Source of the DNA: Acidobacteriota bacterium
GTDB taxonomy: Bacteria; Acidobacteriota; UBA6911
Assembly (NCBI GenBank): GCA_016929335.1
Contig: JAFGIY010000037.1
Span: 1 to 64,000 of the forward strand
Reading direction: 5' to 3'
DNA length: 64,000 nucleotides
Numbering within the stretch: position 1 is the first letter of the stretch; each line of letters starts with the position of its first letter. The position numbers and the translations under genes were made by a program. The notes beneath the pieces are model-generated. The model did not search any database. It had not been told where the DNA came from and saw nothing but the letters and a program-made list of their open reading frames with translations. Positions 1-64,000 of the stretch are shown piece after piece.

Positions 1-154
1 GAAAACGGGAAACCCGTAAACGCGAAACCCCTCAACGGTAAAGGCAGCGGCGTAATGCTGGGGTTTGGTTTCCCGTTTCCCGTTCCCAGTTCCCCGTTGA
101 ACTCCGGTATTGGAAAACGGGAAACCCGTAAACGGGGAACGGGAAACGCGAAAC
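1..154. repeat. Palindromic intergenic repeat at window edge
   Basis: The block is built from variants of GGGAAACGGGAAC. A 22-base unit occurs at 1-22 and again identically at 113-134, and the segment at about 68-98 is an inverted copy of 130-154. It may extend left of the window. No gene is seen here; it lies just past the 3' end of the tannase-like gene. Confidence 0.7.
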
Positions 155-195
155 GTATATCCGTTTGCTACCCCAATTCCCCACCCATTGCACGG

Positions 196-1758
196 CTATG
201 GTCTACATTCGTAATTCTTCGCGTCTTGCGGATCGCCCTGCCCTTTGTACACCGTGTGAGTCGGATACGGGCACAGCGGACGCGTTTGGCCCGGCAGCGA
301 CCGGCCGGATGCGACGACACCTTCCGGAGCAATGCCCTTTTCCACCCAGTCGGTTATGGCTCCCAGCATATCAAAGTTATCGAGTGTCGCAGCGCCGCCC
401 TGGCAGTGCCCCATTCCCGGGACGAAATAGAATCGCGACCATCCAAGAGCGCTTTGTTCGCCGCCCGAATCAGCCGCCATTTTTTTGTAGTAGGTGAAAG
501 TGTCTAGCGGAGAGAACCAGGGATCGCTTGTTCCATGATAGAAGATCAGCTTGCCGTGCGAGGCAAATGTGTTCAGGTTGGTCCACAGGCTGTCGCCCAT
601 GCGCGAGTTTTCGTCCCGGTCGATTTGTGCCGCAAATCGCGCTGCGTCGAACTTCTCGCCGCTGCCCGGCTGTGCAACGGGGATGCGGGGACCCGCCAGC
701 AGACCCGGAAGAAAGCCGCTCGTGTCGGCAATTCCCGTGTCGTAAGGAAACGGCACATAGATGTCATTGCCGAACGAATCCTTCGGGCCGGCAAGGGCAA
801 TCTTCAGCGCCTTCACCTGCTGTGCTGTCAGGCAACTATCCGTTTTCTCGCCCTTACAGGTCAGAATTGCCGGATCATAGACGCATGCAAGCGGATTAAA
901 AATCATTCCGTCCTTCATCCCGTCCTTCTGGTCGCAGGCATTCAGCAAAGAGGCTTTGATCAGCTGTTTATCAAGCTCACTGAACAGCGTTCCCGGATCC
1001 GCCTTTCCGGACGCATCCTTCGCGGCCGCTTCACCAAAGACCGCGCCGATGTGCGCCAGCGCCAGATTGGAATATCCTGTCCGCATTGCCGGATTTCCGA
1101 CAATGATGCCGTCGTATAATCCCGGATAGCGCTGTGAGAGAATCATCCCTTCGCGCCCGCCGGTCGAGCATCCGGAGAAATACGAGTACTTCACCGGCTT
1201 TCCGTAGTATCGAGCGACGAGTTCCTTCGCGACGCCCGTAATACGCCCGACCGCAAGATAGTAGAAGTCCAGCGCGGCTTTCTGGTCTTCCATGAAACCG
1301 GCATCGAAACCGCCTTTCCCTTTGTGTCCGCTGTCCATGGATACGACTGCATAGCCGCGAGCCAGCGCCGGATTGTCGCCGGCGGCTTGCGCCCCAAGCG
1401 GCATTCCAACACTTCCATTCAACCCGCCGCCGCCCTGCAGCAAAAACCGCCCGTTCCAGTTCTCAGGCAATGCAAGCGCAAAACCAATCCCATAAGCCAC
1501 ATCTTTCATGCCCTTGCGGGGATCGACAATTCCGTCAACGCGGCAGTACGACGGCACCGCAACGCCGAGTTTCATGGGCATCGCGCCTGTACTCACCGAA
1601 CTTCCCGCCGGCAAAGCCGGCAACTGTTCGGTCTTCTGGATCGTTACACCTGCGACGCGTGCATCCATCATCGATGCGCAATCGCTCTCAGCGGCCAATG
1701 CCGCGTTTCCTGCAAACAACAACGCCAATGCCAATAATTTGCTTTTGTCCCTATTCAT
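196..1758 (-). CDS. Secreted tannase/feruloyl esterase family hydrolase
   Basis: The 520-residue product belongs to the tannase/feruloyl esterase family (Pfam tannase), which hydrolyses ester bonds of plant phenolics. Residues 1-23 form a signal peptide with Lys-rich start, hydrophobic core and AALAA cleavage region, so the enzyme acts outside the cytoplasm. The nucleophile motif GCSTGGREG puts Ser at about 198, next to a Cys, and GMGHCQGG near the C-terminus supplies a His next to a Cys. That matches the CS-D-HC arrangement of the family, in which a disulfide joins the two catalytic segments. An oxyanion-type QGGGGLNG segment lies near residue 110. An in-frame start 14 codons upstream would place charged residues before the signal peptide, so the start at 1758 is preferred. 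It stands alone, and the exact ester substrate cannot be read. Confidence 0.9.
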   Translation of the reverse strand: MNRDKSKLLALALLFAGNAALAAESDCASMMDARVAGVTIQKTEQLPALPAGSSVSTGAMPMKLGVAVPSYCRVDGIVDPRKGMKDVAYGIGFALALPENWNGRFLLQGGGGLNGSVGMPLGAQAAGDNPALARGYAVVSMDSGHKGKGGFDAGFMEDQKAALDFYYLAVGRITGVAKELVARYYGKPVKYSYFSGCSTGGREGMILSQRYPGLYDGIIVGNPAMRTGYSNLALAHIGAVFGEAAAKDASGKADPGTLFSELDKQLIKASLLNACDQKDGMKDGMIFNPLACVYDPAILTCKGEKTDSCLTAQQVKALKIALAGPKDSFGNDIYVPFPYDTGIADTSGFLPGLLAGPRIPVAQPGSGEKFDAARFAAQIDRDENSRMGDSLWTNLNTFASHGKLIFYHGTSDPWFSPLDTFTYYKKMAADSGGEQSALGWSRFYFVPGMGHCQGGAATLDNFDMLGAITDWVEKGIAPEGVVASGRSLPGQTRPLCPYPTHTVYKGQGDPQDAKNYECRP

Positions 1759-1844
1759 GATTGGTTTCCAGGTATGGTTTACAGCAATGCATTTAATCAC
1801 CGAAGCGGGAATTCACTTTCCACCAAAATTTGGCAAATCCGCAG

Positions 1845-2039
1845 CTATTTCAAGACCGATCGTGCAGCCTGGGCGTCTTCGATTGATCGAAACTTGAAAA
1901 CACCGTGAGGTCTTATGCGTTTTGAGATGAGCCGATAGCGATTGCAGTGGCGTATAAAGCGCTCGAACGCCATCCATGCCTCTGCGCGGATTGGCGCTGC
2001 ATTCATCTCTTCAAGGGAGCGAAATTTCTCAACGGGCAT
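1845..2039 (-). CDS. Small protein downstream of a nucleotidyltransferase
   Basis: This is a 64-residue basic protein of no family I recognise. The ATG at 2039 follows the stop of the preceding nucleotidyltransferase gene by one base and has a GGAG ribosome site about nine bases upstream, inside that gene. A TTG at 2054 would add five residues and is less likely. The sequence is rich in Arg and aromatic residues (HCNRYRLISKRIRPHG). Position and size resemble the second component of nucleotidyltransferase-based pairs, but no catalytic motif is seen, so a toxin-antitoxin role is only an inference. Confidence 0.6.
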   Translation of the reverse strand: MPVEKFRSLEEMNAAPIRAEAWMAFERFIRHCNRYRLISKRIRPHGVFKFRSIEDAQAARSVLK

Positions 2040-2040
2040 T

Positions 2041-2514
2041 TTATTCGTCTCCAAGATTGAATCGCTCTCGGAGAGCGGCTGCGTCTTGTCGATCTATAGG
2101 ACGGGCGGTATTCTTCTTAAGCTGATAGAGTGCATTCGGGGTAGCGACCCGAATGCGTACTCCTTCCACCTCCTTGATTTCCGACTCAACATTTTCGTAT
2201 TTTGCCGCATCCCCGAGTCGAGTCAAAATATCGAAGAAAAGATCGCCGTTCGCGGGATAATATCGCACAGCCGGATAATCTCCCAGCAAATCCTCTGTGC
2301 GTATATCCTCGATATTCGAATCATCGGCATATGTTGCCTTCAGAGCTTGCCGAAGGCGTTCCACGTTTTCGGGCGTCGGCTTAATCAGCAGATCCACATC
2401 CTCGGTTGCACGCACCAGCCCATGAAATCCCATGGCTGTCGCGCCAATAAGAATGTACTCGAGGTTTTGTTCTTCGAATGCACGAAGCACTTTTATCAGC
2501 TCATCGCGATCCAT
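2041..2514 (-). CDS. Nucleotidyltransferase fold protein (MNT/AbiEii-like)
   Basis: The 157-residue product carries the minimal nucleotidyltransferase signature: GATAMGFHG at about 24-32, then TEDVDLLI with acidic residues D39 and D41 as the metal-binding pair. Such proteins transfer a nucleoside monophosphate to proteins or RNA, and many sit in toxin-antitoxin or abortive-infection pairs. A further hydrophilic region (residues 60-130) has mixed alpha/beta character and a late R-Q-D-A-A-L-R-E helix, as in uncharacterised single-domain relatives. It is translationally coupled to the 64-residue ORF that follows. The target is unknown; a housekeeping role cannot be excluded. Confidence 0.75.
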   Translation of the reverse strand: MDRDELIKVLRAFEEQNLEYILIGATAMGFHGLVRATEDVDLLIKPTPENVERLRQALKATYADDSNIEDIRTEDLLGDYPAVRYYPANGDLFFDILTRLGDAAKYENVESEIKEVEGVRIRVATPNALYQLKKNTARPIDRQDAAALRERFNLGDE

Positions 2515-2611
2515 GCCGGCATTTTACATCCTTGCATGACCTTCCTCAAAATACATCCTCAGCACACCGTTCATTCAGGGGATTTTCTGACTGCGCACTC
2601 ATTTGAGAGAA

Positions 2612-5320
2612 TCAGTCATCGAGGCGGGAGGAAGCAAAGAGGGGACGGCCGCCAAGCGATTTGCGGAAGGCAAAAAAGATTATGGCCGCAAGCATTGCAA
2701 GAATGGCATAGCCGTAGCCGGAATACCATGCGGAAGCATCGAGCGTCAGCGGAAAACCGGAGCAGAACGTCCACAAGCCAAGGGCACAGGCAAATGCGAT
2801 AAGTCCAAAACGCATCAGGATAAAAACGAATATGGCATTGATAACTACATACGTCGCAAAAGACCATGGCGTCGTGTTGAAAAAATAGGACCAGAAGACA
2901 ATATAGATAATGACGGCAACAATCTGACTTCTCAGCAGAACACGTAGAAAGAAGAGGACGCTGGCGTCCATCACAGCAAAAAGGACGCCTAAAGCGAGGG
3001 CGATCAGGAAATAGAACAGCGCAAAGCGCATTCCCAAAAGACCGGAATAGTACATTTCAGGAAGCGGTTGAGGATATCCAAGCCACGAAGGAATCAGGTG
3101 AGTTCCCGAAAGGTCCGTGACCAGCACCAACAGGCCTGATGCAGCTCCAATCAAAATATCGCGGGCAATCAGCGGATCGTTCCAGTCTCCGGATATCAGC
3201 CGCGTCCAGGAAACCAGCATCTGGGGCCATCGGCGCCGAACGAAAGGCTCAAGAGCCGTATAGAGGATCCAGCTGCTGATGCCTAAGGCGACACAAACGG
3301 AGGCAAATTCGAAGACCATAATTACTTCATGAAAACCCAGACGGTGGTGTCCGACAAGAATCCCGAGGAGCATGAATAAAATGCCTACAAAAACCGCCAG
3401 GCGTGTTGCACTGCGACGGTCCCCCCTCCCCAGACGCAGGTTCCTCCTCGCAAAAAAGATTCCCACCACTACAAGAACCATAAGCAATAACAAAACAAGC
3501 GCAGCTGTTTCGCGAACTGAAGCAGGTTCATTCCGGGATGTCCAGCCTGCCGGACCATGTAATTCAAAACCAACCGGCTTCCCCTGATATGCCGACGTCT
3601 CAATCCTTGTGTCGGCCCACATGGGATTTGTGCTTTGCCAGGCGGCTCTGTTGTCTGCATAGAACTTCGGATTCTCTTGAGGCCTGACCGGCATCCATTG
3701 CGCAGGATCGAGCCCCGCATCAGCGAATAGTATTTTCCAATCAGGCTCAAGTGCAGTTCCACCGGATAACTCCGTACCCTGTGGCGGTATTACACGCAGC
3801 GATACCAGGCGCCCCTCCGTATTCAGAATGATCAGAACATCACCTGAATACTGCATGGGAAAATGATCGAAAGAAGCAACACGCAAGCCTGATCCCAGGT
3901 TGAGCAATGACCCGTTCAGCGGATACGGGCTTTGCCGGTACCAGAAAAGAAGGGCGTTCGAATCCAGCGTATTCCATCGATCAGCGGTGTTGCCCGATTT
4001 TTCGATGGAGCGGCTGAGATTGGAATTGAGGATAAAGCCATGAGCGCTGTCTGCGTACTTTTCCGCAGATCCGGTCTTCTGGATGATTTCCCGGGCGCGC
4101 TCAATCAAAACTTCCGGCGGCTTATTAAAAGGTATGCGCCGGTGCAGCATAATCCTGTCGTTTATGGCCATCACCGCCGTCATTGCCAGAATAATCCATA
4201 TGAGAAGGCTCCAGGCTATGGCCGGGTGAAGCCCCTCCTTCCCGCCGGATTCGGCCACCATCTCCGGAGATGGTGTTTCGCCGGCAGCAATCGCGGCAGC
4301 GAGCGGATCCCCGCCCGGCAAAGCGAGCGCGAGCTGTGCGATCGAAGAAGGCCTGGCATTCGGATCGCGTTCCATGCATCGCCGGATCAATCGCTCCACC
4401 ACCGGATCGACGCCTTCGCGCAACTCCGACGGAGCCCGCGGAGCATATGTTTCCTTCTGCTGGCGAAGCTCGGCGAGGGTCGCAGCCGTGAAGGCCTTTT
4501 TGCCCGTGTAGATTTCGTATAGAACAAGTCCCAGAGAATAGATATCGCTGCGGACAGTCGATCCCTTGCCGGCAAGCTGCTCCGGCGCCATATAAGCCGG
4601 AGTGCCGGCGATCTCGACCGCCTGAGATTCATCTTCTATTGCAATGGCGAGCCCGAAATCGGTAATGCGGACGCGACCGTGCCCATCGATCATAATGTTG
4701 GCGGGTTTCAGATCGCGGTGCAGCACTCCGCGCTCATGCGCAGCCGCCAGTCCTGCCGCAAGCTGTCGGGCAATGTCCAGCGCCTTTTCATTCGAGAGAT
4801 GCCCGATGCGCTTCAGCAAAGAAGCCAGGTCCTCGCCATCGATGAATTCCATGGAAAGAAAGTGCCGCCCGTCAATTTCACTGATGTCATAAACCCGGCA
4901 GATGTTCGGATGCGACAGCTGCCGCGTTATCCGCACCTCGGCAAAGAAGCGTTCCCGGCGCACGGCGTCCTGGGCGAGCTTTGGCGGAAGAAACTTTAAA
5001 GCCACAGGCTGGCCGAGTTTCAAGTCATCGGCCCGATAAACCTCGCCCATACCTCCGCGGCCAAGCAGGCCGATGATACGGTAGCGGTCTGCAAGAATCA
5101 TCCCCGGCGTGAATCCACCTGCGGGCACCGAATCTGAGGAGACTATCCTGGCGACATGGGGGCTTTCGGCCGGCGGCTTCCCAGGTTCTGAAACAGCCCC
5201 CGTTGCCGTCGGCATCTGAGAATGTGTGCCGAGGGGCTGTGCACACGAAGAACAGAACCGGCTTTCCGGCAGGTTTTTCGCCGAACACTTCGGGCACTGC
5301 ACCATTGTTGGCATAGACAT
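2612..5320 (-). CDS. Membrane Ser/Thr protein kinase with N-terminal zinc ribbon
   Basis: The 902-residue protein begins with a zinc ribbon (CPKC...FCSSC, residues 9-26). A Hanks-type kinase domain follows at about 79-340: Gly-rich loop LLGRGGMGEVY, catalytic Lys in VALKF (K109), HRDLKPAN (D203), DFG (D221) and GTPAYMAPEQ. All catalytic residues are present, so it should be active. A transmembrane helix starts near residue 365. After an extracytoplasmic stretch of about 200 residues comes a C-terminal region with at least seven predicted hydrophobic helices. The layout resembles acidobacterial kinases with a large membrane sensor half. The signal and the phosphorylated target are not evident from neighbours. 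It ends close to the nucleotidyltransferase gene on the same strand. Confidence 0.92.
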   Translation of the reverse strand: MSMPTMVQCPKCSAKNLPESRFCSSCAQPLGTHSQMPTATGAVSEPGKPPAESPHVARIVSSDSVPAGGFTPGMILADRYRIIGLLGRGGMGEVYRADDLKLGQPVALKFLPPKLAQDAVRRERFFAEVRITRQLSHPNICRVYDISEIDGRHFLSMEFIDGEDLASLLKRIGHLSNEKALDIARQLAAGLAAAHERGVLHRDLKPANIMIDGHGRVRITDFGLAIAIEDESQAVEIAGTPAYMAPEQLAGKGSTVRSDIYSLGLVLYEIYTGKKAFTAATLAELRQQKETYAPRAPSELREGVDPVVERLIRRCMERDPNARPSSIAQLALALPGGDPLAAAIAAGETPSPEMVAESGGKEGLHPAIAWSLLIWIILAMTAVMAINDRIMLHRRIPFNKPPEVLIERAREIIQKTGSAEKYADSAHGFILNSNLSRSIEKSGNTADRWNTLDSNALLFWYRQSPYPLNGSLLNLGSGLRVASFDHFPMQYSGDVLIILNTEGRLVSLRVIPPQGTELSGGTALEPDWKILFADAGLDPAQWMPVRPQENPKFYADNRAAWQSTNPMWADTRIETSAYQGKPVGFELHGPAGWTSRNEPASVRETAALVLLLLMVLVVVGIFFARRNLRLGRGDRRSATRLAVFVGILFMLLGILVGHHRLGFHEVIMVFEFASVCVALGISSWILYTALEPFVRRRWPQMLVSWTRLISGDWNDPLIARDILIGAASGLLVLVTDLSGTHLIPSWLGYPQPLPEMYYSGLLGMRFALFYFLIALALGVLFAVMDASVLFFLRVLLRSQIVAVIIYIVFWSYFFNTTPWSFATYVVINAIFVFILMRFGLIAFACALGLWTFCSGFPLTLDASAWYSGYGYAILAMLAAIIFFAFRKSLGGRPLFASSRLDD

Positions 5321-5437
5321 AGGATCTTGGCAAACGCCGCAGATTATAGTTGACCCGCTGCAGGAAAGAAAGCATGTTATGCGTCCTGGCGCGGCCTGGG
5401 ACCGTGACCGAATAGCCGATGCGGGCGGTGGCCATGC

Positions 5438-5468
5438 GCTTTCAGCTTTCAGCTGTCAGCACTCAGCT
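5438..5468. repeat. Palindromic repeat, CTGAAAGCTGACAGC family
   Basis: Tandem inverted units of GCTTTCAGCTGTCAGC type lie between the kinase and the HEAT-like gene. Relatives occur at about 11886-11910, 24326-24360, 48531-48568 and 63281-63348. Confidence 0.6.
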
Positions 5469-5562
5469 CTTTTGTCTACAACGATTGGTTTCGGCTGTTT
5501 TTAAGAGAATAGCTTTTATGTAAAAAGGGAAAGAAGTCGTAGATAAAGGCACTATTCCAGGC

Positions 5563-6339
5563 TCATTGTTCGCTCTGCCGGATTCTGAATTCTGCCGAAT
5601 GTGTCCGAACAGCCAATGCATTGAGCCGTTTGGGTTCCTTCTGAATACGCAGCACATCAATTGCCATTTCTTTTGTACTGCCGGTTCTTGCCTCTACTCC
5701 TATCCTTTCCACGGCATCAATCGCCATGAATCTGGTTTCCTTTATTTTGCTCTTCATTGGTTGGCGCAATAATGTGAGTGCCTTCCGGAAAGCGGATTCA
5801 TTCCCGGAGCCTTCAACGGCCCGGATGAGGGCATTGATGGCCGGCATTCGAACGGCGTTGAGATGACTGTCCATGGGCTCGGCCAATAAGTCCAGGGTTG
5901 CGTCCAGAAGGCCATCCCGGTCTTTCGAGCAGCGCAGGATGGCATTGAGAGCATCAATGGAAATAATTCTTGGATCCATGAGTTTGGACTTCATCGGTTC
6001 GGCAAGCGCTTCCAGGGCATTACGCTGCACGGAAACATCATCGGTACTGCAGGCAATATCGGCTATGGAATAAATGGCCGGTATCCGAACATCTATCTGA
6101 CTGCTTTTTACAGGTTCACGCAGCAGTCTCAATGCAGCCAGCTTGGTTTCCGATTTAGCCGATGAAATTGCGATATATTTGATCTTATAGAGAGAGGGGA
6201 GCCGGATCTCAGGATTATTGTACCTGATTGCATTCTGTTCGCATTCGATCGCATATAATTCAGGATTCCGGGCATAGATGAAATGCGCATCCGAAAGAAA
6301 CGCAATTATTGCCAGAGATATCGCCAAATAACTCCGCAT
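5563..6339 (-). CDS. Exported HEAT-like repeat protein
   Basis: The 258-residue product starts with a signal peptide (MRSYLAISLAIIAFLSDAHF). It then consists of about five helical repeats of roughly 40 residues, each containing R-x-P/x-A-I and ending in L-L-x-P-M-K/D-S. That pattern (RIPAIYSIADIAC, RIISIDALNAILRC, RMPAINALIRAVEG, RFMAIDAVERIGV) is typical of HEAT/PBS-like alpha solenoids that bind other proteins. No enzyme motif is visible. The gene is single on its strand with no functional partner nearby. The repeat assignment comes from the visible periodicity; the function is unknown. Confidence 0.7.
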   Translation of the reverse strand: MRSYLAISLAIIAFLSDAHFIYARNPELYAIECEQNAIRYNNPEIRLPSLYKIKYIAISSAKSETKLAALRLLREPVKSSQIDVRIPAIYSIADIACSTDDVSVQRNALEALAEPMKSKLMDPRIISIDALNAILRCSKDRDGLLDATLDLLAEPMDSHLNAVRMPAINALIRAVEGSGNESAFRKALTLLRQPMKSKIKETRFMAIDAVERIGVEARTGSTKEMAIDVLRIQKEPKRLNALAVRTHSAEFRIRQSEQ

Positions 6340-7240
6340 TTGACCTCCTCCGATTTTTGAAAAGGGGCTGAGATACCCGGGAGATAGTAATACATTTGAT
6401 TATCCCTAATCACGGCCATTTCAGATATTTAAGCAATCATTGTCCTGCTCGTACCGGCATACGCAGACGGCTTTAAAAACCATTGCATCGATCACATCAG
6501 GCATGCTGTGATTGTTCCAACATTGAATGCGAGAATCCTGTAATAAAGGGATCAGGAATATTTTGTGTTTTACACTGCCTTCCTCTTCCCGAGAATGGCG
6601 TTGACTGCATCTACGGAACGTCGGGAGAAGTCAGGCAGTCGGTGCATGCTGCGCGTCCGCCACAAAGCGAGATGAGATTGTCTTACCTGCATATAGACAG
6701 GCAGCGGCTAGGATCCACCCGTCGGCTTGCAGACCGTGTCCAGCAGAAGCGCTCTGTCCTATAACCGGACTTCGTGAGAGTTGTGCTTAATTGTTAAACC
6801 TTAGCAACGAGCCCGGCGACATCGATATCTTCAGCGCAATCAAAACCCAACTCGGTCTTAGCTTAAAATCAGGGAAGTCCGATGTCGAAGTTTTGATTAT
6901 TGACAATATTGAAAAGCCATCCGCCAATTGAGTCGAAAAACTGAGACTTGCTCTGAGACTAAGAAAAGACCCGGGTGCAAATGGGATTCCGCCCTTGATA
7001 AGCTTCAAAGCCCAAGACTATAGAAAAGACTTGCAGCAGGTAACTAATCTTTTGCCGCAATTCCCCAGAATGGGACTTTCGGGGGAGTGACGGGCATTTG
7101 AGGCCACGAGAGTCTGCCGTGAAATTGTAGCTTTATCTTTTGCAATCCAGTCCTTACGATACATACTGTGGATTTCGGGGAACCGATGAAGGGTAGGGTT
7201 TTGGTGACAAACAAGGATACAATGCAGATGGAGTCACAAG
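6340..7240. other. Long intergenic region with decayed coding sequence
   Basis: Between the divergently transcribed HEAT-like and AAA ATPase genes lie about 900 bases without an intact gene. Bases 6794-6931 hold a recognisable protein remnant (listed separately). The frame after it stays open to a TGA at 7088-7090, giving a Lys/Arg-rich peptide I cannot assign. The rest shows no convincing coding sequence on either strand. The region marks the left edge of an accessory segment. Confidence 0.6.
6794..6931 (+). pseudogene. C-terminal remnant of a TIGR03435/DUF3738 soil-associated protein
   Basis: The forward frame from 6794 encodes 45 residues ending in a stop. Its features (FSAIKTQLGLSLKS, then VEVLIIDNIEKPSAN at the end) are the characteristic closing segment of the TIGR03435/DUF3738 family, which is expanded in Acidobacteria (recognised from family knowledge). 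A stop lies immediately upstream (6788-6790) and the rest of the usual 250 or more residues is absent, so this is a dead fragment. It is useful as a taxonomic marker. Confidence 0.75.
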
Positions 7241-8395
7241 ATGCAGTTTAGACACCTGAAGCTTAAGAATTGGCGCAATTTCGTAAACGTGGATTTGTCC
7301 TTCGGTGAGCGCCTTTTCCTTACCGGACCAAATGCGAGCGGCAAATCCAACCTGCTCGACGCATTCCGATTCCTGCGCGACATCGCCAAAACGGGTGGTG
7401 GACTACAACAGGCTGTGCGCGAACGTGGTTCCCTCAGCAAGATCCGGTGTCTGGCCGCCAGGAGATATCCCGACGTCGAAATCGAAGTAGCGCTGGAGCA
7501 GAACGGTTCGGCCAATTCAACTACGTGGCGCTATGGCATCGGCATGAGGCAGGAATCACGTGGCCAACGCAGAGTGATGCTGTCCCATGAACACGTCTGG
7601 AGGAATGATGAGAAACTGCTGGATCGCCCTAATGCCGAGGATAAGAAAGACGACTGGCGATTGACTCAGACTCATTTGGAACAAATCGCCTCCAATGTTA
7701 CATTTCGCTCCGTGGCGGACGCGTTCCAAGAGATACTATATCTGCATCTCGTCCCGCAGCTCTTGAAGCACCCTAATCTGGCCAACCGAGAAGCAACGGC
7801 AGAAGATCCATTCGGCTTGAAATTTCTGGATCGGATCATGAGCGCCCCGGAAAAGACGCGCCGGGCTCGCTTACGGAGAATCGAACAAGCTCTAAAAATC
7901 GCAGTGCCCGAACTGGAGAATCTCACAGACATGCGGGATGAGCGGGGAATGCCGCACCTGGAAGCTCTTTACAAGCACTGGCGGCCCCAGGGAGGGCGGC
8001 AGCGTGAAGACCAATTTTCCGACGGCACGCTGCGATTGATCGGGCTTTTGTGGTCCCTCCTTGAAGGGGACGACCTTCTGCTGTTGGAGGAGCCGGAACT
8101 ATCCTTGCATGCCGGTGTCGTTTCCAAATTGCCGGCTTTGATCTGGCGCTTGCAGCGGCAAAAAATGCGTCAGGTCATTATCTCTTCCCATAGCGCCGAA
8201 ATGTTGGCAGATCGTGGCATCAAGCCGACGGAAGTTGCCCTCTTGCGACCTCACGGAAGCGAAGGAACTGTAGTGGAACTCGCCGCGGATCAGGAAAACA
8301 TCCGTCAGCTGCTCGAAGGAGGAATGACAATGGCGGATGCTGTGCTTCCGCTAACCGCACCCGAAGAAATCGAACAGATGGATCTCTTCACATGA
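7241..8395 (+). CDS. AAA/SMC-like ATPase of a putative two-gene defence module
   Basis: The 384-residue protein is an OLD/RecF-like ABC ATPase (AAA_21 type). It has an N-terminal strand LKLKNWRNF, a Walker A motif GPNASGKS (29-36), a signature-like FSDGTLRLIGL, a Walker B LLLLEEPELSLH and a switch region VIISSHSAEML. The coiled-coil arm is short, as in small ATPases that partner a nuclease. Its stop overlaps the start of the TOPRIM-like gene by four bases (ATGA), so the two are co-translated. ATPase-TOPRIM pairs are typical of OLD-like or PARIS-like antiphage systems. The exact class cannot be fixed without a search, and a DNA repair role is possible. Confidence 0.88.
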   Translation: MQFRHLKLKNWRNFVNVDLSFGERLFLTGPNASGKSNLLDAFRFLRDIAKTGGGLQQAVRERGSLSKIRCLAARRYPDVEIEVALEQNGSANSTTWRYGIGMRQESRGQRRVMLSHEHVWRNDEKLLDRPNAEDKKDDWRLTQTHLEQIASNVTFRSVADAFQEILYLHLVPQLLKHPNLANREATAEDPFGLKFLDRIMSAPEKTRRARLRRIEQALKIAVPELENLTDMRDERGMPHLEALYKHWRPQGGRQREDQFSDGTLRLIGLLWSLLEGDDLLLLEEPELSLHAGVVSKLPALIWRLQRQKMRQVIISSHSAEMLADRGIKPTEVALLRPHGSEGTVVELAADQENIRQLLEGGMTMADAVLPLTAPEEIEQMDLFT

Positions 8396-9006
8396 TGCGG
8401 CCGATACCCATTTATCTGGCAGTAGAGGATGAGTTGTCGGAATGGGTGGCTCGGCGCATTTTAAAGGAGAGGGAGGTTGAATATGTTATCGGTCCGGTCT
8501 TTCGGCGCGGCGGTTTTGGCTATCTGAAGAAAAACATCAGATCCTTTAGCAATGCAGCCAAGGGATGCCCTATCCTGCTCTTGACTGATCTCGATAAATA
8601 TCCCTGCCCGCCGGAACTCGTTACGGACTGGACAGTGCATCCTTTGCACCAGAATCTCCTTTTACGAGTCGCAGTGCGAGAAGTCGAAAGCTGGCTTTTA
8701 GGTGACGGGAATGGCTTATCAGCCTTTATGCGGCTCAAGAGGTCAGTTTCAATTCCGAATCCGGAAAACCTGAGTAACCCGAAAGAAGAGTTGCTCAGAC
8801 ACGCACTGAAAAGTCCATCACGCCAGATTCGAGATGCCCTGGTCTGGCGTGATGAGAGGACCGAAAGGGTTTATCAGGGACCCGATTATAACGGAACACT
8901 AGGCCGCTTTGTCGCCAATCAGTGGGACATCCCATCAGCATGCAGTCGGTGCAATAGTCTGGAGAGGCTTTTTACAGCCTTGCAGCGCCTGGAGGATAGG
9001 CTTTAA
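8392..9006 (+). CDS. TOPRIM-like (DUF4276-type) protein, partner of the AAA ATPase
   Basis: The 204-residue protein shows a TOPRIM-like pattern: an acidic residue after the first strand (YLAVEDE, E12), a D-x-D on a later strand (LLLTDLDKY, D66 and D68), and the segment REVESWLLGD (97-105), which matches the E-x-E-x-W-L-L-x-D signature of DUF4276-type proteins. TOPRIM domains in such pairs usually act as metal-dependent nucleases gated by the ATPase. It overlaps the ATPase gene by 4 bp. The C-terminal part (CSRCNSLERLF) has no assigned role. Assignment to DUF4276 is by eye; nuclease activity is inferred. Confidence 0.75.
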   Translation: MMRPIPIYLAVEDELSEWVARRILKEREVEYVIGPVFRRGGFGYLKKNIRSFSNAAKGCPILLLTDLDKYPCPPELVTDWTVHPLHQNLLLRVAVREVESWLLGDGNGLSAFMRLKRSVSIPNPENLSNPKEELLRHALKSPSRQIRDALVWRDERTERVYQGPDYNGTLGRFVANQWDIPSACSRCNSLERLFTALQRLEDRL

Positions 9007-9301
9007 TCCCTCGAACAGTCAAGAGATCTCAATAACGAACGATGGTATGACCTTGTCGGCCTATTAATAGATGGCTCGTTTTCCTTTCAAGGCAATCGTG
9101 TAATAAACCTCCCATCCAACGTCTGAACAGGGGAGGGTTGCATGTCTCGGCAAACCTGTACAGCATCGCAACCGCCGATGATGGGCAATGGTACAGATGC
9201 TTCCCAGATTGGGACCTCGTGGAACTTATTCTAATTTAGTGGAAGATTTAAACAATTTGCGGCTATTCTGATCCCTGCCTATGCTTTGGGAGATCGATAA
9301 A
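9007..9301. other. Intergenic region after the ATPase/TOPRIM pair
   Basis: About 295 bases with no coding sequence I can support. An imperfect inverted pair (AACCTCCC near 9106, GGGAGGGTT near 9132) could form a weak hairpin, but no T-run follows, so it is not called a terminator. Confidence 0.4.
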
Positions 9302-9895
9302 ATGGGACAGATCAACCTAGTTGAAATCAACAAAGCTCCTAATTATCTCCAGAACCTGTTTATCCTTTTCTTGGTCATTGCTGTTTGCTTCATATTAGTC
9401 CGAATAGCTCGATTGACATGGCGTCTCTTTTCTCTTCGCAAAAAGCAAGAATTATCCGTCTTTGGTAACCATGATGATGAAGCCATTGCCAAGGCTGCTC
9501 TCAGGGGACTGATTAGAAGGGAATCCATTATTTCGCAGATTCCCCGCGTATTTTCTATCTCGGTCATTGATGCGAAGTACTTATGGCTGTGGGATGTGTG
9601 TTACTCCATGATTAAATCAACCAGAACACTGTCAGTAATAATTGTAATTCTTTCATTTTCTGTCGCTGCCTTAGGATGCTTCGATATTTGCAGTGGTCTC
9701 AGGTATGAAGAAACAGCTGGTATTGCAGGCATTGGAGCCGCTGGTCAAGAAGTATTCTTCGTGCTCGCGATTGGATTAATTGTATCTGCCTTTTTTTACT
9801 GCTTTCCACTCGTATTTGAAGGAACATTATCCCGCAGACTGCGAGACTGGAACTATCTTAAGTCAGGGATCGAAGCGGAATTCAAATCAATGTAA
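9302..9895 (+). CDS. Predicted membrane protein, unknown function
   Basis: This is a 197-residue protein with three hydrophobic helices: one near the N-terminus (LFILFLVIAVCFILV), one near 115-135 (LSVIIVILSFSVAALGCF) and one near 160-180 (VFFVLAIGLIVSAFFYCF). The polar region between the first two is probably cytoplasmic. The ATG at 9302 is chosen because GGGAG lies nine bases upstream; an ATG at 9281 would add seven residues. I do not recognise the family. It lies just downstream of the ATPase/TOPRIM pair but is separated from it by nearly 300 bases, so a link is only suggested by position. Confidence 0.65.
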   Translation: MGQINLVEINKAPNYLQNLFILFLVIAVCFILVRIARLTWRLFSLRKKQELSVFGNHDDEAIAKAALRGLIRRESIISQIPRVFSISVIDAKYLWLWDVCYSMIKSTRTLSVIIVILSFSVAALGCFDICSGLRYEETAGIAGIGAAGQEVFFVLAIGLIVSAFFYCFPLVFEGTLSRRLRDWNYLKSGIEAEFKSM

Positions 9896-10009
9896 TAAAA
9901 GAATACATTCCATGAGCTATTGGTTACTTGCTCGAACGGGACATCAGCATAACAATTCCCAGAATGTTCCCAGAAACTGATAATTATAGATTCAGAATAG
10001 GACCGTCCT

Positions 10010-10660
10010 TCAAACGCTATCCGCTCTTAGCCGTGCCGACAGCGATAGAATAAGCCAGATGATCAATCCATAAAAAAGTGCAGAAACGATTAGAATTCCG
10101 TACCACACAAATGCGATATTTCCTTCCGGCGCAATTGGTTCAATAACCTTCCAAGCCGGAGCTGCCAAAAATTCATTGATTCGATCGCCAATCGTCAGAT
10201 CGTCTCCAAATCTAAATCTAAAGCTATCGGCAATAGAAATATCGATGGCTAATGCGGCACAACCAGCAAAGAGAAGTCGTTTTAGTTGACCGTTATTTTT
10301 AGCAGAAGTTTCCGTTATCTGCGGCCGCATTGTTACCGCCAAAAAGAATATGGCGATGAATATGTCTAATGGGATCAAAACTGGCCTCAAGAACGCAAAA
10401 ACGACAAGTGGATTTAGTATAAAAGCCACCCCAATCATGGCCCAAAAGACCAGCATGCGGTTTTGGTTCCAAATCATGTATGCACAATAGGCTGCTATAA
10501 AACACACTACAAGCCGCAAGAGCACGTAGTTGTAGTAATGATGGTTTCCGATCTCCACCCAATGCCGAATTGGAATTCCCAGAAGGAGTAAAACGGCCGC
10601 AACTATAGATGAAGCTCTTAATTTTGAAGAAAGCATTCTGGTGATGCTCAGAATTCTCAT
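10010..10660 (-). CDS. DUF6804-like integral membrane protein
   Basis: The 216-residue protein has about five hydrophobic helices. The central block (YNYVLLRLVVCFIAAYCAY, a W-rich connector, IGVAFILNPLV, then LIPLDIFIAIFFL) matches from memory the pattern of the small DUF6804 family, whose core reads YYxLLRxVVC...FNPxxP...DxxxAxIF. The C-terminal extension adds a further helix (GILIVSALFYGLIIWLIL). The function of the family is unknown. It stands alone, transcribed toward the preceding membrane protein gene. Confidence 0.65.
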   Translation of the reverse strand: MRILSITRMLSSKLRASSIVAAVLLLLGIPIRHWVEIGNHHYYNYVLLRLVVCFIAAYCAYMIWNQNRMLVFWAMIGVAFILNPLVVFAFLRPVLIPLDIFIAIFFLAVTMRPQITETSAKNNGQLKRLLFAGCAALAIDISIADSFRFRFGDDLTIGDRINEFLAAPAWKVIEPIAPEGNIAFVWYGILIVSALFYGLIIWLILSLSARLRADSV

Positions 10661-10904
10661 GGGCCTTATCCTTCAGGTGATGGTTGCGCATTTCCTATGA
10701 AATATGCATAGAGTCGCGGATAACCATATATGCCTTCTGAAAAGGTCTATCTTACAACGCATGATTTAAAAGAAATAATTACAAATTGCTATGGCACTGC
10801 AATTAATGGCCATAGAAACGGAAGAAGTCGTGACAACTCCCAAGAAACGCGCATCCAGGAAGTGTCCTGCATTGAGGCTTCGTGAGGCCCATTGGGGCAA
10901 TGGC

Positions 10905-11129
10905 TTAGAGGAGTTGTTGTAAGTCTTCGCGACTCAGGTCACAATCGAGGAGATTTTTCGCCAGAAGGCCGGGTCCGATGATTTCACCTGAGTGAGCGGG
11001 AACCACTGTGACGCGGCCATCCGGATGCTGTAGGAAATGATGGCTGCCCTTGATGCGAATCACATTGAATCCGGCGTTGCACAGAGCAACTATGATTTCC
11101 TTTCCCGTCAGCCTCGGGAGCCGGGTCAT
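10905..11129 (-). CDS. hicA: HicA-type mRNA interferase toxin
   Basis: The 74-residue protein is a double-stranded RNA-binding fold HicA/YcfA toxin. It opens with LTGKEIIVALCNAGF and carries the catalytic-type segment IKGSHHFLQHPDG, with the conserved His, followed by VVPAHSGEIIGPGLL. HicA cleaves mRNA independently of the ribosome and is neutralised by HicB. Its start overlaps the end of hicB by four bases. The antitoxin comes first here, reversed relative to the classical hicAB order but common in other loci. Length is normal, so the toxin looks intact. Confidence 0.92.
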   Translation of the reverse strand: MTRLPRLTGKEIIVALCNAGFNVIRIKGSHHFLQHPDGRVTVVPAHSGEIIGPGLLAKNLLDCDLSREDLQQLL

Positions 11130-11341
11130 GACGTCACGCTGATAGTTTGCACGCCAACAAAATCAAGCGGCTCCAAACTGTCCAGCTGAGCTTCCAAACA
11201 CAATTCGGCGGCCTCTCGGATCCGGATCATGAGTTCGTCCAAGGAACGAGCTTGCGAATGACAGCCCCGTAATTCCGGTATGGTTCCAATGTAGTATCCC
11301 TCAGCATCGCGCTCGATAATTACGCTAAAATTCCTGGTCAT
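11126..11341 (-). CDS. hicB: HicB-type antitoxin
   Basis: The 71-residue protein has the HicB partial RNase H fold: FSVIIERDAEGYYIGTIPELRGCHSQARSLDEL, then a helix IREAAELCLEA. It binds and blocks HicA. It lacks a C-terminal DNA-binding domain of MetJ/Arc or HTH type, so autoregulation would need another factor. It is first in a two-gene operon with hicA (4-bp overlap). Start at 11341 follows a GGAG-type site (GGAGGAGAAT in coding orientation). Confidence 0.92.
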   Translation of the reverse strand: MTRNFSVIIERDAEGYYIGTIPELRGCHSQARSLDELMIRIREAAELCLEAQLDSLEPLDFVGVQTISVTS

Positions 11342-11998
11342 TCTTCTCCTCCAGATATGCCTATTGTACCTCGATAGCCTTCAAAAATCCCTTTTGTGTC
11401 AATTCGTTTGAGCGTATTGCAGCTTAGGTGTGGCTGTTAATTGACCCAAGATTTTCTGGCAATTGCTTGTGTCCTTCCGGCAGATGACAGTAGGGAACGT
11501 GAAACGGCGTTGTGGGTAACTTCAAGATCAGCGCAGAAAAGTGTGGGATCGGCTACGCCAATCATCCAGAAACAGCCGGGCAAGAACGAAAGGAAAGTTG
11601 CGGTACAGGTATAAAATTTTGGGAAAAAATTCGTGGGAGGCGAGATAAGGATTTCCGTCGAGCACCCCTTTCAATGAATGAAACCGCCCTTTCCTGCTTT
11701 ATACGGGGTTATTTTATTTGAATCGGGAGTTGTGGCCGAAACGCGCCTGATTGGGTTCTAACAAGCGCTAGCCTATTCAAGGACTTACCTGAAAGGATCT
11801 GCAAAATATATAACGGTTGGCGGGCCAAACAGGCGAGTATCGGTTAGCTGATGCTGAGACTACTCGCAATAGATAAAGAAGCTGAGCGCCGACAGCTGAA
11901 AGCGCGCTGCATCCGCGAATCCTCGAAAACCCGGTGGCGCCCATGGGTCGCGGTGCTTTGCGCTTTCAGCTCGTAAAATGCCTCTTTCCGGATGTGGA
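11342..11998. other. Intergenic region between hicB and the selenoprotein pair
   Basis: About 650 bases with no gene I can support. A 69-codon forward frame at 11512-11721 has no ribosome site and no recognisable sequence. Copies of the CTGAAAGC palindromic repeat lie near 11886-11910 and 11957-11972, next to the 3' end of the downstream UGSC gene. Nothing else is seen. Confidence 0.5.
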
Positions 11999-13711
11999 CT
12001 ACCGCCACTTGTCAATCTGTATGGACTGGGAAGGCACCATGCCGCCCATACTGAAATAGTTGTTGTTGGATCCGCCGGTGACGACTACGGTAAACGTCCC
12101 GCCGGCGCTGCGCGTACCGCTGTTGAGATTCCCGCCCATGGCAGGCTTGGCACCAGGCGGTCGACCCGTTACCCATTCCGTAAGCTTTTCCACGGTATCG
12201 TATCCGGCATCCTTAACGAAGTTGGCAATCGGGGGACTCAGAACGGCGCAAGTTCCAAACAACCATCCGTCCTGTGTGCTGTAGATCTCTTTGATAATCC
12301 CGGGATAATCCATGTTCGGTCCCCAGGCAGTTGCTGCCCAGTTCTTGGCGGAAAGAATGCCCCACCCCATAAACAGGGTAACGATATTCTCGCCTTCTTT
12401 GAATCCGCGCCTCACAGACAGCGGCTTGAAGGGAGATCTCAGTTCATTTTCGGCCATGATAATTCCGATCAGGTTCATGGGATTGCCGATCGTGCCCATG
12501 TAGGTCGTTCCGACTTTGCCGCAGTTCCCGCCATTGATGGAAAGCAGGCTCCATGCTCTTCCAATCGTCGTATTGGCGTGTGCATAGGGACCTACGGCGC
12601 CCTCTTCGTAATTAAGCCCGATCTCATCGCGGATCTTTCCATTGATTACGGCGCCCGCCATGAAGCCGTTGTCGGAAACATTGACGGCCGTCTGGCCGGT
12701 TGAACCCAGCGCCAGGATGACCGGGAAATATTCCGGTTTAGCGCCCGCCATGACTGCATTAATCGCGGCAACCTTTACCGTATAAGTCCAGTTTTCACCG
12801 GCCTCAGATCCCGGATTCATTTTGCCGAGCACCTCGTCGGGGTCGTGGCTGGTCGCTTTCAGCATTTCATTGACTTTGTCTTCGGTAGGCAAAACCACGG
12901 GCAGGAAGTCCGTGTATCTCTTTTCCAGGAACAGCTTCTGAAGCTCATCCGGAGTGCCGGTATAGGTCGCCGGCCCCATATCTTTCTTCACTACTCCGGT
13001 TTTCTTCTCTTCGGCAGTCAGGGGTTTGGTCAAATTTTCCACCAGTTCCTTCATTACCGGTTTTCCTGTAATCGGATTATTGCCTTCCACAATCTGCTTC
13101 CTGATTTGCTCGTTCGTCTTAGCCCAGACCGGGCCGCGGAAATACTGGATTCGGAGGCCGGGCATGCCGAGGTTTAATGCCACCTCTTTTTCCTGTTTTG
13201 CAAACTCGGTCAGGATGAGAGGCACTGCGGGTTTTTTCATTTTGGACTCGATTTCAAATGAGAGGCGAACCGCCGCTGGAGCGCAGAGGCTTCAATGGCC
13301 CAGCCCGACAATGGCGGCGTCCCCTTTTTCAGAAATCTCAGTCCACAGGGCCGGGCTTACAGCCGACAACTGGGCCCCGCTCCGATTGTCCTTATACACA
13401 ATGTTGGTTTTGGGATAATTGGCCTTGAACCATTTCATCATCTCATCCATCAGACGATCGGTTCCGATATAGCCGGTATTAATAAAATAGAGGGTCTTGC
13501 CGTCCAGCGTGTCCAGGCGCGACGCCTGCGGTATCAACGTGATCGGCGGCGGCGTGCCCATTGGATTGAGCACCGTAATGTTTGGCATAACCACCGGTCT
13601 GTTGGACGAAGCCGCCCTCTTTCCCTGCGCATAGGGCTGATTGCTCAGCATGGAAACAGTGCAAACAAGGCCTATGCACAAAATTGTAATCACAGCGATA
13701 CGCAGTTTCAT
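11999..13711 (-). CDS. Exported UGSC-type selenoprotein (paralogue 2, Sec140) with large C-terminal module
   Basis: Read through one in-frame UGA (13294-13292), this is a 570-residue protein. Residues 1-30 are a signal peptide (start ATG 13711 with GGGAGGAA upstream). An N-terminal flavodoxin-like half (LDTLDGKTLYFINTGYIG) ends in GLGH, then U140-S-L-C, and continues in frame for 17 sense codons into MKKPAVPLILTEFA. The frame is the same on both sides, and the paralogue upstream has its UGA at the equivalent site, so this is not a frameshift. The C-terminal ~400 residues contain YTDFLPVVLPTED, INAVMAGAKPEYFPVI and GTIGNPMNLIG, shared with the paralogue, and are of unknown function. U-x-x-C suggests thiol/selenol redox chemistry outside the cytoplasm. 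Sec insertion machinery is not encoded in this window. Confidence 0.85.
13292..13294 (-). other. Recoded UGA (selenocysteine codon) in UGSC paralogue 2
   Basis: The codon reads TGA on the minus strand, flanked by a His codon before and Ser-Leu-Cys codons after. The reading frame stays open for 139 codons upstream and 430 downstream. The immediate downstream RNA is GC-rich, but I could not pick out a single convincing SECIS hairpin by eye. Confidence 0.82.
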
Positions 13712-13765
13712 GCGCGATTCCTCCCTATAGATAGTTAAAATGCATATTACAATCAACGATCCGAA

Positions 13766-13811
13766 TTCTTTGAGACTTTGAGTCTTAGAGTTATACCAAC
13801 TCCAAGCCTCC
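13766..13811. repeat. Palindromic repeat, GAGTCTT/AAGACTC family
   Basis: Inverted units TTTGAGTCTT and CCAAGCCTCC lie in the 118-base gap between the two UGSC genes. Relatives occur at about 40248-40301, 47216-47273, 56701-56751 and 58068-58118. Confidence 0.6.
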
Positions 13812-13829
13812 AAGAAATATTTGCTCCTC

Positions 13830-15542
13830 TTAATACGGAGCGTATGCGGGAACGACGTCTCTATATTTCGCGACCAGTTTATCCCAGTTGCGCGGCAGCA
13901 CGATTTTCCTGGTCACGAAATCATTTTGAATGCCGCCGACACTTCGCAGCGCCGCCATCCATGCCCCCGGCCCGCCCGCTACCAGGACCATCAGGCCCGA
14001 AGGATCGACGATCCGCGGAGGCATTGAAAGGACGTCCGCGTCCTTCTTTCTCACCGGGACAAGGGAAGGCGCATTCTCGATAACGTACTTCTTGAGCTTT
14101 TCCTTTGTCCAGCCGGCATCCGCAAGAATTTTAGCGTGCGAAGGAATCACGATCAGGCAGGACATGTTCCATGGCTGCAGGTTCGCCAGCGCCTGCGCAA
14201 TCCCTTCCGCGCCGGTATCCATCGGAACGCTTTGCAGGAAGTTATTGGGGAAAAACACGGTTACGGTATTGTCTTCTTTCCTGAATCCCCGCTCCACCTG
14301 CAGCGGCTCCCACGGTGTTTCTTCCTCATTCTCGCCGATTACAAGGCTGTATTTGGAAGGGTTGCCGACAACGCCCATGTCCTCGACGCCTTTCCTCGCT
14401 CCGCCGATGTTCTTGACGATCAATCCAACGGCTCGCCCGATGGCGGAATTGGCAATATTCCCGGGGCTGAGAGAACCCGAACCGGAATTGATGTGGATAT
14501 CGTGCCGTATCGGCCCGTTGATAGCGAAGAAAGGAGCCCAGGACCCGGTGCTCACTTCGAAAGTATCGAAGCGCGTCTTCTGGTCCGCGAGAGCTTCCAC
14601 CGCGGCGATCAACACCGGCATATGCGTCGGCAGCGCTCCCGCCATAACCGCGTTTATGGCGATCTTTTCAACGGTGGCTTTGCCTAACCGCGGAATAACC
14701 TTTGCCACCACATGACCCGCAGGCAGATCCGTGCCGGTCAGCATCTCCGACAGGGCTTCTTCAGTAGGCGGCACAATCGGCAGACCGTCGGTCCAGCCGT
14801 TTTTATAATAGAAACGATTTACTTCCTCGAAGTTTCCCTTGAAAGCCACTCTGGGAGACGGGACTGCCTTTGATTTCGGCGATTTTTCCTCGGCAGTCAG
14901 CGGTGTGGTCAATGATTCCACGATGCCCGGCATCGCGGCAGCGGTGCCCGCATCGATATCGGCTTTAACCGTCGTTTCATTTGCTACGTTCAAAGGAAGA
15001 ACCCGGATTCCGGGGACTCCTCTGCTGGATGCAGCCGAATGAGCGTCTGCAATAAATCCGGGATGCGCCAGTAACACGACCGGCGTGCCAAAGTCCTCGA
15101 TCGCGATTGCGTTATATACGAGGAACTTTGTGCAGGACCCTCAATCTCCGACCGAGAGGATGACGGCATCGACCTCTTTGGCCCATGCCTCAAACTTGTC
15201 CTTATTTTTCGTCTCAACGACCGAGACATTCCACTCGGTAGAAACGAAGTAGCTTATCCGGGTGTCGGGATACATGGCTTTCAGTCTTCTTTCAACCGAC
15301 TCGCCGATGGGCCTGGCAGCTCGCTTGTAGTTGACGAATAAGCCGATCTTTTTACCCGCCAGGGTGTCCAGTCTCTTCGCGGTGAGCCCTCTGAGCGGTA
15401 TGGGATCCACTTCCGCCCACGGGCTGAGGACTTGATACTTCGGTCCCGATTTGTTTTGAGCAAACAGCACATTGGAGGAATCCGGGATTGCCGTCAGAAA
15501 GACGGCCGCTCCCAGGATCAAAAGCAACTTCAATCCGGGCAT
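13830..15542 (-). CDS. Exported UGSC-type selenoprotein (paralogue 1, Sec134) with large C-terminal module
   Basis: Read through one UGA (15143-15141), this is a 570-residue protein. ATG 15542 has AAGGAGAG upstream and begins a signal peptide (PGLKLLLILGAAVFL, cleavage after FAQ). The N-terminal domain (LDTLAGKKIGLFVNYKR ... VDAVILSVGD) is followed by U134-G-S-C-T and then in-frame FLVYNAIAIEDFGTPVVLLAHPGF. This is the defining layout of the UGSC (seleno)protein family, where the second half carries a GTPVVLL strand. The C-terminal ~400 residues hold NGWTDGLPIVPPTEE, KIAINAVMAGALPTH, SGSGSLSPGNIANSAIGRA and PWEPLQVERGF. This recurring but uncharacterised module has no enzyme motif I can name. 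It is followed after 118 bases by the paralogue and probably shares its transcript. Confidence 0.9.
15141..15143 (-). other. Recoded UGA (selenocysteine codon) in UGSC paralogue 1
   Basis: TGA lies between Gly-Asp and Gly-Ser-Cys codons, giving the exact D-U-G-S-C motif. A possible hairpin pairs TCCTCG (15124-15119) with CGAGGA (15099-15094), leaving a 19-base loop about 20 bases after the UGA, in the range used by bacterial SECIS elements. This fold is a by-eye candidate only. Confidence 0.88.
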
Positions 15543-15627
15543 GGCGCTTCTCTCCTTCTCAATCTGATATTCCATATGATCATTCCCGGCATGGACCGTC
15601 AAGTGTGATGGTTAATAAAGATTAAAA

Positions 15628-16722
15628 TCAACGGTGTGCCAGAAGCGGCGACAGGCAAAAATTGGAGGAGCTTGTGCGGATGGTGATGGTCTTGCGATTC
15701 CGACCGTCCAAATCCATCGAGTATATTCTCCAGACACCATCATCATTGGAGCAAAAAATAATCCTCCTGCCGTCGGGCGCGAAAGTGGCATTCGCAATGC
15801 TCCGCGACCCTGATCCCGCCGAGAGCAGCACCCGCTTTTGACCGTTCGGGTCGATGAGACTCGCTGTGTTGGCTGACTGCAGAAGCAACATGCTGCCGTC
15901 GGGCGACCACAGGACGTATGAAACCCTTCCCTTCGCCACGCGTCTCCGGCGGGCACCGTCGGCGGAGATAACGACAACGCCGGAATCCTCTGCATCCGCA
16001 TCATTCTTTGGGTGTGCGACGTAAGCAATCGATCTTCCATCAGGGGACCAGACGGGGCGGAAATCAATCGTATTGCCCTCCGTCAACCGTTCACTTCTCC
16101 CGCCATCGGAGCTTATGAGATAAATTCCGCAGTTTTCGCCGATTCCGAATCCGACTGCCAGGCGAGCGCCGTCCGGTGACCAGGAAGCAGAACAATTGCG
16201 TCCGGATCCCGGCAATCGGTTTAGCGCTCCGCTCTGCGTGTCGAACACGTACACATAAGCCAGGGGGCGCACCGTCCCGTTCAGTACTTCAGGCAAGTCC
16301 CGGTCCGGGCTTTCGTATGCAGAGATGAAAAAGAGGCGCCGGCTGTCGGGAGCCCATCCGAAGTCCATGACAGGAAAATCAAGGAGCCGCTTCTGGTTCT
16401 CGCCTGTCGCATCCATGACATAGAGCAAATACTCATTGATCATGCGGTACTTCTTCAGAATGGATTCATCCTCGCTGTGCACGGTGTAGAATGCGAGCCT
16501 CTTCCCGTCAGGAGACCAGGATGCAAACCGGACTTGCGCCATCTTATCATCGATGAGAGTTTTCGATCCCGTGGTGTCGGAGTTCATCGAAACAATCCCG
16601 TGCTGCCCTTTCATGCTTGGTACAAAGGCGACTTTATAGCCTTCCGCGCCTCCTGGAGGCTGCGAACAACCCGCGCAAAGAAGAAGGGAGAAAAGAGCAA
16701 TCCCTATTCCAATCCTGTTCAC
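15628..16722 (-). CDS. TolB-like beta-propeller lipoprotein
   Basis: The 364-residue product has a lipoprotein signal peptide with lipobox LLCAGC (Cys about 19), so it is a membrane-anchored exported protein. It then carries six PD40/WD40-like blades, each with W/F-S/A-P-D-G/S-x-R (FASWSPDGKRLAFYT, WAPDSRRLFF, ASWSPDGARLAV, VWSPDGRSIAYVA, LWSPDGSMLLL, TFAPDGRRIIFCS). Such propellers bind proteins or ligands; no catalytic domain is attached. It precedes the UGSC pair by 85 bases on the same strand and could share a transcript with it, though nothing else links them. Confidence 0.85.
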   Translation of the reverse strand: MNRIGIGIALFSLLLCAGCSQPPGGAEGYKVAFVPSMKGQHGIVSMNSDTTGSKTLIDDKMAQVRFASWSPDGKRLAFYTVHSEDESILKKYRMINEYLLYVMDATGENQKRLLDFPVMDFGWAPDSRRLFFISAYESPDRDLPEVLNGTVRPLAYVYVFDTQSGALNRLPGSGRNCSASWSPDGARLAVGFGIGENCGIYLISSDGGRSERLTEGNTIDFRPVWSPDGRSIAYVAHPKNDADAEDSGVVVISADGARRRRVAKGRVSYVLWSPDGSMLLLQSANTASLIDPNGQKRVLLSAGSGSRSIANATFAPDGRRIIFCSNDDGVWRIYSMDLDGRNRKTITIRTSSSNFCLSPLLAHR

Positions 16723-17247
16723 ACTCGCTCCTGTCTATCCAGGTGATTATTGCTTCCATATTCGTGCACTTGGAAGAGAAAAGCCAGCCCGAATTAATAT
16801 GGGGAAAGTCACCAGTGTCCCCATAGAAAGCAATCGACTTCGCCTGTAAGGCATTAGCCTGCCCACTCAGCCGCATCAATTTTATATCTCGGGGTCGGGG
16901 TCGGAGTCGGTATCGGGGTCGGCTTTTAGTCATGTAACATATCCATTGTTCTCGCACTTAACATCATTTCCATTCGATCCCGATTCCGACCCCGACCCCG
17001 ATAAATGCTTTTATTTGTCGAATATCCTTCCATATCAAGGGCACGCCGGAGCGGCTTGGCATATCAGGACCGCCCGGCCATAGCCCGTGGATTCAGCCGG
17101 CACAAATCAGGACAGCATTAATCGTTAATATGGGATTCCCTAACAAATGGAGTAGAATAGACAAATCTGAACGATCAACGGCGCTTTTGACCATTTGCCT
17201 TTTATTTAATATTTTGTTTGCCACCTGCTCACAGAGGAGGAACTCAC
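16723..17247. other. Intergenic region with MITE-like copy
   Basis: The divergent gap between the propeller lipoprotein and the small secreted protein contains a damaged copy of the GGGGTCGG repeat element (listed separately). The rest shows no gene. The forward gene at 17248 has a strong ribosome site. Confidence 0.5.
16799..17001. mobile_element. Degenerate copy of MITE-like element
   Basis: The left end (about 16799-16824) resembles the terminal repeat of the intact element at 36989-37244. Next comes the same AAAGCAATCGAC segment and the internal inverted pair of GGGGTCGG units (about 16890-16923 and 16976-17001). The right terminal repeat is missing. Differences within the left end suggest an older, decayed insertion. 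Confidence 0.7.
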
Positions 17248-17595
17248 ATGAAATATATTTCACTCGTTGCAGCATTTCTGCTTCTGTCCGGTATTGCCTT
17301 AGCCGCCGATATCGACGGGAAATGGACCGGAGAAATTGTCGGCCAGGGCATGGAAATCTCCTTCACGTTCAAGGCAGAGGGATCGACGCTGACCGGTGTC
17401 CATATAGTCAATGGACAGGAAACTCCCATAAAAGATGGGAAAATCGACGGCAACAATATTTCATTTACGGTCACATTGGATCTTGGCGGGGAGGCAAAGA
17501 TACCGCACAAGGGGACCATCTCCGGCGATCAAATTAAAATGACGTACGAAATGATGGAACAACCCGGCGAAATCCTTCTCAAGAGAGCCAAGTGA
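17248..17595 (+). CDS. Small secreted protein, unknown function
   Basis: The 115-residue product begins at ATG 17248, eight bases after a GAGGAGG ribosome site, with signal peptide MKYISLVAAFLLLSGIALAA. The mature ~95 residues are beta-rich (DIDGKWTGEIVGQGMEISFTF, then GSTLTGVHI and ISFTVTL). This resembles the small lipocalin-like or DUF-type secreted beta-sandwich proteins common in Acidobacteria and Bacteroidetes, in which a W-x-G start is followed by alternating strands. No ligand or partner can be named. It stands alone. Confidence 0.75.
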   Translation: MKYISLVAAFLLLSGIALAADIDGKWTGEIVGQGMEISFTFKAEGSTLTGVHIVNGQETPIKDGKIDGNNISFTVTLDLGGEAKIPHKGTISGDQIKMTYEMMEQPGEILLKRAK

Positions 17596-18218
17596 TCGGG
17601 CGCTTGTCCTTTGAGAACAGCGGTTGAAAACCGGCAGCGGATAGTTTCTGAAGAGACTGCCTTTCCATTAAACATGGTTTAGTAACTCAGGCTATCGCGC
17701 CGATGCGATGAACGCTCAAAACTCCCCGAACGAGTTGAAGCGAGGCCCCGATTCAAGCAGGCATGCGGTGAATCATACGGGTCGCGGCTTCAGTCGCGAC
17801 CTGCATGAAGTTGTCGTTTTTGCGCCCGTAGCGGCCTGGATTTGTGGATTGTGTCATCGTCGCTGCTGTTTTAAAATCCCGCTTTCTCGCGCCGGGCGCT
17901 GTAGATTCTCTGCAGCGCCTTTTCAAGCACCGGGACTGGACAGACTATCTTCCCGTGATCCTCGCGCTGACCGGCCGGCAGTTGAATATTTGATGTAGCA
18001 GAGTATCTCTGAAGTGCCCCAACCCCGAGCAGCAGATGCATAAGAAAACAGACAAGGAAAATTCAACGGCAAGCCACAATTTCCGAAACTCAGTCGAGTT
18101 TGATGGTTGAATATCAGGCCTCTATCACAATAATCGTGTGGCCTTGAATACCAATTGAGCGCCCACCGCTCCATCGAGTTTTAGCCAGGCGTGTGTCCCA
18201 TAAATGACTTGCATGCCA
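17596..18218. repeat. Intergenic region with palindromic repeat
   Basis: About 620 bases without a supported gene. Bases 17737-17800 match the left half of the 108-bp palindromic element at 38607-38714, including GTCGCGGCTTCAGTCGCGAC at 17781-17800. Other stretches are unique and show no coding potential I trust. Confidence 0.6.
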
Positions 18219-19082
18219 TTACTGTTTGACCAGTTCGACACGGCGGTTTTTGGCTTTCCCATCCTCCGTATCGTTTGAGGTTACCGGAGCCGCCGGACCG
18301 ACGCCAAGAGCTTTAAGCCGGGTGTCTTCCACTTTATATTTTGACGCCAGTTCTTTCACAACAGCATCGGCTCTCTGCTGTGAGAGCTTCATATTATAAT
18401 CAAGGCCGCCTGCATTATCGGTGTGACCTACCACGTAGAGTCTCAGTTTAGCGTCCTGCTGCAGTAGTCTTGTTATCTCTTTCAGGGTCGGTTCCGATTC
18501 GGGTTTGACATCTGCCTTATTAAAATCAAAGTAAATCCCATAGATCACGACTTTTCCTGAAGCGCTGATATCTGCTGCCATTGTTTTTGCATCGGCGACC
18601 ACATCCTGGGCCATTTCTCCTTTCTCAATCAGGGTAATCATGTAGCTCTGTCCATTCGTGGAGACATAAACCTGGCCCCAGACCTCCAGGCGGTCTTTTG
18701 TATACCGAAAATGCATATCTCCGCCCCCGCTATTTACAAAATAGGTATATGTCTTTCCCCCTATTTTTTTGACGGCATTTTCATGGTTTCGGATAATCTG
18801 AAGAGGGGAAGGAGCCTTATCACGCAAAGCGTCTTGTATCATGTATTGGATCCAATACTTTTCCCCTTCCGCTTTGACTTTCTTTTTCCCCTGACTATCC
18901 GGGTCATAAAATTCGAAGGCATCAAAATCCGATTCCTTACAATCGTTGATATAGAAATTGGGCATCCTTGTAAAAAATGGATGATCCTTGCAGTCCTTAT
19001 AATCCCGCTGCCCGAAAGCGAGATTTCCGAACAATAACAAACCGGGCAGAAGACAGAAAAAGATTTTGTTTCCTTCTTTCAT
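18219..19082 (-). CDS. OmpA-family exported protein
   Basis: The 287-residue product has a signal peptide (Lys-rich start, IFFCLLPGLLLFGNLAFG). A middle domain with paired Cys and a charged D-P-D-S-Q-G-K-K-K-V-K stretch follows, then a C-terminal OmpA-like peptidoglycan-binding domain from about residue 175: YGIYFDFNKADVKPES, VVGHTDNAGG, LSQQRADAVV, and GxGxxxP plus KNRRVELV at the end. That domain anchors outer-membrane or periplasmic proteins to the cell wall. The N-terminal region lacks a beta-barrel and resembles exported proteins with a DUF4892-like layout, but I cannot assign it. It is monocistronic. Confidence 0.88.
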   Translation of the reverse strand: MKEGNKIFFCLLPGLLLFGNLAFGQRDYKDCKDHPFFTRMPNFYINDCKESDFDAFEFYDPDSQGKKKVKAEGEKYWIQYMIQDALRDKAPSPLQIIRNHENAVKKIGGKTYTYFVNSGGGDMHFRYTKDRLEVWGQVYVSTNGQSYMITLIEKGEMAQDVVADAKTMAADISASGKVVIYGIYFDFNKADVKPESEPTLKEITRLLQQDAKLRLYVVGHTDNAGGLDYNMKLSQQRADAVVKELASKYKVEDTRLKALGVGPAAPVTSNDTEDGKAKNRRVELVKQ

Positions 19083-19571
19083 AATCTCTTGCCTCCTTCT
19101 TATTTTGATACAGACAAAGAAAGGCCCTTACTGCACCAAAACGCATTGGAATATTAAAAGTTTTGTAGGTGCATATCAGGACTTTTTACCCTCCGGCCGC
19201 AAAGCCCTTTTAGCCCGCTCGAAGACATAATCCAAATGATGCCAAATTAAAATGTTTGGAAGTTGTAAGGAATTTTATCAAACAAATTTGAGAATGTGGA
19301 GAATCTTTATTCATTACCAAACGAGCAACCTTCATGGTATTTGCAGAAAATGCTCCCTATGACTGCTGGACCCGTAAATTTTTGGGATGAGAATCGCGGA
19401 ATCGTGCGCATGACTGAATTGTCTGGCCGAAACCTCCTTTGGGAAGTGGACGCCCTTCAGGGCATCTCCCATGAAAGCTGTGTAAAGCGCATCGCCCATG
19501 TGGGGTGGTGCCGGCTTCAGCCCGCACGTCTGGCCTGAAGGCCGTACACACATGTGAAATGCGCCGGTTTA
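19083..19571. repeat. Intergenic region with palindromic repeats
   Basis: No gene is supported. Bases 19467-19477 and about 19505-19556 contain nested inverted units (GGCTTCAGCC, GGCCTGAAGGCC, CACATGTG) of the REP-like family. This gap lies between the 5' end of the OmpA-like gene and the 3' end of the aldo/keto reductase gene, both on the minus strand. Confidence 0.5.
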
Positions 19572-20375
19572 TCAACGACGGCGGCCGTAGAAATGATCGC
19601 CTATGCGGCGCATGCGGGTCAACTCTTCCTCTGTCATCGGGCCCTGATCCAGCACCTTCAAATTTTGTCTCATTTCATCCAGCGTTCTGGGACCGGTCAT
19701 GCACACATCGACGGCCGGATGAGAAAGAGCAAATCGATAGCAGTCGGCCGCCGTGGGCGCCTTCTCACCCGAAGGCATTTTTTTGGGCTTGAGCAGTTTG
19801 CCCCAGTCTGTGGCTGTAAAATCAACGATGCCCGGTCGGTTGTCGCCCGGCAGAAAAGAGAAAACCTCCGTCTCGGCGCCGCGGTGAACGGCGTTGTATC
19901 GCAGGTGAAACACGCCGATTCTTTCATCCTTCCGAATCTGCGGAAACAGCAGCCTGTTATGTCCGGAGACGCCCAGAAAGCGCACGAGGCCTTTTTCCTT
20001 CAGCTTCATGGCACCGTCGATTATCCGCGGCGACGGGGGCTTCGGGAAATACCCCAGGATCAGCACGTCCGCATAATCCAGATGTGCTGCCTTCAGACCT
20101 TTCAGAAGAAAGTGCTCGGTGATAAAGGACTGATGTGCATAGCTGAACATAGCCAGCACCAGGCGGTCGCGCTGCCCTTTGGCAACAATGTTGCGCAGAG
20201 CATCCCGCATGTGGGGGGAGAATCCCTTGATGAAGGTCCCCCATGTAAGGTAATTGCACCCGCGTTCAAACGCTTCCTCTATGGCTGCCGCCGGAACCCA
20301 ATAGCCGGAAGCAACGCCCAGCCGTCCGACCTTGAGCCCTGTTCGTCCCAATACTACCTGTTCGTTGAATGTCAT
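19572..20375 (-). CDS. Aldo/keto reductase-like protein with altered active site
   Basis: The 267-residue protein follows the AKR TIM-barrel plan: LGRTGLKVGRLG at the start, LDYADVLILGYF, VRFLGVSGHNRLLF, and a late YRFALSHPAVDVCMTGPRT with EMRQNL. In active AKRs the first barrel loop reads FDTAxxYG and a later strand ends in K. Here the corresponding stretches read NYLTWGTF and LVLAMFSY, so the catalytic Asp, Tyr and Lys appear to be replaced, while the His region (SGHN) remains. It may be a non-reductase relative or use another chemistry. It is monocistronic; the substrate is unknown. Confidence 0.82.
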   Translation of the reverse strand: MTFNEQVVLGRTGLKVGRLGVASGYWVPAAAIEEAFERGCNYLTWGTFIKGFSPHMRDALRNIVAKGQRDRLVLAMFSYAHQSFITEHFLLKGLKAAHLDYADVLILGYFPKPPSPRIIDGAMKLKEKGLVRFLGVSGHNRLLFPQIRKDERIGVFHLRYNAVHRGAETEVFSFLPGDNRPGIVDFTATDWGKLLKPKKMPSGEKAPTAADCYRFALSHPAVDVCMTGPRTLDEMRQNLKVLDQGPMTEEELTRMRRIGDHFYGRRR

Positions 20376-20502
20376 TTCCCAATCCCATCCCTGTTAAATT
20401 GTCGAAATCCTATAATTAAAGATTGAGTAATTGTATCAAACAATTTCTACAATTAGTTCAACCTCACGCAAGACAAATCAGGATTGGCTTTTCGCTTCTG
20501 CC

Positions 20503-20541
20503 TTTCGACCCCGATTCCGACCCCGACCCCGACCACGATTG
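20503..20541. repeat. Solo fragment of the GGGGTCGG element
   Basis: A run of CCCCGATTCCGACCCCGA type matches the internal right arm of the MITE-like elements at 16799-17001 and 36989-37244, without their terminal repeats. It lies in the divergent gap between the aldo/keto reductase and VIT/VWA genes. Confidence 0.6.
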
Positions 20542-20664
20542 CTTACAGATGACATAGGAATGCCCGCGGCGGCTTGTTACAGACTCGTTACAAAATCCTG
20601 CATCTCCCCGCCCGATAATTAATTTCGTAACACAGAAATGCTGTTCCAAAAAAGGAGGCCGGAT

Positions 20665-22917
20665 ATGAATCAACGATACCGCGTCGGCATTCTGATGATG
20701 TTGCTTATATTCTGCTCTGCTGCCGTTGTTCGCGAGACCATGGCGCAGACGACGCAGCCTCACCGCCGTGCATGGGCGCGCAATGTAATTATCCCTCAAG
20801 CCGGGGCCTATTCCACAGATGTGAAGCGCGCGGTGAAGATCGTCGAAGTCCGCGCAGGCGCGGTGATCATCGAGCAGGTCGCCGTCACGACTCTTGAAAT
20901 TTCGCTGGCAAATCATTCCTCGATCCGCCAGGAGGCTGAACTGCTGGTTCCCGTACCCGATGGAGCCGTGGTGCGCGGCTTTGCCTTTCAGGGTCCGAAC
21001 GCCGAACCGACTGCGGAGCTCCTGCCGAGGGAAACCGCTGCGGGAACCTATCACGGTCTGGTTGCCAGAATCCGCGATCCCGCGCTGCTTGAATTCGCCG
21101 GGTACAGCCTGCTGCGCTCCAGCGTTTTCCCGATTGAAGCTCACGGTTCGCAGAAAGTGCGGTTGACCTATGAAAATCTTCTTACTGCCGACAGCAATCG
21201 CATCGACTATCTGCTTCCACGCAGCGAATCCGTTGAATATGCGGTCCCCTGGAAAATATCCATTCGCATCAAATCCAAAACGCCGATTCAGACCGTCTAT
21301 TCTCCCACCCATGAAATAGAGACCGTATCCCGTTCGGAAAATGTGGTTTCAGCAAGGATCGCCGAGGACGCGAAAATGGAGCCCGGGCCGTTCCGCATAT
21401 CCTGCCTGCTGCAGCGCAGCGACATCACCGCCTCATTTCTGGCTTATCCGGATCCCAAAGTCGGCGGAGGCTATTTTCTACTTCTTGCCGGATTGCCGGG
21501 GGAATCCTCCGGTCAAAAAGTCCCCGCAATAAAGCGCGAAGTTACGCTGGTTATCGACCGCTCCGGAAGCATGCGCGGCACAAAAATGAATCAGGTGCAG
21601 AAAGCTGCAAGCGACATTCTCGACCGTCTGGCCCCCGGTGAAGCATTCAACCTGATCGCCTATAATGAGTCGGTCGAATCCTTCGCTTCGCGTCCGACAG
21701 TTCTCTCTCCCGAAACGCGTACCAGAGCTCAAGAGTGGATCAGACTCCTGTCTGCCAACGGCGGCACCAATATTCACGATGCATTGGCCGAGGCATTAAG
21801 TGCCGCACCGCCGGACGATCTGCTGCCTCTGGTGTTATTCCTGACCGATGGTTTGCCAACGGTCGGACGAACCTCTGAGGCCGCAATACGGGATCTGGCC
21901 GGCGCAGCGCGTCCTGTTCGCCGCAGAATCTTTACCTTTGGCGTGGGCGCCGATGTTAACACTCCTCTGCTCAACTGGATCGCGGATCAGAGTGGCGGGG
22001 CGGCAGCATTCGTACTTAATGACGGGGATCTTGAAGAAAAGATCACCCAAACATTCAAACGCCTGTCGGGTCCCGTGATGTCTTCTCCGCAGCTGAAGGT
22101 TCTGGATCGCGAGGGCCGTACGGCCGCCGGCGCCGTACAGGACATGCTGCCGAAGCCGCGCGATCTTTTCGAGGGCGATCAGTTTGTCATCCTCGGTATC
22201 TATCGGCGCAATCAGCCACTGACGTTTGAACTGACAGGCAATATGCGCGGGCATAAGCGCACATTCCATTTTACTTTCGAGACGGACAAAGCCAGCGTCC
22301 GGAACAGCTATGTACCCCGCCTCTGGGCCAGCCGCAAGATCGGTATGCTATCCGACTCCATCCGTCAGCTGCAATTGCCCGCCACAGATCCGCGCATCAA
22401 GGAGCTGGTGGATGAGGTAGTCCGTCTATCTACCGAATTCGGCGTCATGACCGAATACACATCCTTTCTGGCGCTGGAAGGCACCGATTTGTCCGGCCAG
22501 GACGCGGTATTGAGCCAGGCCAACGCCAACTTCACCAAGCGCGCCCTGCAGATCCGCAGCGGCAAGGCCTCGGTCAATCAGGAGATCAATAATAATTACC
22601 GGAAAAACCAGAAATCGTTGGATCATGCAAACCAGTATACAGACCAGAATCTGAACCGCGTATCGATCACCTCCGTACGCCAGATATCCGACCGCACTTA
22701 CTATCGGAAGAACGGCCGATGGCTGGACAGCAGTCTTGTGGGGAATGCCTCGACCGCCAGGCCCTCTCAAGAAATCCGATTTGCAAGCAAAGAGTACTTC
22801 GATCTTTCAGAACGTCTCGCCGCGAAGGGCCGCCAGGGAAGTCTCGCGCTCAACGGCGACATTCTCATCGTTGTGGACGGCCGCCTGATTCTTGTGCGCG
22901 GACCGGAGGCTCAATGA
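20665..22917 (+). CDS. Exported VIT and VWA domain protein
   Basis: The 750-residue protein starts at ATG 20665 behind AAGGAGG. A signal peptide (LMMLLIFCSAAVVRETMA) is followed by a VIT domain (about 50-190; typical VPVPDGAVVRGFAFQGPN and TAAGTYHGLVAR). A VWA domain then begins with VTLVIDRSGSMRGTKMNQV, containing the MIDAS motif D-x-S-G-S, with T in NGGTNIHDAL and D in FLTDGLPTVG. This inter-alpha-trypsin-inhibitor-like layout is common in exported bacterial proteins that bind metal and partner proteins. No sortase signal is visible at the C-terminus, which has an Asn/Gln-rich stretch (INNNYRKNQ). It ends by overlapping an ATG, 26 bases before the next VWA gene start, so the two are co-transcribed. 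Confidence 0.88.
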   Translation: MNQRYRVGILMMLLIFCSAAVVRETMAQTTQPHRRAWARNVIIPQAGAYSTDVKRAVKIVEVRAGAVIIEQVAVTTLEISLANHSSIRQEAELLVPVPDGAVVRGFAFQGPNAEPTAELLPRETAAGTYHGLVARIRDPALLEFAGYSLLRSSVFPIEAHGSQKVRLTYENLLTADSNRIDYLLPRSESVEYAVPWKISIRIKSKTPIQTVYSPTHEIETVSRSENVVSARIAEDAKMEPGPFRISCLLQRSDITASFLAYPDPKVGGGYFLLLAGLPGESSGQKVPAIKREVTLVIDRSGSMRGTKMNQVQKAASDILDRLAPGEAFNLIAYNESVESFASRPTVLSPETRTRAQEWIRLLSANGGTNIHDALAEALSAAPPDDLLPLVLFLTDGLPTVGRTSEAAIRDLAGAARPVRRRIFTFGVGADVNTPLLNWIADQSGGAAAFVLNDGDLEEKITQTFKRLSGPVMSSPQLKVLDREGRTAAGAVQDMLPKPRDLFEGDQFVILGIYRRNQPLTFELTGNMRGHKRTFHFTFETDKASVRNSYVPRLWASRKIGMLSDSIRQLQLPATDPRIKELVDEVVRLSTEFGVMTEYTSFLALEGTDLSGQDAVLSQANANFTKRALQIRSGKASVNQEINNNYRKNQKSLDHANQYTDQNLNRVSITSVRQISDRTYYRKNGRWLDSSLVGNASTARPSQEIRFASKEYFDLSERLAAKGRQGSLALNGDILIVVDGRLILVRGPEAQ

Positions 22918-22943
22918 ACATCTTTTTCAAAAGGAGATTGCAT

Positions 22944-24071
22944 ATGAAGACAAATACAATTATCGCATTTTTGCTGATTATCCTTGCTATTGGTGCCGTG
23001 GCAACGCCGGCCCAACAAAACCTCAAACCGGTGATCCAGATGGCAATACTTCTGGACACGAGCAACAGCATGGATGGATTGATCCATCAGGCAAAATCCC
23101 AACTCTGGAAAATCGTCAACGAGTTTATTGAGGCCAAAAAGAACGGCAAAAAGCCGGATCTTGAGGTTGCACTTTACGAATACGGCAATAATCGTTTGTC
23201 GTCGGAAAGCGGCCATATCCGCCGGGTCCTTCCGCTGACGAACGACCTGGATAAAGTGAGCCAGGAATTGTTTGCGTTGACTACCAACGGAGGCAATGAA
23301 TTCTGCGGACAGGTAATTGATAAGGCCACCCGCGACCTGGCGTGGAGCACGTCATCCGACGATCTCAAAGTAATTTTCATTGCCGGGAATGAACCTTTTA
23401 CCCAGGGCACGGTGGATTATCACCAGTCGGTCAAAGCAGCCATTTCCAAAGGCGTCGTCGTCAACACGATTCATTGCGGTACCGAACAGCAAGGCATCGA
23501 CGGCAAATGGAAAGACGGAGCCTTGCTGGCCGATGGCAGTTATCTTTTCATCGATCATGACAAAGCGTCCATTTCTATAGAAGCGCCACAGGACAAACAG
23601 CTGGCAGAGCTGGGCGAAAGACTCAACAAAACTTATATTGCATACGGCGTCCAGGGCAAGGCCGGTCTATTAAACCAACACGAACAGGATAAGAATGCCC
23701 GCAGTGCGTCCGTCAATAATGCGGCCAACCGGGCGATCTTCAAATCCGCCGCACAATACAACAGCGCCGCCTGGGACCTGGTAGATGCCATCGATAAAGG
23801 CACTGTCAAAATGTCCTCAATCAATGAAAAGGATTTGCCGGAAAGCATGCAGAAAATGAACAGGGCTGAACAAAAGACTTACATTGACGGCAAGCGCGCC
23901 GAACGAAATCGAATCCAGGCAGAAATCAGCAAGCTGAACAACGAACGAAAGGTCTATATTGCGGCGAAGATGAAGGAACAGGCAGGGGCAGAAACCGATA
24001 CGCTGGATTCTGCCATGGTTAAAACCATACAATCCATAATGGTCAAAAAAAGTTTCCAGTCCGGGCAATAG
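22944..24071 (+). CDS. Exported VWA domain protein
   Basis: The 375-residue product starts at ATG 22944 with AAAAGGAG upstream. An ATG at 22914 would overlap the preceding gene and is less likely. Signal peptide MKTNTIIAFLLIILAIGAVATPA is followed directly by a VWA domain: MAILLDTSNSMDGLI (MIDAS-like D-x-S-x-S), VALYEYGNN, LTTNGGNEFCG and KVIFIAGNEPF. The C-terminal third is a charged helical region (MNRAEQKTYIDGKRAERNRI) that could form a coiled coil. It is paired with the VIT/VWA gene upstream, suggesting a joint role at the cell envelope (inference). Confidence 0.85.
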   Translation: MKTNTIIAFLLIILAIGAVATPAQQNLKPVIQMAILLDTSNSMDGLIHQAKSQLWKIVNEFIEAKKNGKKPDLEVALYEYGNNRLSSESGHIRRVLPLTNDLDKVSQELFALTTNGGNEFCGQVIDKATRDLAWSTSSDDLKVIFIAGNEPFTQGTVDYHQSVKAAISKGVVVNTIHCGTEQQGIDGKWKDGALLADGSYLFIDHDKASISIEAPQDKQLAELGERLNKTYIAYGVQGKAGLLNQHEQDKNARSASVNNAANRAIFKSAAQYNSAAWDLVDAIDKGTVKMSSINEKDLPESMQKMNRAEQKTYIDGKRAERNRIQAEISKLNNERKVYIAAKMKEQAGAETDTLDSAMVKTIQSIMVKKSFQSGQ

Positions 24072-24106
24072 AGCCTTGATGCCTGGTTTTCTGTTTTCAC
24101 GGACGT

Positions 24107-24126
24107 GTCGCGGCTTCAGCCGCGAC
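24107..24126. repeat. REP-like palindrome
   Basis: A perfect inverted repeat of the GTCGCGGCTTCAGCCGCGAC family. Close relatives lie at 17781-17800, 38542-38558, 38651-38669 and 60087-60106, with looser ones at 46481-46500 and 48591-48610. Confidence 0.75.
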
Positions 24127-24202
24127 CCTGAGTTTATGCATTCGAGACTGGCAGGATAATGGAGGGTCCGGCGAACAGCCGCGAAGCGGCTGCGAAACAA
24201 AG

Positions 24203-24238
24203 CCCAGGGATGGCTGCTCTATTGCAGCCAACCCTGGG
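24203..24238. repeat. Strong hairpin after the VWA gene pair
   Basis: CCCAGGG plus TGGCTGC pairs with GCAGCCA plus CCCTGGG around a six-base loop (14 of 15 pairs). A third arm CAACCCTGGGCT follows at 24258-24269. No T-run follows, so it may be a repeat element rather than an intrinsic terminator. The rest of the 24072-24426 gap contains repeat relatives at 24107-24126 and 24326-24360 and no gene. Confidence 0.6.
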
Positions 24239-24325
24239 GATGATATGCCGTTGCGGTCAACCCTGGGCTCTGTTACGAAGCCCTTTCAGGACTTCTGCCG
24301 CGACCCACACGACATAGGGCGCTAA

Positions 24326-24360
24326 GCAGCTGACGGCTGAAAGCTGACAGCCGACAGCTT
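24326..24360. repeat. Palindromic repeat, CTGAAAGCTGACAGC family
   Basis: Units GCTGACGGCTGAAAGC and CTGACAGCCGACAGC form an imperfect palindrome 67 bases before the response regulator start. Confidence 0.6.
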
Positions 24361-24426
24361 CCTTATTGGAGCGAATGAGATACAATAGGCGCATCACGAT
24401 TCAATGGCACCGACTGGGCGGAAACC

Positions 24427-25173
24427 ATGAGCAAACGAATTATTCTGGTGATAGAAGACGATGCGGCGATTCGCAGCGGCATCGTTGACGCATTGACCTT
24501 CAGCGGCTATAAAACCCATGAAGCGGCCGACGGCAAAGCAGGCATGACGGAAGCGCTGCAATCCGCCTGCGATCTGATCCTGCTGGATCTTGTGCTGCCC
24601 AAAATCGGCGGGCTGACAATTCTTGAAGAGTTGCGCAAGAGCCGGCCCGCTCTGCCGGTGATTATCCTGACAGCCCGGGGCGAGGAATCGGATCGCGTAA
24701 AAGGTCTGGAACTCGGCGCTGACGACTACGTGGTCAAGCCGTTCAGCGTCAAAGAACTGCTTGCCCGCGTGCAGGCGGTGCTGCGTCGGACGCCGGAGCG
24801 GCCGCTGGATCTTTCATCCATACCCTTTTTCGGCGGCACTCTCGACATGGATCGATGCGAGGTGCGTTTCGATGACGGCCGGCGCGGCGAGCTTTCCGAA
24901 CGCGAGATGGAGTTGCTGCGCTACCTTGCGATAAATCCCAAACGAGCGGTGTCGCGGGATGAAATTATGGAGCGCATCTGGCGAATCAATCCGCGGTCCG
25001 TTGTCGAGACCCGCACCATCGATATGCACATTGCGCGGCTGCGCGAAAAGCTTCGCGATGATCCGGCGAACCCGCGCATTATTCTGACTGTTCGAGGCAA
25101 AGGCTATCGTTTTGCAGGCCTGGAGGAGGCATCATCAGACACCGTTGGCACATCTGGCTCGCCTTTGGATTGA
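24427..25173 (+). CDS. OmpR/PhoB-family response regulator
   Basis: The 248-residue protein has a receiver domain (acidic pair D11-D12 in VIEDD, phospho-acceptor D54 in LLDLVLP, T in ILTARG, K in VVKPF). A winged-helix DNA-binding domain follows from about residue 135 (LSEREMELLRYLAINP, VSRDEIMERIW, TRTIDMHIARLREKL, GKGYRF). It should activate or repress promoters when phosphorylated by the histidine kinase encoded next, whose frame overlaps its 3' end. The regulon is not evident; the neighbouring VWA genes and cell-surface genes are only candidates by position. Confidence 0.95.
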   Translation: MSKRIILVIEDDAAIRSGIVDALTFSGYKTHEAADGKAGMTEALQSACDLILLDLVLPKIGGLTILEELRKSRPALPVIILTARGEESDRVKGLELGADDYVVKPFSVKELLARVQAVLRRTPERPLDLSSIPFFGGTLDMDRCEVRFDDGRRGELSEREMELLRYLAINPKRAVSRDEIMERIWRINPRSVVETRTIDMHIARLREKLRDDPANPRIILTVRGKGYRFAGLEEASSDTVGTSGSPLD

Positions 25174-27029
25174 GCCTGGCGCTGGTTCTGGCCGCAATGG
25201 CCTGGCTCAGCCGCCTTGTGCTCAAACTCGATGCCGAAGGCAAAACGGCGCTGCAGCAGGCAGCCTTTGAGGAAAACGTACGCCTGGCTTTATGGCGCAT
25301 GGATTCGGCTTTGACCGGCCTGATCAGCCTCGAAAACGCCCGGCCCTATGTTTCCTATCAATCGCTGATTCGCGCGCTGCCGGAGTCTTCGAATCCTGAA
25401 CCGGCAGGCACTCTTCCGGCAGAGCCTTCCATGAAAAGTCTGCTTTATTTTCAATTCGAACCCGATGGCCGGTTGCTCCTGCCGGAAGCAGCAAAAAATC
25501 AGAGCGCCCAGCTGGACAAGTTGCGTCATACCGTCACCAAAAGCGCCCTGCTGAGATCCATTCAATACACAACCGAAATTCTGACAGTGCAAAAAAAAGC
25601 GGAATTTGAGACGCAGAAGAGTGCAAAGGGAGCCGGTCCCGATGACAAGCGGGCCTCGCTTTCGACTTCACCGCCACAGGCGAAAGAAACCACGGACTCC
25701 GGCTCTTCATCGGGCTCCGCTCTTCCTCTCCAGTCCAGAATGAAACAGGATGTGCAGCAGAGCATGAGCAGCAACGAACTGAGCATCCGGAATTCCCTGA
25801 TTTACAAGAATATCCGCCTCAACGTGCCGCCCGAGCTCGCGACAAAATCCAGTCAGGAAATACAGCAAACGGAGTCTCCTGATATCGCAGCTGTCCCGGA
25901 TGCAGCTGTTCGGAGCCAGCGGCAATCCCAAACGGCATGGGGAGCCGGCTCGACGCCGCAGGACACGAAACTTGAATTAATGAATCCGGTCTGGCTGGAT
26001 GAGAACCTTTTTCTTGTACGGCGCATTTCCATCGGGGACAAGGAGTATTTTCAGGGCTGCCTGCTGAACTGGCCGGGCATCCGCGAAATGCTGCTGAAGC
26101 TGGTTAACGACCTCCTGCCTCAGGCGCATCTGGTCCCGCTGCAACATTCGCCCGCGACGGGAGAGACGCACCTGCTGGCTTCCATCCCCGCTCGACTGAT
26201 TCCGGGGCCCATCCCCGCTGAAGCACGGAATGGATGGACCGTTCTTCACGCATCCCTGGGCATTGCCTGGATTGCCGTTCTGCTGGCGACTCTCGCCGTT
26301 GCCGCTGTTCTGCGGCGAACCATGGAATTGAATCAACGACGTGGTGCCTTCGTCTCGGCTGTAACCCATGAATTGCGCACCCCATTGACCACATTTCGCA
26401 TGTATACCGAAATGCTGGACGAAGGGATGGTGACCGACAGCGAAAAACAGAAAAAATATTTCGGCACCCTGCATAGCGAAGCGGAACGTCTCAACCATCT
26501 GGTCGAGAATGTGCTGGGCTATGCCCAGTTGGAGAACAATCGCGGCGGCGCAGAGCGCATCGAGACGGTTCGCCTGGCGGAGTTGAAGGAGCGTATCGAG
26601 CCGCGCCTGGCTGATCGCGCAGCGAAAGGTGGAATGGACCTGAATGTTGAAATGGAAGACGCTGCGGGCCCTGCATCCGTGCAGGCGGATCTCTCGGCCG
26701 TTGAACGCATCCTGTTCAATCTTGTGGACAATGCCGGGAAATACGGCCGCGATCCGGGCAATTCGCCGGCTATATTTTCGATCGGATTGAAGAACAACAA
26801 AGCCGTCCTGTCCGTCCGCGATCATGGTCCCGGCATCCCGCCGCGCCTGCAAAAAAAGCTTTTCATTCCCTTTGCAAAATCCGCATCCGACGCCGCAAAC
26901 TCCGCGCCTGGCATCGGCCTGGGTTTAAGCATCAGCCGCCGTCTCGCCCGGCAGATGAACGGCGATCTCATCCTGGACCAGACCGTCGGCGACGGCGCGC
27001 GCTTTGTGTTGACGCTCCCTTTGGCGTAG
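25170..27029 (+). CDS. Membrane sensor histidine kinase
   Basis: The product is about 620 residues. An N-terminal membrane helix, a large extracytoplasmic domain (about 20-355) with a Ser/Gln/Ala-rich low-complexity middle, and a second helix (IAWIAVLLATLAVAAVL) precede a HisKA domain with H400 in THELRTPL. The ATPase domain has NLVDNAGKYG (N box), VRDHGPGIPP (G1) and GIGLGLSISRRLA (G2). All catalytic motifs are intact. The start is uncertain: TTG 25170 overlaps the regulator stop, but the frame stays open upstream and encodes a basic segment (IIRHRWHIWLAFG) that looks like the true cytoplasmic N-terminus. It follows GGAGGAGG at 25122-25129, with only ATC codons available. It forms a two-component system with the regulator. 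Confidence 0.9.
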   Translation: MSLALVLAAMAWLSRLVLKLDAEGKTALQQAAFEENVRLALWRMDSALTGLISLENARPYVSYQSLIRALPESSNPEPAGTLPAEPSMKSLLYFQFEPDGRLLLPEAAKNQSAQLDKLRHTVTKSALLRSIQYTTEILTVQKKAEFETQKSAKGAGPDDKRASLSTSPPQAKETTDSGSSSGSALPLQSRMKQDVQQSMSSNELSIRNSLIYKNIRLNVPPELATKSSQEIQQTESPDIAAVPDAAVRSQRQSQTAWGAGSTPQDTKLELMNPVWLDENLFLVRRISIGDKEYFQGCLLNWPGIREMLLKLVNDLLPQAHLVPLQHSPATGETHLLASIPARLIPGPIPAEARNGWTVLHASLGIAWIAVLLATLAVAAVLRRTMELNQRRGAFVSAVTHELRTPLTTFRMYTEMLDEGMVTDSEKQKKYFGTLHSEAERLNHLVENVLGYAQLENNRGGAERIETVRLAELKERIEPRLADRAAKGGMDLNVEMEDAAGPASVQADLSAVERILFNLVDNAGKYGRDPGNSPAIFSIGLKNNKAVLSVRDHGPGIPPRLQKKLFIPFAKSASDAANSAPGIGLGLSISRRLARQMNGDLILDQTVGDGARFVLTLPLA

Positions 27030-27222
27030 CCGGCCCTTCACTATGGCAAAAATTCCCGGCGACTGACTCGGCTATCCTGGAATGCATAAACTATTCGGCA
27101 TTGGACTCCGATGAATCCCCTGGAGACAGTGGTGCCGAGTCTCTGGTGCGTTTTATGGTTTATTACATGATATGGCCGCCCTTCGCATAATGCCGGCCGT
27201 AACAGGCTAAGGACGTGCCTCC

Positions 27223-28188
27223 ATGCCATCCGGAAAAACGAGTCCTTTGAAGCAAAAGGAAACTGCCTGCGATCTGTGCGGAAGCCGCGATTATCGCCTG
27301 CTTTTCCAGTGCCGGGGCTATCCGATAATGGAGTGCCGGGAATGCGGACTGGTCTTCACCGGCTCGGTGATGGCTCCCGATGATAGAGAATCGCTCTATA
27401 AGAACGAATATTATGTCCATGCTGCCGGATATGCAGAAAGCATCAAGCGTTCGGCAGCGGCCGGAAATCCTGAATACGATGAACGCGTGCGCCTGGCATC
27501 CAAATTCTCGCCACAGATACCGGGAACAGTTCTTGATGTGGGATGCGGATCGGGAGGGCTTCTGGCTGCGTTCAAACGGGCCGGTTGGAATTGTTGCGGG
27601 ATCGAACCATCCTCCGACCTGTCAGCCTATGCAAGGGATATTGCCGCCTGTGAAATTTATGAAGGCACCATCGAATCCACTCCGCTTCCCCAGGCTGCGT
27701 TTGATGTGATCTCGGCATGTCACGTTCTTGAGCATAGTGCTTCCCCACATGATTTTCTTCAAACATGTTTCCGATCGCTCAGAGATGAAGGCGTGCTGCT
27801 GGTGGAAGTTCCGGATTTCGGATGCTATTTAAGCAGGAAACAAGGCGCGGACTGGCTCCCGCTCTATCCGGATACTCATCTGTATCACTTCACCATCTCC
27901 ACGCTTCAACGTCTGCTGAAAGCGACCGGCTTTCGCCCTGTCCGCATTCGACGCTATGGGGGGCTTGGCATTTTGTCGACACAAGAATCTGATAATTCCG
28001 TCAAAGACGCCGGCCATGCCAAAAACATTGTCGAGCAGTCGTTATGCAATGTTGCGAAAAAAAGGATATTTGATGCCCGGCGCTATTTGTATCGCATCCC
28101 CGCAGTAAAGCCTTTTGCACGCTATGTGTACTGGCACCTCATGCGAATGAATGAGTACATCAGCATCTATTCGATCAAATCCCGCTGA
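27223..28188 (+). CDS. Class I SAM-dependent methyltransferase with N-terminal zinc-binding segment
   Basis: The 321-residue protein opens with a four-Cys segment (CDLCGS ... CRECGLVFTG), as in methyltransferases acting on sugars or cell-surface glycans. The SAM domain follows: VLDVGCGSGGLLAAF (motif I, about 105-119), an acidic CCGIEPSS, and FDVISACHVLEHSASP. The C-terminal region YHFTISTLQRLLKATGF is typical of the Methyltransf_11/23 group in polysaccharide loci. It converges with the adjacent glycosyltransferase gene, which supports a glycan-related role. The specific acceptor is not known. Confidence 0.85.
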   Translation: MPSGKTSPLKQKETACDLCGSRDYRLLFQCRGYPIMECRECGLVFTGSVMAPDDRESLYKNEYYVHAAGYAESIKRSAAAGNPEYDERVRLASKFSPQIPGTVLDVGCGSGGLLAAFKRAGWNCCGIEPSSDLSAYARDIAACEIYEGTIESTPLPQAAFDVISACHVLEHSASPHDFLQTCFRSLRDEGVLLVEVPDFGCYLSRKQGADWLPLYPDTHLYHFTISTLQRLLKATGFRPVRIRRYGGLGILSTQESDNSVKDAGHAKNIVEQSLCNVAKKRIFDARRYLYRIPAVKPFARYVYWHLMRMNEYISIYSIKSR

Positions 28189-28261
28189 TGGATAGCGTCC
28201 TCTACAAACAGCCTGTCGCCGTCTTGGGCGGATTACATATCCGGACAATTTTGCAGTTGTG

Positions 28262-29398
28262 TCAGAGTTGTGCGCGTATGGTTGCTGCGAACTGTTGTGC
28301 ACGAACGTCAAGGCTGTCTGCTTCGACCGCCTTCTGCCGGAACATTTTCACTTCTTGTCTTCCTGAATCAGCCTGAATGGCGTCGAGCGCTGCAGCATAG
28401 CTTTCTGCATTCCCTTCTTCAACCCAGTATATCGCCTTGTTGAACCGCGAAAGCGAAGGAATGCGAGTGCTCAGCACGGGCGCTCCCATAGCCAGATATT
28501 CGGGGGCTTTGATGGGGTCGCTTGCCAGAGTAAACGCATTGAGCCGGTAGGGAATCGCGCATGCGTCCGAATATTGTATCCAGGAGGGAACGTCGTAAAA
28601 GGAAACGCCTGGGAACAGGAAGGCGCGCGGACCGAATTGCCGGATCCTCTCTTTCATTGGCGGTTCCGTCACCCGGCCAAGAAAGACCCAATGCCATTCG
28701 GGCCTGAGTGAAGAAACCGCAGTGATGCCGTCCCAGTCAATTCTTTCGGAGATGTGACCGGCTACCAGGATGCGGGGCCGCGGAACGCCCTGTAAAACAG
28801 CGGGCTCGGAGCGGATTGTATTCAAATTGAAAATGCGTTCGTTGTAAAAATTGGGCACTATGTGTATTGGCAGATGCTTGCCGCAAGGCGCGCGCTCCCG
28901 GAGCCGGTTTGCCAGCACTTCGCTGACGCAGAAAACCTGGTCTATCTTTTCAAGAAGGCAACGTTCACGCTCCATTTCTCCGGGTATCGGCCTGCCCTCC
29001 AAGTTTACCGTATAGTCGTCTGAGGCTGAGTACAGGCTCAAAGGCTCTTTCAACAAACCGATCAGAGGGTACTGTTCCGGACTGCGTACGCAGAAGACAT
29101 CGGGTCTGGTTTTTGCCAACTGCCCCATTTCTCTGCAAAACAACCGATTATTCAGAGATTTGAATGCCGGTCCCATGATGGGGACACGAACCGGGAAATG
29201 AAGCGGCCGGTAATAGATCTCAACGCGGCTATCGTCGGGTTTGAAAATTCGCTTCTGAATGCCTATAGAGGACGGGGATCGCAGGACGCTCACGCTGGGA
29301 TTAACCGCGAGGACTCTATCCGTCTCCGCGATGCGGACAGCCAGCGAATTTTCAATAAAGTGAGATCCCTCTCCCCTCACACAGAAGATCCAGTCCAC
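28262..29398 (-). CDS. Glycosyltransferase of the GT4-like, GT-B fold type
   Basis: The 378-residue protein has a GT-B plan. The N-terminal half contains LYSASDDYTVN and FCVSEVLANRLRER (a CVSE acceptor-side segment). The C-terminal half starts with RPRILVAGHI, passes through WHWVFLGRVT and VSFYDVPSWIQYSDACAIPYR, and ends with IKAPEYLAMGAPVLSTRI. The E-Y-L-A-M-G-x-P-V motif is the donor-binding signature of GT1/GT4 enzymes. The closest plan I know is the TuaH-like group that builds surface polysaccharides. No signal peptide is seen, so it is cytoplasmic. Sugar donor and acceptor cannot be read. Confidence 0.82.
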   Translation of the reverse strand: MDWIFCVRGEGSHFIENSLAVRIAETDRVLAVNPSVSVLRSPSSIGIQKRIFKPDDSRVEIYYRPLHFPVRVPIMGPAFKSLNNRLFCREMGQLAKTRPDVFCVRSPEQYPLIGLLKEPLSLYSASDDYTVNLEGRPIPGEMERERCLLEKIDQVFCVSEVLANRLRERAPCGKHLPIHIVPNFYNERIFNLNTIRSEPAVLQGVPRPRILVAGHISERIDWDGITAVSSLRPEWHWVFLGRVTEPPMKERIRQFGPRAFLFPGVSFYDVPSWIQYSDACAIPYRLNAFTLASDPIKAPEYLAMGAPVLSTRIPSLSRFNKAIYWVEEGNAESYAAALDAIQADSGRQEVKMFRQKAVEADSLDVRAQQFAATIRAQL

Positions 29399-29494
29399 GT
29401 TTCGGCCTCCACATCATCAACAACAGACAGAATCCAATATGCCACCAATTATACGGATCTCATGCATCCATTCTTGAAAATTCGATGGCCGTCC

Positions 29495-30892
29495 TCAGTC
29501 TTCCGGGCGTTCGCCTTCCGGCGCCATTTTTACGAGCTTGGGATCAAAGCGCGCGACGATTTCAACCAGGTCGGCCTGGGCGGCCATGACGGATTCGATA
29601 TCTTTGTATCCCATCGGCACTTCATCGAGGCCGGCCGAGATCAATACCACATCGTGCTCGGCCAGAAACTTCTTTCCGTCATGCCAGGTGTATGTGCTCT
29701 TGGTCATCGTTCGGCTCATCCTTCTGCCCGCGCCATGCGCAGCGGAGTTCATAGATTCAGGGACTCCCCTTCCCCGGACGACATATCCTGGAGTCGCCAT
29801 CGATCCCGGAATAATCCCAATGACTCCCTCCCCTGCAGGCGTTGCGCCTTTCCTGTGAACGATGACATCCTGGCCAAAATGATTTTCCTTCCAGGCGAAG
29901 TTGTGATGGTTCTCGATATCGAGAAGCACAGACACGCCGAGGAGCTTCGCAATATCGCGGTGAATCAGATAATGATTGGCTGCCGCATACTTCCCCATCA
30001 GTTGCATCGCCTGCCAGTATTCCTGCCCGGCCTCGCTGTTCAAATCAAGCCAGGCCAGATGCTGCAATTCCCGCGGAAGCTCGCGGTGGAGACTCATGGC
30101 GAGCCTGCTGTAGTGGGTTGCCACCTGGCCGCCGGTTCCACGGCTGCCGCTGTGGCTCAGCAGGGCGAAATATACGCCGGCATTCAATCCCAAATCAGCC
30201 CGTTGGAGAGTCAGCGTTCCGAATTCGGCAAAATGGTTGCCCGAGCCGCTGGATCCGAGCTGGAACCAGGCTTTATCCTTGTATTGCCGGGTAATTTTGC
30301 TGAACGACCAGTCCTCATCCATCACAGCATGTTCCTTGCGAACCTTGAACCCTCCGCCGACGCCGAAGCACGTGGCCTTTTTAATCACATTTCGAAGACG
30401 GCCCTCCTGCCCTCGTATAGCAGACACAGGAAGATCCAGGACCGTCATCTTCATTCTGCAGGCGATGTCCATGCCGACCGCGTACGGGATTACGGCATTT
30501 CGTGTAGCCAGCACGCCGCCGATGGGAAGGCCGTATCCCACGTGAGCATCCGGCATTAGTGCGCCGGCGACAGATACGGGCAGATTGCAGGCATTCTCCA
30601 TCTGCCTGATGGAATCGGCTTCCATGCCGGATCCCCACCGCCGATAGGGAGCCGGCGCATTTCGCTGAGCAAAGGAGGCGCGCGCGCGATCGGTTTGTGT
30701 GAGCAAGTTTGCGAGCTTTCCCCAAATTCCATCCTCGAGGTAGGCACCGGGATTTTCTACAATAGCCCTAACGGTATGGCGGATCGCCTCTCGAGTCATG
30801 CCGGTTTCCAGAGCTTCACGGGCGGCTTCGCCGGCCAGCTTGATCGGCTCGCCTCTGGGAATGCCGAGATTATGCAGTTCTTTCGTTTTCAT
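29495..30892 (-). CDS. rtcB: RtcB-family RNA ligase
   Basis: The 465-residue protein is an RtcB-type ligase, which joins RNA 2',3'-cyclic phosphate or 3'-phosphate ends to 5'-OH ends using GTP and Mn2+. Motifs are in order: MPDAHVGYGLPIGGVLAT, YAVGMDIACRMKMTVLDL (metal-binding), LGSSGSGNHFAEFGTL, LSHSGSRGTGG, NFAWKENHFG, RKGATPAGEGVIGIIPGSM, and SAAHGAGRRMSR with the GMP-accepting His. The ATG at 30892 is preferred over a GTG five codons upstream. No archease gene is adjacent. It could repair RNA after nuclease damage. Confidence 0.93.
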   Translation of the reverse strand: MKTKELHNLGIPRGEPIKLAGEAAREALETGMTREAIRHTVRAIVENPGAYLEDGIWGKLANLLTQTDRARASFAQRNAPAPYRRWGSGMEADSIRQMENACNLPVSVAGALMPDAHVGYGLPIGGVLATRNAVIPYAVGMDIACRMKMTVLDLPVSAIRGQEGRLRNVIKKATCFGVGGGFKVRKEHAVMDEDWSFSKITRQYKDKAWFQLGSSGSGNHFAEFGTLTLQRADLGLNAGVYFALLSHSGSRGTGGQVATHYSRLAMSLHRELPRELQHLAWLDLNSEAGQEYWQAMQLMGKYAAANHYLIHRDIAKLLGVSVLLDIENHHNFAWKENHFGQDVIVHRKGATPAGEGVIGIIPGSMATPGYVVRGRGVPESMNSAAHGAGRRMSRTMTKSTYTWHDGKKFLAEHDVVLISAGLDEVPMGYKDIESVMAAQADLVEIVARFDPKLVKMAPEGERPED

Positions 30893-31022
30893 GCTTCGCT
30901 TCCCCACCTGGATATATTTTGCCTGAACCGGCAGCGATTGGAGAGTGCAAAAAGGCAGCCACGTATTTGCACGAATTTTCAGGCTTACATTGCCAGGCGC
31001 TGTGGCCCATCACTCCACGGCT

Positions 31023-31856
31023 TCAGCTGATTATTGCGTCGATTGCCTGGAGAGTTTCCAATGCTCCGGCGGCGATTCCGATGTGGCCTGCGGGGACTTC
31101 GGCCTCGCGCGGATTGATGCGGATGAGAGTGCCGTCTGGTCTCGATACCTCTTCGCAGAAACGACGGACGGTTGATATGGTTTGCCCCGATCCGCATTCA
31201 ACAATTGCCAGATTTGCTCCTCGGATCTCCTGAAGCCAGCGGTTCAGACGCTGCTGTTGTTCACCGGTGCGCCGCTCATCCCAATCCCAGTCGCCGAACA
31301 TCAGGATATTCGGCCTGGCAGTGGCTCCGCACCGCGGACAGCATGGCAATTTCCCGACAGCACGCATGGTTTGCTCGTCCACATCAACCGGCTGCGGATT
31401 GGCGGGATCGCATTCAAAAATGCCGATTCCGCATCCCGCCGTGCATTGCAGCCAATCGATGGCTCCGTGGATCTCCACGATGGCGTCGGGAGGAAAGCCC
31501 GCCCTCTGGAATTGTCCGTCGACATTGGAGGTAAAAACAAAAAATCCATGCCGCATTCGTTCTCCCCATTTTCTAAGGATCTGAAATCCTCGATGCGGCA
31601 CGGTAGTGCGGTAAAGGCCGAGCCGATGACCGTAAAATCCCCAGCCCAGCTGCGGATCACGGGAGAACCAATCGGGATTGGCCATCTCAATAAAGCTTAA
31701 ACCCAATTTTGCATAGGGTGGATAGGCGCGCCAGAATCCCTGATTTCCGCGAAAATCCGGCAGACCGCTATCCACACCCATTCCCGCCCCTGCGCCAATC
31801 AGCAGAGCATCTGCGCGCCGGATAGCTTCGGCAGCCTTGTTTATAAGCCGATGCAT
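31023..31856 (-). CDS. Sir2-family NAD-dependent deacylase-like protein
   Basis: The 277-residue protein carries the sirtuin signature: GAGAGMGVDSGLPDFRG (NAD-binding GAGxS-type loop), FFVFTSNVDGQFQRAG (T-x-N-x-D), IHGAIDWLQC (the catalytic His), CTAGC and CCPRCG (zinc Cys pairs) and PNILMFGDWDWDERR (classical motif FGExLP altered to FGDWDW). The end VECGSGQTISTVRRF matches the G-T-S-x-x-V cofactor segment with changes. The motif variants place it in a divergent sirtuin branch, so deacylase activity is probable but not certain. It is on the same strand as rtcB, with a 130-base gap. Confidence 0.87.
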   Translation of the reverse strand: MHRLINKAAEAIRRADALLIGAGAGMGVDSGLPDFRGNQGFWRAYPPYAKLGLSFIEMANPDWFSRDPQLGWGFYGHRLGLYRTTVPHRGFQILRKWGERMRHGFFVFTSNVDGQFQRAGFPPDAIVEIHGAIDWLQCTAGCGIGIFECDPANPQPVDVDEQTMRAVGKLPCCPRCGATARPNILMFGDWDWDERRTGEQQQRLNRWLQEIRGANLAIVECGSGQTISTVRRFCEEVSRPDGTLIRINPREAEVPAGHIGIAAGALETLQAIDAIIS

Positions 31857-31872
31857 ATTCCAAAAAAAATAA

Positions 31873-31936
31873 ACCGCGGATCTGCACGGATTCTCACTGA
31901 TCTGAGATCCGTGAAAACCCGTGGAAATCCGCGGTA
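31873..31936. repeat. Palindromic repeat of CCGCGGAT/ATCCGCGG type
   Basis: ACCGCGGATCTGCACGGATT at the left pairs with the GTGGAAATCCGCGGT region at the right, through CTGATCTGAGATC in the centre. It lies between the AOR gene's 3' end and the sirtuin gene. No T-run, so not called a terminator. Confidence 0.65.
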
Positions 31937-31949
31937 AAATTTTATCTCA

Positions 31950-33980
31950 TTAGACTCCCAGCTTGCCTTTGCTTGCCATAGTATCGGCGACCTTCTTCAT
32001 ACCCAAGTCATCCAGCGTCTTCCGGGTAGGCCAGCCTGTATCGGCATTCCAGCCTTCCAGTTTATAGAAGTGGGTTTTGAATTCCTCCACGCCGTTTTTA
32101 TCCAGATACAGATCGCCCTGGTCTTCAAAGCTCCATTTGCCATCCTGGTAAATAGGCTTGCTGCCCAGCGACATGAAGGTAGCGCCCGGCATGAACATGA
32201 AAGGGGCAAACTGCTCTTTATCCCGGTGCCTTCCCGCCATTACCCGGATCGCCCGCTCCATATTCCATATCTTCCTGCCGGTTTCAATCGTGTCGGCAAA
32301 GGTTTTGTTATTGCCTGTAACGGCTTTATAGTAACTATATTCCAATTCAGGGCTGGGGCCGGCAATGCCGCTCGCTGATCTGCCGATGAAGCTGGGCAGC
32401 ATCATTTCGCAGATCGCCATGGATTCATTATAGAATCCGGCAAAGCGTCTGGCCCAGGCCACCATCTTGGCTTTGTGCGCGGAATAGATGCCGGTTTTTC
32501 TGGCCTCTTCTCCCTTCCAGGAATTGCTGAACATCAACGGGTCCCCGGTAAAGGGTTCTACCTTAGCCGCCAGCATTTCGACGAGCTGCTCGGCGGTATA
32601 CGTCGCCGGCCCGCCGAATCCACCGCCGCCGGTCACGCCCATGAATCCATGCCACATGGGGTCGCCGGACATTAAAATATACCCATAAGCCCAATCCACG
32701 CCCGGAAGCGTATGATGCCAACTCGCTCCATAGGCGGGGAATCGCAGTGCGCCCGAGTTCAGATCTTCTTCCAGTCTCCCCCATTTCTTGGCAGCCTCAA
32801 AGGTCCCCTCAGCCAGATCGGCTCCTATGCCGATCTTCCTCGCGATGGCATCGCAGAAGGCTTCACGAAAACTCAAATTCCCCCATTGATCCATCGGCAA
32901 TGGATGAGAATCAATTTTCTTTCCCGGTCCCAGGACGCCGAGTTCATACAGATATTTGATGTACCAGCCCATTCCGGGCTCCATGGGCACACGGCCTTTG
33001 AACAACGCAGGCGCATTAGGCACCTTGTTTTCCATTGCGCCGCCGAACTTGGTGGCCCAGGTGCAGATTCCCCATTTGATGGCGACGTCGGCGCCCCTCA
33101 TCGTATCCCCCATGAACCAGTACTCGTCTGCGCACATGGATTCGCCGCCGTAATAGGAATTCCGTTTCCGATCCGCGTTGACACAAGGCATACACGAAGA
33201 TGCGCCCGCGGAAATTCCCATCCCGGAACCCTGTATATGCTGGATTCTGATATCCACCAGTGCTTTCGGATCCGCTGTCTGAATGCTGCCGGTGCCGATC
33301 ACGCTGACGGCTTTCAGGTTCTTCGATCCGAAAACGCCTCCGAAACCGCCGGTGCGGCCGCTGACGCCGCTGCCGTGAATCAAAGCGGCAACTCTCGTCA
33401 TCGATTCGCCCACCGGGCCTATGCAGATGATCTGCGGTCTGGCCGTCGTATACTCATTCCCGATCTGGTGCCACTCTTCGCCGAATCTGGTTCGGCCCAC
33501 GACATCGGTCGTTATTTTCCCTTGTGTCTCAAAGGTGTTTAAACCCCAAAGCGATTTGGCATCCTCGATGGTGACTTTGTCGTTAATGATGTTAATCCAG
33601 ACCGGTTTATCGGATTTGCCGTGAATCACCACTCCATCCCATCCGGCGAGCTTAAGCATGGTGGCGAATCGGCCGCCCATGCTGGTCCGATGGAATAGGG
33701 GCGTAGGAAAAGTCTCGGGACCGATGCCGCAGACGCTGGTTCTTCCGGCGCCCGGAACTCCAGTGGCTGCGAGCGGCCCCGTCATCAACGAAATCACGTT
33801 CCTCGGGTCAAATGCATCCTGCAAATCCCAATCACCGGGCGCAACCGCCAGGTCCCAGAATATGGTGGCACCCATTCCGACTCCGCCGCCGAACTCCTCA
33901 TATTGAGCGGTGTCCATCCTGCCGATTTCCCTGGTTGTAAGATTGATCTTCAATATCTTTCCCGCATATCCGTTTGCCAT
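31950..33980 (-). CDS. Aldehyde ferredoxin oxidoreductase family protein (tungsten/molybdenum-type)
   Basis: The 676-residue protein matches the AOR family, which oxidises aldehydes or related groups with a bis-pterin tungsten cofactor and one [4Fe-4S] cluster. The start MANGYAGKILKINLT, the FPTPLFHRTSMGGRFATMLKLAGWDGVVIHG block, SGVSGRTGGFGGVFGSKNLKA and the region around DLAEGTF are the cofactor-binding segments. The Fe-S region reads SSCMPCVNADRK: the first two Cys (C-x2-C) are present, but the third position (x3) holds Asp. A later Cys sits in AICEMM. It is preceded by a four-cluster ferredoxin gene, 2 bases away. The substrate is unknown; benzoyl-CoA-reductase-type homologues (BamB) are an alternative. 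Confidence 0.9.
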   Translation of the reverse strand: MANGYAGKILKINLTTREIGRMDTAQYEEFGGGVGMGATIFWDLAVAPGDWDLQDAFDPRNVISLMTGPLAATGVPGAGRTSVCGIGPETFPTPLFHRTSMGGRFATMLKLAGWDGVVIHGKSDKPVWINIINDKVTIEDAKSLWGLNTFETQGKITTDVVGRTRFGEEWHQIGNEYTTARPQIICIGPVGESMTRVAALIHGSGVSGRTGGFGGVFGSKNLKAVSVIGTGSIQTADPKALVDIRIQHIQGSGMGISAGASSCMPCVNADRKRNSYYGGESMCADEYWFMGDTMRGADVAIKWGICTWATKFGGAMENKVPNAPALFKGRVPMEPGMGWYIKYLYELGVLGPGKKIDSHPLPMDQWGNLSFREAFCDAIARKIGIGADLAEGTFEAAKKWGRLEEDLNSGALRFPAYGASWHHTLPGVDWAYGYILMSGDPMWHGFMGVTGGGGFGGPATYTAEQLVEMLAAKVEPFTGDPLMFSNSWKGEEARKTGIYSAHKAKMVAWARRFAGFYNESMAICEMMLPSFIGRSASGIAGPSPELEYSYYKAVTGNNKTFADTIETGRKIWNMERAIRVMAGRHRDKEQFAPFMFMPGATFMSLGSKPIYQDGKWSFEDQGDLYLDKNGVEEFKTHFYKLEGWNADTGWPTRKTLDDLGMKKVADTMASKGKLGV

Positions 33981-33982
33981 AT

Positions 33983-34735
33983 CTATGCTCCTTCCTTCGG
34001 CGCCGGCTTTGGAGCCATCTTCATCTTGGGGAACGTCTTCGGTGGAGGCGCCAGATTCACGTCATATCCGGCGACATCGGTCTGCGAAGGAGCATCTCTC
34101 ACAAGCTTGAGAGCCTTCGCCGCACACGTTTCTATGCATGCCTGTTTGCCGTCGGGCCCGCCCTTTTGGCTCCAATAGGGAGCGTCGGCGCACAGGTCGC
34201 ATTTGGTTGATTTCAATTTTACCGGGTCCCAGATCGTACGATGCGGTCTTTGCGGACAGGAGTTAATACATCTCCGGCAGCCGATGCATTTCGATTGATC
34301 GATCCTTCTCACATTGCCGTTGGCAGCGTCTATATGACAGGCGCCCGTCGGACAATTCTGGACGCATAGCGGCGACACACATTGCCGGCAAACCGACATG
34401 ACAATGTCATAGGGATACTTCGTGAATGACGGAGCATCTCGAATGATCTGTATTCTGGATAATGAAGGATTGGCTGCTCCTTCATGAGTCAGGGAGCATG
34501 CAAACATGCAGCTCTGGCAGCCAAGACACAACCTGCTGTCGTAAACAATGTATCCGGTCGAAGCCGCATAGGACGGCTTGGCATCCTGCGCAGGCGATGG
34601 CGTCAATACTGCGGCCGCAGATTGTGGGGCAGTTGCAGCCAGGGCGCCGGCCGCGATTGCAGCGCCGCTTCCGGTCAAAAAATCACGTCTTAATACTTTT
34701 TTTCTTTTATTTTCGGCATTTATGGATTCAGCCAT
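33983..34735 (-). CDS. Tat-signal 4Fe-4S electron-transfer protein, partner of AOR
   Basis: The 250-residue protein begins with a twin-arginine signal (RRDFLTGSGAAIAAGALAA), suggesting export of the folded protein. Four ferredoxin-type Cys clusters follow: CLGCQSCMFAC, CRQCVSPLCVQNCP, CIGCRRCINSCP and CDLC with a late AC. This resembles the DMSO-reductase chain B type. It has a good AAGGAGGCT ribosome site and ends two bases before the AOR start. It is likely to accept electrons from that oxidoreductase, which has no signal of its own, and might carry it through Tat by hitchhiking (inference). The C-terminal tail is Pro/Lys rich. Confidence 0.9.
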   Translation of the reverse strand: MAESINAENKRKKVLRRDFLTGSGAAIAAGALAATAPQSAAAVLTPSPAQDAKPSYAASTGYIVYDSRLCLGCQSCMFACSLTHEGAANPSLSRIQIIRDAPSFTKYPYDIVMSVCRQCVSPLCVQNCPTGACHIDAANGNVRRIDQSKCIGCRRCINSCPQRPHRTIWDPVKLKSTKCDLCADAPYWSQKGGPDGKQACIETCAAKALKLVRDAPSQTDVAGYDVNLAPPPKTFPKMKMAPKPAPKEGA

Positions 34736-34947
34736 AAACCAGCCTCCTTCTCGTCAGCTTTCCCAATATCGTGATCCATAATCAAAAACGAGGGCCATGA
34801 TGACCTACAATAACAAATTATGACCCGTTTAAACCACATAATTGCTCGTATAGATATGGGCGTTCAATGAGCAGATTTTCGTAGATTGATGTATACTATG
34901 AACACGACATTCATTTGAGGCGAATAATCAGGTTCAGGAGGTGCTGA

Positions 34948-36993
34948 ATGATGGAGAGAGCTTCCATCCGCATCTTTTCCAGAGGCCTGATCCGGATCGG
35001 ATTTTTTCTCATTACCCTGGCACCGGACTCATACAGCCAGGCTAAGTTTCCCTCGTCTCCAGACAACGCCCAACAAATCGAAGGCCAAGGGGAAGGCTTC
35101 ATGGTTCGCGTCGCCGTGGAAGAAATGCGGCTGGATGCGGTGGTTGTGGACAGGAAGGGCCGGCAAATCACCAACCTGACAGCAGCGGATTTCGAGGTTT
35201 ATCAGGACGGCAAGCAGCAGGAAGTCACCTCATGCATCTATATCAATAACAATCAGACAGAGCCGGAAAAGAGTCCTGCCCTGGCGAAGGAATCAAAAAT
35301 AAATTATCCGTTTCGTGCTCCCATGATGTCGCCGGATAAAGTCCGGCGCGCCATAGCCTTTGTCGTCGACGATCTGTCCATGGATTTTGGGAGGGTGGAT
35401 TCTGCCCGACGCGCGCTTGAGAAGTTTGTGAAAGAGGATATGCAGCCGGGCGATCTGGTGGCCATCCTGCAGACGAGCCGCGGGATCGGCGCGCTGCAGC
35501 TGTTCAGCTCGGACAAACGGGAACTGCTCGCCATTATTAAGAGTATCCGGTGGAGCATGAGCTTTGGGAGGTTTTCCCAGATCATGGCTCTTTCCTATTG
35601 TATCCGGGCGCTTCAGGGTATTCCCGGACGAAAGTATTTGATACTGATGTCCTCCTACACAACCCTGAACAGCAGCTTGATTCCGGATCCCACAAAATCG
35701 ACGCCGCGCAGTGCGGATTTCAGCGCGTACAACCTGCTGGCCGACGCGGCCTTGCGCTCGGGAGTTGTGATTTACACGGCAAATACAACCGGTTTATTGG
35801 CTCCTTTCTCCGGAGGCCCCTGGGCTACGGTGGATATTTCCAGTCTGGAGATCAGCGAAAAAGAGCTTCCGCTGTCGAAAAAAACGGGAGGGATTTCTGT
35901 CAAAGGCAGTAATTTTCCAATCAGCAGGGTTATGGAGGAAATAAAGGGATATTACCTGATTTCCTATATCCCGCCGCGAAAAACATTCGGATCGGACAAG
36001 CGAGGGGTATACCACCGCGTTCAAATCAAGGTTAAACGGCCGGGTTGCGAGGTTCATACCCGGGATGGATTTTTCGGATCGATTGAGCCCGTTGACGAGC
36101 TGGCCAGATTCCGGAATACGCTGCGGGAGGCAATCTTTTCTCCCTTCCGAAATAACGACCTGAAAGTCAATCTGGCTTTCGGCTATACCGGGAGAATTCC
36201 AAAAGGGTATTTGCTTCGCGCCTGGTTGCATGTGGATGCCGGGGAGTTGAATCCGATCGAGGAGATAGACGGCACTTACTCCATTATATTGGAGGTTGTG
36301 TGTGCAACCTCCGGGCTCAGCGGTTACATCCGGGACTCGGGCAGTATGGAATTTACATTCAGCATCAAAAAAGAACATATTGATTGGATCAAGGAACACG
36401 GCCTCAGGTTTTCGCTTTCTCTCCCTGTCCAGGGACCGGGGGCCTATTACGCGCGAGTGGCAGTCAGAGATCCCCGCTCCGGAAAGATCGGATCGTCCTA
36501 TCAATTCATAGAGATACCAGATCTGAAGAAGCGTCGTCTTTCTCTCTCCAGTGTTTTCGTCCTGAACCCTGATGAAGACGCCTCCTGGATTTATACCGGG
36601 AAAGCGAATCAGTCGGAAACTGTGCTTCAATTCAATAGGCGCCGCGATTCCGGCATGACTCCCGCTCTTAGGAACTACACGCCCGGGGAGAGTTTTGAAT
36701 ATGCGGCAATCATCTATAACGCGGAAACTCCAAAAGGGCTGCCCCCCGATTTGGAATATCGGTATGTTCTCTTCAGAAACGGCAATGAGCTCTATAAAAG
36801 CGAACCAAGGCCCATTGATCCCGGCGACTCCGCAAATTTTAAGCGGATCCCTATCCGGCTGAAAGTGAATCTAAGTCCTGCTGTCCTGCCGGGAGACTAT
36901 GCGCTGCTTTTGGAGGTAAAAGACAAGCAAGCCAAAGAAAAACACAGCATCACCACTCAAGCCCTGGATTTCGCCGTTCTCCCCAAAGAATAG
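34948..36993 (+). CDS. Exported VWFA protein of the acidobacterial type
   Basis: The 681-residue protein starts at ATG 34948 behind AGGAGG. A signal peptide (RIGFFLITLAPDSYS) precedes the segment VRVAVEEMRLDAVVVDRKGRQITNLTAADFEVYQDGK, cited here in parts, which opens TIGR03436 acidobacterial VWFA proteins. The VWA domain follows with AIAFVVDDLSMDFGRVDSARRALEKFV; the MIDAS is altered (D-D-L-S-M). The C-terminal ~330 residues hold beta-sandwich-like segments. It is divergent from the AOR operon. Its TAG stop lies in the left end of a MITE-like insertion, so the original C-terminus may have been slightly different. Confidence 0.85.
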   Translation: MMERASIRIFSRGLIRIGFFLITLAPDSYSQAKFPSSPDNAQQIEGQGEGFMVRVAVEEMRLDAVVVDRKGRQITNLTAADFEVYQDGKQQEVTSCIYINNNQTEPEKSPALAKESKINYPFRAPMMSPDKVRRAIAFVVDDLSMDFGRVDSARRALEKFVKEDMQPGDLVAILQTSRGIGALQLFSSDKRELLAIIKSIRWSMSFGRFSQIMALSYCIRALQGIPGRKYLILMSSYTTLNSSLIPDPTKSTPRSADFSAYNLLADAALRSGVVIYTANTTGLLAPFSGGPWATVDISSLEISEKELPLSKKTGGISVKGSNFPISRVMEEIKGYYLISYIPPRKTFGSDKRGVYHRVQIKVKRPGCEVHTRDGFFGSIEPVDELARFRNTLREAIFSPFRNNDLKVNLAFGYTGRIPKGYLLRAWLHVDAGELNPIEEIDGTYSIILEVVCATSGLSGYIRDSGSMEFTFSIKKEHIDWIKEHGLRFSLSLPVQGPGAYYARVAVRDPRSGKIGSSYQFIEIPDLKKRRLSLSSVFVLNPDEDASWIYTGKANQSETVLQFNRRRDSGMTPALRNYTPGESFEYAAIIYNAETPKGLPPDLEYRYVLFRNGNELYKSEPRPIDPGDSANFKRIPIRLKVNLSPAVLPGDYALLLEVKDKQAKEKHSITTQALDFAVLPKE

Positions 36994-37244
36994 GGGGACA
37001 GTCACCAGTGTCCCCATAAAAAGCAATCGACCTCGCCCTGGAAGACGTGGCTTTAGCTTTCCCCCACAGCGGGGCGATTTTTTGATCTCGGGGTCGGCGT
37101 CGGAATCGGTATCAGGGTCGGTTTTTAGCCATGAAACCTATCCATTGTGTTCGCACCTAATATCGTTTCTATTCGACCCTGATACCGATAGCGACCCCGA
37201 CCCCGAAAAAACATTATGGGGACACTGGTGACTGTCCCCCTATT
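36989..37244. mobile_element. MITE-like element with 31-bp perfect terminal inverted repeats
   Basis: The 31 bases at 36989-37019 are exactly inverted at 37214-37244 and contain GGGGGACAGTCACC. Internal arms of GGGGTCGG units at about 37087-37121 and 37172-37206 form a second inverted pair. There is no ORF inside, as in non-autonomous elements. It sits at the junction of two convergent genes, whose stop codons (36991-36993 and 37214-37216) both lie within the repeats. Damaged relatives occur at 16799-17001 and 20503-20541. Confidence 0.85.
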
Positions 37245-38455
37245 GTTTGAAAGGCGATGATCTGCTCGATAATTCTGTTGGCAAACAACTCGTCGTTGAT
37301 GTGACACGGGACTTCTATCACAGGGATGCCGGCGGGCATGACTTTCTTTAAATGCTCCGCAAAAACCGGCGGCAGCGTCAGGTCATGCAAGTGGCCGCGC
37401 TCACTGTCATGCTCCGAGAAACCGTGGAGCGGGATGAAAAAGGCCACAGGCCCCCTGGCCTCGCGTATCAGTCCCGCCATATATTCCGCCACGCGTTTGA
37501 ATTCGCCCGCCTCCGAGCGCACCGCGGTCAGCACTTCATTATGGACATGGTAACGCCTGCCGGGATAGCGTCTCTTCGCATCTTCTTCCGGACCGGCTAC
37601 AATTATGTCGATGCATCCGGGAGCAAAAATTGTCGGGACGCCTTTTTCGAGCGAAGCCTTGCACCGGTCCGGCCCGCCGCTGAATAAACCCTGACTGAGA
37701 TAATCGCTGATCTCAATCAACGAGAGATTGACGACCACGGAAACATCCTGCTCGCGCACGGTCTCATCCATGGTCACTCCGCCGTTCCCCGACGTGTGGA
37801 AGATCATCACTTCGAATCCTCTGCGCTCGACGGCTTCCCGGACTGCCAGGCAGCATTTTTCCGTGACGCTCAACGTCGATATCACGACCAGAGGCTTGCC
37901 GGATGGCGCGATAGGTTTATATCCGTGGGCCATGCCGGAGAGTGCCAGCGCCGCATTCTGAAACACGCGGCGCGAAATGGTATTCAATCCCAGGACATCG
38001 CAGACCGAGTTCATCATCACGATATCCCTGGTTCCCACAAACGGCCGGGTCATCCCGGAGGCCATTGTAGAGATCATCACCTTGGGCAGACCAAACGGAA
38101 ATGTTTTCATGATTGCCGTACCGAGAGCCGTTCCCAGCGACCCGCCGGCGCTGATTATTCCGCTGAATCCCACGCGGTCGTGGAGGGCATGAGCACATGA
38201 GATGGCGCCCTGGATCATGACATCCAGACATTTGGCTTCGTGATGAAGAGCGCGTACTTCCTCTATGGTTTTCCCTGCCGCCGCGGCGATCTGGTCCGGA
38301 GTGATATCGGCGCCTCCGTCAACGCTGCGCCGGATGCTTGCATCGAGGTGGTAAACTTCCAGCCCGCTGTCTTCGAGACACTTCCTGATGAACCGGGCTT
38401 CGGCTTCTTTGGTGTCCAGCGTTATGATCATCAGAACTCTGGGCCGGTTTTTCAT
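37214..38455 (-). CDS. UPF0261/Tm-1-like ATP-binding protein (copy 1)
   Basis: The 413-residue protein belongs to the UPF0261 family. It has MIITLDTKEAEARFIRKCL at the start, ISAGGSLGTALGTAIM and FPFGLPKVMISTMASG in the N-terminal domain, and a C-terminal half with FHTSGNGGVTMDE, IFAPGCIDIIVAG and FIPLHGFSEHDSE. The family includes the ATP-binding domain of tomato Tm-1; bacterial members are of unknown biochemical role and often occur in catabolic clusters. The last residues (SPVSP and the stop) are encoded by the MITE-like terminal repeat, so the native C-terminus may have been changed. A second family member lies at 42014-43288. Confidence 0.88.
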   Translation of the reverse strand: MKNRPRVLMIITLDTKEAEARFIRKCLEDSGLEVYHLDASIRRSVDGGADITPDQIAAAAGKTIEEVRALHHEAKCLDVMIQGAISCAHALHDRVGFSGIISAGGSLGTALGTAIMKTFPFGLPKVMISTMASGMTRPFVGTRDIVMMNSVCDVLGLNTISRRVFQNAALALSGMAHGYKPIAPSGKPLVVISTLSVTEKCCLAVREAVERRGFEVMIFHTSGNGGVTMDETVREQDVSVVVNLSLIEISDYLSQGLFSGGPDRCKASLEKGVPTIFAPGCIDIIVAGPEEDAKRRYPGRRYHVHNEVLTAVRSEAGEFKRVAEYMAGLIREARGPVAFFIPLHGFSEHDSERGHLHDLTLPPVFAEHLKKVMPAGIPVIEVPCHINDELFANRIIEQIIAFQTIGGQSPVSP

Positions 38456-38761
38456 TTCTCCCTCCCAATCAACTCGAGAATTCAGAAATATGTTCCTTAA
38501 CCCAAGGCCACCACGGTCATATAAACCAAAAATTCATGTGGGTCGCGGCTGAAGCCGGGAGAGCCGGCGGGATGTCGAGACTGTCTCAAAAGCCGTAGAA
38601 CAAATGGAAGCGAAGCGCCGATTAAAGCAGGAATGAGGTGAATCACGTGGGTCGCGGCTTCAGCCGCGAACCATCTGATTCACCACATGCCCACCTGAAT
38701 CGGGATCTCGCTTCAATTTATTCAGCAACGTTTGATGCAGCCGCTGAAGGCCGGGACCACA
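38456..38761. other. Intergenic region with REP-like repeats
   Basis: The 306-base gap between the carboxylase subunit and UPF0261 copy 1 contains the REP unit at 38542-38558 and the 108-bp palindrome at 38607-38714, and no coding sequence. Confidence 0.6.
38607..38714. repeat. 108-bp palindromic repeat containing a REP core
   Basis: GAAGCGA at 38607-38613 is inverted at 38708-38714. Inner arms (CCGATT...GGTGAATCA against TGATTCACC...AATCGG) converge on the GTCGCGGCTTCAGCCGCGA core at 38651-38669. A half copy lies at 17737-17800. Confidence 0.75.
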
Positions 38762-40234
38762 TTAACCGCGGCCAGCGGGTGTTACCATAGCAACAGCCGC
38801 GGCAATGGCAGCTATCCTCTTTTTATCATCAGAAAGACCTGCCAGTTTCTCCTGCAGCTGCTTCTGCCCTTCCACGATCTTTTTCATGTCACTCTGCAAG
38901 GTAGTTTCATTTTCTATGAAGTGCGTGCTCAGTTCCCCTTCGACAAAGCGGGCGTTTCGCATGACCGCCTGATGAAAAGGAATATTGGTTTTAACGCCGA
39001 CGATTACGTATTCGTAGAGAGCACGCTGCATTCTGGCGATTGCTTCATCCCGATCGCGGCCCCACGCAATAAGCTTCGATATCATCGGATCATAAAACGG
39101 AGGGATCGTGCAGGAACTGCAGACCCCGCTGTCTACTCGAATCCCTGTGCCGCCGGGAGGATGGTGGTGTTTGATTTTGCCGGGGGAGGGGACGAAGCCG
39201 CTCAGAGGATCTTCCGCATTGATCCGGCATTCTATTGCGCAGCCGTTTATGCTGACATTCTCCTGCCGGATACCAACCGGATTTCCCGAGGCAATTGATA
39301 TCTGCGCCTTAACAATATCAATCCCCGATACCATTTCCGTTACCGGGTGCTCGACCTGGATCCGCGCATTCACTTCCAGAAAGTAGAATCTTCCCTCGGA
39401 TAGAAGGAACTCCACGGTTCCTGCTCCTACATATCCTACGCATTCGGCGGCATTCCTGGCGACATCTCCCATCTCTGCACGCAAATCGGGTGTGAGGGCG
39501 GTGGACGGGGACTCTTCTATCAGTTTCTGGTGCCGCCGTTGAATAGAGCACTCGCGTTCGCCCAGGTGGATCACGTTTCCGCCGGGATCTCCCAGGATCT
39601 GAAACTCAATGTGGCGCGGATTGGATAAATACTTCTCAATGTAAACATCGCCAAGGCCGAAGGTCGTTCTGGCGATAGCCTGAGCCGAATCCAGCGCCTT
39701 TAAAAGCTCCCTATCATCTCTTACGATGGTCATCCCGATTCCCCCTCCGCCTCCGGAGGGCTTGATGATTACGGGATAACCGATCTCCCGGGCTGCTTTC
39801 CCGGCATGATCCCAATCCGCGATGCACTCATGCGTGCCCGGCACAACGGGTATGCCCGCCTTTGCCATTTCGCGTCTTGCTGCCACCTTATCGCCGACGA
39901 GTCTGAGCACTCTGCTCGAAGGTCCGATGAATCGGATTCCCTCACTCTCGCAGGCAGAAGCAAACTCCGGATTTTCCGCCAGGAAACCGTAGCCGGGATG
40001 GATCGCATCCGCTCCACACCTTTTGGCAACATCGATGATTTTCGGGATATTGAGATAGCTTTGCGTTGCCGAAGACGGGCCAATCGGGTAAGCCTCGTCG
40101 GCGTATTTGGCAAACAAGGCGTCCTTATCCGCATCGGAAAACACGGCCACGGAGGCGATACCCATTTCGCGGCACGCTCTCATAACCCGTATCGCTATTT
40201 CCGAACGATTGGCTACGAGGATCCTTTTTATCAT
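38762..40234 (-). CDS. Biotin carboxylase subunit
   Basis: The 490-residue protein is an ATP-grasp biotin carboxylase. It has MIKRILVANRSEIAIRVMRA at the start (ATG 40234 chosen on this universal N-terminus), GYGFLAENPEFA, VIIKPSGGGGGIGM, the EKYLSNPRHIEFQ segment, FLEVNARIQVEHPVTEMVSG and RINAEDP. It carboxylates biotin carried on the partner subunit encoded 64 bases upstream in the same operon. A 40-residue C-terminal tail (about 450-490), rich in Lys and Ala, follows the catalytic core. Together with the downstream-type carboxyltransferase it forms a two-subunit, pyruvate-carboxylase-like enzyme; the substrate is not settled. Confidence 0.92.
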   Translation of the reverse strand: MIKRILVANRSEIAIRVMRACREMGIASVAVFSDADKDALFAKYADEAYPIGPSSATQSYLNIPKIIDVAKRCGADAIHPGYGFLAENPEFASACESEGIRFIGPSSRVLRLVGDKVAARREMAKAGIPVVPGTHECIADWDHAGKAAREIGYPVIIKPSGGGGGIGMTIVRDDRELLKALDSAQAIARTTFGLGDVYIEKYLSNPRHIEFQILGDPGGNVIHLGERECSIQRRHQKLIEESPSTALTPDLRAEMGDVARNAAECVGYVGAGTVEFLLSEGRFYFLEVNARIQVEHPVTEMVSGIDIVKAQISIASGNPVGIRQENVSINGCAIECRINAEDPLSGFVPSPGKIKHHHPPGGTGIRVDSGVCSSCTIPPFYDPMISKLIAWGRDRDEAIARMQRALYEYVIVGVKTNIPFHQAVMRNARFVEGELSTHFIENETTLQSDMKKIVEGQKQLQEKLAGLSDDKKRIAAIAAAVAMVTPAGRG

Positions 40235-40247
40235 GCTCTGTTTCCTT

Positions 40248-40301
40248 CGAGTCTCTGGGCCTTGGAGTCTTCGAGTAAATCTCGAAAGCTCAAAGCCTCT
40301 A
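40248..40301. repeat. Palindromic repeat, GAGTCTT/AAGACTC family
   Basis: Inverted units CCTTGGAGTCTTCGAG and CTCGAAAGCTCAAAGCC fill most of the gap between the carboxyltransferase stop and the biotin carboxylase start. Confidence 0.6.
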
Positions 40302-42017
40302 GGCAATCACCATCAGGACGCTTTCCGCATCGATGATTTCACCTTCGTTCACCAGAATCTCTTTGACCATTCCGCTTCGGGGTGAATGAATCGGCCGGCG
40401 CATTTTCATGGCCTCGACGACGGCGACCTGATCTCCTTTGCCGACGCGATCGCCCACCTTCACCTCCAGCGAAAGCACCAATCCTGCCATGTCGCATACC
40501 ACGGCTCCTTCCGGCAAGGTCTTCGGCTCCGCCTTCGCCGCTTCAACGGTTGCTTTCATATCATCCTGGCGCGGCAGGATCCTTACGTTGAAAATTTCGC
40601 CATCCACTTCCACGCTGAATTCTCCCGGCAAGGACGCAGCTTGCGGAGATGCGACAGGCTCTGCAACGGCAACCTGTTTTTTCGATTCAGTTTTCCTGAC
40701 CGGTTTCCCGGGAATCAATATCTTAAGCAGGAGATCGTCATCGGAGAGTTCAGGCCCGATTTCCCGGCGCAATTCTTCGACGGATTTCAAATACCCTTCC
40801 GGTTTCCAATTCAGAAATTCCTTCGTTCTCGGCAGGCTCATGATCCTGTCCATGACTTCAGGATCGACAGGAACAACCGGCGGCCCGTAGTATTGAAGGG
40901 CGTATTTGATGGTTTCATCCGGAATCTTCTTATACCTTTCGCCCGAAACCACATTTTCCATCGCCTGGACGCCCACAATCTGGGAGTAGGGAGTTGCCAT
41001 CACCGGATATCCGAATTCCTTGCGGACATGAATGACTTCCTCGAGGATCTCGTTCAGGCGGTGCTCCATTCCCAGTTCCCTGAGCTGCCGCGTCAGATTG
41101 GTCATCATGCCGCCGGGCACCTGATGGTCGAAATGAAAAAGGTCGTATTCCCTCGGCACGCCAACGGGCAGATGCTCCTTTTCGGCGATCTTTCTAAAAT
41201 GAGCCGAAACCGATGCAAGCGCGTCTTCATTCAGATCCGATGAGAAGCCGAGACGGCGGGCGTTTCGCAGAATGGTTTCCGTCGCAGGCATTGAAGTGCC
41301 GTTGGCCAGAGGCGTCACTGCCGTGTGGACGGTGGTCACGCCGCACTGGATGGCTTCCAGATAGCACAGCGGCGCAAGCCCGGAATTGCAGTGCGAATGG
41401 AATTCGAGAGGGATCCCCTCGCAGTTCCGCTCGACAATAGAGATCAATTCGCGAGTGCGCTGCGGGGTGATGATGCCGGAAGCGTCTTCGATCATGATGC
41501 GGTCCACACACTCTTTTGTGGACGCAATCAGCCGGACCTTTTGCGCCCAATGATCATTCGTATGAGCAGGACTGGATGTGTACATGAGGGCTGTTACAAC
41601 CTCCGCCCCTTCCGCTTTGGCGATCTGCGCGAAGTAACGGAATCTCTCGACGTTCTCCTGATAGTCGCAAATCCAGAAGCTTTTAATTCCGTTGGCAACA
41701 GAGCGCTTGATCCAGAGCGATATGATGTTTCGCGGCGTACTGAGATCGAATGACGACAGGCTCGCGGTCTGGTAGGAGCCGCGCAGAGGAGTCTTCGGCA
41801 TCAGCCCGGAAAGAATCCGGATTCTCTCCCATGGATCCTCGTTGTGATTGCGAACCTGGATCGTAAAAGCCTGGGAACCGACCGTTGCGATAGCCCTGTA
41901 ACCAACCTTGTCCATCGTCTCCGCGATTGGTGCAATATGATCGGTCCGCATCATCAATCCCCAGAGGCTCTGCTGGGCATCCCGAATGGTCTGATCCACA
42001 AAATCGATCCTGCTCAT
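40299..42017 (-). CDS. Carboxyltransferase with C-terminal biotin carrier domain
   Basis: The 572-residue protein has a TIM-barrel carboxyltransferase domain: RIDFVDQTIRDAQQSLWG (the family normally reads D-T-T-L-R-D), then LEFHSHCNSGLAPLCYL with the metal-binding HxH and NGTSMPATE. A linker with a conserved PYSQIVGVQAMENV follows, and a C-terminal biotinyl domain with VVEAMKMRRPIHS, whose Lys is biotinylated. It transfers the carboxyl group from biotin to an acceptor, in the pyruvate carboxylase B / oxaloacetate decarboxylase alpha group. The altered D-Q-T at the active site and W-rich segments leave the substrate open. It overlaps UPF0261 copy 2 by 4 bp and is followed by biotin carboxylase. 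Confidence 0.9.
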   Translation of the reverse strand: MSRIDFVDQTIRDAQQSLWGLMMRTDHIAPIAETMDKVGYRAIATVGSQAFTIQVRNHNEDPWERIRILSGLMPKTPLRGSYQTASLSSFDLSTPRNIISLWIKRSVANGIKSFWICDYQENVERFRYFAQIAKAEGAEVVTALMYTSSPAHTNDHWAQKVRLIASTKECVDRIMIEDASGIITPQRTRELISIVERNCEGIPLEFHSHCNSGLAPLCYLEAIQCGVTTVHTAVTPLANGTSMPATETILRNARRLGFSSDLNEDALASVSAHFRKIAEKEHLPVGVPREYDLFHFDHQVPGGMMTNLTRQLRELGMEHRLNEILEEVIHVRKEFGYPVMATPYSQIVGVQAMENVVSGERYKKIPDETIKYALQYYGPPVVPVDPEVMDRIMSLPRTKEFLNWKPEGYLKSVEELRREIGPELSDDDLLLKILIPGKPVRKTESKKQVAVAEPVASPQAASLPGEFSVEVDGEIFNVRILPRQDDMKATVEAAKAEPKTLPEGAVVCDMAGLVLSLEVKVGDRVGKGDQVAVVEAMKMRRPIHSPRSGMVKEILVNEGEIIDAESVLMVIA

Positions 42018-43288
42018 GAATCCTTGCTCCTCCATGCATCCGCCAGGGCGCGAACCACAGCGCTGGCGAATTCCGGGCTGTTAATTTCCGCATCCACTTC
42101 GATGATATCGATTGCCGGATCCAGCCGCTTTCTTAAAGCGATCCCAAACACCTTGTCCGAGGCAGGATCGCACAGCGGCGCTCCCTCCGCGCTCAAAGAG
42201 GAAAAACCCCGTAGGGGGATGACAACCTTGACCCTTTTTTTGTTTATGTATCCGTTCAGTTTTTCCGCAGCGGCCGTTGCGATATATTCCAATTCCCCGG
42301 CGCTCATCCTGGCCTGAACTCTTGGAGGTTCCTGTATATAAAGCTTCCTTTCCGCAAGTTTCCTCGACACCCAGACGGGATCATTCGTGTCTTTTCTTTC
42401 CAACGGACCGCAACTGATGATGTCGAAACCTCCGGGACAAAAGATGTAGGGAATCGGGATCTTTGCAGCAAGATCCAGGCGGCCCGGTCCGGAAATTCCC
42501 CTGTTCCCTCCCAGGAGATATTCGCTGAATGCTCCGGGAACAAGATCGATGAACGCCTTGAAAATTCCCTGAGGAACAAGCTCCATTGCGGCCTGGTCGC
42601 CAAGCCCGGTTGCATGAAACGATACAATCTCGAAGTCCGTCTCCAGCATCTCGCGGATGTAATGCGCACCTTTATCGCAGAAGCCGAATTCCGTTATTGC
42701 GATGGAGGGTTTCTGCGCCGACTTCGCCGTTTCACGCATCTCCACCATGCCCGAGATTGCGTTGGCGCCGTTGACGGCGAGTGTCCGGACCAGAGCATTC
42801 ATGCCGACAGTATCCACGACGGCATGCATTACGGTGATATCTTTGACGGCAAAATATCCGGCAAACTGCTCCGCGTGGATGGGCAAGGCTACTGCACTGG
42901 AGATAAGAAGCTTCGGTATGCCGAAAGGCAATGCCTTCATAGCGGGCAGCGCTATGAGAGCACCCGTCATTCCTGAAACGGCAAGGATCCCTTCCAGTTC
43001 TCCACTATCATGAAGAGCCGCAACTTCTTTCGACAGCCCTTCAGCCATGATGGAAATTACCTTTTGCCTCTGCCCCATGAGCATTCCTTCAACCCCTTCT
43101 TCCGGGCCGCCGGCCAACCGGACCAGTTCAAGGGAACTCACATCGGGCTTGAGTGAAGGCATAATCGCTCCGGTCCCAATGCTGATATCGATCAATAAAA
43201 CACGGTGGCCCCTTTTTTCAATTTGGCTCTTAATGGTTCTCAGGGCTTCTTCTCTCTCATCCAGCATCCCAACGACTGCAATAGACAT
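42014..43288 (-). CDS. UPF0261/Tm-1-like protein (copy 2), first gene of the carboxylase operon
   Basis: The 424-residue protein starts at ATG 43288 (AGGAC upstream); an in-frame start 49 codons earlier lacks family sequence. Family features are MSIAVVGMLDEREEAL, MKALPFGIPKLLISSAVALP, FCPGGFDIISCGP and VVIPLRGFSSLSAEG. It is only distantly similar to copy 1. A 4-bp overlap ties it to the carboxyltransferase gene, so a UPF0261 protein is an integral part of this operon. Its role could be substrate activation or regulation of the pathway (inference). Biochemical activity of the family is not established. Confidence 0.87.
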   Translation of the reverse strand: MSIAVVGMLDEREEALRTIKSQIEKRGHRVLLIDISIGTGAIMPSLKPDVSSLELVRLAGGPEEGVEGMLMGQRQKVISIMAEGLSKEVAALHDSGELEGILAVSGMTGALIALPAMKALPFGIPKLLISSAVALPIHAEQFAGYFAVKDITVMHAVVDTVGMNALVRTLAVNGANAISGMVEMRETAKSAQKPSIAITEFGFCDKGAHYIREMLETDFEIVSFHATGLGDQAAMELVPQGIFKAFIDLVPGAFSEYLLGGNRGISGPGRLDLAAKIPIPYIFCPGGFDIISCGPLERKDTNDPVWVSRKLAERKLYIQEPPRVQARMSAGELEYIATAAAEKLNGYINKKRVKVVIPLRGFSSLSAEGAPLCDPASDKVFGIALRKRLDPAIDIIEVDAEINSPEFASAVVRALADAWRSKDS

Positions 43289-43547
43289 GTGTCCTGCCTT
43301 AATGATGTGCCGCGAAGTGAAGATGGTGGCGCTGCAAAAATCACTGAACGCCGATCTGCACAAGTTGTTACTTTGATATTCTGCAGTGCCGCAGTTGTCA
43401 ATATAAAAGAGGCTTAGGAAATCAAAGCAAGCCACGAATTACGCGAATTATCACAGGCAAGGGATATCACTTGACCGGATGGATTTGTTGAGCCATCCTC
43501 ACAAATGCTTTTGCCTTCAAAACGCAAGCGATGAAAGAGAGGCATTC

Positions 43548-43904
43548 ATGCACGCCGTGCTTATCACCGGTCGGTCAACCAATCAAGGCCGGCACATCAA
43601 TATCGGGAAGGATACCGCAGAGTATCGGGCGATGGTAAGCACGCTGTCGATGAATGAGCTCGATCTTGCCGGCCTGGGACTCAAGCCGGGAATGCAGGTG
43701 CGCGTACGCAGCGAGTGGGGCGAGGCCATTTTTCAATGCAATCAGGATGACCTTCCCCCCGGAATCGTCTTTGCCCTGTACGGGCCCCCTACCAGCGCCT
43801 TGATGGGAGGCGAAACCGGCGGTACGGGCATGCCGCTGCAAAAGGGGTTCGAGGTTGAGATCGATGCGGTGGTACAAGCGGCGGACAAGCCGGAAGGAAC
43901 ATAG
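43548..43904 (+). CDS. FwdD/FhcD-like molybdopterin-dinucleotide-binding subunit
   Basis: The 118-residue protein starts at ATG 43548 with AGAGAGG upstream. It matches subunit D of formylmethanofuran dehydrogenase: VLITGRSTNQGRHINIGKDT at the start, MSTLSMNELDLAGLGLKPGM-like spacing (cited in part), RVRSEWGEAIFQC, and ALYGPPTSALMGGETGGTGMP. The last segment is the pterin-binding motif. It would pair with the subunit B encoded next to hold the W/Mo-bis-pterin cofactor. The length agrees with archaeal FwdD (about 130). It begins a D-B-C gene order. Confidence 0.87.
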   Translation: MHAVLITGRSTNQGRHINIGKDTAEYRAMVSTLSMNELDLAGLGLKPGMQVRVRSEWGEAIFQCNQDDLPPGIVFALYGPPTSALMGGETGGTGMPLQKGFEVEIDAVVQAADKPEGT

Positions 43905-43921
43905 AAAGGAGCCGGGCAGCC

Positions 43922-44092
43922 ATGGCGACTTCGCGAGCATCAGACAAAGAATCCATACGACAGGAAAATATCCTTGCGGAACCGGAATCGCCGTTCCAGA
44001 GCGATGACAGCGTAGCATGGGAAGCGGCTGACGAAAATCTATGGATCCCATACCGGATCCGCGGCAGCTGGCGCGGTGGAGTTCTGGGATGA
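43922..44092 (+). CDS. Small ORF between FwdD and FwdB, uncertain
   Basis: ATG 43922 with GAAAGGAG upstream opens a 56-codon frame ending in TGA. From about 44016 to 44162 another frame is open and ends in ATGA overlapping the FwdB start, so the two might be pieces of one frameshifted small gene that was coupled to fwdB. Neither piece resembles a known Fwd subunit. No amidohydrolase (FwdA) sequence is present. Treat as hypothetical. Confidence 0.35.
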   Translation: MATSRASDKESIRQENILAEPESPFQSDDSVAWEAADENLWIPYRIRGSWRGGVLG

Positions 44093-44158
44093 GCTTTTAA
44101 AACCACACCCCGTGCGGGCAAAAAATAGGATGCCAGACACTTTGAGGAGAATCGAACG

Positions 44159-45484
44159 ATGACGGTTGTTCCTCACGCAGTTTGCACTTTCTGTGGCTGC
44201 ACTTGCGACGACATCGAATTGCACACGGAGGGGGCCCGGATTGTCAAAGCCAGAAATGCATGCAGGCTGGGAGAATCCTGGTTCACTCATCACACGGCTG
44301 AAGCCGACTATCCGGAAGCCTTGATCGACGGGGAACCGGCTTCGCTGGAAGCGGGAGTGGAAGCGGCCGCAGATTTTCTCGCGCGCGCCGATTACCCGTT
44401 GATCTACGGCCTCAGCAATCTGACGTGCGAGGCGCAACGCAACGCGGTGGAACTGGCGGAAAGCCTCGGCGGAGTCATCGACAGCCATTCCTCCCTCTGA
44501 CATGGCCCAACGGAAATAGCCACCCAGTTGGGAGGCAAACCCGCGGCGACGCTCGGCGAAATTAAAAACAGAGCAGACCTGGTGATTTTCTGGGGAGCAA
44601 ATCCTGCGGAGTGCCATCCACGGCATTTCATGCGCTACTCATTGACCGCGAAGGGCATGTTTGTTCCCAACGGCCGGAAAGACCGCACGATGGTTCTGGT
44701 GGATATCCGCCGTACGCCGAGCGCGCGCGCAGCGGATATTTTCCTGCAGATCCGTCCAAGCAAAGACTTTGAGGTGATCACGGCTCTGCGGGCTCTGGTT
44801 AAAGGACGCCGCATCAACGCTGAAAGCCTCGCCGACACCGGCCTTACGCTGGAACAACTGCAGGATCTTGTAGATCGCATGAAACGGGCCCGCTACGGCG
44901 CCATCTTCTTCGGCATGGGCCTCACCATGACACGCGGCAAGCATTTGAACTCCTCGGCAATACTGACACTGGGAGCGGAGCTGACTCAGTTTACACGCTT
45001 CGTGGCCATGCCGTTGCGCGGGCACGGGAATGTGACGGGAGCGGATGCCGTTACAACATGGTTGACAGCCTATCCTTTCGGCATCGACTTCAGCCGCGGT
45101 TATCCAAGATATAATCCCGGAGAGTTTACGGCCATCGATCTGCTGTCGCGCGGCGAAGTCGATGCCGTCATGGTTCTGGCGGCGGATCCGGGCGCTACAA
45201 TGCCGGGGCCTGCAATCCATCACCTGACGCGCGTGCCCACGATTGTGCTCGATCCCAAAGTCACGCATACAAGCCGGCTCGCGCGCGTGCATATCACAAC
45301 AGCCCCAACCGGCATCTGCGCACCGGGGACCGTCTACCGCATGGACGAGATTCCTTTGCAGCTCCGGCCGGCACTGCAATCGCCCTATCCGACCGATGAA
45401 GAGGCGATCCGGCGCATTCAAAAAGCCGTCCAGGCAAAAATTTCGAATGAAGACAATAAGGCAGCGGGAAAGCTCCGGGAATAG
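44159..45484 (+). CDS. fwdB: FwdB/FhcB-like formylmethanofuran dehydrogenase subunit B, selenoprotein (Sec114)
   Basis: Read through one UGA (44498-44500), this is a 441-residue protein. Residues 9-35 hold the [4Fe-4S] Cys set (CTFCGCTCDD, then NAC). The sequence SHSSL is followed by U114-H-G-P and then in-frame TEIATQLGGKPAATLGEIKNRADLVIFWGANPAECHPRHF, quoted in parts. In archaeal FwdB the residue at this site is the Cys or Sec that binds tungsten or molybdenum (Cys118 in the known structure). Later segments such as MTRGKHLNSSAIL and LAADPGATMPGPAIHH belong to the same fold. The frame is identical on both sides, so a split or frameshifted gene is unlikely. Partners are FwdD (upstream) and FwdC (12 bases downstream). 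Confidence 0.9.
44498..44500 (+). other. Recoded UGA (selenocysteine codon) in FwdB
   Basis: TGA lies between a Leu codon and His-Gly-Pro codons. A candidate SECIS stem pairs CCCAAC (44506-44511) with GTTGGG (44527-44532) around a 15-base loop, starting five bases after the UGA. Pairing was found by eye and not folded. Confidence 0.88.
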
Positions 45485-45496
45485 GGAGAGGAGAGA

Positions 45497-46384
45497 ATGC
45501 AGGCTGAGACATCGATCGGCGATTCAATGATCATATCCGGTGAGAATCCTGCAATTAGCGAGGGGACGGATCCCGTGCGTCTGCGGCTGAAAGAAGAGCC
45601 GAAATTGCCGCTGGAAGCCGAAGCCCTTTCGCCCGACGTCATCGGCAGCCTGCCTCGGAAGGGGATACAGGAGTTGCCGGTATTCATGGGGAAGCATTCC
45701 TATCGGCTGAGCGATTTTTTCGATGTGGAGGGGGAGAGAAGCGTCCACCTGGATCTCCACGGAGATCTTGCGAAAGTAAAACTGATCGGGCGCGGCATGA
45801 CGCATGGAAGCATCGTGATTCATGGAAATGCCGGGATGCATCTCGGTGCTGCAATGTCCGGCGGATCGATTATTGTCCATGGCAATGCAACGGATTGGCT
45901 GGGCGCTGAGATGAGCGGCGGACTGATTCACATCCATGGGAATGCCGGCGGACAGGTGGGGGCCGCCTATCGCGGCAGCCGGAAAGGAATGCGCGGCGGA
46001 GTGATTCTGATCGACGGCTCGGCGGGAATTGAGATCGCAATGCGCATGCGGCGGGGGCTTATGTGCATTCAAGGACGCGTGGGCGACTTCGCCGGGATCC
46101 AGATGCTGGGAGGAACTCTTGTTCTCTGCAGCACAGCCGGCCTCCGGACCGGCGCATGGATGTCCAGAGGAACAATCATCACTCTGGAGCCGATCAAACT
46201 TCTGCCGACGTTTATCTATGCCTGCACCTACGAACCCGCTTTTCTGCGCCTGGTTTTCAAACAACTAGGTGATCTGCACATGCCCGGGATGGATTCATTC
46301 CGCGAAGGAAGAGTCCAACGTTACATCGGAGACACCTCAGGCCTGGGCAAAGGCGAAATCCTGATCTGCGAACCGCGGGGTTAA
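45497..46384 (+). CDS. fwdC: FwdC/FhcC-like formylmethanofuran dehydrogenase subunit C
   Basis: The 295-residue protein is a beta-helix of repeated G-x-G-x-x-G turns (about 95-240: GRGMTHGSIVIHGNAG, AAMSGGSIIVHGNAT, AEMSGGLIHIHGNAG, RMRRGLMCIQGRVGD, MLGGTLVLCSTAGL). That is the glutamate-synthase-C-terminal-like fold of FwdC/FhcC. Subunit C forms the scaffold of the complex with FwdA and FwdB. An extra N-terminal segment of about 45 residues precedes the fold. It is co-transcribed with the Sec-containing FwdB. No FwdA, FwdF or FwdG gene lies in the window, so the partners that complete the complex must be elsewhere. Confidence 0.9.
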   Translation: MQAETSIGDSMIISGENPAISEGTDPVRLRLKEEPKLPLEAEALSPDVIGSLPRKGIQELPVFMGKHSYRLSDFFDVEGERSVHLDLHGDLAKVKLIGRGMTHGSIVIHGNAGMHLGAAMSGGSIIVHGNATDWLGAEMSGGLIHIHGNAGGQVGAAYRGSRKGMRGGVILIDGSAGIEIAMRMRRGLMCIQGRVGDFAGIQMLGGTLVLCSTAGLRTGAWMSRGTIITLEPIKLLPTFIYACTYEPAFLRLVFKQLGDLHMPGMDSFREGRVQRYIGDTSGLGKGEILICEPRG

Positions 46385-46480
46385 GCATAGATTCATAAAA
46401 TCCTATCCAAACCTCTCCGCAGGACGCCTCGAAAAAGGATTATCGCTCAACCGGGTGCAACTGCTCAAAAACACATGTGG

Positions 46481-46500
46481 CTGCGGGCTTCAGCCCGCAG
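46481..46500. repeat. REP-like palindrome
   Basis: CTGCGGGCTTCAGCCCGCAG is a perfect palindrome between the convergent fwdC and deaminase genes and is related to the GTCGCGGCTTCAGCCGCGAC family. Confidence 0.7.
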
Positions 46501-46549
46501 GCGAATCCCTGCATTAGAATCGGGTATCATTTTGCACGCTTTAGAAATG

Positions 46550-47194
46550 TTATTTCTTACCGGACGGGTGAAACAAAGCCCTGGCAAGAGCAGACAATTC
46601 GGGAGAACACCCGGCCGGCTCGAATGCACTGCCTGCAGCAAGCTCCTGCCAGAAGACAGGCAGATTCTGAATCTTTTGAGCCATTCCCCCCGTGGGATCG
46701 GCAACAGCATAATAAACCTTTTTCAAGCGGGCGTTGATGATGCGGGAAAGGCACATGGGACAGGGCTCAACGGAGGTGTAGAGCACCATGCCATCGTACT
46801 TGCGCTGCACGGTTTGGGGCGCGGTGGGATTGTCGGCCCTTCGCGCTTTCACTCTCTCTTCGTAGCGAGTCAGAAGATCCATCTCCGCATGAAGATCGCT
46901 GCGAAAAATGGGATTGAACTGGCGGTTGTGTCCCCGCTCCACGACCTGTCCGGTGCTCTCCTGTACAAGACAGGCTCCGACGCCGCCATTATGCTCCTTG
47001 AAAGCGGCCAGCGCCTCCTGCACGGTAACCAGTATAAAGGCATCGTCGGGATACCGTCTGTCGGGGGAATAGGAATTGATACGTTTTTCGATTTCTAAGA
47101 TATCAACGGCAGTGCTCCCTTTCTGCTCGTCACCTTGCAGGAAGGGCTGAAATAAAAGGAACAGCAGGGCAAATGCAGGAAAAATTTTCCCCAT
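46550..47194 (-). CDS. Exported cytidine/deoxycytidylate deaminase-family protein
   Basis: The 214-residue product carries the zinc deaminase motifs HAEMDLL (H-A-E) and EPCPMCLSRIINAR (P-C-x-x-C), with the FILVTVQEAL and GACLVQES strands of the fold and YYAVADPTGGM near the end. It thus belongs to the CDD/GuaD/TadA-like superfamily that deaminates nucleobases or nucleotides. The start at 47194 (MGKIFPAFALLFLLF) begins a signal peptide. Upstream in-frame codons belong to a palindromic repeat and are excluded. An exported deaminase is unusual; periplasmic substrate salvage is possible. Alternative starts after the hydrophobic stretch would make it cytosolic. Confidence 0.82.
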   Translation of the reverse strand: MGKIFPAFALLFLLFQPFLQGDEQKGSTAVDILEIEKRINSYSPDRRYPDDAFILVTVQEALAAFKEHNGGVGACLVQESTGQVVERGHNRQFNPIFRSDLHAEMDLLTRYEERVKARRADNPTAPQTVQRKYDGMVLYTSVEPCPMCLSRIINARLKKVYYAVADPTGGMAQKIQNLPVFWQELAAGSAFEPAGCSPELSALARALFHPSGKK

Positions 47195-47215
47195 TATTAT
47201 ATCGATGTCGGATTC

Positions 47216-47273
47216 AGTTTGAGCCTTTGAGATATAAAACTCGAAGACTCGAAGGCTCGAAGGCTCAAAGAAG
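47216..47273. repeat. Palindromic repeat, GAGTCTT/AAGACTC family
   Basis: AACTCGAAGACTCGAAGGCTCGAAGGCTC with tandem and inverted 9-base units (shown in part: CGAAGGCTCGAAGGCTC) separates the deaminase and aldo/keto reductase genes. Confidence 0.6.
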
Positions 47274-47280
47274 AATCTGG

Positions 47281-48423
47281 TTACGCCAGGAGTTCCTGTG
47301 CGCGCATAAGCCGGTCGCGGACATGGACTCCATTGGGACAATGAATGGTGCATTCCGCGCAGTCGCTGCAACGCACATCGCGGATTTCTCTCCCGAGATC
47401 TCTGAAATTCACCACAGCCTGGTGGTAGTTGCCGCAGAAGTCATAATACGCAAGGAAGCGCAATACGTCTGTTACCGGCAATCCCTTTGCGCACTGCCCG
47501 CTGCACTCGTAGCACATGCGGCAATAATCCGGCCGAATCTGTTCGTTCAGCACGTAGAGCAGTTTTTCATCCCGCGGCGTATAAGTCTCCGACATTGCGC
47601 GGAAATTCATTTCAAGTTCCGGAATAGTCTTCATGTGAGGTACCGTCGTTCCTATCGCCGGATTCTGCAGAACCCATTTGATTCCTGCCAGCGGGCCTTC
47701 TCCTTTGGTTGCGGGCGGATTATCAAGAGCCTTCAGATTCAATCCTGTCAGCGCCACGACAACTTTCATCGCGATGACGCCGACTCCCCCTTCGTGAAGT
47801 CTTTTAATCGCCTGATCTCTGTAAATGCCGCCGATGGGAAAGCTGTAGGTGGTCTGCACAACATCGAATTTGCCGGTTTTCAGAACGAAATCGACCATCC
47901 TGTTCGGATCGTGGCAGCTGAAGCCGATAAAGCGCGCCTTCCCCGATTGTTTGCACAGTTCCAAGCCTTCAATGGCTTCGTCCGGGATGGCGGCTGGTGT
48001 ATCTCTGGCGTGAAGATGCCAGATGTCGACGTAGTCGACTCCGAGTTCCTGAAGACTTTTATCCAGATCTTTTATAATGGCGTCCTTCTTTCTGGAGGGG
48101 GATTTGGTAGCAATGACAATCTTGTCACGCTGTCTCCCCTTGATGACGCCTGAGAATATCTTTTCGCTCTCGTTGTAATCGCGCGAGGTATCGTAATAGT
48201 TGATGCCCATATCGAGGGCTCGCGCCACAACTTCGGTGATCGGAACGAATCCGATGCCATAGCCCACGCCCGATACCTTCAGCCCTGTTTTACCCAATGT
48301 TCTATAGACAACCTTGGGAGGCTCTTGAAATGACGATTCCAGGCCGGTCGATGAAGCAAGCCCGGCTGCCGGCAAGGCAAGCCCTGCCTGCAAAAATTGC
48401 CTTCTTGAAGAATTGAGGCTCAC
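47281..48423 (-). CDS. Tat-exported aldo/keto reductase with C-terminal 4Fe-4S domain
   Basis: The 380-residue protein starts with a twin-arginine signal (SRRQFLQAGLALPAAGLA). The AKR barrel follows: LGKTGLKVSGVGYGIG, MGINYYDTSRDYNESE (catalytic Asp and Tyr), KIVIATKSPS (Lys) and WHLHAR (His), so the tetrad is complete. From about residue 320 it carries Cys-rich ferredoxin-type segments (CRMCYECSGQCAKGLP, then CSDCAECTIHCPNGVHV). Such AKR-ferredoxin fusions are Fe-S-dependent oxidoreductases of unsolved substrate. Export by Tat fits a folded Fe-S protein. It lies between the deaminase and the NTF2/SDR operon on the same strand. Confidence 0.9.
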   Translation of the reverse strand: MSLNSSRRQFLQAGLALPAAGLASSTGLESSFQEPPKVVYRTLGKTGLKVSGVGYGIGFVPITEVVARALDMGINYYDTSRDYNESEKIFSGVIKGRQRDKIVIATKSPSRKKDAIIKDLDKSLQELGVDYVDIWHLHARDTPAAIPDEAIEGLELCKQSGKARFIGFSCHDPNRMVDFVLKTGKFDVVQTTYSFPIGGIYRDQAIKRLHEGGVGVIAMKVVVALTGLNLKALDNPPATKGEGPLAGIKWVLQNPAIGTTVPHMKTIPELEMNFRAMSETYTPRDEKLLYVLNEQIRPDYCRMCYECSGQCAKGLPVTDVLRFLAYYDFCGNYHQAVVNFRDLGREIRDVRCSDCAECTIHCPNGVHVRDRLMRAQELLA

Positions 48424-48530
48424 AAAACCTCCTACGCTTGGTGTTCGTTGATTCCCCGGTGGTTTTATGGAATCCCGGGTCAGCCATGTGTTTCACCTTA
48501 CCTCATCTCTTGAGGCTCAGCAATGAGAAA

Positions 48531-48610
48531 TGAAAGCTGTCGGCAGCCAGCTGTCAGCGGTCAGCTTCGCTATTGTCTATTCTTGATGCGGGTTGCGGCT
48601 GAAGGCGGCC
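48531..48610. repeat. Composite palindromic repeats
   Basis: GAAAGCTGTCGGCAGCCAGCTGTC with inverted units at 48531-48568, followed by a REP-like GGTTGCGGCTGAAGGCGGCCC at about 48591-48610 (both given in part). It is a repeat cluster in the gap between the AKR and NTF2-like genes. Confidence 0.6.
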
Positions 48611-48649
48611 CACATGAAAGCCGCGTCATTGCAGATCCGGTTGACTCCT

Positions 48650-49324
48650 TTATGGCTTGCCGGTAACCGGATGAGAGTAGTGGAAAGGGACCAGATACGT
48701 TTCCGGCCAGAAGCGGAATGGTTCAGGTTTCAGTTCGTCCGGGCCACGCGGATCTTCGGGGTAGGTCTTAGTGAACGGCGACACCATCAGCAGCTTGACG
48801 GCGGAATGGCCCCAACCCTTTTCGTACTCGGCCTGCCAGGTAAGGTTGTAGTTCAGCTGCTTGATCTTCCAGACTCCATTCTCCCTGACATAAAGATTTT
48901 CGTAAACACCGCCTTCCCAGAATTGGCCGGGGATCCCGGTAGATTCCTTTTTGCTTTCATGGATGCCCATCATCAGGAAAACACGGAACCGTCCTTTGGC
49001 GGTCATCCGATCCGGCGCAACGTCCACGATATCCTGCAGATGCAGATGATCGCTCAGAACGCCGTATGTCGGGCCGGCGATTCCGAATCCGTCCCCAAAC
49101 ATCCGCTTAACGCCCTTTTTCCCTTTGAAGATGCCGTTCAGGAAGTGCATTTCGCCATCTTCGGCAAACAGATCCACGATTTCCGGAAACAGCCACTTGT
49201 CCATATAGTAGCCGTATTTAAAATGAAGCGTCCGGATCGCCTGTATATCCTCGAGGACGCCCGCACGCCGCGTCAGTTCCTCGACTTGTGCCTTTAAAGC
49301 GGCAATTTCCTCATCCGGCGTCAT
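48650..49324 (-). CDS. NTF2/SnoaL-like protein
   Basis: The 224-residue protein starts at ATG 49324 (4-bp ATGA overlap with the SDR stop) with a coiled helix (PDEEIAALKAQVEEL). An NTF2-like cone follows: IRTLHFKYGYYMDKWLFPEIVDLFAEDGEMHF, quoted in part, then GVKRMF, and a strand ending ENGVWKIKQLNYNLTW. The fold is used by small dehydratases, isomerases and lyases (SnoaL_4 type) in catabolic and biosynthetic clusters. The extension after residue 160 (PEPFRFWPETYLVPFHY) is shared with similar proteins in degradation operons. Activity cannot be stated. Confidence 0.8.
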   Translation of the reverse strand: MTPDEEIAALKAQVEELTRRAGVLEDIQAIRTLHFKYGYYMDKWLFPEIVDLFAEDGEMHFLNGIFKGKKGVKRMFGDGFGIAGPTYGVLSDHLHLQDIVDVAPDRMTAKGRFRVFLMMGIHESKKESTGIPGQFWEGGVYENLYVRENGVWKIKQLNYNLTWQAEYEKGWGHSAVKLLMVSPFTKTYPEDPRGPDELKPEPFRFWPETYLVPFHYSHPVTGKP

Positions 49325-50160
49325 ACCAATCTCCAATTACTTGTGATCGAGATGTTTTTGTTTTCCCCGGCATTTCGCAGCATGTCGTCCAGGTTATCGT
49401 TTATTTCGATATAGCTGCCGGTCAGCTCGTCGTACCGGCCTGAGGCGAGATCCACACACCGTTGCGCGCATCGGTCCAGATCCGCATTTGAATTGGGATC
49501 TGTTTTGCGGGCCTTCAGGTGTTCTATCATGTCCGCCTTCCAGCGTTGTGCCCCCGCATCGCGCATCGTGATTTCGGCCAACTCCGTAATAACGAATCCC
49601 GGATCGATAGCGAATGTGCTGATTCCGAACTCTTTGACTTCAGCCGCCACGAATTGGACCAGCCGGTTCTGCGATGTCTTGCCGACGCAATAGGCCGACA
49701 TCGCGAAATCCACCCGGTAGGAGGCGATTGCAGAGACGGCGATGATGCGGCCGGCGCGCCGCTCAATCATGGAAGGCAGCACTCCGCGCACAAACAGAAA
49801 GAAGGCGCGCGTATGCACTTCCTGGGCGAACCACCACTCGTCCGGATCCGCAGCCCATGTTGGAGCGAAAGGTCCCGGGATTCCTGCATTGTTAATCAGC
49901 AGCGTGATGGGACCGAAGTGCTCTTTCGTCGTATGCACCACGCGTGCGACATCCTTGGGACTGGTCACGTCTCCGCTGACGGCGAAGGCCCGGCCGCCGG
50001 CAGCCTGAATTTCTGACACGGTCTGATTCAACTCCGATTGTGTTCGCGATGTTACCGCGACGGCCGCTCCTTCTGCCGCCAGTCTCTGCGCGATCGCTTT
50101 CCCGAATCCGCGTCCTCCTCCGGTTATCAGCGCCACATGTCCTTCAAGTTCTTTTGCCAT
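49321..50160 (-). CDS. Short-chain dehydrogenase/reductase
   Basis: The 279-residue protein has the classical SDR layout: ALITGGGRGFGKAIAQRL (NAD(P) Rossmann turn), a basic residue pair TSRTQ suggesting NADPH preference, LLINNAGIPG, the Ser region IIAVSAIASY and the catalytic SAYCVGKTSQN (Tyr and Lys). It is in the middle of a four-gene operon: CMD-like, flavin reductase, SDR, NTF2-like. The C-terminal ~70 residues (after ITELAE) deviate from standard lengths but keep the fold. It reduces or oxidises a ketone or alcohol; the substrate is unknown. Confidence 0.9.
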   Translation of the reverse strand: MAKELEGHVALITGGGRGFGKAIAQRLAAEGAAVAVTSRTQSELNQTVSEIQAAGGRAFAVSGDVTSPKDVARVVHTTKEHFGPITLLINNAGIPGPFAPTWAADPDEWWFAQEVHTRAFFLFVRGVLPSMIERRAGRIIAVSAIASYRVDFAMSAYCVGKTSQNRLVQFVAAEVKEFGISTFAIDPGFVITELAEITMRDAGAQRWKADMIEHLKARKTDPNSNADLDRCAQRCVDLASGRYDELTGSYIEINDNLDDMLRNAGENKNISITSNWRLV

Positions 50161-50195
50161 TATTCCTCCTGCGAAACAGCCACGAATTACACGAA

Positions 50196-50831
50196 CTAGG
50201 CTTCAGGTTTTTCGCTCATTCGCTTCAGTTCTTCCAGCGTATCCAGTTTCGCCTTAGGATTGATGTCGATGCCGCAGCTAAAGGCGTTGCCCAGATGCCG
50301 GCCGACCGTGTAATAACCGAATCCGGCAAACATAAAAGGATTTACTTTGGCCGGATCCGGTCTGCCCTCCGTCAGGCATTCTTCCGATATGAAGGACTCC
50401 ACGATTCTGCCGACGATGAGTTCGTGGCTTCCCAGGTTCAGAATCTGCACCACTTCGCAACCGTGATTAATCGGGCACTGCTCAATGAACGGCACATATT
50501 TGAGCTTGCCGTAAAACACTTTGAACCGGCAGTCCGCGACCTTGTCTATTCTGGCACCGGAGGCAAGACCGCAGTAATCGGTTTCTTTGACTTGGTCGCT
50601 CGAAGGGATGTTTACGGAAAAGGCCATGTGTTGACGGACTCCCTTCAGGGAATGGCGGTGATGCTGCAGGGCTATTGTGATGGACGGAGGAATGCTGGCG
50701 GCCACGCCGGTCCATGCTACGGTTGTAAAATCCGGTTTGCCGTCGACATCCACGCCGATCATGATCGTCGGATAAAATCCGAGAATCGGCAGTGGACCGG
50801 CAGCCTTCTGTTCCAGTTTAATTTTTCCCAT
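50196..50831 (-). CDS. Flavin reductase-like FMN-binding protein
   Basis: The 211-residue protein matches the flavin reductase split-barrel family: GFYPTIMIGVDVDGKPDFTTVAW and PSITIALQHHRHS (the early strands), AFSVNIPSSDQVKETDYCGLASG, then FIEQCPINHGCEVVQILNLGSHELIVGRIV, all quoted in part. It binds FMN and often supplies reduced flavin or forms an oxidoreductase. It is followed after 35 bases by the SDR gene. The single-domain form lacks a partner monooxygenase in this window. Confidence 0.88.
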   Translation of the reverse strand: MGKIKLEQKAAGPLPILGFYPTIMIGVDVDGKPDFTTVAWTGVAASIPPSITIALQHHRHSLKGVRQHMAFSVNIPSSDQVKETDYCGLASGARIDKVADCRFKVFYGKLKYVPFIEQCPINHGCEVVQILNLGSHELIVGRIVESFISEECLTEGRPDPAKVNPFMFAGFGYYTVGRHLGNAFSCGIDINPKAKLDTLEELKRMSEKPEA

Positions 50832-50853
50832 GGAAGTCTCCCGTGTTTGCTTT

Positions 50854-51180
50854 TTACTTCGGAGCCGCTTCTTTATCTAAAATATCATCAGCCCACGTCA
50901 ATGCCGCCATCATGTGCGGAAATCCTATAGTAAGGATGGACAGCAGGAAGGCCTGGTGGATTTCCTCAGGCTTCAGGCCCGCATCCAATGATTTGCGAAT
51001 CTGCGATCGCACAGATCCCTCCACTCCCAAGCCGATGGCGATGCCGAGTTTGACGAGAACCTTTTCCCGTTCATTCAAAGGCCCTGCCTTTTGGCACTCT
51101 GCCGCAAGGTTTTCATAAGCCTCGGCAATCCGTGGATACGTCTTGTTAAATTGCTGAAATCGGACCGGTGCTTTTCGCAT
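50854..51180 (-). CDS. Carboxymuconolactone decarboxylase-like protein
   Basis: The 108-residue protein is an all-helical CMD/AhpD-type domain. The helix EREKVLVKLGIAIGLG and the following region EGSVRSQIRKSLDAGLKPEEIHQAFLLSILTIGFP, quoted in part, match the family core. The AhpD Cys pair (C-x-x-C) is absent: the site reads E-G-S-V-R-S. So it is not a peroxidase of the AhpD type and is closer to the decarboxylase branch. The ATG at 51180 with GGAGG is chosen over an earlier in-frame start. First gene of the operon with flavin reductase, SDR and NTF2-like protein. Confidence 0.85.
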   Translation of the reverse strand: MRKAPVRFQQFNKTYPRIAEAYENLAAECQKAGPLNEREKVLVKLGIAIGLGVEGSVRSQIRKSLDAGLKPEEIHQAFLLSILTIGFPHMMAALTWADDILDKEAAPK

Positions 51181-51356
51181 ATTTCCTCCCGCCATTTTTC
51201 AAAAGCATCTTATCAGAACGGCTTGAATAAACTCATCAACATATCCGCTGCAAAATGGGTAAAGAACAGGGATGGGAATCGGGAGACGATTTCTCCTGCC
51301 GTCTATTTCGGTCCCGACCCCCGATTTTTTGTGCCATGGATTCGAGGCATGGCGGC

Positions 51357-51596
51357 TTACTGCAAAAAACGTCTGGCGATTGCGACGACAGCGATGAGAA
51401 CCCAGATCAGGTTGAGCACACCCGGCTGATAAGCCTTTTTATAGAAGGAGACAAACACAATACCCAGAGCGCCTGTGCCGTTCAAAATCTGAAATATCAA
51501 ACCCGTTGCTTCAATGACAGAGAAGCTCGCCAAAGCATACGCCAGCACGATAGCTCCCATCCCATACCATCCATACCATTCAGCCAGTTTCCTCAC
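51357..51596 (-). CDS. CBU_0592-like small membrane protein
   Basis: The 79-residue protein has three hydrophobic helices: GMGAIVLAYALASFSVI, LIFQILNGTGALGIVFVSF, and NLIWVLIAVVAIAR. The Y-x-L-L-N-x-x-G-A-L-G-like centre and the following YKKAYQPGVLNLIW match from memory the CBU_0592-like membrane proteins. Function unknown. It is monocistronic on the minus strand. Confidence 0.75.
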   Translation of the reverse strand: MRKLAEWYGWYGMGAIVLAYALASFSVIEATGLIFQILNGTGALGIVFVSFYKKAYQPGVLNLIWVLIAVVAIARRFLQ

Positions 51597-51786
51597 GTTT
51601 GTTATTGCCCCTTTTTATTATCACCCGGTAAATATCACCGGACAGATCACCTCATTATGCACAAGTCACCCCGCGAATCCACGCCCATACCAGACAGCGG
51701 CTCAATTGATCCTTGTGTGCGGAAAAGAAATGCCTTTAAATTCATAGGCTCCATGAGAGCGGAAAGATTATTTGTTGAGAGGGTTA

Positions 51787-52629
51787 ATGAAAGCGGATCT
51801 ACACATACATACTCAGGCGTCGGACGGCACCTGGACGCCGGCGCACCTTGTCGAGCACGTGCGCGCAGCCGGAATCGGGCTGTTTGCCGCGATTGACCAT
51901 GACAGCACCGATAGTGTTACAGCGTGCGAGGAATTGGCGCTCAAAACCGGGTTGCGATTTTTGCGCGGCGCAGAAATCTCGACTACTTTCAAAGGCAACC
52001 TCTATCACATGCTGGCCTATGGAATCGATCCGGCGAATGAAGGCCTGCGCCTGCTGCTTGCGGCGAACCAGAAACTGCACGATGCAACGGATCTGGAATG
52101 TCTGCGCCTGCTGCAACGAGACAGCTTCCCTGTCGATATCCAATCCTTTGAGGCGTATGAAAACAATCCCGCGCGTGGCGGATGGAAGGGATTGAACTAT
52201 CTCATCGACCGGGGAATCTGCACCGGCGTGGAGGACTGTTTAAGCCGGTTGTTCGGCGATCACCGGCCGATGCCGTTCCCCACATTCCCGGAGCCTGCCG
52301 ATATTATCCGGGTCGTCGCGGACGCCGGCGGCGTTCCGGTCCTGGCGCATCCGGGAGCCCGATGGATAAGCATTACCGATGGTATCCTGGAGGATTTTCT
52401 CCATGCCGGGCTGCGCGGGCTGGAGTGCTACACCTCCTATCACGATCCAGCCACAAGCCGGCGTTTTGTTGAATGGTGCAATCGCCATGACATGCTCATC
52501 ACCGGAGGCTCCGACTGCCATGGCGATTTTGTTCCAGAACGTAAGCTGGGCGTACCCTCGATATCGCTTTCGGATCTGCGGCTGGGAGAACTGCGCAGAG
52601 CCATAGTCAATGGCTCCGGGAGCAAATAA
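51787..52629 (+). CDS. PHP-domain phosphoesterase (RNase AM/YciV-like)
   Basis: The 280-residue protein starts at ATG 51787 (a TTG at 51772 would add five residues). It has the PHP motifs ADLHIHTQASDGTWTP (metal-binding HxH), FAAIDHDSTDSV, FLRGAEIST, VPVLAHPGARW and a final TGGSDCHGDFVPE. This order is typical of single-domain PHP enzymes such as YciV (RNase AM, 5'-3' exonuclease or 3',5'-nucleotide phosphatase). Three metal sites look intact. It is convergent with the nth gene. Which substrate applies here is not determined. Confidence 0.9.
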   Translation: MKADLHIHTQASDGTWTPAHLVEHVRAAGIGLFAAIDHDSTDSVTACEELALKTGLRFLRGAEISTTFKGNLYHMLAYGIDPANEGLRLLLAANQKLHDATDLECLRLLQRDSFPVDIQSFEAYENNPARGGWKGLNYLIDRGICTGVEDCLSRLFGDHRPMPFPTFPEPADIIRVVADAGGVPVLAHPGARWISITDGILEDFLHAGLRGLECYTSYHDPATSRRFVEWCNRHDMLITGGSDCHGDFVPERKLGVPSISLSDLRLGELRRAIVNGSGSK

Positions 52630-52642
52630 TTCCCGGCTGCCT

Positions 52643-53302
52643 TTACCTGGAGCGTCTGAGTCCGATCCGAGGGCAGTAGCGTGCGACCGGACATTTGCTG
52701 CACCAGGGGGAAACCGGCACGCACAGGTTCTGGCCGAAGGTGACAAGAATATCGTTGTAGGCTATCCAGTGCCGCCGGGGGAGTTTTTTGCGCAACTCAA
52801 ATTCGGTTTCTTCGGGAGTTTTCGTGCGGACAAAACCCCAGAGATTGGAAATGCGGTGCACATGCGTATCCACACAGATTCCATAATCGCCGAAACCCAC
52901 GGTAAGGACGAGATTCGCCGTCTTCCTGCCGACACCGGGAAGTTTCAGCAGCGCATCCATCGAGCGGGGAACCTTGCCTTCGTAATTATCCAGAAGACTG
53001 CGGCAGCTTTCGATCAGATGCTTCGCCTTCGTGTGGTAGAAACCGACCGGGAATATTAACCGCTCGATTTCCGCGACGGACAGTGACGCGAGGATCTGCG
53101 GCGTCGGAGCACGAGCAAGCAGACGGTGCGAAGCGGCTTCCGTCACCGCGTCTTTAGTGCGCAGCGAAAGAATCGTGCTCACCAGCGTTTCAAACGGACG
53201 GTCCATCGCCCGCCCGGCAATTACCCCAACGGCGGGGACTTTCCATTTTTGAACGGCCTTTTTCAGTATTGAAAGAACTCTGTTCAGGGTCGGAATATCC
53301 AT
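52643..53302 (-). CDS. nth: Endonuclease III
   Basis: The 219-residue protein is a base-excision DNA glycosylase/AP lyase. It has helix-hairpin-helix LKLPGVGRKTANLVL with catalytic K127, the Asp in CVDTHVHRIS (D145), and a C-terminal [4Fe-4S] ligand set C-x6-C-x2-C-x5-C (CVPVSPWCSKCPVARYC). Length is normal for Nth. It removes oxidised pyrimidines. It is 10 bases downstream of the uncharacterised gene at 53313-54026. Confidence 0.94.
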   Translation of the reverse strand: MDIPTLNRVLSILKKAVQKWKVPAVGVIAGRAMDRPFETLVSTILSLRTKDAVTEAASHRLLARAPTPQILASLSVAEIERLIFPVGFYHTKAKHLIESCRSLLDNYEGKVPRSMDALLKLPGVGRKTANLVLTVGFGDYGICVDTHVHRISNLWGFVRTKTPEETEFELRKKLPRRHWIAYNDILVTFGQNLCVPVSPWCSKCPVARYCPRIGLRRSR

Positions 53303-53312
53303 GGGCGCGAGG

Positions 53313-54026
53313 TCACCGGAAAAGGCCTATTACCCAATCCACAGTACGCTTATACATGGAAGGGCTCATGACGGACTGCACTTCTCCGCGTTCATCCAAA
53401 ACCACGGTCTGCCCGCCGGACAGACTACGTCCTGCAATTACGGCATCCCGGGAAAGGGTGAACTCCTTGAGGTTGCCATTCTCGTATAAATAGATGCCAC
53501 TTATAAGGCTGGCTTTGCAGGGGATTCCCTGAATCTCAACATCCTCCGGCGGATAAAATGAGGCCAATCGGCCGCTGGGGAAAAATCCCGTGGTTACGCC
53601 CTCGGATCCGCCGGCGCCGCCATCGCATAAATATCCCTGAATATTCGTATCCTCGGGGAAAAAACAGGTCCGGAGTGTCTGATCGGGATTAAGCTGAATC
53701 CATGTCCCCTTCGGGATCTGATTTCCCTGAATGGTATTGGTCTCATCGAGATAGAAAGCCTTCACCCGGCCGGATTCGTAAAAGTGAACCCATCCGGCAG
53801 AGCATGGGAAGCCGTCAATAATCGCCGGGCCTTGTATGCGTACGATTACAGTTTCGCCCTGTTTCCGCAGCTGAGCTACAGGAGGCAAATGCGCGGGCAG
53901 ATTCGGCACCCAGAGATATCCCTGGCCGTTTTTGCCGGGACCGAATTTCGTCCACAGAATCCAGAAGCAGCATCCGATCAGAATAGCGGCAATTAAAACA
54001 GTGCCGAACAGCTGGGTCTTTTTCAT
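53313..54026 (-). CDS. Predicted exported protein with short repeats
   Basis: The 237-residue protein has an N-terminal membrane segment or signal (LFGTVLIAAILIGCCFWILW). The rest consists of repeated units of the form F-Y/F-x-x-G-x-L-x-S/E-F with I-Q-G or I-A-G after D-x-x (for example VKAFYLDETNTIQGN, LRTCFFPEDTNIQG, LASFYPPEDVEIQG, LKEFTLSRDAVIAG). The G-x-x-x-F-Y-x-x-G pattern resembles MORN-like beta repeats. No function is assigned. It is co-directional with nth. Confidence 0.65.
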   Translation of the reverse strand: MKKTQLFGTVLIAAILIGCCFWILWTKFGPGKNGQGYLWVPNLPAHLPPVAQLRKQGETVIVRIQGPAIIDGFPCSAGWVHFYESGRVKAFYLDETNTIQGNQIPKGTWIQLNPDQTLRTCFFPEDTNIQGYLCDGGAGGSEGVTTGFFPSGRLASFYPPEDVEIQGIPCKASLISGIYLYENGNLKEFTLSRDAVIAGRSLSGGQTVVLDERGEVQSVMSPSMYKRTVDWVIGLFR

Positions 54027-54262
54027 TCACAAATACATTAGCCCCGGTTCCCGCATATTGTCGAGCCGGATTTTCACCAGAACGGATTGGAATCTATCTC
54101 CAATGTACCGGATCCTTACATCTGTGCATATTGGACGCGTTTTGCTGAGAAAGGTTTACTTATTGATTGCATTTTATCAGGCCCAACAAATCGATGAGCC
54201 GCTTCCCTGTTATATGGATTTGGATTAATATCTCCCAAACGCATATCCCCGGAGGGTAAATC

Positions 54263-55009
54263 ATGAAATCAGGGCTGAAGCAGGAATTTATGCAACGCTG
54301 GAGCAAATATTTCCCCGGCGTCGGGTTGCCGATCGCTTTTTACTATACGGATGATGGAGAACAGGCGCCGGTTCACAGGATAGCGGAGGGACAGCATTGT
54401 TTCGTCAATGATCTGGCCGCCATCCGGCAAGGCCGGTCGCTGAGTTTCGACACCAAATCCGTTGCCTGTTTCGGAGGGAAACGCTATCTCGGATTCAGCC
54501 AGAGCCTGATGCCGAATTTCGAATACTTCCTGTCCTGCGGCATCCCCGGCAAACTTGAGGGGGAAAGGTACAAGAAGTCACCTGAACTGGTGAAGGAATT
54601 GCTCAATCATGCGCCAACTCTCAAAGCTCCGGGGAAATATATAGTTTTCAAGCGCTGGGACGCCTTGGAAGAAAAGGACCAGCCGCAGGTCATCATATTC
54701 TTTGCTTCGCCGGATGTTCTTTCGGGCCTTTACACGCTTGCAAATTACGACGAGCCGACTAACGAAGCGGTCTTTTGCCCGATGGGCGCGGGATGCGCCA
54801 CCATCGTTCAGTATCCTCTTATCGAATGCAAATCGGATCGTCCTCGCGCGGTGCTGGGAATGTTTGACGTATCCGCGCGGCCCGGAGTTGATCCGGACAC
54901 TCTGACGTTCTCGATACCCATACAGAAATTCGAACGGATGGTTGCGGATATGGATGAAAGCTTCCTGATCACGGCTTCCTGGGAAAAAGTCAAATCCCGT
55001 CTGCGATAA
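54263..55009 (+). CDS. DUF169 family protein
   Basis: The 248-residue protein matches the DUF169 pattern from memory: PIAFYYTDDG at the start, HCFVNDLAAIRQGRSLSFD, VACFGGKRYLGFS, an extended middle with DVLSGLYTLANYDEP, then FCPMGAGCATIVQYPL. The conserved Cys residues could bind a metal or Fe-S cluster. Proteins of this family occur near anaerobic metabolism genes, but biochemical function is unknown. The ribosome site GGAGG lies about ten bases before ATG 54263. It stands alone. Confidence 0.8.
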   Translation: MKSGLKQEFMQRWSKYFPGVGLPIAFYYTDDGEQAPVHRIAEGQHCFVNDLAAIRQGRSLSFDTKSVACFGGKRYLGFSQSLMPNFEYFLSCGIPGKLEGERYKKSPELVKELLNHAPTLKAPGKYIVFKRWDALEEKDQPQVIIFFASPDVLSGLYTLANYDEPTNEAVFCPMGAGCATIVQYPLIECKSDRPRAVLGMFDVSARPGVDPDTLTFSIPIQKFERMVADMDESFLITASWEKVKSRLR

Positions 55010-55096
55010 GAAGCGGCCACGAATTTCACGAATATTTAATATTTTTAATTCGTGCAATGCGTGGCGCTTTTCTCCTGGATCTCATCTTAGCTGGAT

Positions 55097-55525
55097 TCAT
55101 TTCTTTGCCCGCATGGAGGGCGCCGGCAGAAGAGACGCCGGTTTTATATCGGACGGAGGGACGGTAGGGCTGAACCACGTCAGGAAAGAGCCGGCATCAT
55201 AAACGCGAGAATAGCCTTTGTTATTCAGATATTCTGCAGCCTCCTGCGACCGGTTGCCGGTGCGGCAGTAGAGAATGATGGCCCGATCTTTTGGAATTTT
55301 AACGATTTCATCTTTGAATGGCGCCGGCCAGGAAAGGTTGTACGGCTTACAGGCAGTATTTCCAATTACAGAATAAATTTCTTTGCTGTCCCGTATATCA
55401 ATCAGTATGAAATCAAAGGGGGCGCCGTTTTTGAGATAGCCTTTCAGAATCCCCTGGTTCAGGGGAATGACCGCAGCCTGACAAAGGCTCACGGCTGCCA
55501 CCATGCAGAGCATTATTGATCGCAT
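55097..55525 (-). CDS. Exported rhodanese-domain protein
   Basis: The 142-residue protein has a signal peptide (MRSIMLCMVAAVSLCQAA) and one rhodanese domain: FILIDIRDSKE, IILYCRTGNRSQEAAEYLNNKGY with the active-site Cys followed by the R-T-G-N-R-S loop, and VYDAGSFLTW. It would handle persulfide sulfur transfer in the periplasm. No partner gene is adjacent. A natural length for a single-domain rhodanese. Confidence 0.88.
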   Translation of the reverse strand: MRSIMLCMVAAVSLCQAAVIPLNQGILKGYLKNGAPFDFILIDIRDSKEIYSVIGNTACKPYNLSWPAPFKDEIVKIPKDRAIILYCRTGNRSQEAAEYLNNKGYSRVYDAGSFLTWFSPTVPPSDIKPASLLPAPSMRAKK

Positions 55526-55757
55526 ATTACTCCTCTTAAAATATGGCTGTTAAGGTTTCACACGGCCGGTCATGATTTCAAGCTGATTTTTCAAAATATG
55601 TCTTCATAGAAGAAAACAAATCCCTTCATTCGAATGGGGCCGGATAGACATTCAAAATCCCGAAATTTCTTGATATGGATCAAGGACTCTCCCGCAGAGC
55701 TGTTCCATAATAGAAATCGATGACAACATATTGATTATCAGGGGATAGGGAGCATTT

Positions 55758-56702
55758 ATGAAACGAAAGATTATCGCCATCGACCAGGAAAAATGCAATG
55801 GATGCGGGCTATGTGCTTCAGGTTGTCCCGAGGGCGCTCTGAAGATCATCGATGGCAAAGCACGCCTTGTCGGCGATCTGCTTTGTGACGGCCTCGGTGC
55901 CTGCCTGCAGACGTGTCCGGAAAATGCAATCAGCATAGAGGAGCGGGAGGCTGAGCCCTACAACGAAATCACGGCTCTGGAAAATATCATTCCGCAGGGA
56001 CAAAATGTGCTGAAAGCCCATCTCGAGCACTTAAGCAGCCACGGCCAGACAACATACCTCAATCAGGCTCTGTCTTATCTGCGCGAACATCAGATACCGT
56101 TTGATCTTTCCCAGGAAGCTCCTGCTGCACACTCCATCCCCCGCCATTGCCCGGGCTCACAAAGCATGGCATTTCCTTCCCGGCAGGGCAGCGAAGAGAA
56201 CGGCGAAGCCCGGCCATCCCGACTTATGCATTGGCCGATTCAGCTTCACCTGATTTCGCCTGCAGCGCCCCACTACCGCAATTCGGATCTGTTGATTGCG
56301 GCGGACTGCGTGGCCTTTTCGTTGGGGGATTTTCACAGGGATTTTTTAAAGGGCCGGACACTGGCGATTGCCTGTCCCAAACTGGATACGCGCCAGGAAG
56401 TCTATACAGAAAAGCTGACCGCTATGATCGATCAGGCAGGTCTTAAATCCATCAGTGTTCTAATCATGCAGGTCCCGTGCTGTAATGGCCTTCTCAGGCT
56501 GGTAAGGGAAGCGGCAAGCCGGGCCGCCCATAAGGTTCCCATTCGTTGCGTGGTTGTCGGGATTCGTGGCGAAATCCTGAGCGACTCTCCTGTCGATATC
56601 GAGTCAGGGACCTCCGGCAAAACCGGAAGCCTGACAGGGGAACCGCTCAAAGCGGTTGGCACTGCGTCCATAAAGGAAGGAAGCATTGGGATGTTTTCTT
56701 AG
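55758..56702 (+). CDS. Two-[4Fe-4S] ferredoxin-type protein with C-terminal extension
   Basis: The 314-residue protein starts with AGGGAG upstream. Its N-terminal 70 residues carry two ferredoxin clusters (CNGCGLCASGCPEGAL and CDGLGACLQTCPENAI; the second has C-x3-C spacing). A C-terminal domain of about 130 residues (after HWPIQLHLISPAAPHY) contains Cys motifs AADCVAFS, IACPKLD and QVPCCNGL. This layout is known in ATPase-free ferredoxin proteins linked to hybrid-cluster or Hcp-type redox genes. The role is electron transfer; the partner is not identified. The linker is low complexity. Confidence 0.82.
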   Translation: MKRKIIAIDQEKCNGCGLCASGCPEGALKIIDGKARLVGDLLCDGLGACLQTCPENAISIEEREAEPYNEITALENIIPQGQNVLKAHLEHLSSHGQTTYLNQALSYLREHQIPFDLSQEAPAAHSIPRHCPGSQSMAFPSRQGSEENGEARPSRLMHWPIQLHLISPAAPHYRNSDLLIAADCVAFSLGDFHRDFLKGRTLAIACPKLDTRQEVYTEKLTAMIDQAGLKSISVLIMQVPCCNGLLRLVREAASRAAHKVPIRCVVVGIRGEILSDSPVDIESGTSGKTGSLTGEPLKAVGTASIKEGSIGMFS

Positions 56703-56751
56703 AGCCTCAGAGCCTTGGAGTCTTTGAGTTGAATCAACTCCAAGACTCCAA
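56701..56751. repeat. Palindromic repeat, GAGTCTT/AAGACTC family
   Basis: GCCTTGGAGTCTTTGAGTTG pairs with CAACTCCAAGACTCCAAG just after the ferredoxin-type gene. A related hairpin lies at 58068-58118. Confidence 0.65.
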
Positions 56752-56946
56752 GAATAGTCAAACATTCTGCAATAAACAGCCGGGGTACTGAGGAAAAATC
56801 CCGCAGCAGCTCTCCTTGACATCCGATGCCCTCCGTTGGACAATTCCGTGTGCATATCGTTCATCTTCCACTCATGCCGTATCGACAAAGCAGGGACAAT
56901 GCAAAGCGATCCGGCATCAATAATCAGGAATAGGAGCGGCTTCATA

Positions 56947-58050
56947 ATGATCCGACGAAATCTGATGTGCTTGTTTGCCATAATTGCCGTGCTTTGTTTT
57001 TCAATCCCGGCGCAGGAGAGTAAATCCCCGGTTGCTCCCTCACCCAAAGCAAGTTCTGCGACTCCTGTGACTTCGGCAAGCCCGGATACGCAGGCAGCCC
57101 CTGCAGCCAAAGAAGAGAAATCGGACCTGGTCGTGCTTACGGTTTTTGGAGAACCCGTAACCGAAAAGCAGGTTCTCACCGCCATAAGCTTGCTGGCGCG
57201 CGAAAAACAGGCCCCATCGAATCCCGGTCAACCTCGCAACGTGACATTATTTATGGGCGCGATCGACAACATCATTTCATCGGCCGCATTGAAAAATCAG
57301 GCAAAGGAGCTGAACATAGATTCCGATCCGGCCAGAACAGATCAGCAGATTGAATCGCTTAAGAAACAATTCCCTTCGCCTGAGGAGTTTCAGAAAGCGT
57401 TGGCGGCCCAGAATACCAGCGAGGCCCAGCTGCGCAAAAATGTCGAAGACAGCATCAAGATGCAGCGGGTGATCGACCATGCGGTTAAAGACGTTCCGCC
57501 TGCCGGCGATGACGATATAGCGAAGTTTTATGAAAATAATCCGAAAAGCTTTGCATCTCCCGATCGGGTACACGCGGCGCATATTCTGTTGCTGGTGGAT
57601 AGGAAAGCCACCCCCGAACAGAAAGAGGAAATAAGAAAGAAAATCGAGGGAATCCGCGCGGATATTGAAGCCGGCAAAATCACTTTTGAGGATGCAGCTA
57701 AAAACTTTTCGCAGGATAAGGGGACTGTTCCAAGAGGCGGTGATCTTGGATTTTTCGGTCGCGGCAACATGGTGAAGCCGTTTGAAGACGCCGCTTTTGC
57801 GGGGGAACCCGGCACGTTAACGCCGGTTATCGAATCCGAATACGGATTTCACGTCATTAAGATAATTGAGAAAAAGTCCGCCGGAACGATTTCGCTGGAA
57901 GAGGCAAAGCCCCAGATAAAGCAATACCTGGATCAACAGAATAAGAGACGGGTGATGCAGCAGTATGTTAAAGATCTGAAAGCCAAAGCCGCAGTTGAAA
58001 ACTTCATGACGGCGGAGGAGTTCCTCAAGCGCCATCCGGAAGTTAAATAG
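56947..58050 (+). CDS. Exported parvulin-type peptidylprolyl isomerase (SurA/PrsA-like)
   Basis: The 367-residue protein starts at ATG 56947 with TAGGAGC upstream and a signal peptide (LMCLFAIIAVLCFSIPA). A Pro/Ser/Ala linker leads to a SurA-type N-terminal chaperone region (LVVLTVFGEPVTEKQVL, a helix-rich stretch), and a C-terminal PpiC domain from about 230: VHAAHILLLVDRKA, DKGTVPRGGDLGFFGRGNMV, FAGEPGTLTPVIESEYGFHVIKI, quoted in part. It assists folding of exported proteins. An earlier in-frame start would precede the signal and is rejected. Confidence 0.92.
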   Translation: MIRRNLMCLFAIIAVLCFSIPAQESKSPVAPSPKASSATPVTSASPDTQAAPAAKEEKSDLVVLTVFGEPVTEKQVLTAISLLAREKQAPSNPGQPRNVTLFMGAIDNIISSAALKNQAKELNIDSDPARTDQQIESLKKQFPSPEEFQKALAAQNTSEAQLRKNVEDSIKMQRVIDHAVKDVPPAGDDDIAKFYENNPKSFASPDRVHAAHILLLVDRKATPEQKEEIRKKIEGIRADIEAGKITFEDAAKNFSQDKGTVPRGGDLGFFGRGNMVKPFEDAAFAGEPGTLTPVIESEYGFHVIKIIEKKSAGTISLEEAKPQIKQYLDQQNKRRVMQQYVKDLKAKAAVENFMTAEEFLKRHPEVK

Positions 58051-58067
58051 ATGCCAAGAAGCTATGA

Positions 58068-58118
58068 GCCCTGGAGTCCCGGAAACCGGCAATAGCTCCA
58101 GGACTCAAAGGCTCGCAG
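58068..58118. repeat. Palindromic repeat, GAGTCTT/AAGACTC family
   Basis: CCTGGAGTCCCGGAAACCGG with inverted CCAGGACTCAAAGGCTC between the convergent parvulin and ilvD genes. No T-run; may serve as a bidirectional terminator-like structure. Confidence 0.6.
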
Positions 58119-58136
58119 ATTTGAAGAATAATGCGG

Positions 58137-59975
58137 TTAGATCTTTTCCGGAATGATGCGCACCGCTCCTTTATCCGCCGAAGCCGCAAATAAAGCGTAA
58201 GCACGAAGCGCCGGCGAGATCTGCCGCCTGCGCCGCGGCTGGAAAGCCGATGCGCCTTTCGCAATTTCCTGAGCCCGCCGCTCCGCCAATTCCTTTTCAC
58301 TGATCTTTATCTCAATTGCTCTGTTGGGAATATCGATCGCGATTTTATCGCCGTTTTTGATCAGCGCGATCGCGCCTCCCGATGCAGCTTCCGGCGAAAC
58401 ATGGCCGATGGAGAGCCCGGAAGTGCCTCCGGAAAATCTTCCATCGGTAATAAGCGCGCACCGCACGCCCAGATGCCGTGATTTGATGTAGGATGTAGGA
58501 TATAGCATTTCCTGCATGCCCGGGCCGCCCTTCGGACCTTCGTACCGGATCACCACGACATTGCCCGCCTGCACTTCTCCTCCCAGGATCCCTTCGCACG
58601 CCGCCTCCTGAGAATCGTACACACACGCCGTGCCTGTAAAGCGAAGTATCGACTCATCCACTCCTGCAGTCTTCACGATGCATCCCTGCGGCGCCAGGTT
58701 TCCGAACAGGACTGCAAGTCCGCCCTCTCTGGAATAGCAGTGCTCCATGTCGCGTATGCATCCCGACTTGCGGTCGAGGTCGAGTCCCGGATAATAAGTT
58801 TCCTGCGAAGCGAGCGCCAGGTTGCGGCCTTTGGCGCCAGGGGCGCTTAAATAGATCTTTTTCGCCTCCTCCGCAGCGGAAGCGCCTGCAATGTCATATT
58901 GTTCCAGGACGGATTTCAGGTCCGGGCTGTCCACACGTTTCACCGAAGGATCGATGAGACCTGCGCGCATCAGCTCTCCCATAATCGCCATAATTCCGCC
59001 TGCCCGGCTGACATCTTCCAGATGATATTGGGAGCTCGGCGCGACCTTGCACAGAACCGGCATCTTCCGGGAAAGCTGATCAATGTCCGCCATGGAAAAA
59101 TCAACTTCCGCCTCTCTGGCAACGGCCAGCAGATGCAGGACGGTATTAGTGGAACCGCCCATCGCAATGTCCAGGGCCATCGCATTCATGAAAGCCCGTC
59201 GCGTGGCGATGGAACGGGGCAGAACCGATTCGTCATCCCGCATATAGCGCGCATGAGCCATTTCCACTATCAGCCCTGCAGCCTTTTCAAACAAGCCGAG
59301 CCGGTTCTTGTGCGTTGCCACGATCGTGCCGTTGCCCGGCAGTGCCAGCCCCAGGGCTTCAGTAAGACAGTTCATGGAATTTGCCGTGAACATGCCCGAG
59401 CATGATCCGCAAGTGGGGCAGGCCACCATTTCCAGATCCGCAACTTCCTTGTCCGATACCGCAGGATCTCCGGCCATAACCATCGCGTCAATCAGGTCGT
59501 AGCGCTTCGTTCCCAGAATCCCGGCTTCCATGGGTCCGCCGGAAACGAAAATGGAGGGGACATTCAGGCGCATTGCCGCCATCAGCATGCCGGGAGTAAT
59601 TTTGTCGCAATTGGTAATGCAGATCATCGCGTCGGCTGTATGTGCGTTCATCATATACTCTACGCTGTCCGCGATGAGCTCTCTTGAAGGGAGGGAATAA
59701 AGCATGCCCTCATGGCCCATTGCGATGCCGTCATCGATGGCGATCGTATTGAATTCGGCGGCGAAGCAGCCTTTTTCTTCAATAATTCTCTTTACCATCT
59801 GCCCGATTTCATGCAGGTGCACGTGACCCGGGACAAACTGTGTAAATGAATTGACGATCGCAATAACCGGCTTCCCGATCTGATCCTCGCGCATTCCGTT
59901 GGCGCGCCACAAGCTCCGGGCGCCCGCCATTCGTCGTCCTTCGGTCGAAGTTGCACTCCTCAGTTTGGTAGGCAT
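58137..59975 (-). CDS. ilvD: Dihydroxy-acid dehydratase
   Basis: The 612-residue enzyme makes 2-oxo acids from dihydroxy acids in valine, leucine and isoleucine synthesis. Motifs: [16 protein letters not shown], the Cys ligands [12 protein letters not shown] and [23 protein letters not shown], quoted in part, for the [Fe-S] cluster, and [24 protein letters not shown] at the C-terminus. The length matches the longer (E. coli type, ~616) class with a [4Fe-4S] cluster. It stands alone and is complete. Confidence 0.96.
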
Positions 59976-60086
59976 AATCTCCCTTTCATTTTCGGTGTAT
60001 CCGTCAAAATAGCGAATACGCGCCCGATAATCAACTATCTCATGTTCAAGAGATATTTATGCCTGATCTTCTGCTTGCACCAACAT

Positions 60087-60106
60087 GTCGCGGCTGAAGC
60101 CGCGAC
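60087..60106. repeat. REP-like palindrome
   Basis: GTCGCGGCTGAAGCCGCGAC is a perfect palindrome of the REP family between ilvD and the small membrane protein gene. Confidence 0.75.
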
Positions 60107-60137
60107 CCACATGAGAATAAAAAAACACACAGGCATT

Positions 60138-60347
60138 TTATTCGGGGTTTCGATCCTGGATGGTGCGCACGATTGTTTTTACGATGAGGATGGCGAAAAA
60201 GCACAGGACGAATCCGAGCACGAAGCGTTCATGTGAGTTTCGGACCGGGAGCAGTGCAATGAGCGCGATCACGATAAGGATCAGATAGCAGCCCAATGCT
60301 ATCAGCAGTCTGCGGTTTGTGCGTAGAAATTGCCGTATGGGCATCAT
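60138..60347 (-). CDS. Small membrane protein, unknown function
   Basis: The 69-residue protein has two hydrophobic helices (LLIALGCYLILIVIALIALLP and FVLGFVLCFFAILIVKTIV) and a basic N-terminus. ATG 60347 (with a second ATG at 60344) is chosen; longer in-frame extensions run into the neighbouring gene. It follows the EMO-like gene by 65 bases on the same strand. I do not recognise the family. Confidence 0.6.
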   Translation of the reverse strand: MMPIRQFLRTNRRLLIALGCYLILIVIALIALLPVRNSHERFVLGFVLCFFAILIVKTIVRTIQDRNPE

Positions 60348-60412
60348 CTCACTCGAAAAGTCTAACCCGCTTAATTCATGAATAAAGCGGGCGCGTGAAG
60401 GCCTCAGGGATT

Positions 60413-62467
60413 CTATTTTTTCGGCGGCTCCAGGCTGTCGGCTGTGAGCGATGCGACATCGATGACACGCATGCTTTCGTCGTAGTTGAGCAGCTTCAAA
60501 GAATCCTGAAGCATATGCAAACAGTAAGCGCAGGCGGTTACTATCGTATCCGCTCCTGCCGCATGCGCCTGCTTCACCCGTATGTTGTTGATCCGCTCCC
60601 CGCGCTTCAGATCCATGAAGTAGTGCCCGCCACCGGCTCCGCAGCACAGGCTCCTGGCGCGGCGGTTTTTCATCTCACACAACTGCGCCTGAGGGATCGC
60701 GGCAATCACATCGCGCGCCGGCTCGTAGATCTTCTGGTAACGCCCGAGATAGCATGGATCGTGGTACACATATTTTCGCGCATCGCCGAACTGCGGTTTC
60801 AGCGAACCCCGGCGTATCATGTCGCGGACAAATTCACTGTGATGGACGACATTGAAGTGACCGCCGAACTGCGGATACTCATTTTTGAGTACGTTGTAGC
60901 AATGCGGGCACCCCGTCAGAAGAGTTTTGAATTCACGCTGTTTCAGCAGCTCAACCTGCTCCTTGGCAGTCTGCTGGAAGAGCATCTCCTGCCCCATGAT
61001 CCGCGCAGGATCGCCGCAGCACTTTTCATCGCTGCCGAGCACGCCGAACTTGATCCCGCATTTCTCCATCAACCGGCAGATGTCGGTCGCGATTTTGTGC
61101 TTCTGCGGATCGTAAGCCACGATGCATCCGATCCAGTACAACACGTCGACTTTTTCTCCGGGTTTAACAACCGGTATCTTCGCCTGTTCGAGCCAGTCCG
61201 TCTTGTCGGACAGCGGGCCGAAGGGATTTCCATTGGTTTCATATGTGCGGAGCGCACGTCCGGCCTCTTCCGGCATGCGTCCCTGAATGAGCACTTCATT
61301 GCGCCGGATTTCCATCAGCGTACCGACATGGTCGATAAGCGCGGGACAGACTTCGACACAGGCCCCGCAGGTGCGGCAATGCCAGATAAACTCCTCGTCA
61401 AAAGCCTTGCCCACGATGTCGGCAATCTCGGCGGCCTTCTCCTGATTGGCGCCATTATCTTTGTCGAACTCAACCAGAGACTGCTTGATGCGGGCGATCA
61501 GCTGTCTTGGAGTGAAATAGTCTTTGTCGGCCATATACGCCGGGCAGACTTCCTCGCATCGACCGCAGGAAACACATATATCCAGATCCATGCGTTGCTT
61601 CCACGTCAGCTCGTCGGCTTTTTGAAGACCGATCCTGAGATCGTCGCCCTCCGTGCTTTCCATCAGCTTTTCGATGTCGTCGCGCTGGAGTTCTCCCCGC
61701 GGTTTCAGTTTCGAGAAAAAAGCATTGGTCGGGAGCGAAAGCAGGTGCACAAACTTGGTATGCGGAATCACGGCAATCCAGCCCAGTGCAAGGACAGTAT
61801 GCAGCCACCAGAGTGATGCATGCAGAGTTTTCCCCGCGTTTTCACTTGTTCCGGCGAAGAGCACCGCAAAAGCTGAACCTACCGGGGCGAGAGCCCTCCA
61901 GGGATCGCCGTTCACCGCGATGCGCAACCCTTCAACCAGGTAGCCTGTAACGATCATGCCGGCGATCAGCAGAAGGACCAGGCCGTCTTCAACGGTATTC
62001 GGGACCGTTTCGGGCCTGGTAACATATCGGCGGTAGGCCGCCATGGCTATGCCGACCAGGATAAGGATTCCGGCGAGTTCGGAAGCTACGGAGAAGAAAA
62101 CGTAAATGAATCCTTTAAAAAGATTCAGCTGAAGACCAAGCAATTGGCCGGCATCATACTCGATCATGACAACCAGTGTCGTCACAACCAAAACGACAAA
62201 TGAATAAAAGATAAGGCAATGGAATATTGCCGGATAGCCGGAGTTGCGGACCTGCTTCTGCAGAAAAATTTCGCGCAGAAGAATTTTCAGGCGTTTGGCC
62301 CAATCCGAAGGCTTTTCTTTTTCAGCCTTTCCCCTGCGCCAGAACTCTATCCTCTGGTACATTCCCCAGGCAAATATCGCCAGGGCGATAAAAAATAAAA
62401 CATACATTAACCAAACATGGGAAATATTCCACATTAACGGCCGAGTCGCTTCAGAAAGTGGCGGCAT
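60413..62467 (-). CDS. Membrane-bound (Fe-S) oxidoreductase, EMO/HdrD-like
   Basis: The 684-residue protein fuses an N-terminal membrane region with five or more helices (residues 15-250, NarI/cytochrome-like) to two [4Fe-4S] ferredoxin clusters (CVSCGRCEEVC and CRTCGACVEVC). HdrD/GlpC-type CCG domains follow (YWIGCIVAYD, SDEKCCGDPAR, TGCPHCYNVLKNEY, HDPCYLGRY, SLCCGAGGGHYF). This layout is that of EMO, the ETF-menaquinone oxidoreductase of anaerobic fatty-acid and amino-acid degraders. No etfAB genes are seen in the window, so the electron donor is open. Cytoplasmic Fe-S domain; quinone reduction in the membrane is inferred. Confidence 0.88.
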   Translation of the reverse strand: MPPLSEATRPLMWNISHVWLMYVLFFIALAIFAWGMYQRIEFWRRGKAEKEKPSDWAKRLKILLREIFLQKQVRNSGYPAIFHCLIFYSFVVLVVTTLVVMIEYDAGQLLGLQLNLFKGFIYVFFSVASELAGILILVGIAMAAYRRYVTRPETVPNTVEDGLVLLLIAGMIVTGYLVEGLRIAVNGDPWRALAPVGSAFAVLFAGTSENAGKTLHASLWWLHTVLALGWIAVIPHTKFVHLLSLPTNAFFSKLKPRGELQRDDIEKLMESTEGDDLRIGLQKADELTWKQRMDLDICVSCGRCEEVCPAYMADKDYFTPRQLIARIKQSLVEFDKDNGANQEKAAEIADIVGKAFDEEFIWHCRTCGACVEVCPALIDHVGTLMEIRRNEVLIQGRMPEEAGRALRTYETNGNPFGPLSDKTDWLEQAKIPVVKPGEKVDVLYWIGCIVAYDPQKHKIATDICRLMEKCGIKFGVLGSDEKCCGDPARIMGQEMLFQQTAKEQVELLKQREFKTLLTGCPHCYNVLKNEYPQFGGHFNVVHHSEFVRDMIRRGSLKPQFGDARKYVYHDPCYLGRYQKIYEPARDVIAAIPQAQLCEMKNRRARSLCCGAGGGHYFMDLKRGERINNIRVKQAHAAGADTIVTACAYCLHMLQDSLKLLNYDESMRVIDVASLTADSLEPPKK

Positions 62468-62654
62468 CCTTTTTACCTCGCTTTATAAAAGGGCTGAACC
62501 GATCGTCTGCTATTATTCCGAAACCATCGGTCAAAATGCAACACGTATCAGGTCCCGTCCGTGTCCGCGATCGATCAGACAGGCCCAAAATTGTGTTTCC
62601 GCTTTACTGCAGTCGCGCCATGTGGGATATAGGGATATATTCGGAGAAGTCATT

Positions 62655-63239
62655 ATGAAAGTATTGGCGATCAATGGAAGCGGAAGGAAGGACGGCAACA
62701 CGTTTCTGCTGCTGAATATCGTTCTGGATGAACTAAAGAGTGAAAAGATTGATACGGAGATGATCCAGATGGCGGAAAGAAATCCGCTGCAGGGTTGCAC
62801 GGCATGCTTCAAATGCATGGAGCGGAAGAACATGAAGTGCGCGATCGAGTCGGATCCGTTCAACGATTATTTTGCCAGGATCAGCGAAGCGGATGGAATC
62901 CTGCTGGGATCACCGGTCTATTTTTCCGATATCACCGCCGGCATGAAAGCCCTGATCGAGCGATGCGGCTTTGTAAGCCGGGCTAACGGCGGGATACTGC
63001 GGCGGAAAGCCGGAGCCGGAGTACTTGCGGTGCGCCGCGCAGGCTCCAATCACGCCCTGGCCAGCCTGAACTATCTGTTTTTGATCAGCGAAATGATCAT
63101 TCCCGGATCCAGTTATTGGAACATGGGGCTGGGGCGCAATCCGGGCGAGGTGCTGGGCGATGCCGAGGGGATCGAAACCATGAAAACCCTCGGCAAAAAT
63201 ATGGCCTGGCTCCTGAAGCAGATCAAGCGCCGGCATTGA
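62655..63239 (+). CDS. Iron-sulfur flavoprotein-like NADPH-dependent FMN reductase
   Basis: The 194-residue protein starts at ATG 62655, divergent from the EMO-like gene. It has the flavodoxin-like FMN motif INGSGRKDGNT, then the compact Cys cluster CTACFKCMERKNMKC (C-x2-C-x2-C-x7-C) found in archaeal and anaerobic iron-sulfur flavoproteins (ISF). LGSPVYFSDITAGMKALIER, quoted in part, closes the flavin site. Such proteins move electrons between ferredoxin and flavin, often for oxidative-stress or C1 metabolism. A good functional match to the adjacent Fe-S oxidoreductase, but no direct coupling is shown. Confidence 0.87.
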   Translation: MKVLAINGSGRKDGNTFLLLNIVLDELKSEKIDTEMIQMAERNPLQGCTACFKCMERKNMKCAIESDPFNDYFARISEADGILLGSPVYFSDITAGMKALIERCGFVSRANGGILRRKAGAGVLAVRRAGSNHALASLNYLFLISEMIIPGSSYWNMGLGRNPGEVLGDAEGIETMKTLGKNMAWLLKQIKRRH

Positions 63240-63280
63240 CTGTAACCGGACAATCCCAATGATTGGATCAGCTGTGCCGT

Positions 63281-63348
63281 AGCTATCAGGCATCAGCACT
63301 CAGCCTGCAATGTACATAAAACTGATCGCTGAGTGCTGACCGCTGATA
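63281..63348. repeat. Palindromic repeat, CAGCACTCAGC/GCTGAGTGCTG
   Basis: CATCAGCACTCAGC and GCTGAGTGCTGACCGCTGAT form a palindrome between two convergent genes. It belongs to the CTGAAAGCTGACAGC-type set. Confidence 0.65.
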
Positions 63349-63356
63349 ACGCTTTC

Positions 63357-64000
63357 TTACTTTTTGAAATGGGCCACGGTCTGGGCAAGAATAACCTTCT
63401 GGTCCGGGCGCAGGCTGAGGGCTTTTCCCGCCGCATCTCTATCGACCATTGCGCGAACGATGCAAGCCAGGCCTTCCGAAGCGCAATACAGATAGACATT
63501 CTGCGCGATAAAGCCGACATTGGCAAAGGACCAGGTTTCTTCGACCTCAGGCATCCGCTTGCCTCCGAACTGAGCTTTGGACATGTCGGCCACATAAATG
63601 AGGTTCAGAGGCGCCGCTTTTACAAAATCCTGCTGGCCGGATACTGCGCGGATATCCTTCTTCCCAAGGACCTTCAGTTCATGCTTGATCGGATCATAGA
63701 GAAAGAATCCGTCGGCCGTAGTGACATAGATCAGGATATTCTGCCAGTCGGCAGCAGAGGGTGCTGTGCGATGCCCGCCGGTCCGGTTCACGCCGTCGGC
63801 AGCCCAAAGCAGATTCGAAATCATCTGCATGGAAAGGGGGACATCGGGCCCGAAACCGCCGCGGGTGCTCTGACGCAACTTCAATGCCTGCATCAAGGGT
63901 TTGCCGCCTTCGGTCTGTGCCGGCGGAAGCTTGATCACTTCGGCTTCCTGAGCCGAAGAATAGGACGGGACCGTGAGCAGGATAAGACTCAACGCTAAAC
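63357..64000 (-). CDS. Exported SagB/nitroreductase-like protein (5' end cut by window)
   Basis: At least 211 residues are visible. The N-terminal part (hydrophobic segment LALSLILLTVPSYSSA and AQEAEVIKLPPAQTE) looks like a signal peptide that continues beyond base 64000, so the start is outside the window. The body is nitroreductase/SagB-like: LRQSTRGGFGPDVPLSMQMISNLLWAADGVNR, quoted in part, has the conserved RxSxR-type flavin-binding segment, then LQNILIYVTTADGFFLYDP-like strands (cited in part) and a late VGFIAQNVYLYCASEGLA. FMN-dependent oxidation or reduction is inferred; the substrate is unknown. Confidence 0.82.
   Translation of the reverse strand, partial: LALSLILLTVPSYSSAQEAEVIKLPPAQTEGGKPLMQALKLRQSTRGGFGPDVPLSMQMISNLLWAADGVNRTGGHRTAPSAADWQNILIYVTTADGFFLYDPIKHELKVLGKKDIRAVSGQQDFVKAAPLNLIYVADMSKAQFGGKRMPEVEETWSFANVGFIAQNVYLYCASEGLACIVRAMVDRDAAGKALSLRPDQKVILAQTVAHFKK

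Follow-up and report, generated by a model that had tools for sequence, protein, structure and literature searches.

The window, a stretch of 64,000 nucleotides from an Acidobacteriota genome, contained two adjacent genes that probably encode exported two-part selenoenzymes, in which selenocysteine (Sec, U) would attack a small organic substrate and which belong to an expansion at the level of the genus. We place the probability of this combined reading at roughly 0.6. The two parts are a UGSC domain and a C-terminal partner, here called the C-module. The features of the gene pair were the following:

13830..15542, minus strand: gene 1, a predicted 570-residue UGSC/C-module selenoprotein with an export signal; single frame with the TGA read as U, ending in TAA (PF24696, E 8.4e-24)
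15459..15542, minus strand: signal peptide-like N-terminus of gene 1, residues 1-28 (approximate end); hydropathy 2.73, model pLDDT below 50 for residues 1-20
15141..15143, minus strand: in-frame TGA, predicted Sec134 of gene 1, motif D-U-G-S-C; TGA in this column in 17 of 27 own-genome paralogues and 88 of 105 relatives' domains
14907..15383, minus strand: UGSC domain of gene 1, residues 54-212 (PF24696; modelled as an alpha/beta domain)
15089..15130, minus strand: candidate bacterial SECIS hairpin of gene 1, starting 10 nt past the UGA; -15.6 kcal/mol, apical loop AAUC with no G
13863..14837, minus strand: C-module of gene 1, about residues 236-560, unnamed family (alignments A1/A3; model pLDDT 92.3; no recurring Pfam or PDB-fold match)
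11999..13711, minus strand: gene 2, a predicted 570-residue UGSC/C-module selenoprotein of another subfamily (by the tree), with an export signal (PF24696, E 6.8e-17)
13292..13294, minus strand: in-frame TGA, predicted Sec140 of gene 2, motif H-U-S-L-C; same alignment column as in gene 1
13094..13573, minus strand: UGSC domain of gene 2, residues 47-206 (PF24696)

Minus-strand translation of 15542-13830 gave 133 codons, the TGA (15143-15141), a further 436 codons and a TAA, bearing out the readthrough frame with D-U-G-S-C at the stop that an earlier sequence-only reading of this DNA had proposed. Calling with table 11 produced two ORFs at this place, 15602-15141 and 15077-13830, which is the splitting by standard gene callers expected in that reading. 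Its signal peptide was recovered by hydropathy at the start of the frame, which reads MPGLKLLLILGAAVFLTAI... and is preceded by AAGGAGAG; export itself was judged from this N-terminal sequence. The size given for the C-terminal module, about 400 residues, had to be reduced to 330-350. The frame is not a product of chance, because the Pfam UGSC domain spans the TGA, with homology on both sides of it. In another genome of the same genus (G002), locus L184 was 67% identical to gene 1 over 571 columns and had its own TGA at the same motif. Rfam and tRNA scans of the window gave no matches.

Gene 2, overlooked in the sequence-only reading, lies directly downstream of gene 1 and matches it in architecture and length. 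A tree of the C-modules placed gene 1 with L046, L047, L048 and L052 (records titled Dehalococcoidales, Burkholderiales, Gammaproteobacteria and Bordetella); it put gene 2 inside a clade of own-genome USxC proteins. As this assigns the two genes to separate subfamilies, a recent tandem duplication is not supported as the origin of the pair. A similar pair, a UGSC type followed by a USxC type, was present in G002, and L184 was 39% identical to gene 2.

All components of Sec decoding that the sequence-only reading had named for a genome search were found in the own genome (G000; 6.5 Mb in 258 contigs, contamination 6.3): selA (472 bits in the profile search), selB (385 bits, encoded on the contig that includes the window), a selD with its own in-frame TGA (motif G-U-A-A-K) and a tRNA-Sec whose anticodon is UCA (70.7 bits). 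The selD gene, at L130 (contig C4, 71092-72027), adjoins a putative NifS-like aminotransferase gene assigned by eye. Since selB was detected at E ≤ 1e-60 in 54 of the 60 genomes searched, Sec use appears general in the sampled phylum, but the UGSC expansion does not. A general reassignment of TGA was rejected, because TGA terminates 25 of the 83 mechanical ORFs of at least 250 aa in the own-genome loci and in positions 8-26 kb of the window, a rough control, since not every ORF of this kind is a gene, and because some own paralogues, as delimited here, themselves terminate in TGA. The UGA of these genes is almost certainly decoded as Sec, and the presence of Sec is established as far as sequence goes.

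The own genome included 27 copies of the PF24696 domain, 25 of them above the cut-off (a repeat search listed 26); one copy, L031, was truncated by a contig end. In the alignment, the Sec column was occupied by TGA in 17 of the 27 paralogues and by another residue in ten (S in five, and L, G, N, A and M), never by Cys. Each of the 17 TGA codons was followed by x-x-C with varied flanks, and the motifs included UGSC, USLC, USQC, USVC, USSC, UDGC, UDSC, UPGC, UWGC and UHGC. Also the partner Cys was absent from all ten Sec-less paralogues but one. Because of these ten genes, part of the family would seem to work without Sec chemistry. Sec-less paralogues were located in loci L029, L030, L033, L035, L037 and L039, and four had Tat-like signals. 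The one at L030 (contig C119, 10500-12209 of the locus) is a diverged gene adjoining genes for FAD and molybdopterin oxidoreductases; seven of the nine same-genus genomes contained matches with an equally short profile extent and no TGA.

Relatives were sampled by a pattern-limited and capped scan in which 80 loci were kept of 544 relatives. Among their 105 UGSC domains the Sec column held U in 88, Cys in four (L073, L074, L075 and L120) and other residues in 13, so that the Cys homologues suggested as a check on residue 134 do exist, and the assignment to the UGSC selenoproteins agrees with a domain spanning the TGA, a present machinery and a TGA-rich column in paralogues and relatives alike. 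A quick C-module tree of 98 rows required a minimum of 11 switches between Sec and non-Sec states. Alignments A2 and A4 were cut by hand to 124 of 135 candidate rows and 84 of 103 rows, respectively; A3 contained all 107 listed rows, one sequence having been omitted because its module contained a TGA, and shorter sequences lying outside the set.

A hairpin after 15141, sought as a bacterial SECIS element at the suggestion of the sequence-only reading, was found for gene 1. It was strong (z -2.96, 1 of 200 shuffles as good) and none of 20 synonymous recodings equalled it; when the whole stretch from the UGA was folded, z was -1.97 and 7 of 200 shuffles were as good. The bacterial SECIS consensus expects a G in the apical loop (PMC13188914, in the part available), and as the loop AAUC has none, the element is only partly supported: the strong hairpin stands, and the strict apical-loop rule fails. 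For gene 2 no hairpin above chance was found with either shuffles (z -0.32 and 0.88) or synonymous recodings (10 of 20 as good). Under the strict rule (a loop G and -7.5 kcal/mol) 14 of the 17 own genes passed, against 31% of shuffled sequences, and genes 1 and 2 were both among the three that failed; without the loop-G requirement, 16 of 17 reached -7.5 kcal/mol. The 17 own hairpins had a mean of -12.6 kcal/mol in comparison to -8.9 for synonymous recodings, but individually only seven of the 17 genes had 0 or 1 of 20 recodings as good. Among the relatives, for which 86 of the 88 Sec domains could be used (two were too short), the means were -14.4 and -10.9 kcal/mol, and 39 of the 86 had 0 or 1 of 20 recodings as good.

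Genes 1 and 2 scored 85.1 and 62.6 bits with PF24696 (cut-off 25 bits) and 70.2 and 41.5 bits with the NF041046 equivalog (cut-off 125). By these scores they are members of the NF041046 superfamily, not of the equivalog itself. They share with the family the domain, the U-x-x-C motif, the retention of Sec in most members and the rarity of Cys homologues. The family models cover only 147-172 residues, whereas here the domain is fused to the C-module, preceded by a predicted signal peptide and present in a set of 27 members whose motifs vary. To be a selenoprotein is in itself nothing new for such a gene, since a UGSC selenoprotein family and its fusion to a domain termed 'Unknown_1' were reported in 2008 from the Global Ocean Sampling data (PMC2398784, Fig. 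S1A); that domain may correspond to the C-module. Beyond that report, the available part of which makes no mention of them, go the predicted export, the separate partner gene, the expansion within the genus and the likeness to GrdB and PrdB. Among the titles returned by a literature search, no paper devoted to the UGSC family was found.

When 84 UGSC domains were compared with other families, the recurring matches were to TIGR01917 (33 domains, best 1.1e-5), NF040794 (21), PrdB (17), TIGR01918 (17) and NF040795 (16); the next family matched four. These matches were remote: at 0.1 TIGR01917 had no match for 51 of the 84 domains, and the scores lay far below the cut-offs (17.1 against 602.2 bits for TIGR01917, 12.8 against 300 for PrdB). 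The UGSC domain is thus remotely similar, at the level of profiles, to the Sec domain of selenoprotein B of glycine/sarcosine/betaine reductase and of D-proline reductase PrdB (TIGR01917, NF040794, NF040795, TIGR04483), which also has U-x-x-C, and the match covers the motif stretch. The known reductases have a pyruvoyl partner of the GrdE/PrdA type, whereas here none was recognised, and the partner is the C-module, accompanied by an export signal. PF09338 matched only two of the 84 UGSC domains (best E 0.013) and was absent from the 25 of 27 families listed for 107 C-modules. PF07355 (GRDB) gave partial weak matches in 19 of the 60 genomes, and the UGSC profile gave two weak matches on L162-L181 (E 0.0007 and 0.002), which were not used. 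Precedent for GrdB-like proteins with other substrates is provided by the candidate GrdB-like reductive dehalogenases of fluoroacetate in Synergistota described in the available part of PMC10838667.

The UGSC domain and the C-module were fused in one ORF in 76 cases. Of the 33 lone C-modules, 28 shared strand and locus with a lone UGSC gene, and the distance between the two was within 260 bp in 22, in either order. Also the four short UGSC genes detected in the genome search were each adjoined by a C-module ORF. As separate C-module genes usually accompany a separate UGSC gene, the two parts appear to work together, and that they form a two-part enzyme is, from this pairing, highly probable. 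L104 and L117 (records titled Poribacteria) had C-modules with no UGSC domain in the stretch, the profile match stopping at position 263 of about 330. That the module has no known activity, as had been claimed, held for Pfam, for NCBIfam (the two window proteins) and for the PDB: no Pfam family recurred among the 107 C-modules, no PDB fold matched the modelled C-module at E ≤ 0.001, and sequence searches of the PDB with gene 1, the full alignment and the C-module and UGSC profiles gave nothing convincing. Fumarate hydratase, as a relative of the module, was not trusted (Foldseek E 0.011, probability 0.30). A well-modelled domain of about 350 residues without a PDB match would make a good structural target.

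The expansion was examined in 60 genomes including the own one, of which nine belonged to the same genus and 50 to other genera. The nine same-genus genomes had 10-28 UGSC copies each, and outside the genus the domain was found in four of the 50 genomes, with one copy in each. Altogether 138 matches in the nine genomes comprised 117 with one TGA, two with two TGA, one with TGA and TAA, and 18 without stops, so an in-frame TGA lay inside the domain in 120; for the exact Sec column, the check covered the own-genome genes plus loci L126-L129 and L182-L185. In G008, 20 of 28 matches carried TGA. At L182 (G009) and L183 (G008), from two species, two consecutive in-frame TGA codons gave the motif G-G-U-U-G-C, a predicted Sec-Sec pair, and L183 had extra TGA codons close to the C-terminal end. 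Elsewhere, 63 selenoprotein genes have been predicted in one Methylomirabilota bin (PMC13188914, in the part available).

An N-terminal signal or Tat-like signal was present in 22 of the 27 own copies by hydropathy, with hand-chosen starts, compared with at most 11 of the 105 relatives' domains in a lenient test. Own-genome neighbours were mixed, including esterases, flavin and FAD oxidoreductases and a molybdopterin dehydrogenase-like protein, and the window pair's own neighbours gave no functional hint. In the relatives, the fusion gene at L116 (record titled Rhizobiaceae) stood in a row with an AIRS-family gene (probably selD), a thioredoxin reductase (TrxR)-like gene, selA and selB; the stretch at about 5833-13130 of this locus resembles a self-contained selenium island whose client would be the UGSC enzyme. 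At L048 selB and a TrxR-like gene lay on one flank of the fusion gene and selA on the other, and at L118 selA and selB stood beside a separate UGSC/C-module pair. TrxR-like genes, identified from representatives and clustering, occurred in six of the 80 loci and were below the thioredoxin-reductase cut-off where scored. The UGSC protein lacked a signal at four of the six (L048 fusion, L064, L084 and L109), and those of L052 and L116 were flagged as signal-bearing in the lenient test. Because the TrxR-like neighbours are mostly beside signal-less UGSC proteins and 22 of the 27 own copies bear signals, the electron supply of the exported copies is where the proposed mechanism is weakest.

Other neighbours in the relatives' loci were TctC (60 proteins in 20 loci), SBP_bac_5 (seven loci), MmgE/PrpD (six) and AMP-binding proteins (six). 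TctC receptors are very numerous in Burkholderiales, and their abundance near these genes may therefore reflect the hosts. A glycyl-radical enzyme (PFL2-3 type, below the cut-off) and a radical-SAM activase (by clustering) were present near the UGSC/C-module genes at L098, L105 and L115. Taken together, the neighbours point to a metabolism of small molecules that, in some relatives, would use a thiol reductant.

The proposed mechanism starts from a UGA decoded as Sec by the cell's own SelA, SelB, SelD and tRNA-Sec. The UGSC domain would be an alpha/beta domain placing Sec at the start of a helix, with the partner Cys three residues on (U-x-x-C), and the C-module would probably provide the pocket for the substrate together with some of the active site, which would lie between the domains. 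Conserved in the C-module are D252, N365, R370 and E404, candidates for residues that Sec134 would face. Sec would then attack a small organic substrate, either nucleophilically or reductively, by reductive cleavage or reduction; the odds of a GrdB/PrdB-like reductive chemistry, suggested by the profile similarity, we put slightly short of even. The resulting bridge in U-x-x-C would be re-reduced, in some relatives by the adjoining TrxR-like flavoprotein and in the exported forms by an extracytoplasmic donor. In the genus, the enzyme would be exported and has multiplied into many diverged copies, most likely for different substrates.

The main competitor of this mechanism is a general extracytoplasmic thiol/selenol oxidoreductase, engaged in disulfide exchange or in the repair of peroxide or methionine-sulfoxide damage, in which the C-module would dock and the copies would serve different client proteins. 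U-x-x-C is a redox motif, the TrxR-like neighbours at six loci and the export signals fit such a role, and a thioredoxin-like fold with a redox role was proposed for UGSC proteins in the available part of PMC2398784; the structural matches listed for our model were other alpha/beta domains, with no thioredoxin-like chains among them, although a thioredoxin-like fold may lie beyond those listed. Such an oxidoreductase is nevertheless unlikely, as the TctC, SBP5, MmgE/PrpD, CoA-transferase and AMP-binding neighbours speak for small-molecule metabolism, the likeness that recurs is to GrdB and PrdB, and a conserved partner of about 330 residues is large for a docking part. Clearly less probable still is a binding or detoxification protein whose Sec coordinates a metal, a metalloid or an organometal. 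A binding role would be in keeping with copies that are exported, numerous and diverged, and Sec as a possible metal ligand has been proposed for SaoB, SaoC and UXX-star (PMC13188914, in the part available), but a single U-x-x-C with an enzyme-like conserved module would be atypical of it, and the neighbours scanned, a hand-picked subset, included no metal-resistance family.

The possibility of a genuine stop, a sequencing error or decay at the TGA, leaving two fragments or a pseudogene, is close to negligible. Plain ORF calling does split gene 1, both window genes fail the strict SECIS rule, and the gene 2 hairpin was not above chance. Against this stand the conserved TGA column of the 17 own paralogues and 88 relatives' domains, the TGA inside the domain in 120 same-genus matches, homology continuing through the TGA and the complete Sec machinery, and it is by the TGA conservation that this reading was rejected as far as sequence data can do so.

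With the two-part selenoenzyme as the preferred reading, what was an 'unknown redox protein' becomes, through the recurring partner domain, the remote link to GrdB and PrdB and the Sec-synthesis, TrxR-like and uptake neighbours, a two-part enzyme open to testing. For annotation, as many as about 20 genes in a genome of this genus may be fragmented by plain gene calling. A wider and more tentative proposal, to which we give somewhat poorer odds than to the reductive chemistry, is that the genus may have evolved a selenium chemistry outside the cell, based on an exported two-part Sec enzyme with a GrdB/PrdB-like UGSC domain and a C-module of new fold, diversified into as many as about 28 copies in a genome, with a different organic substrate for each copy and two adjacent Sec residues in some.
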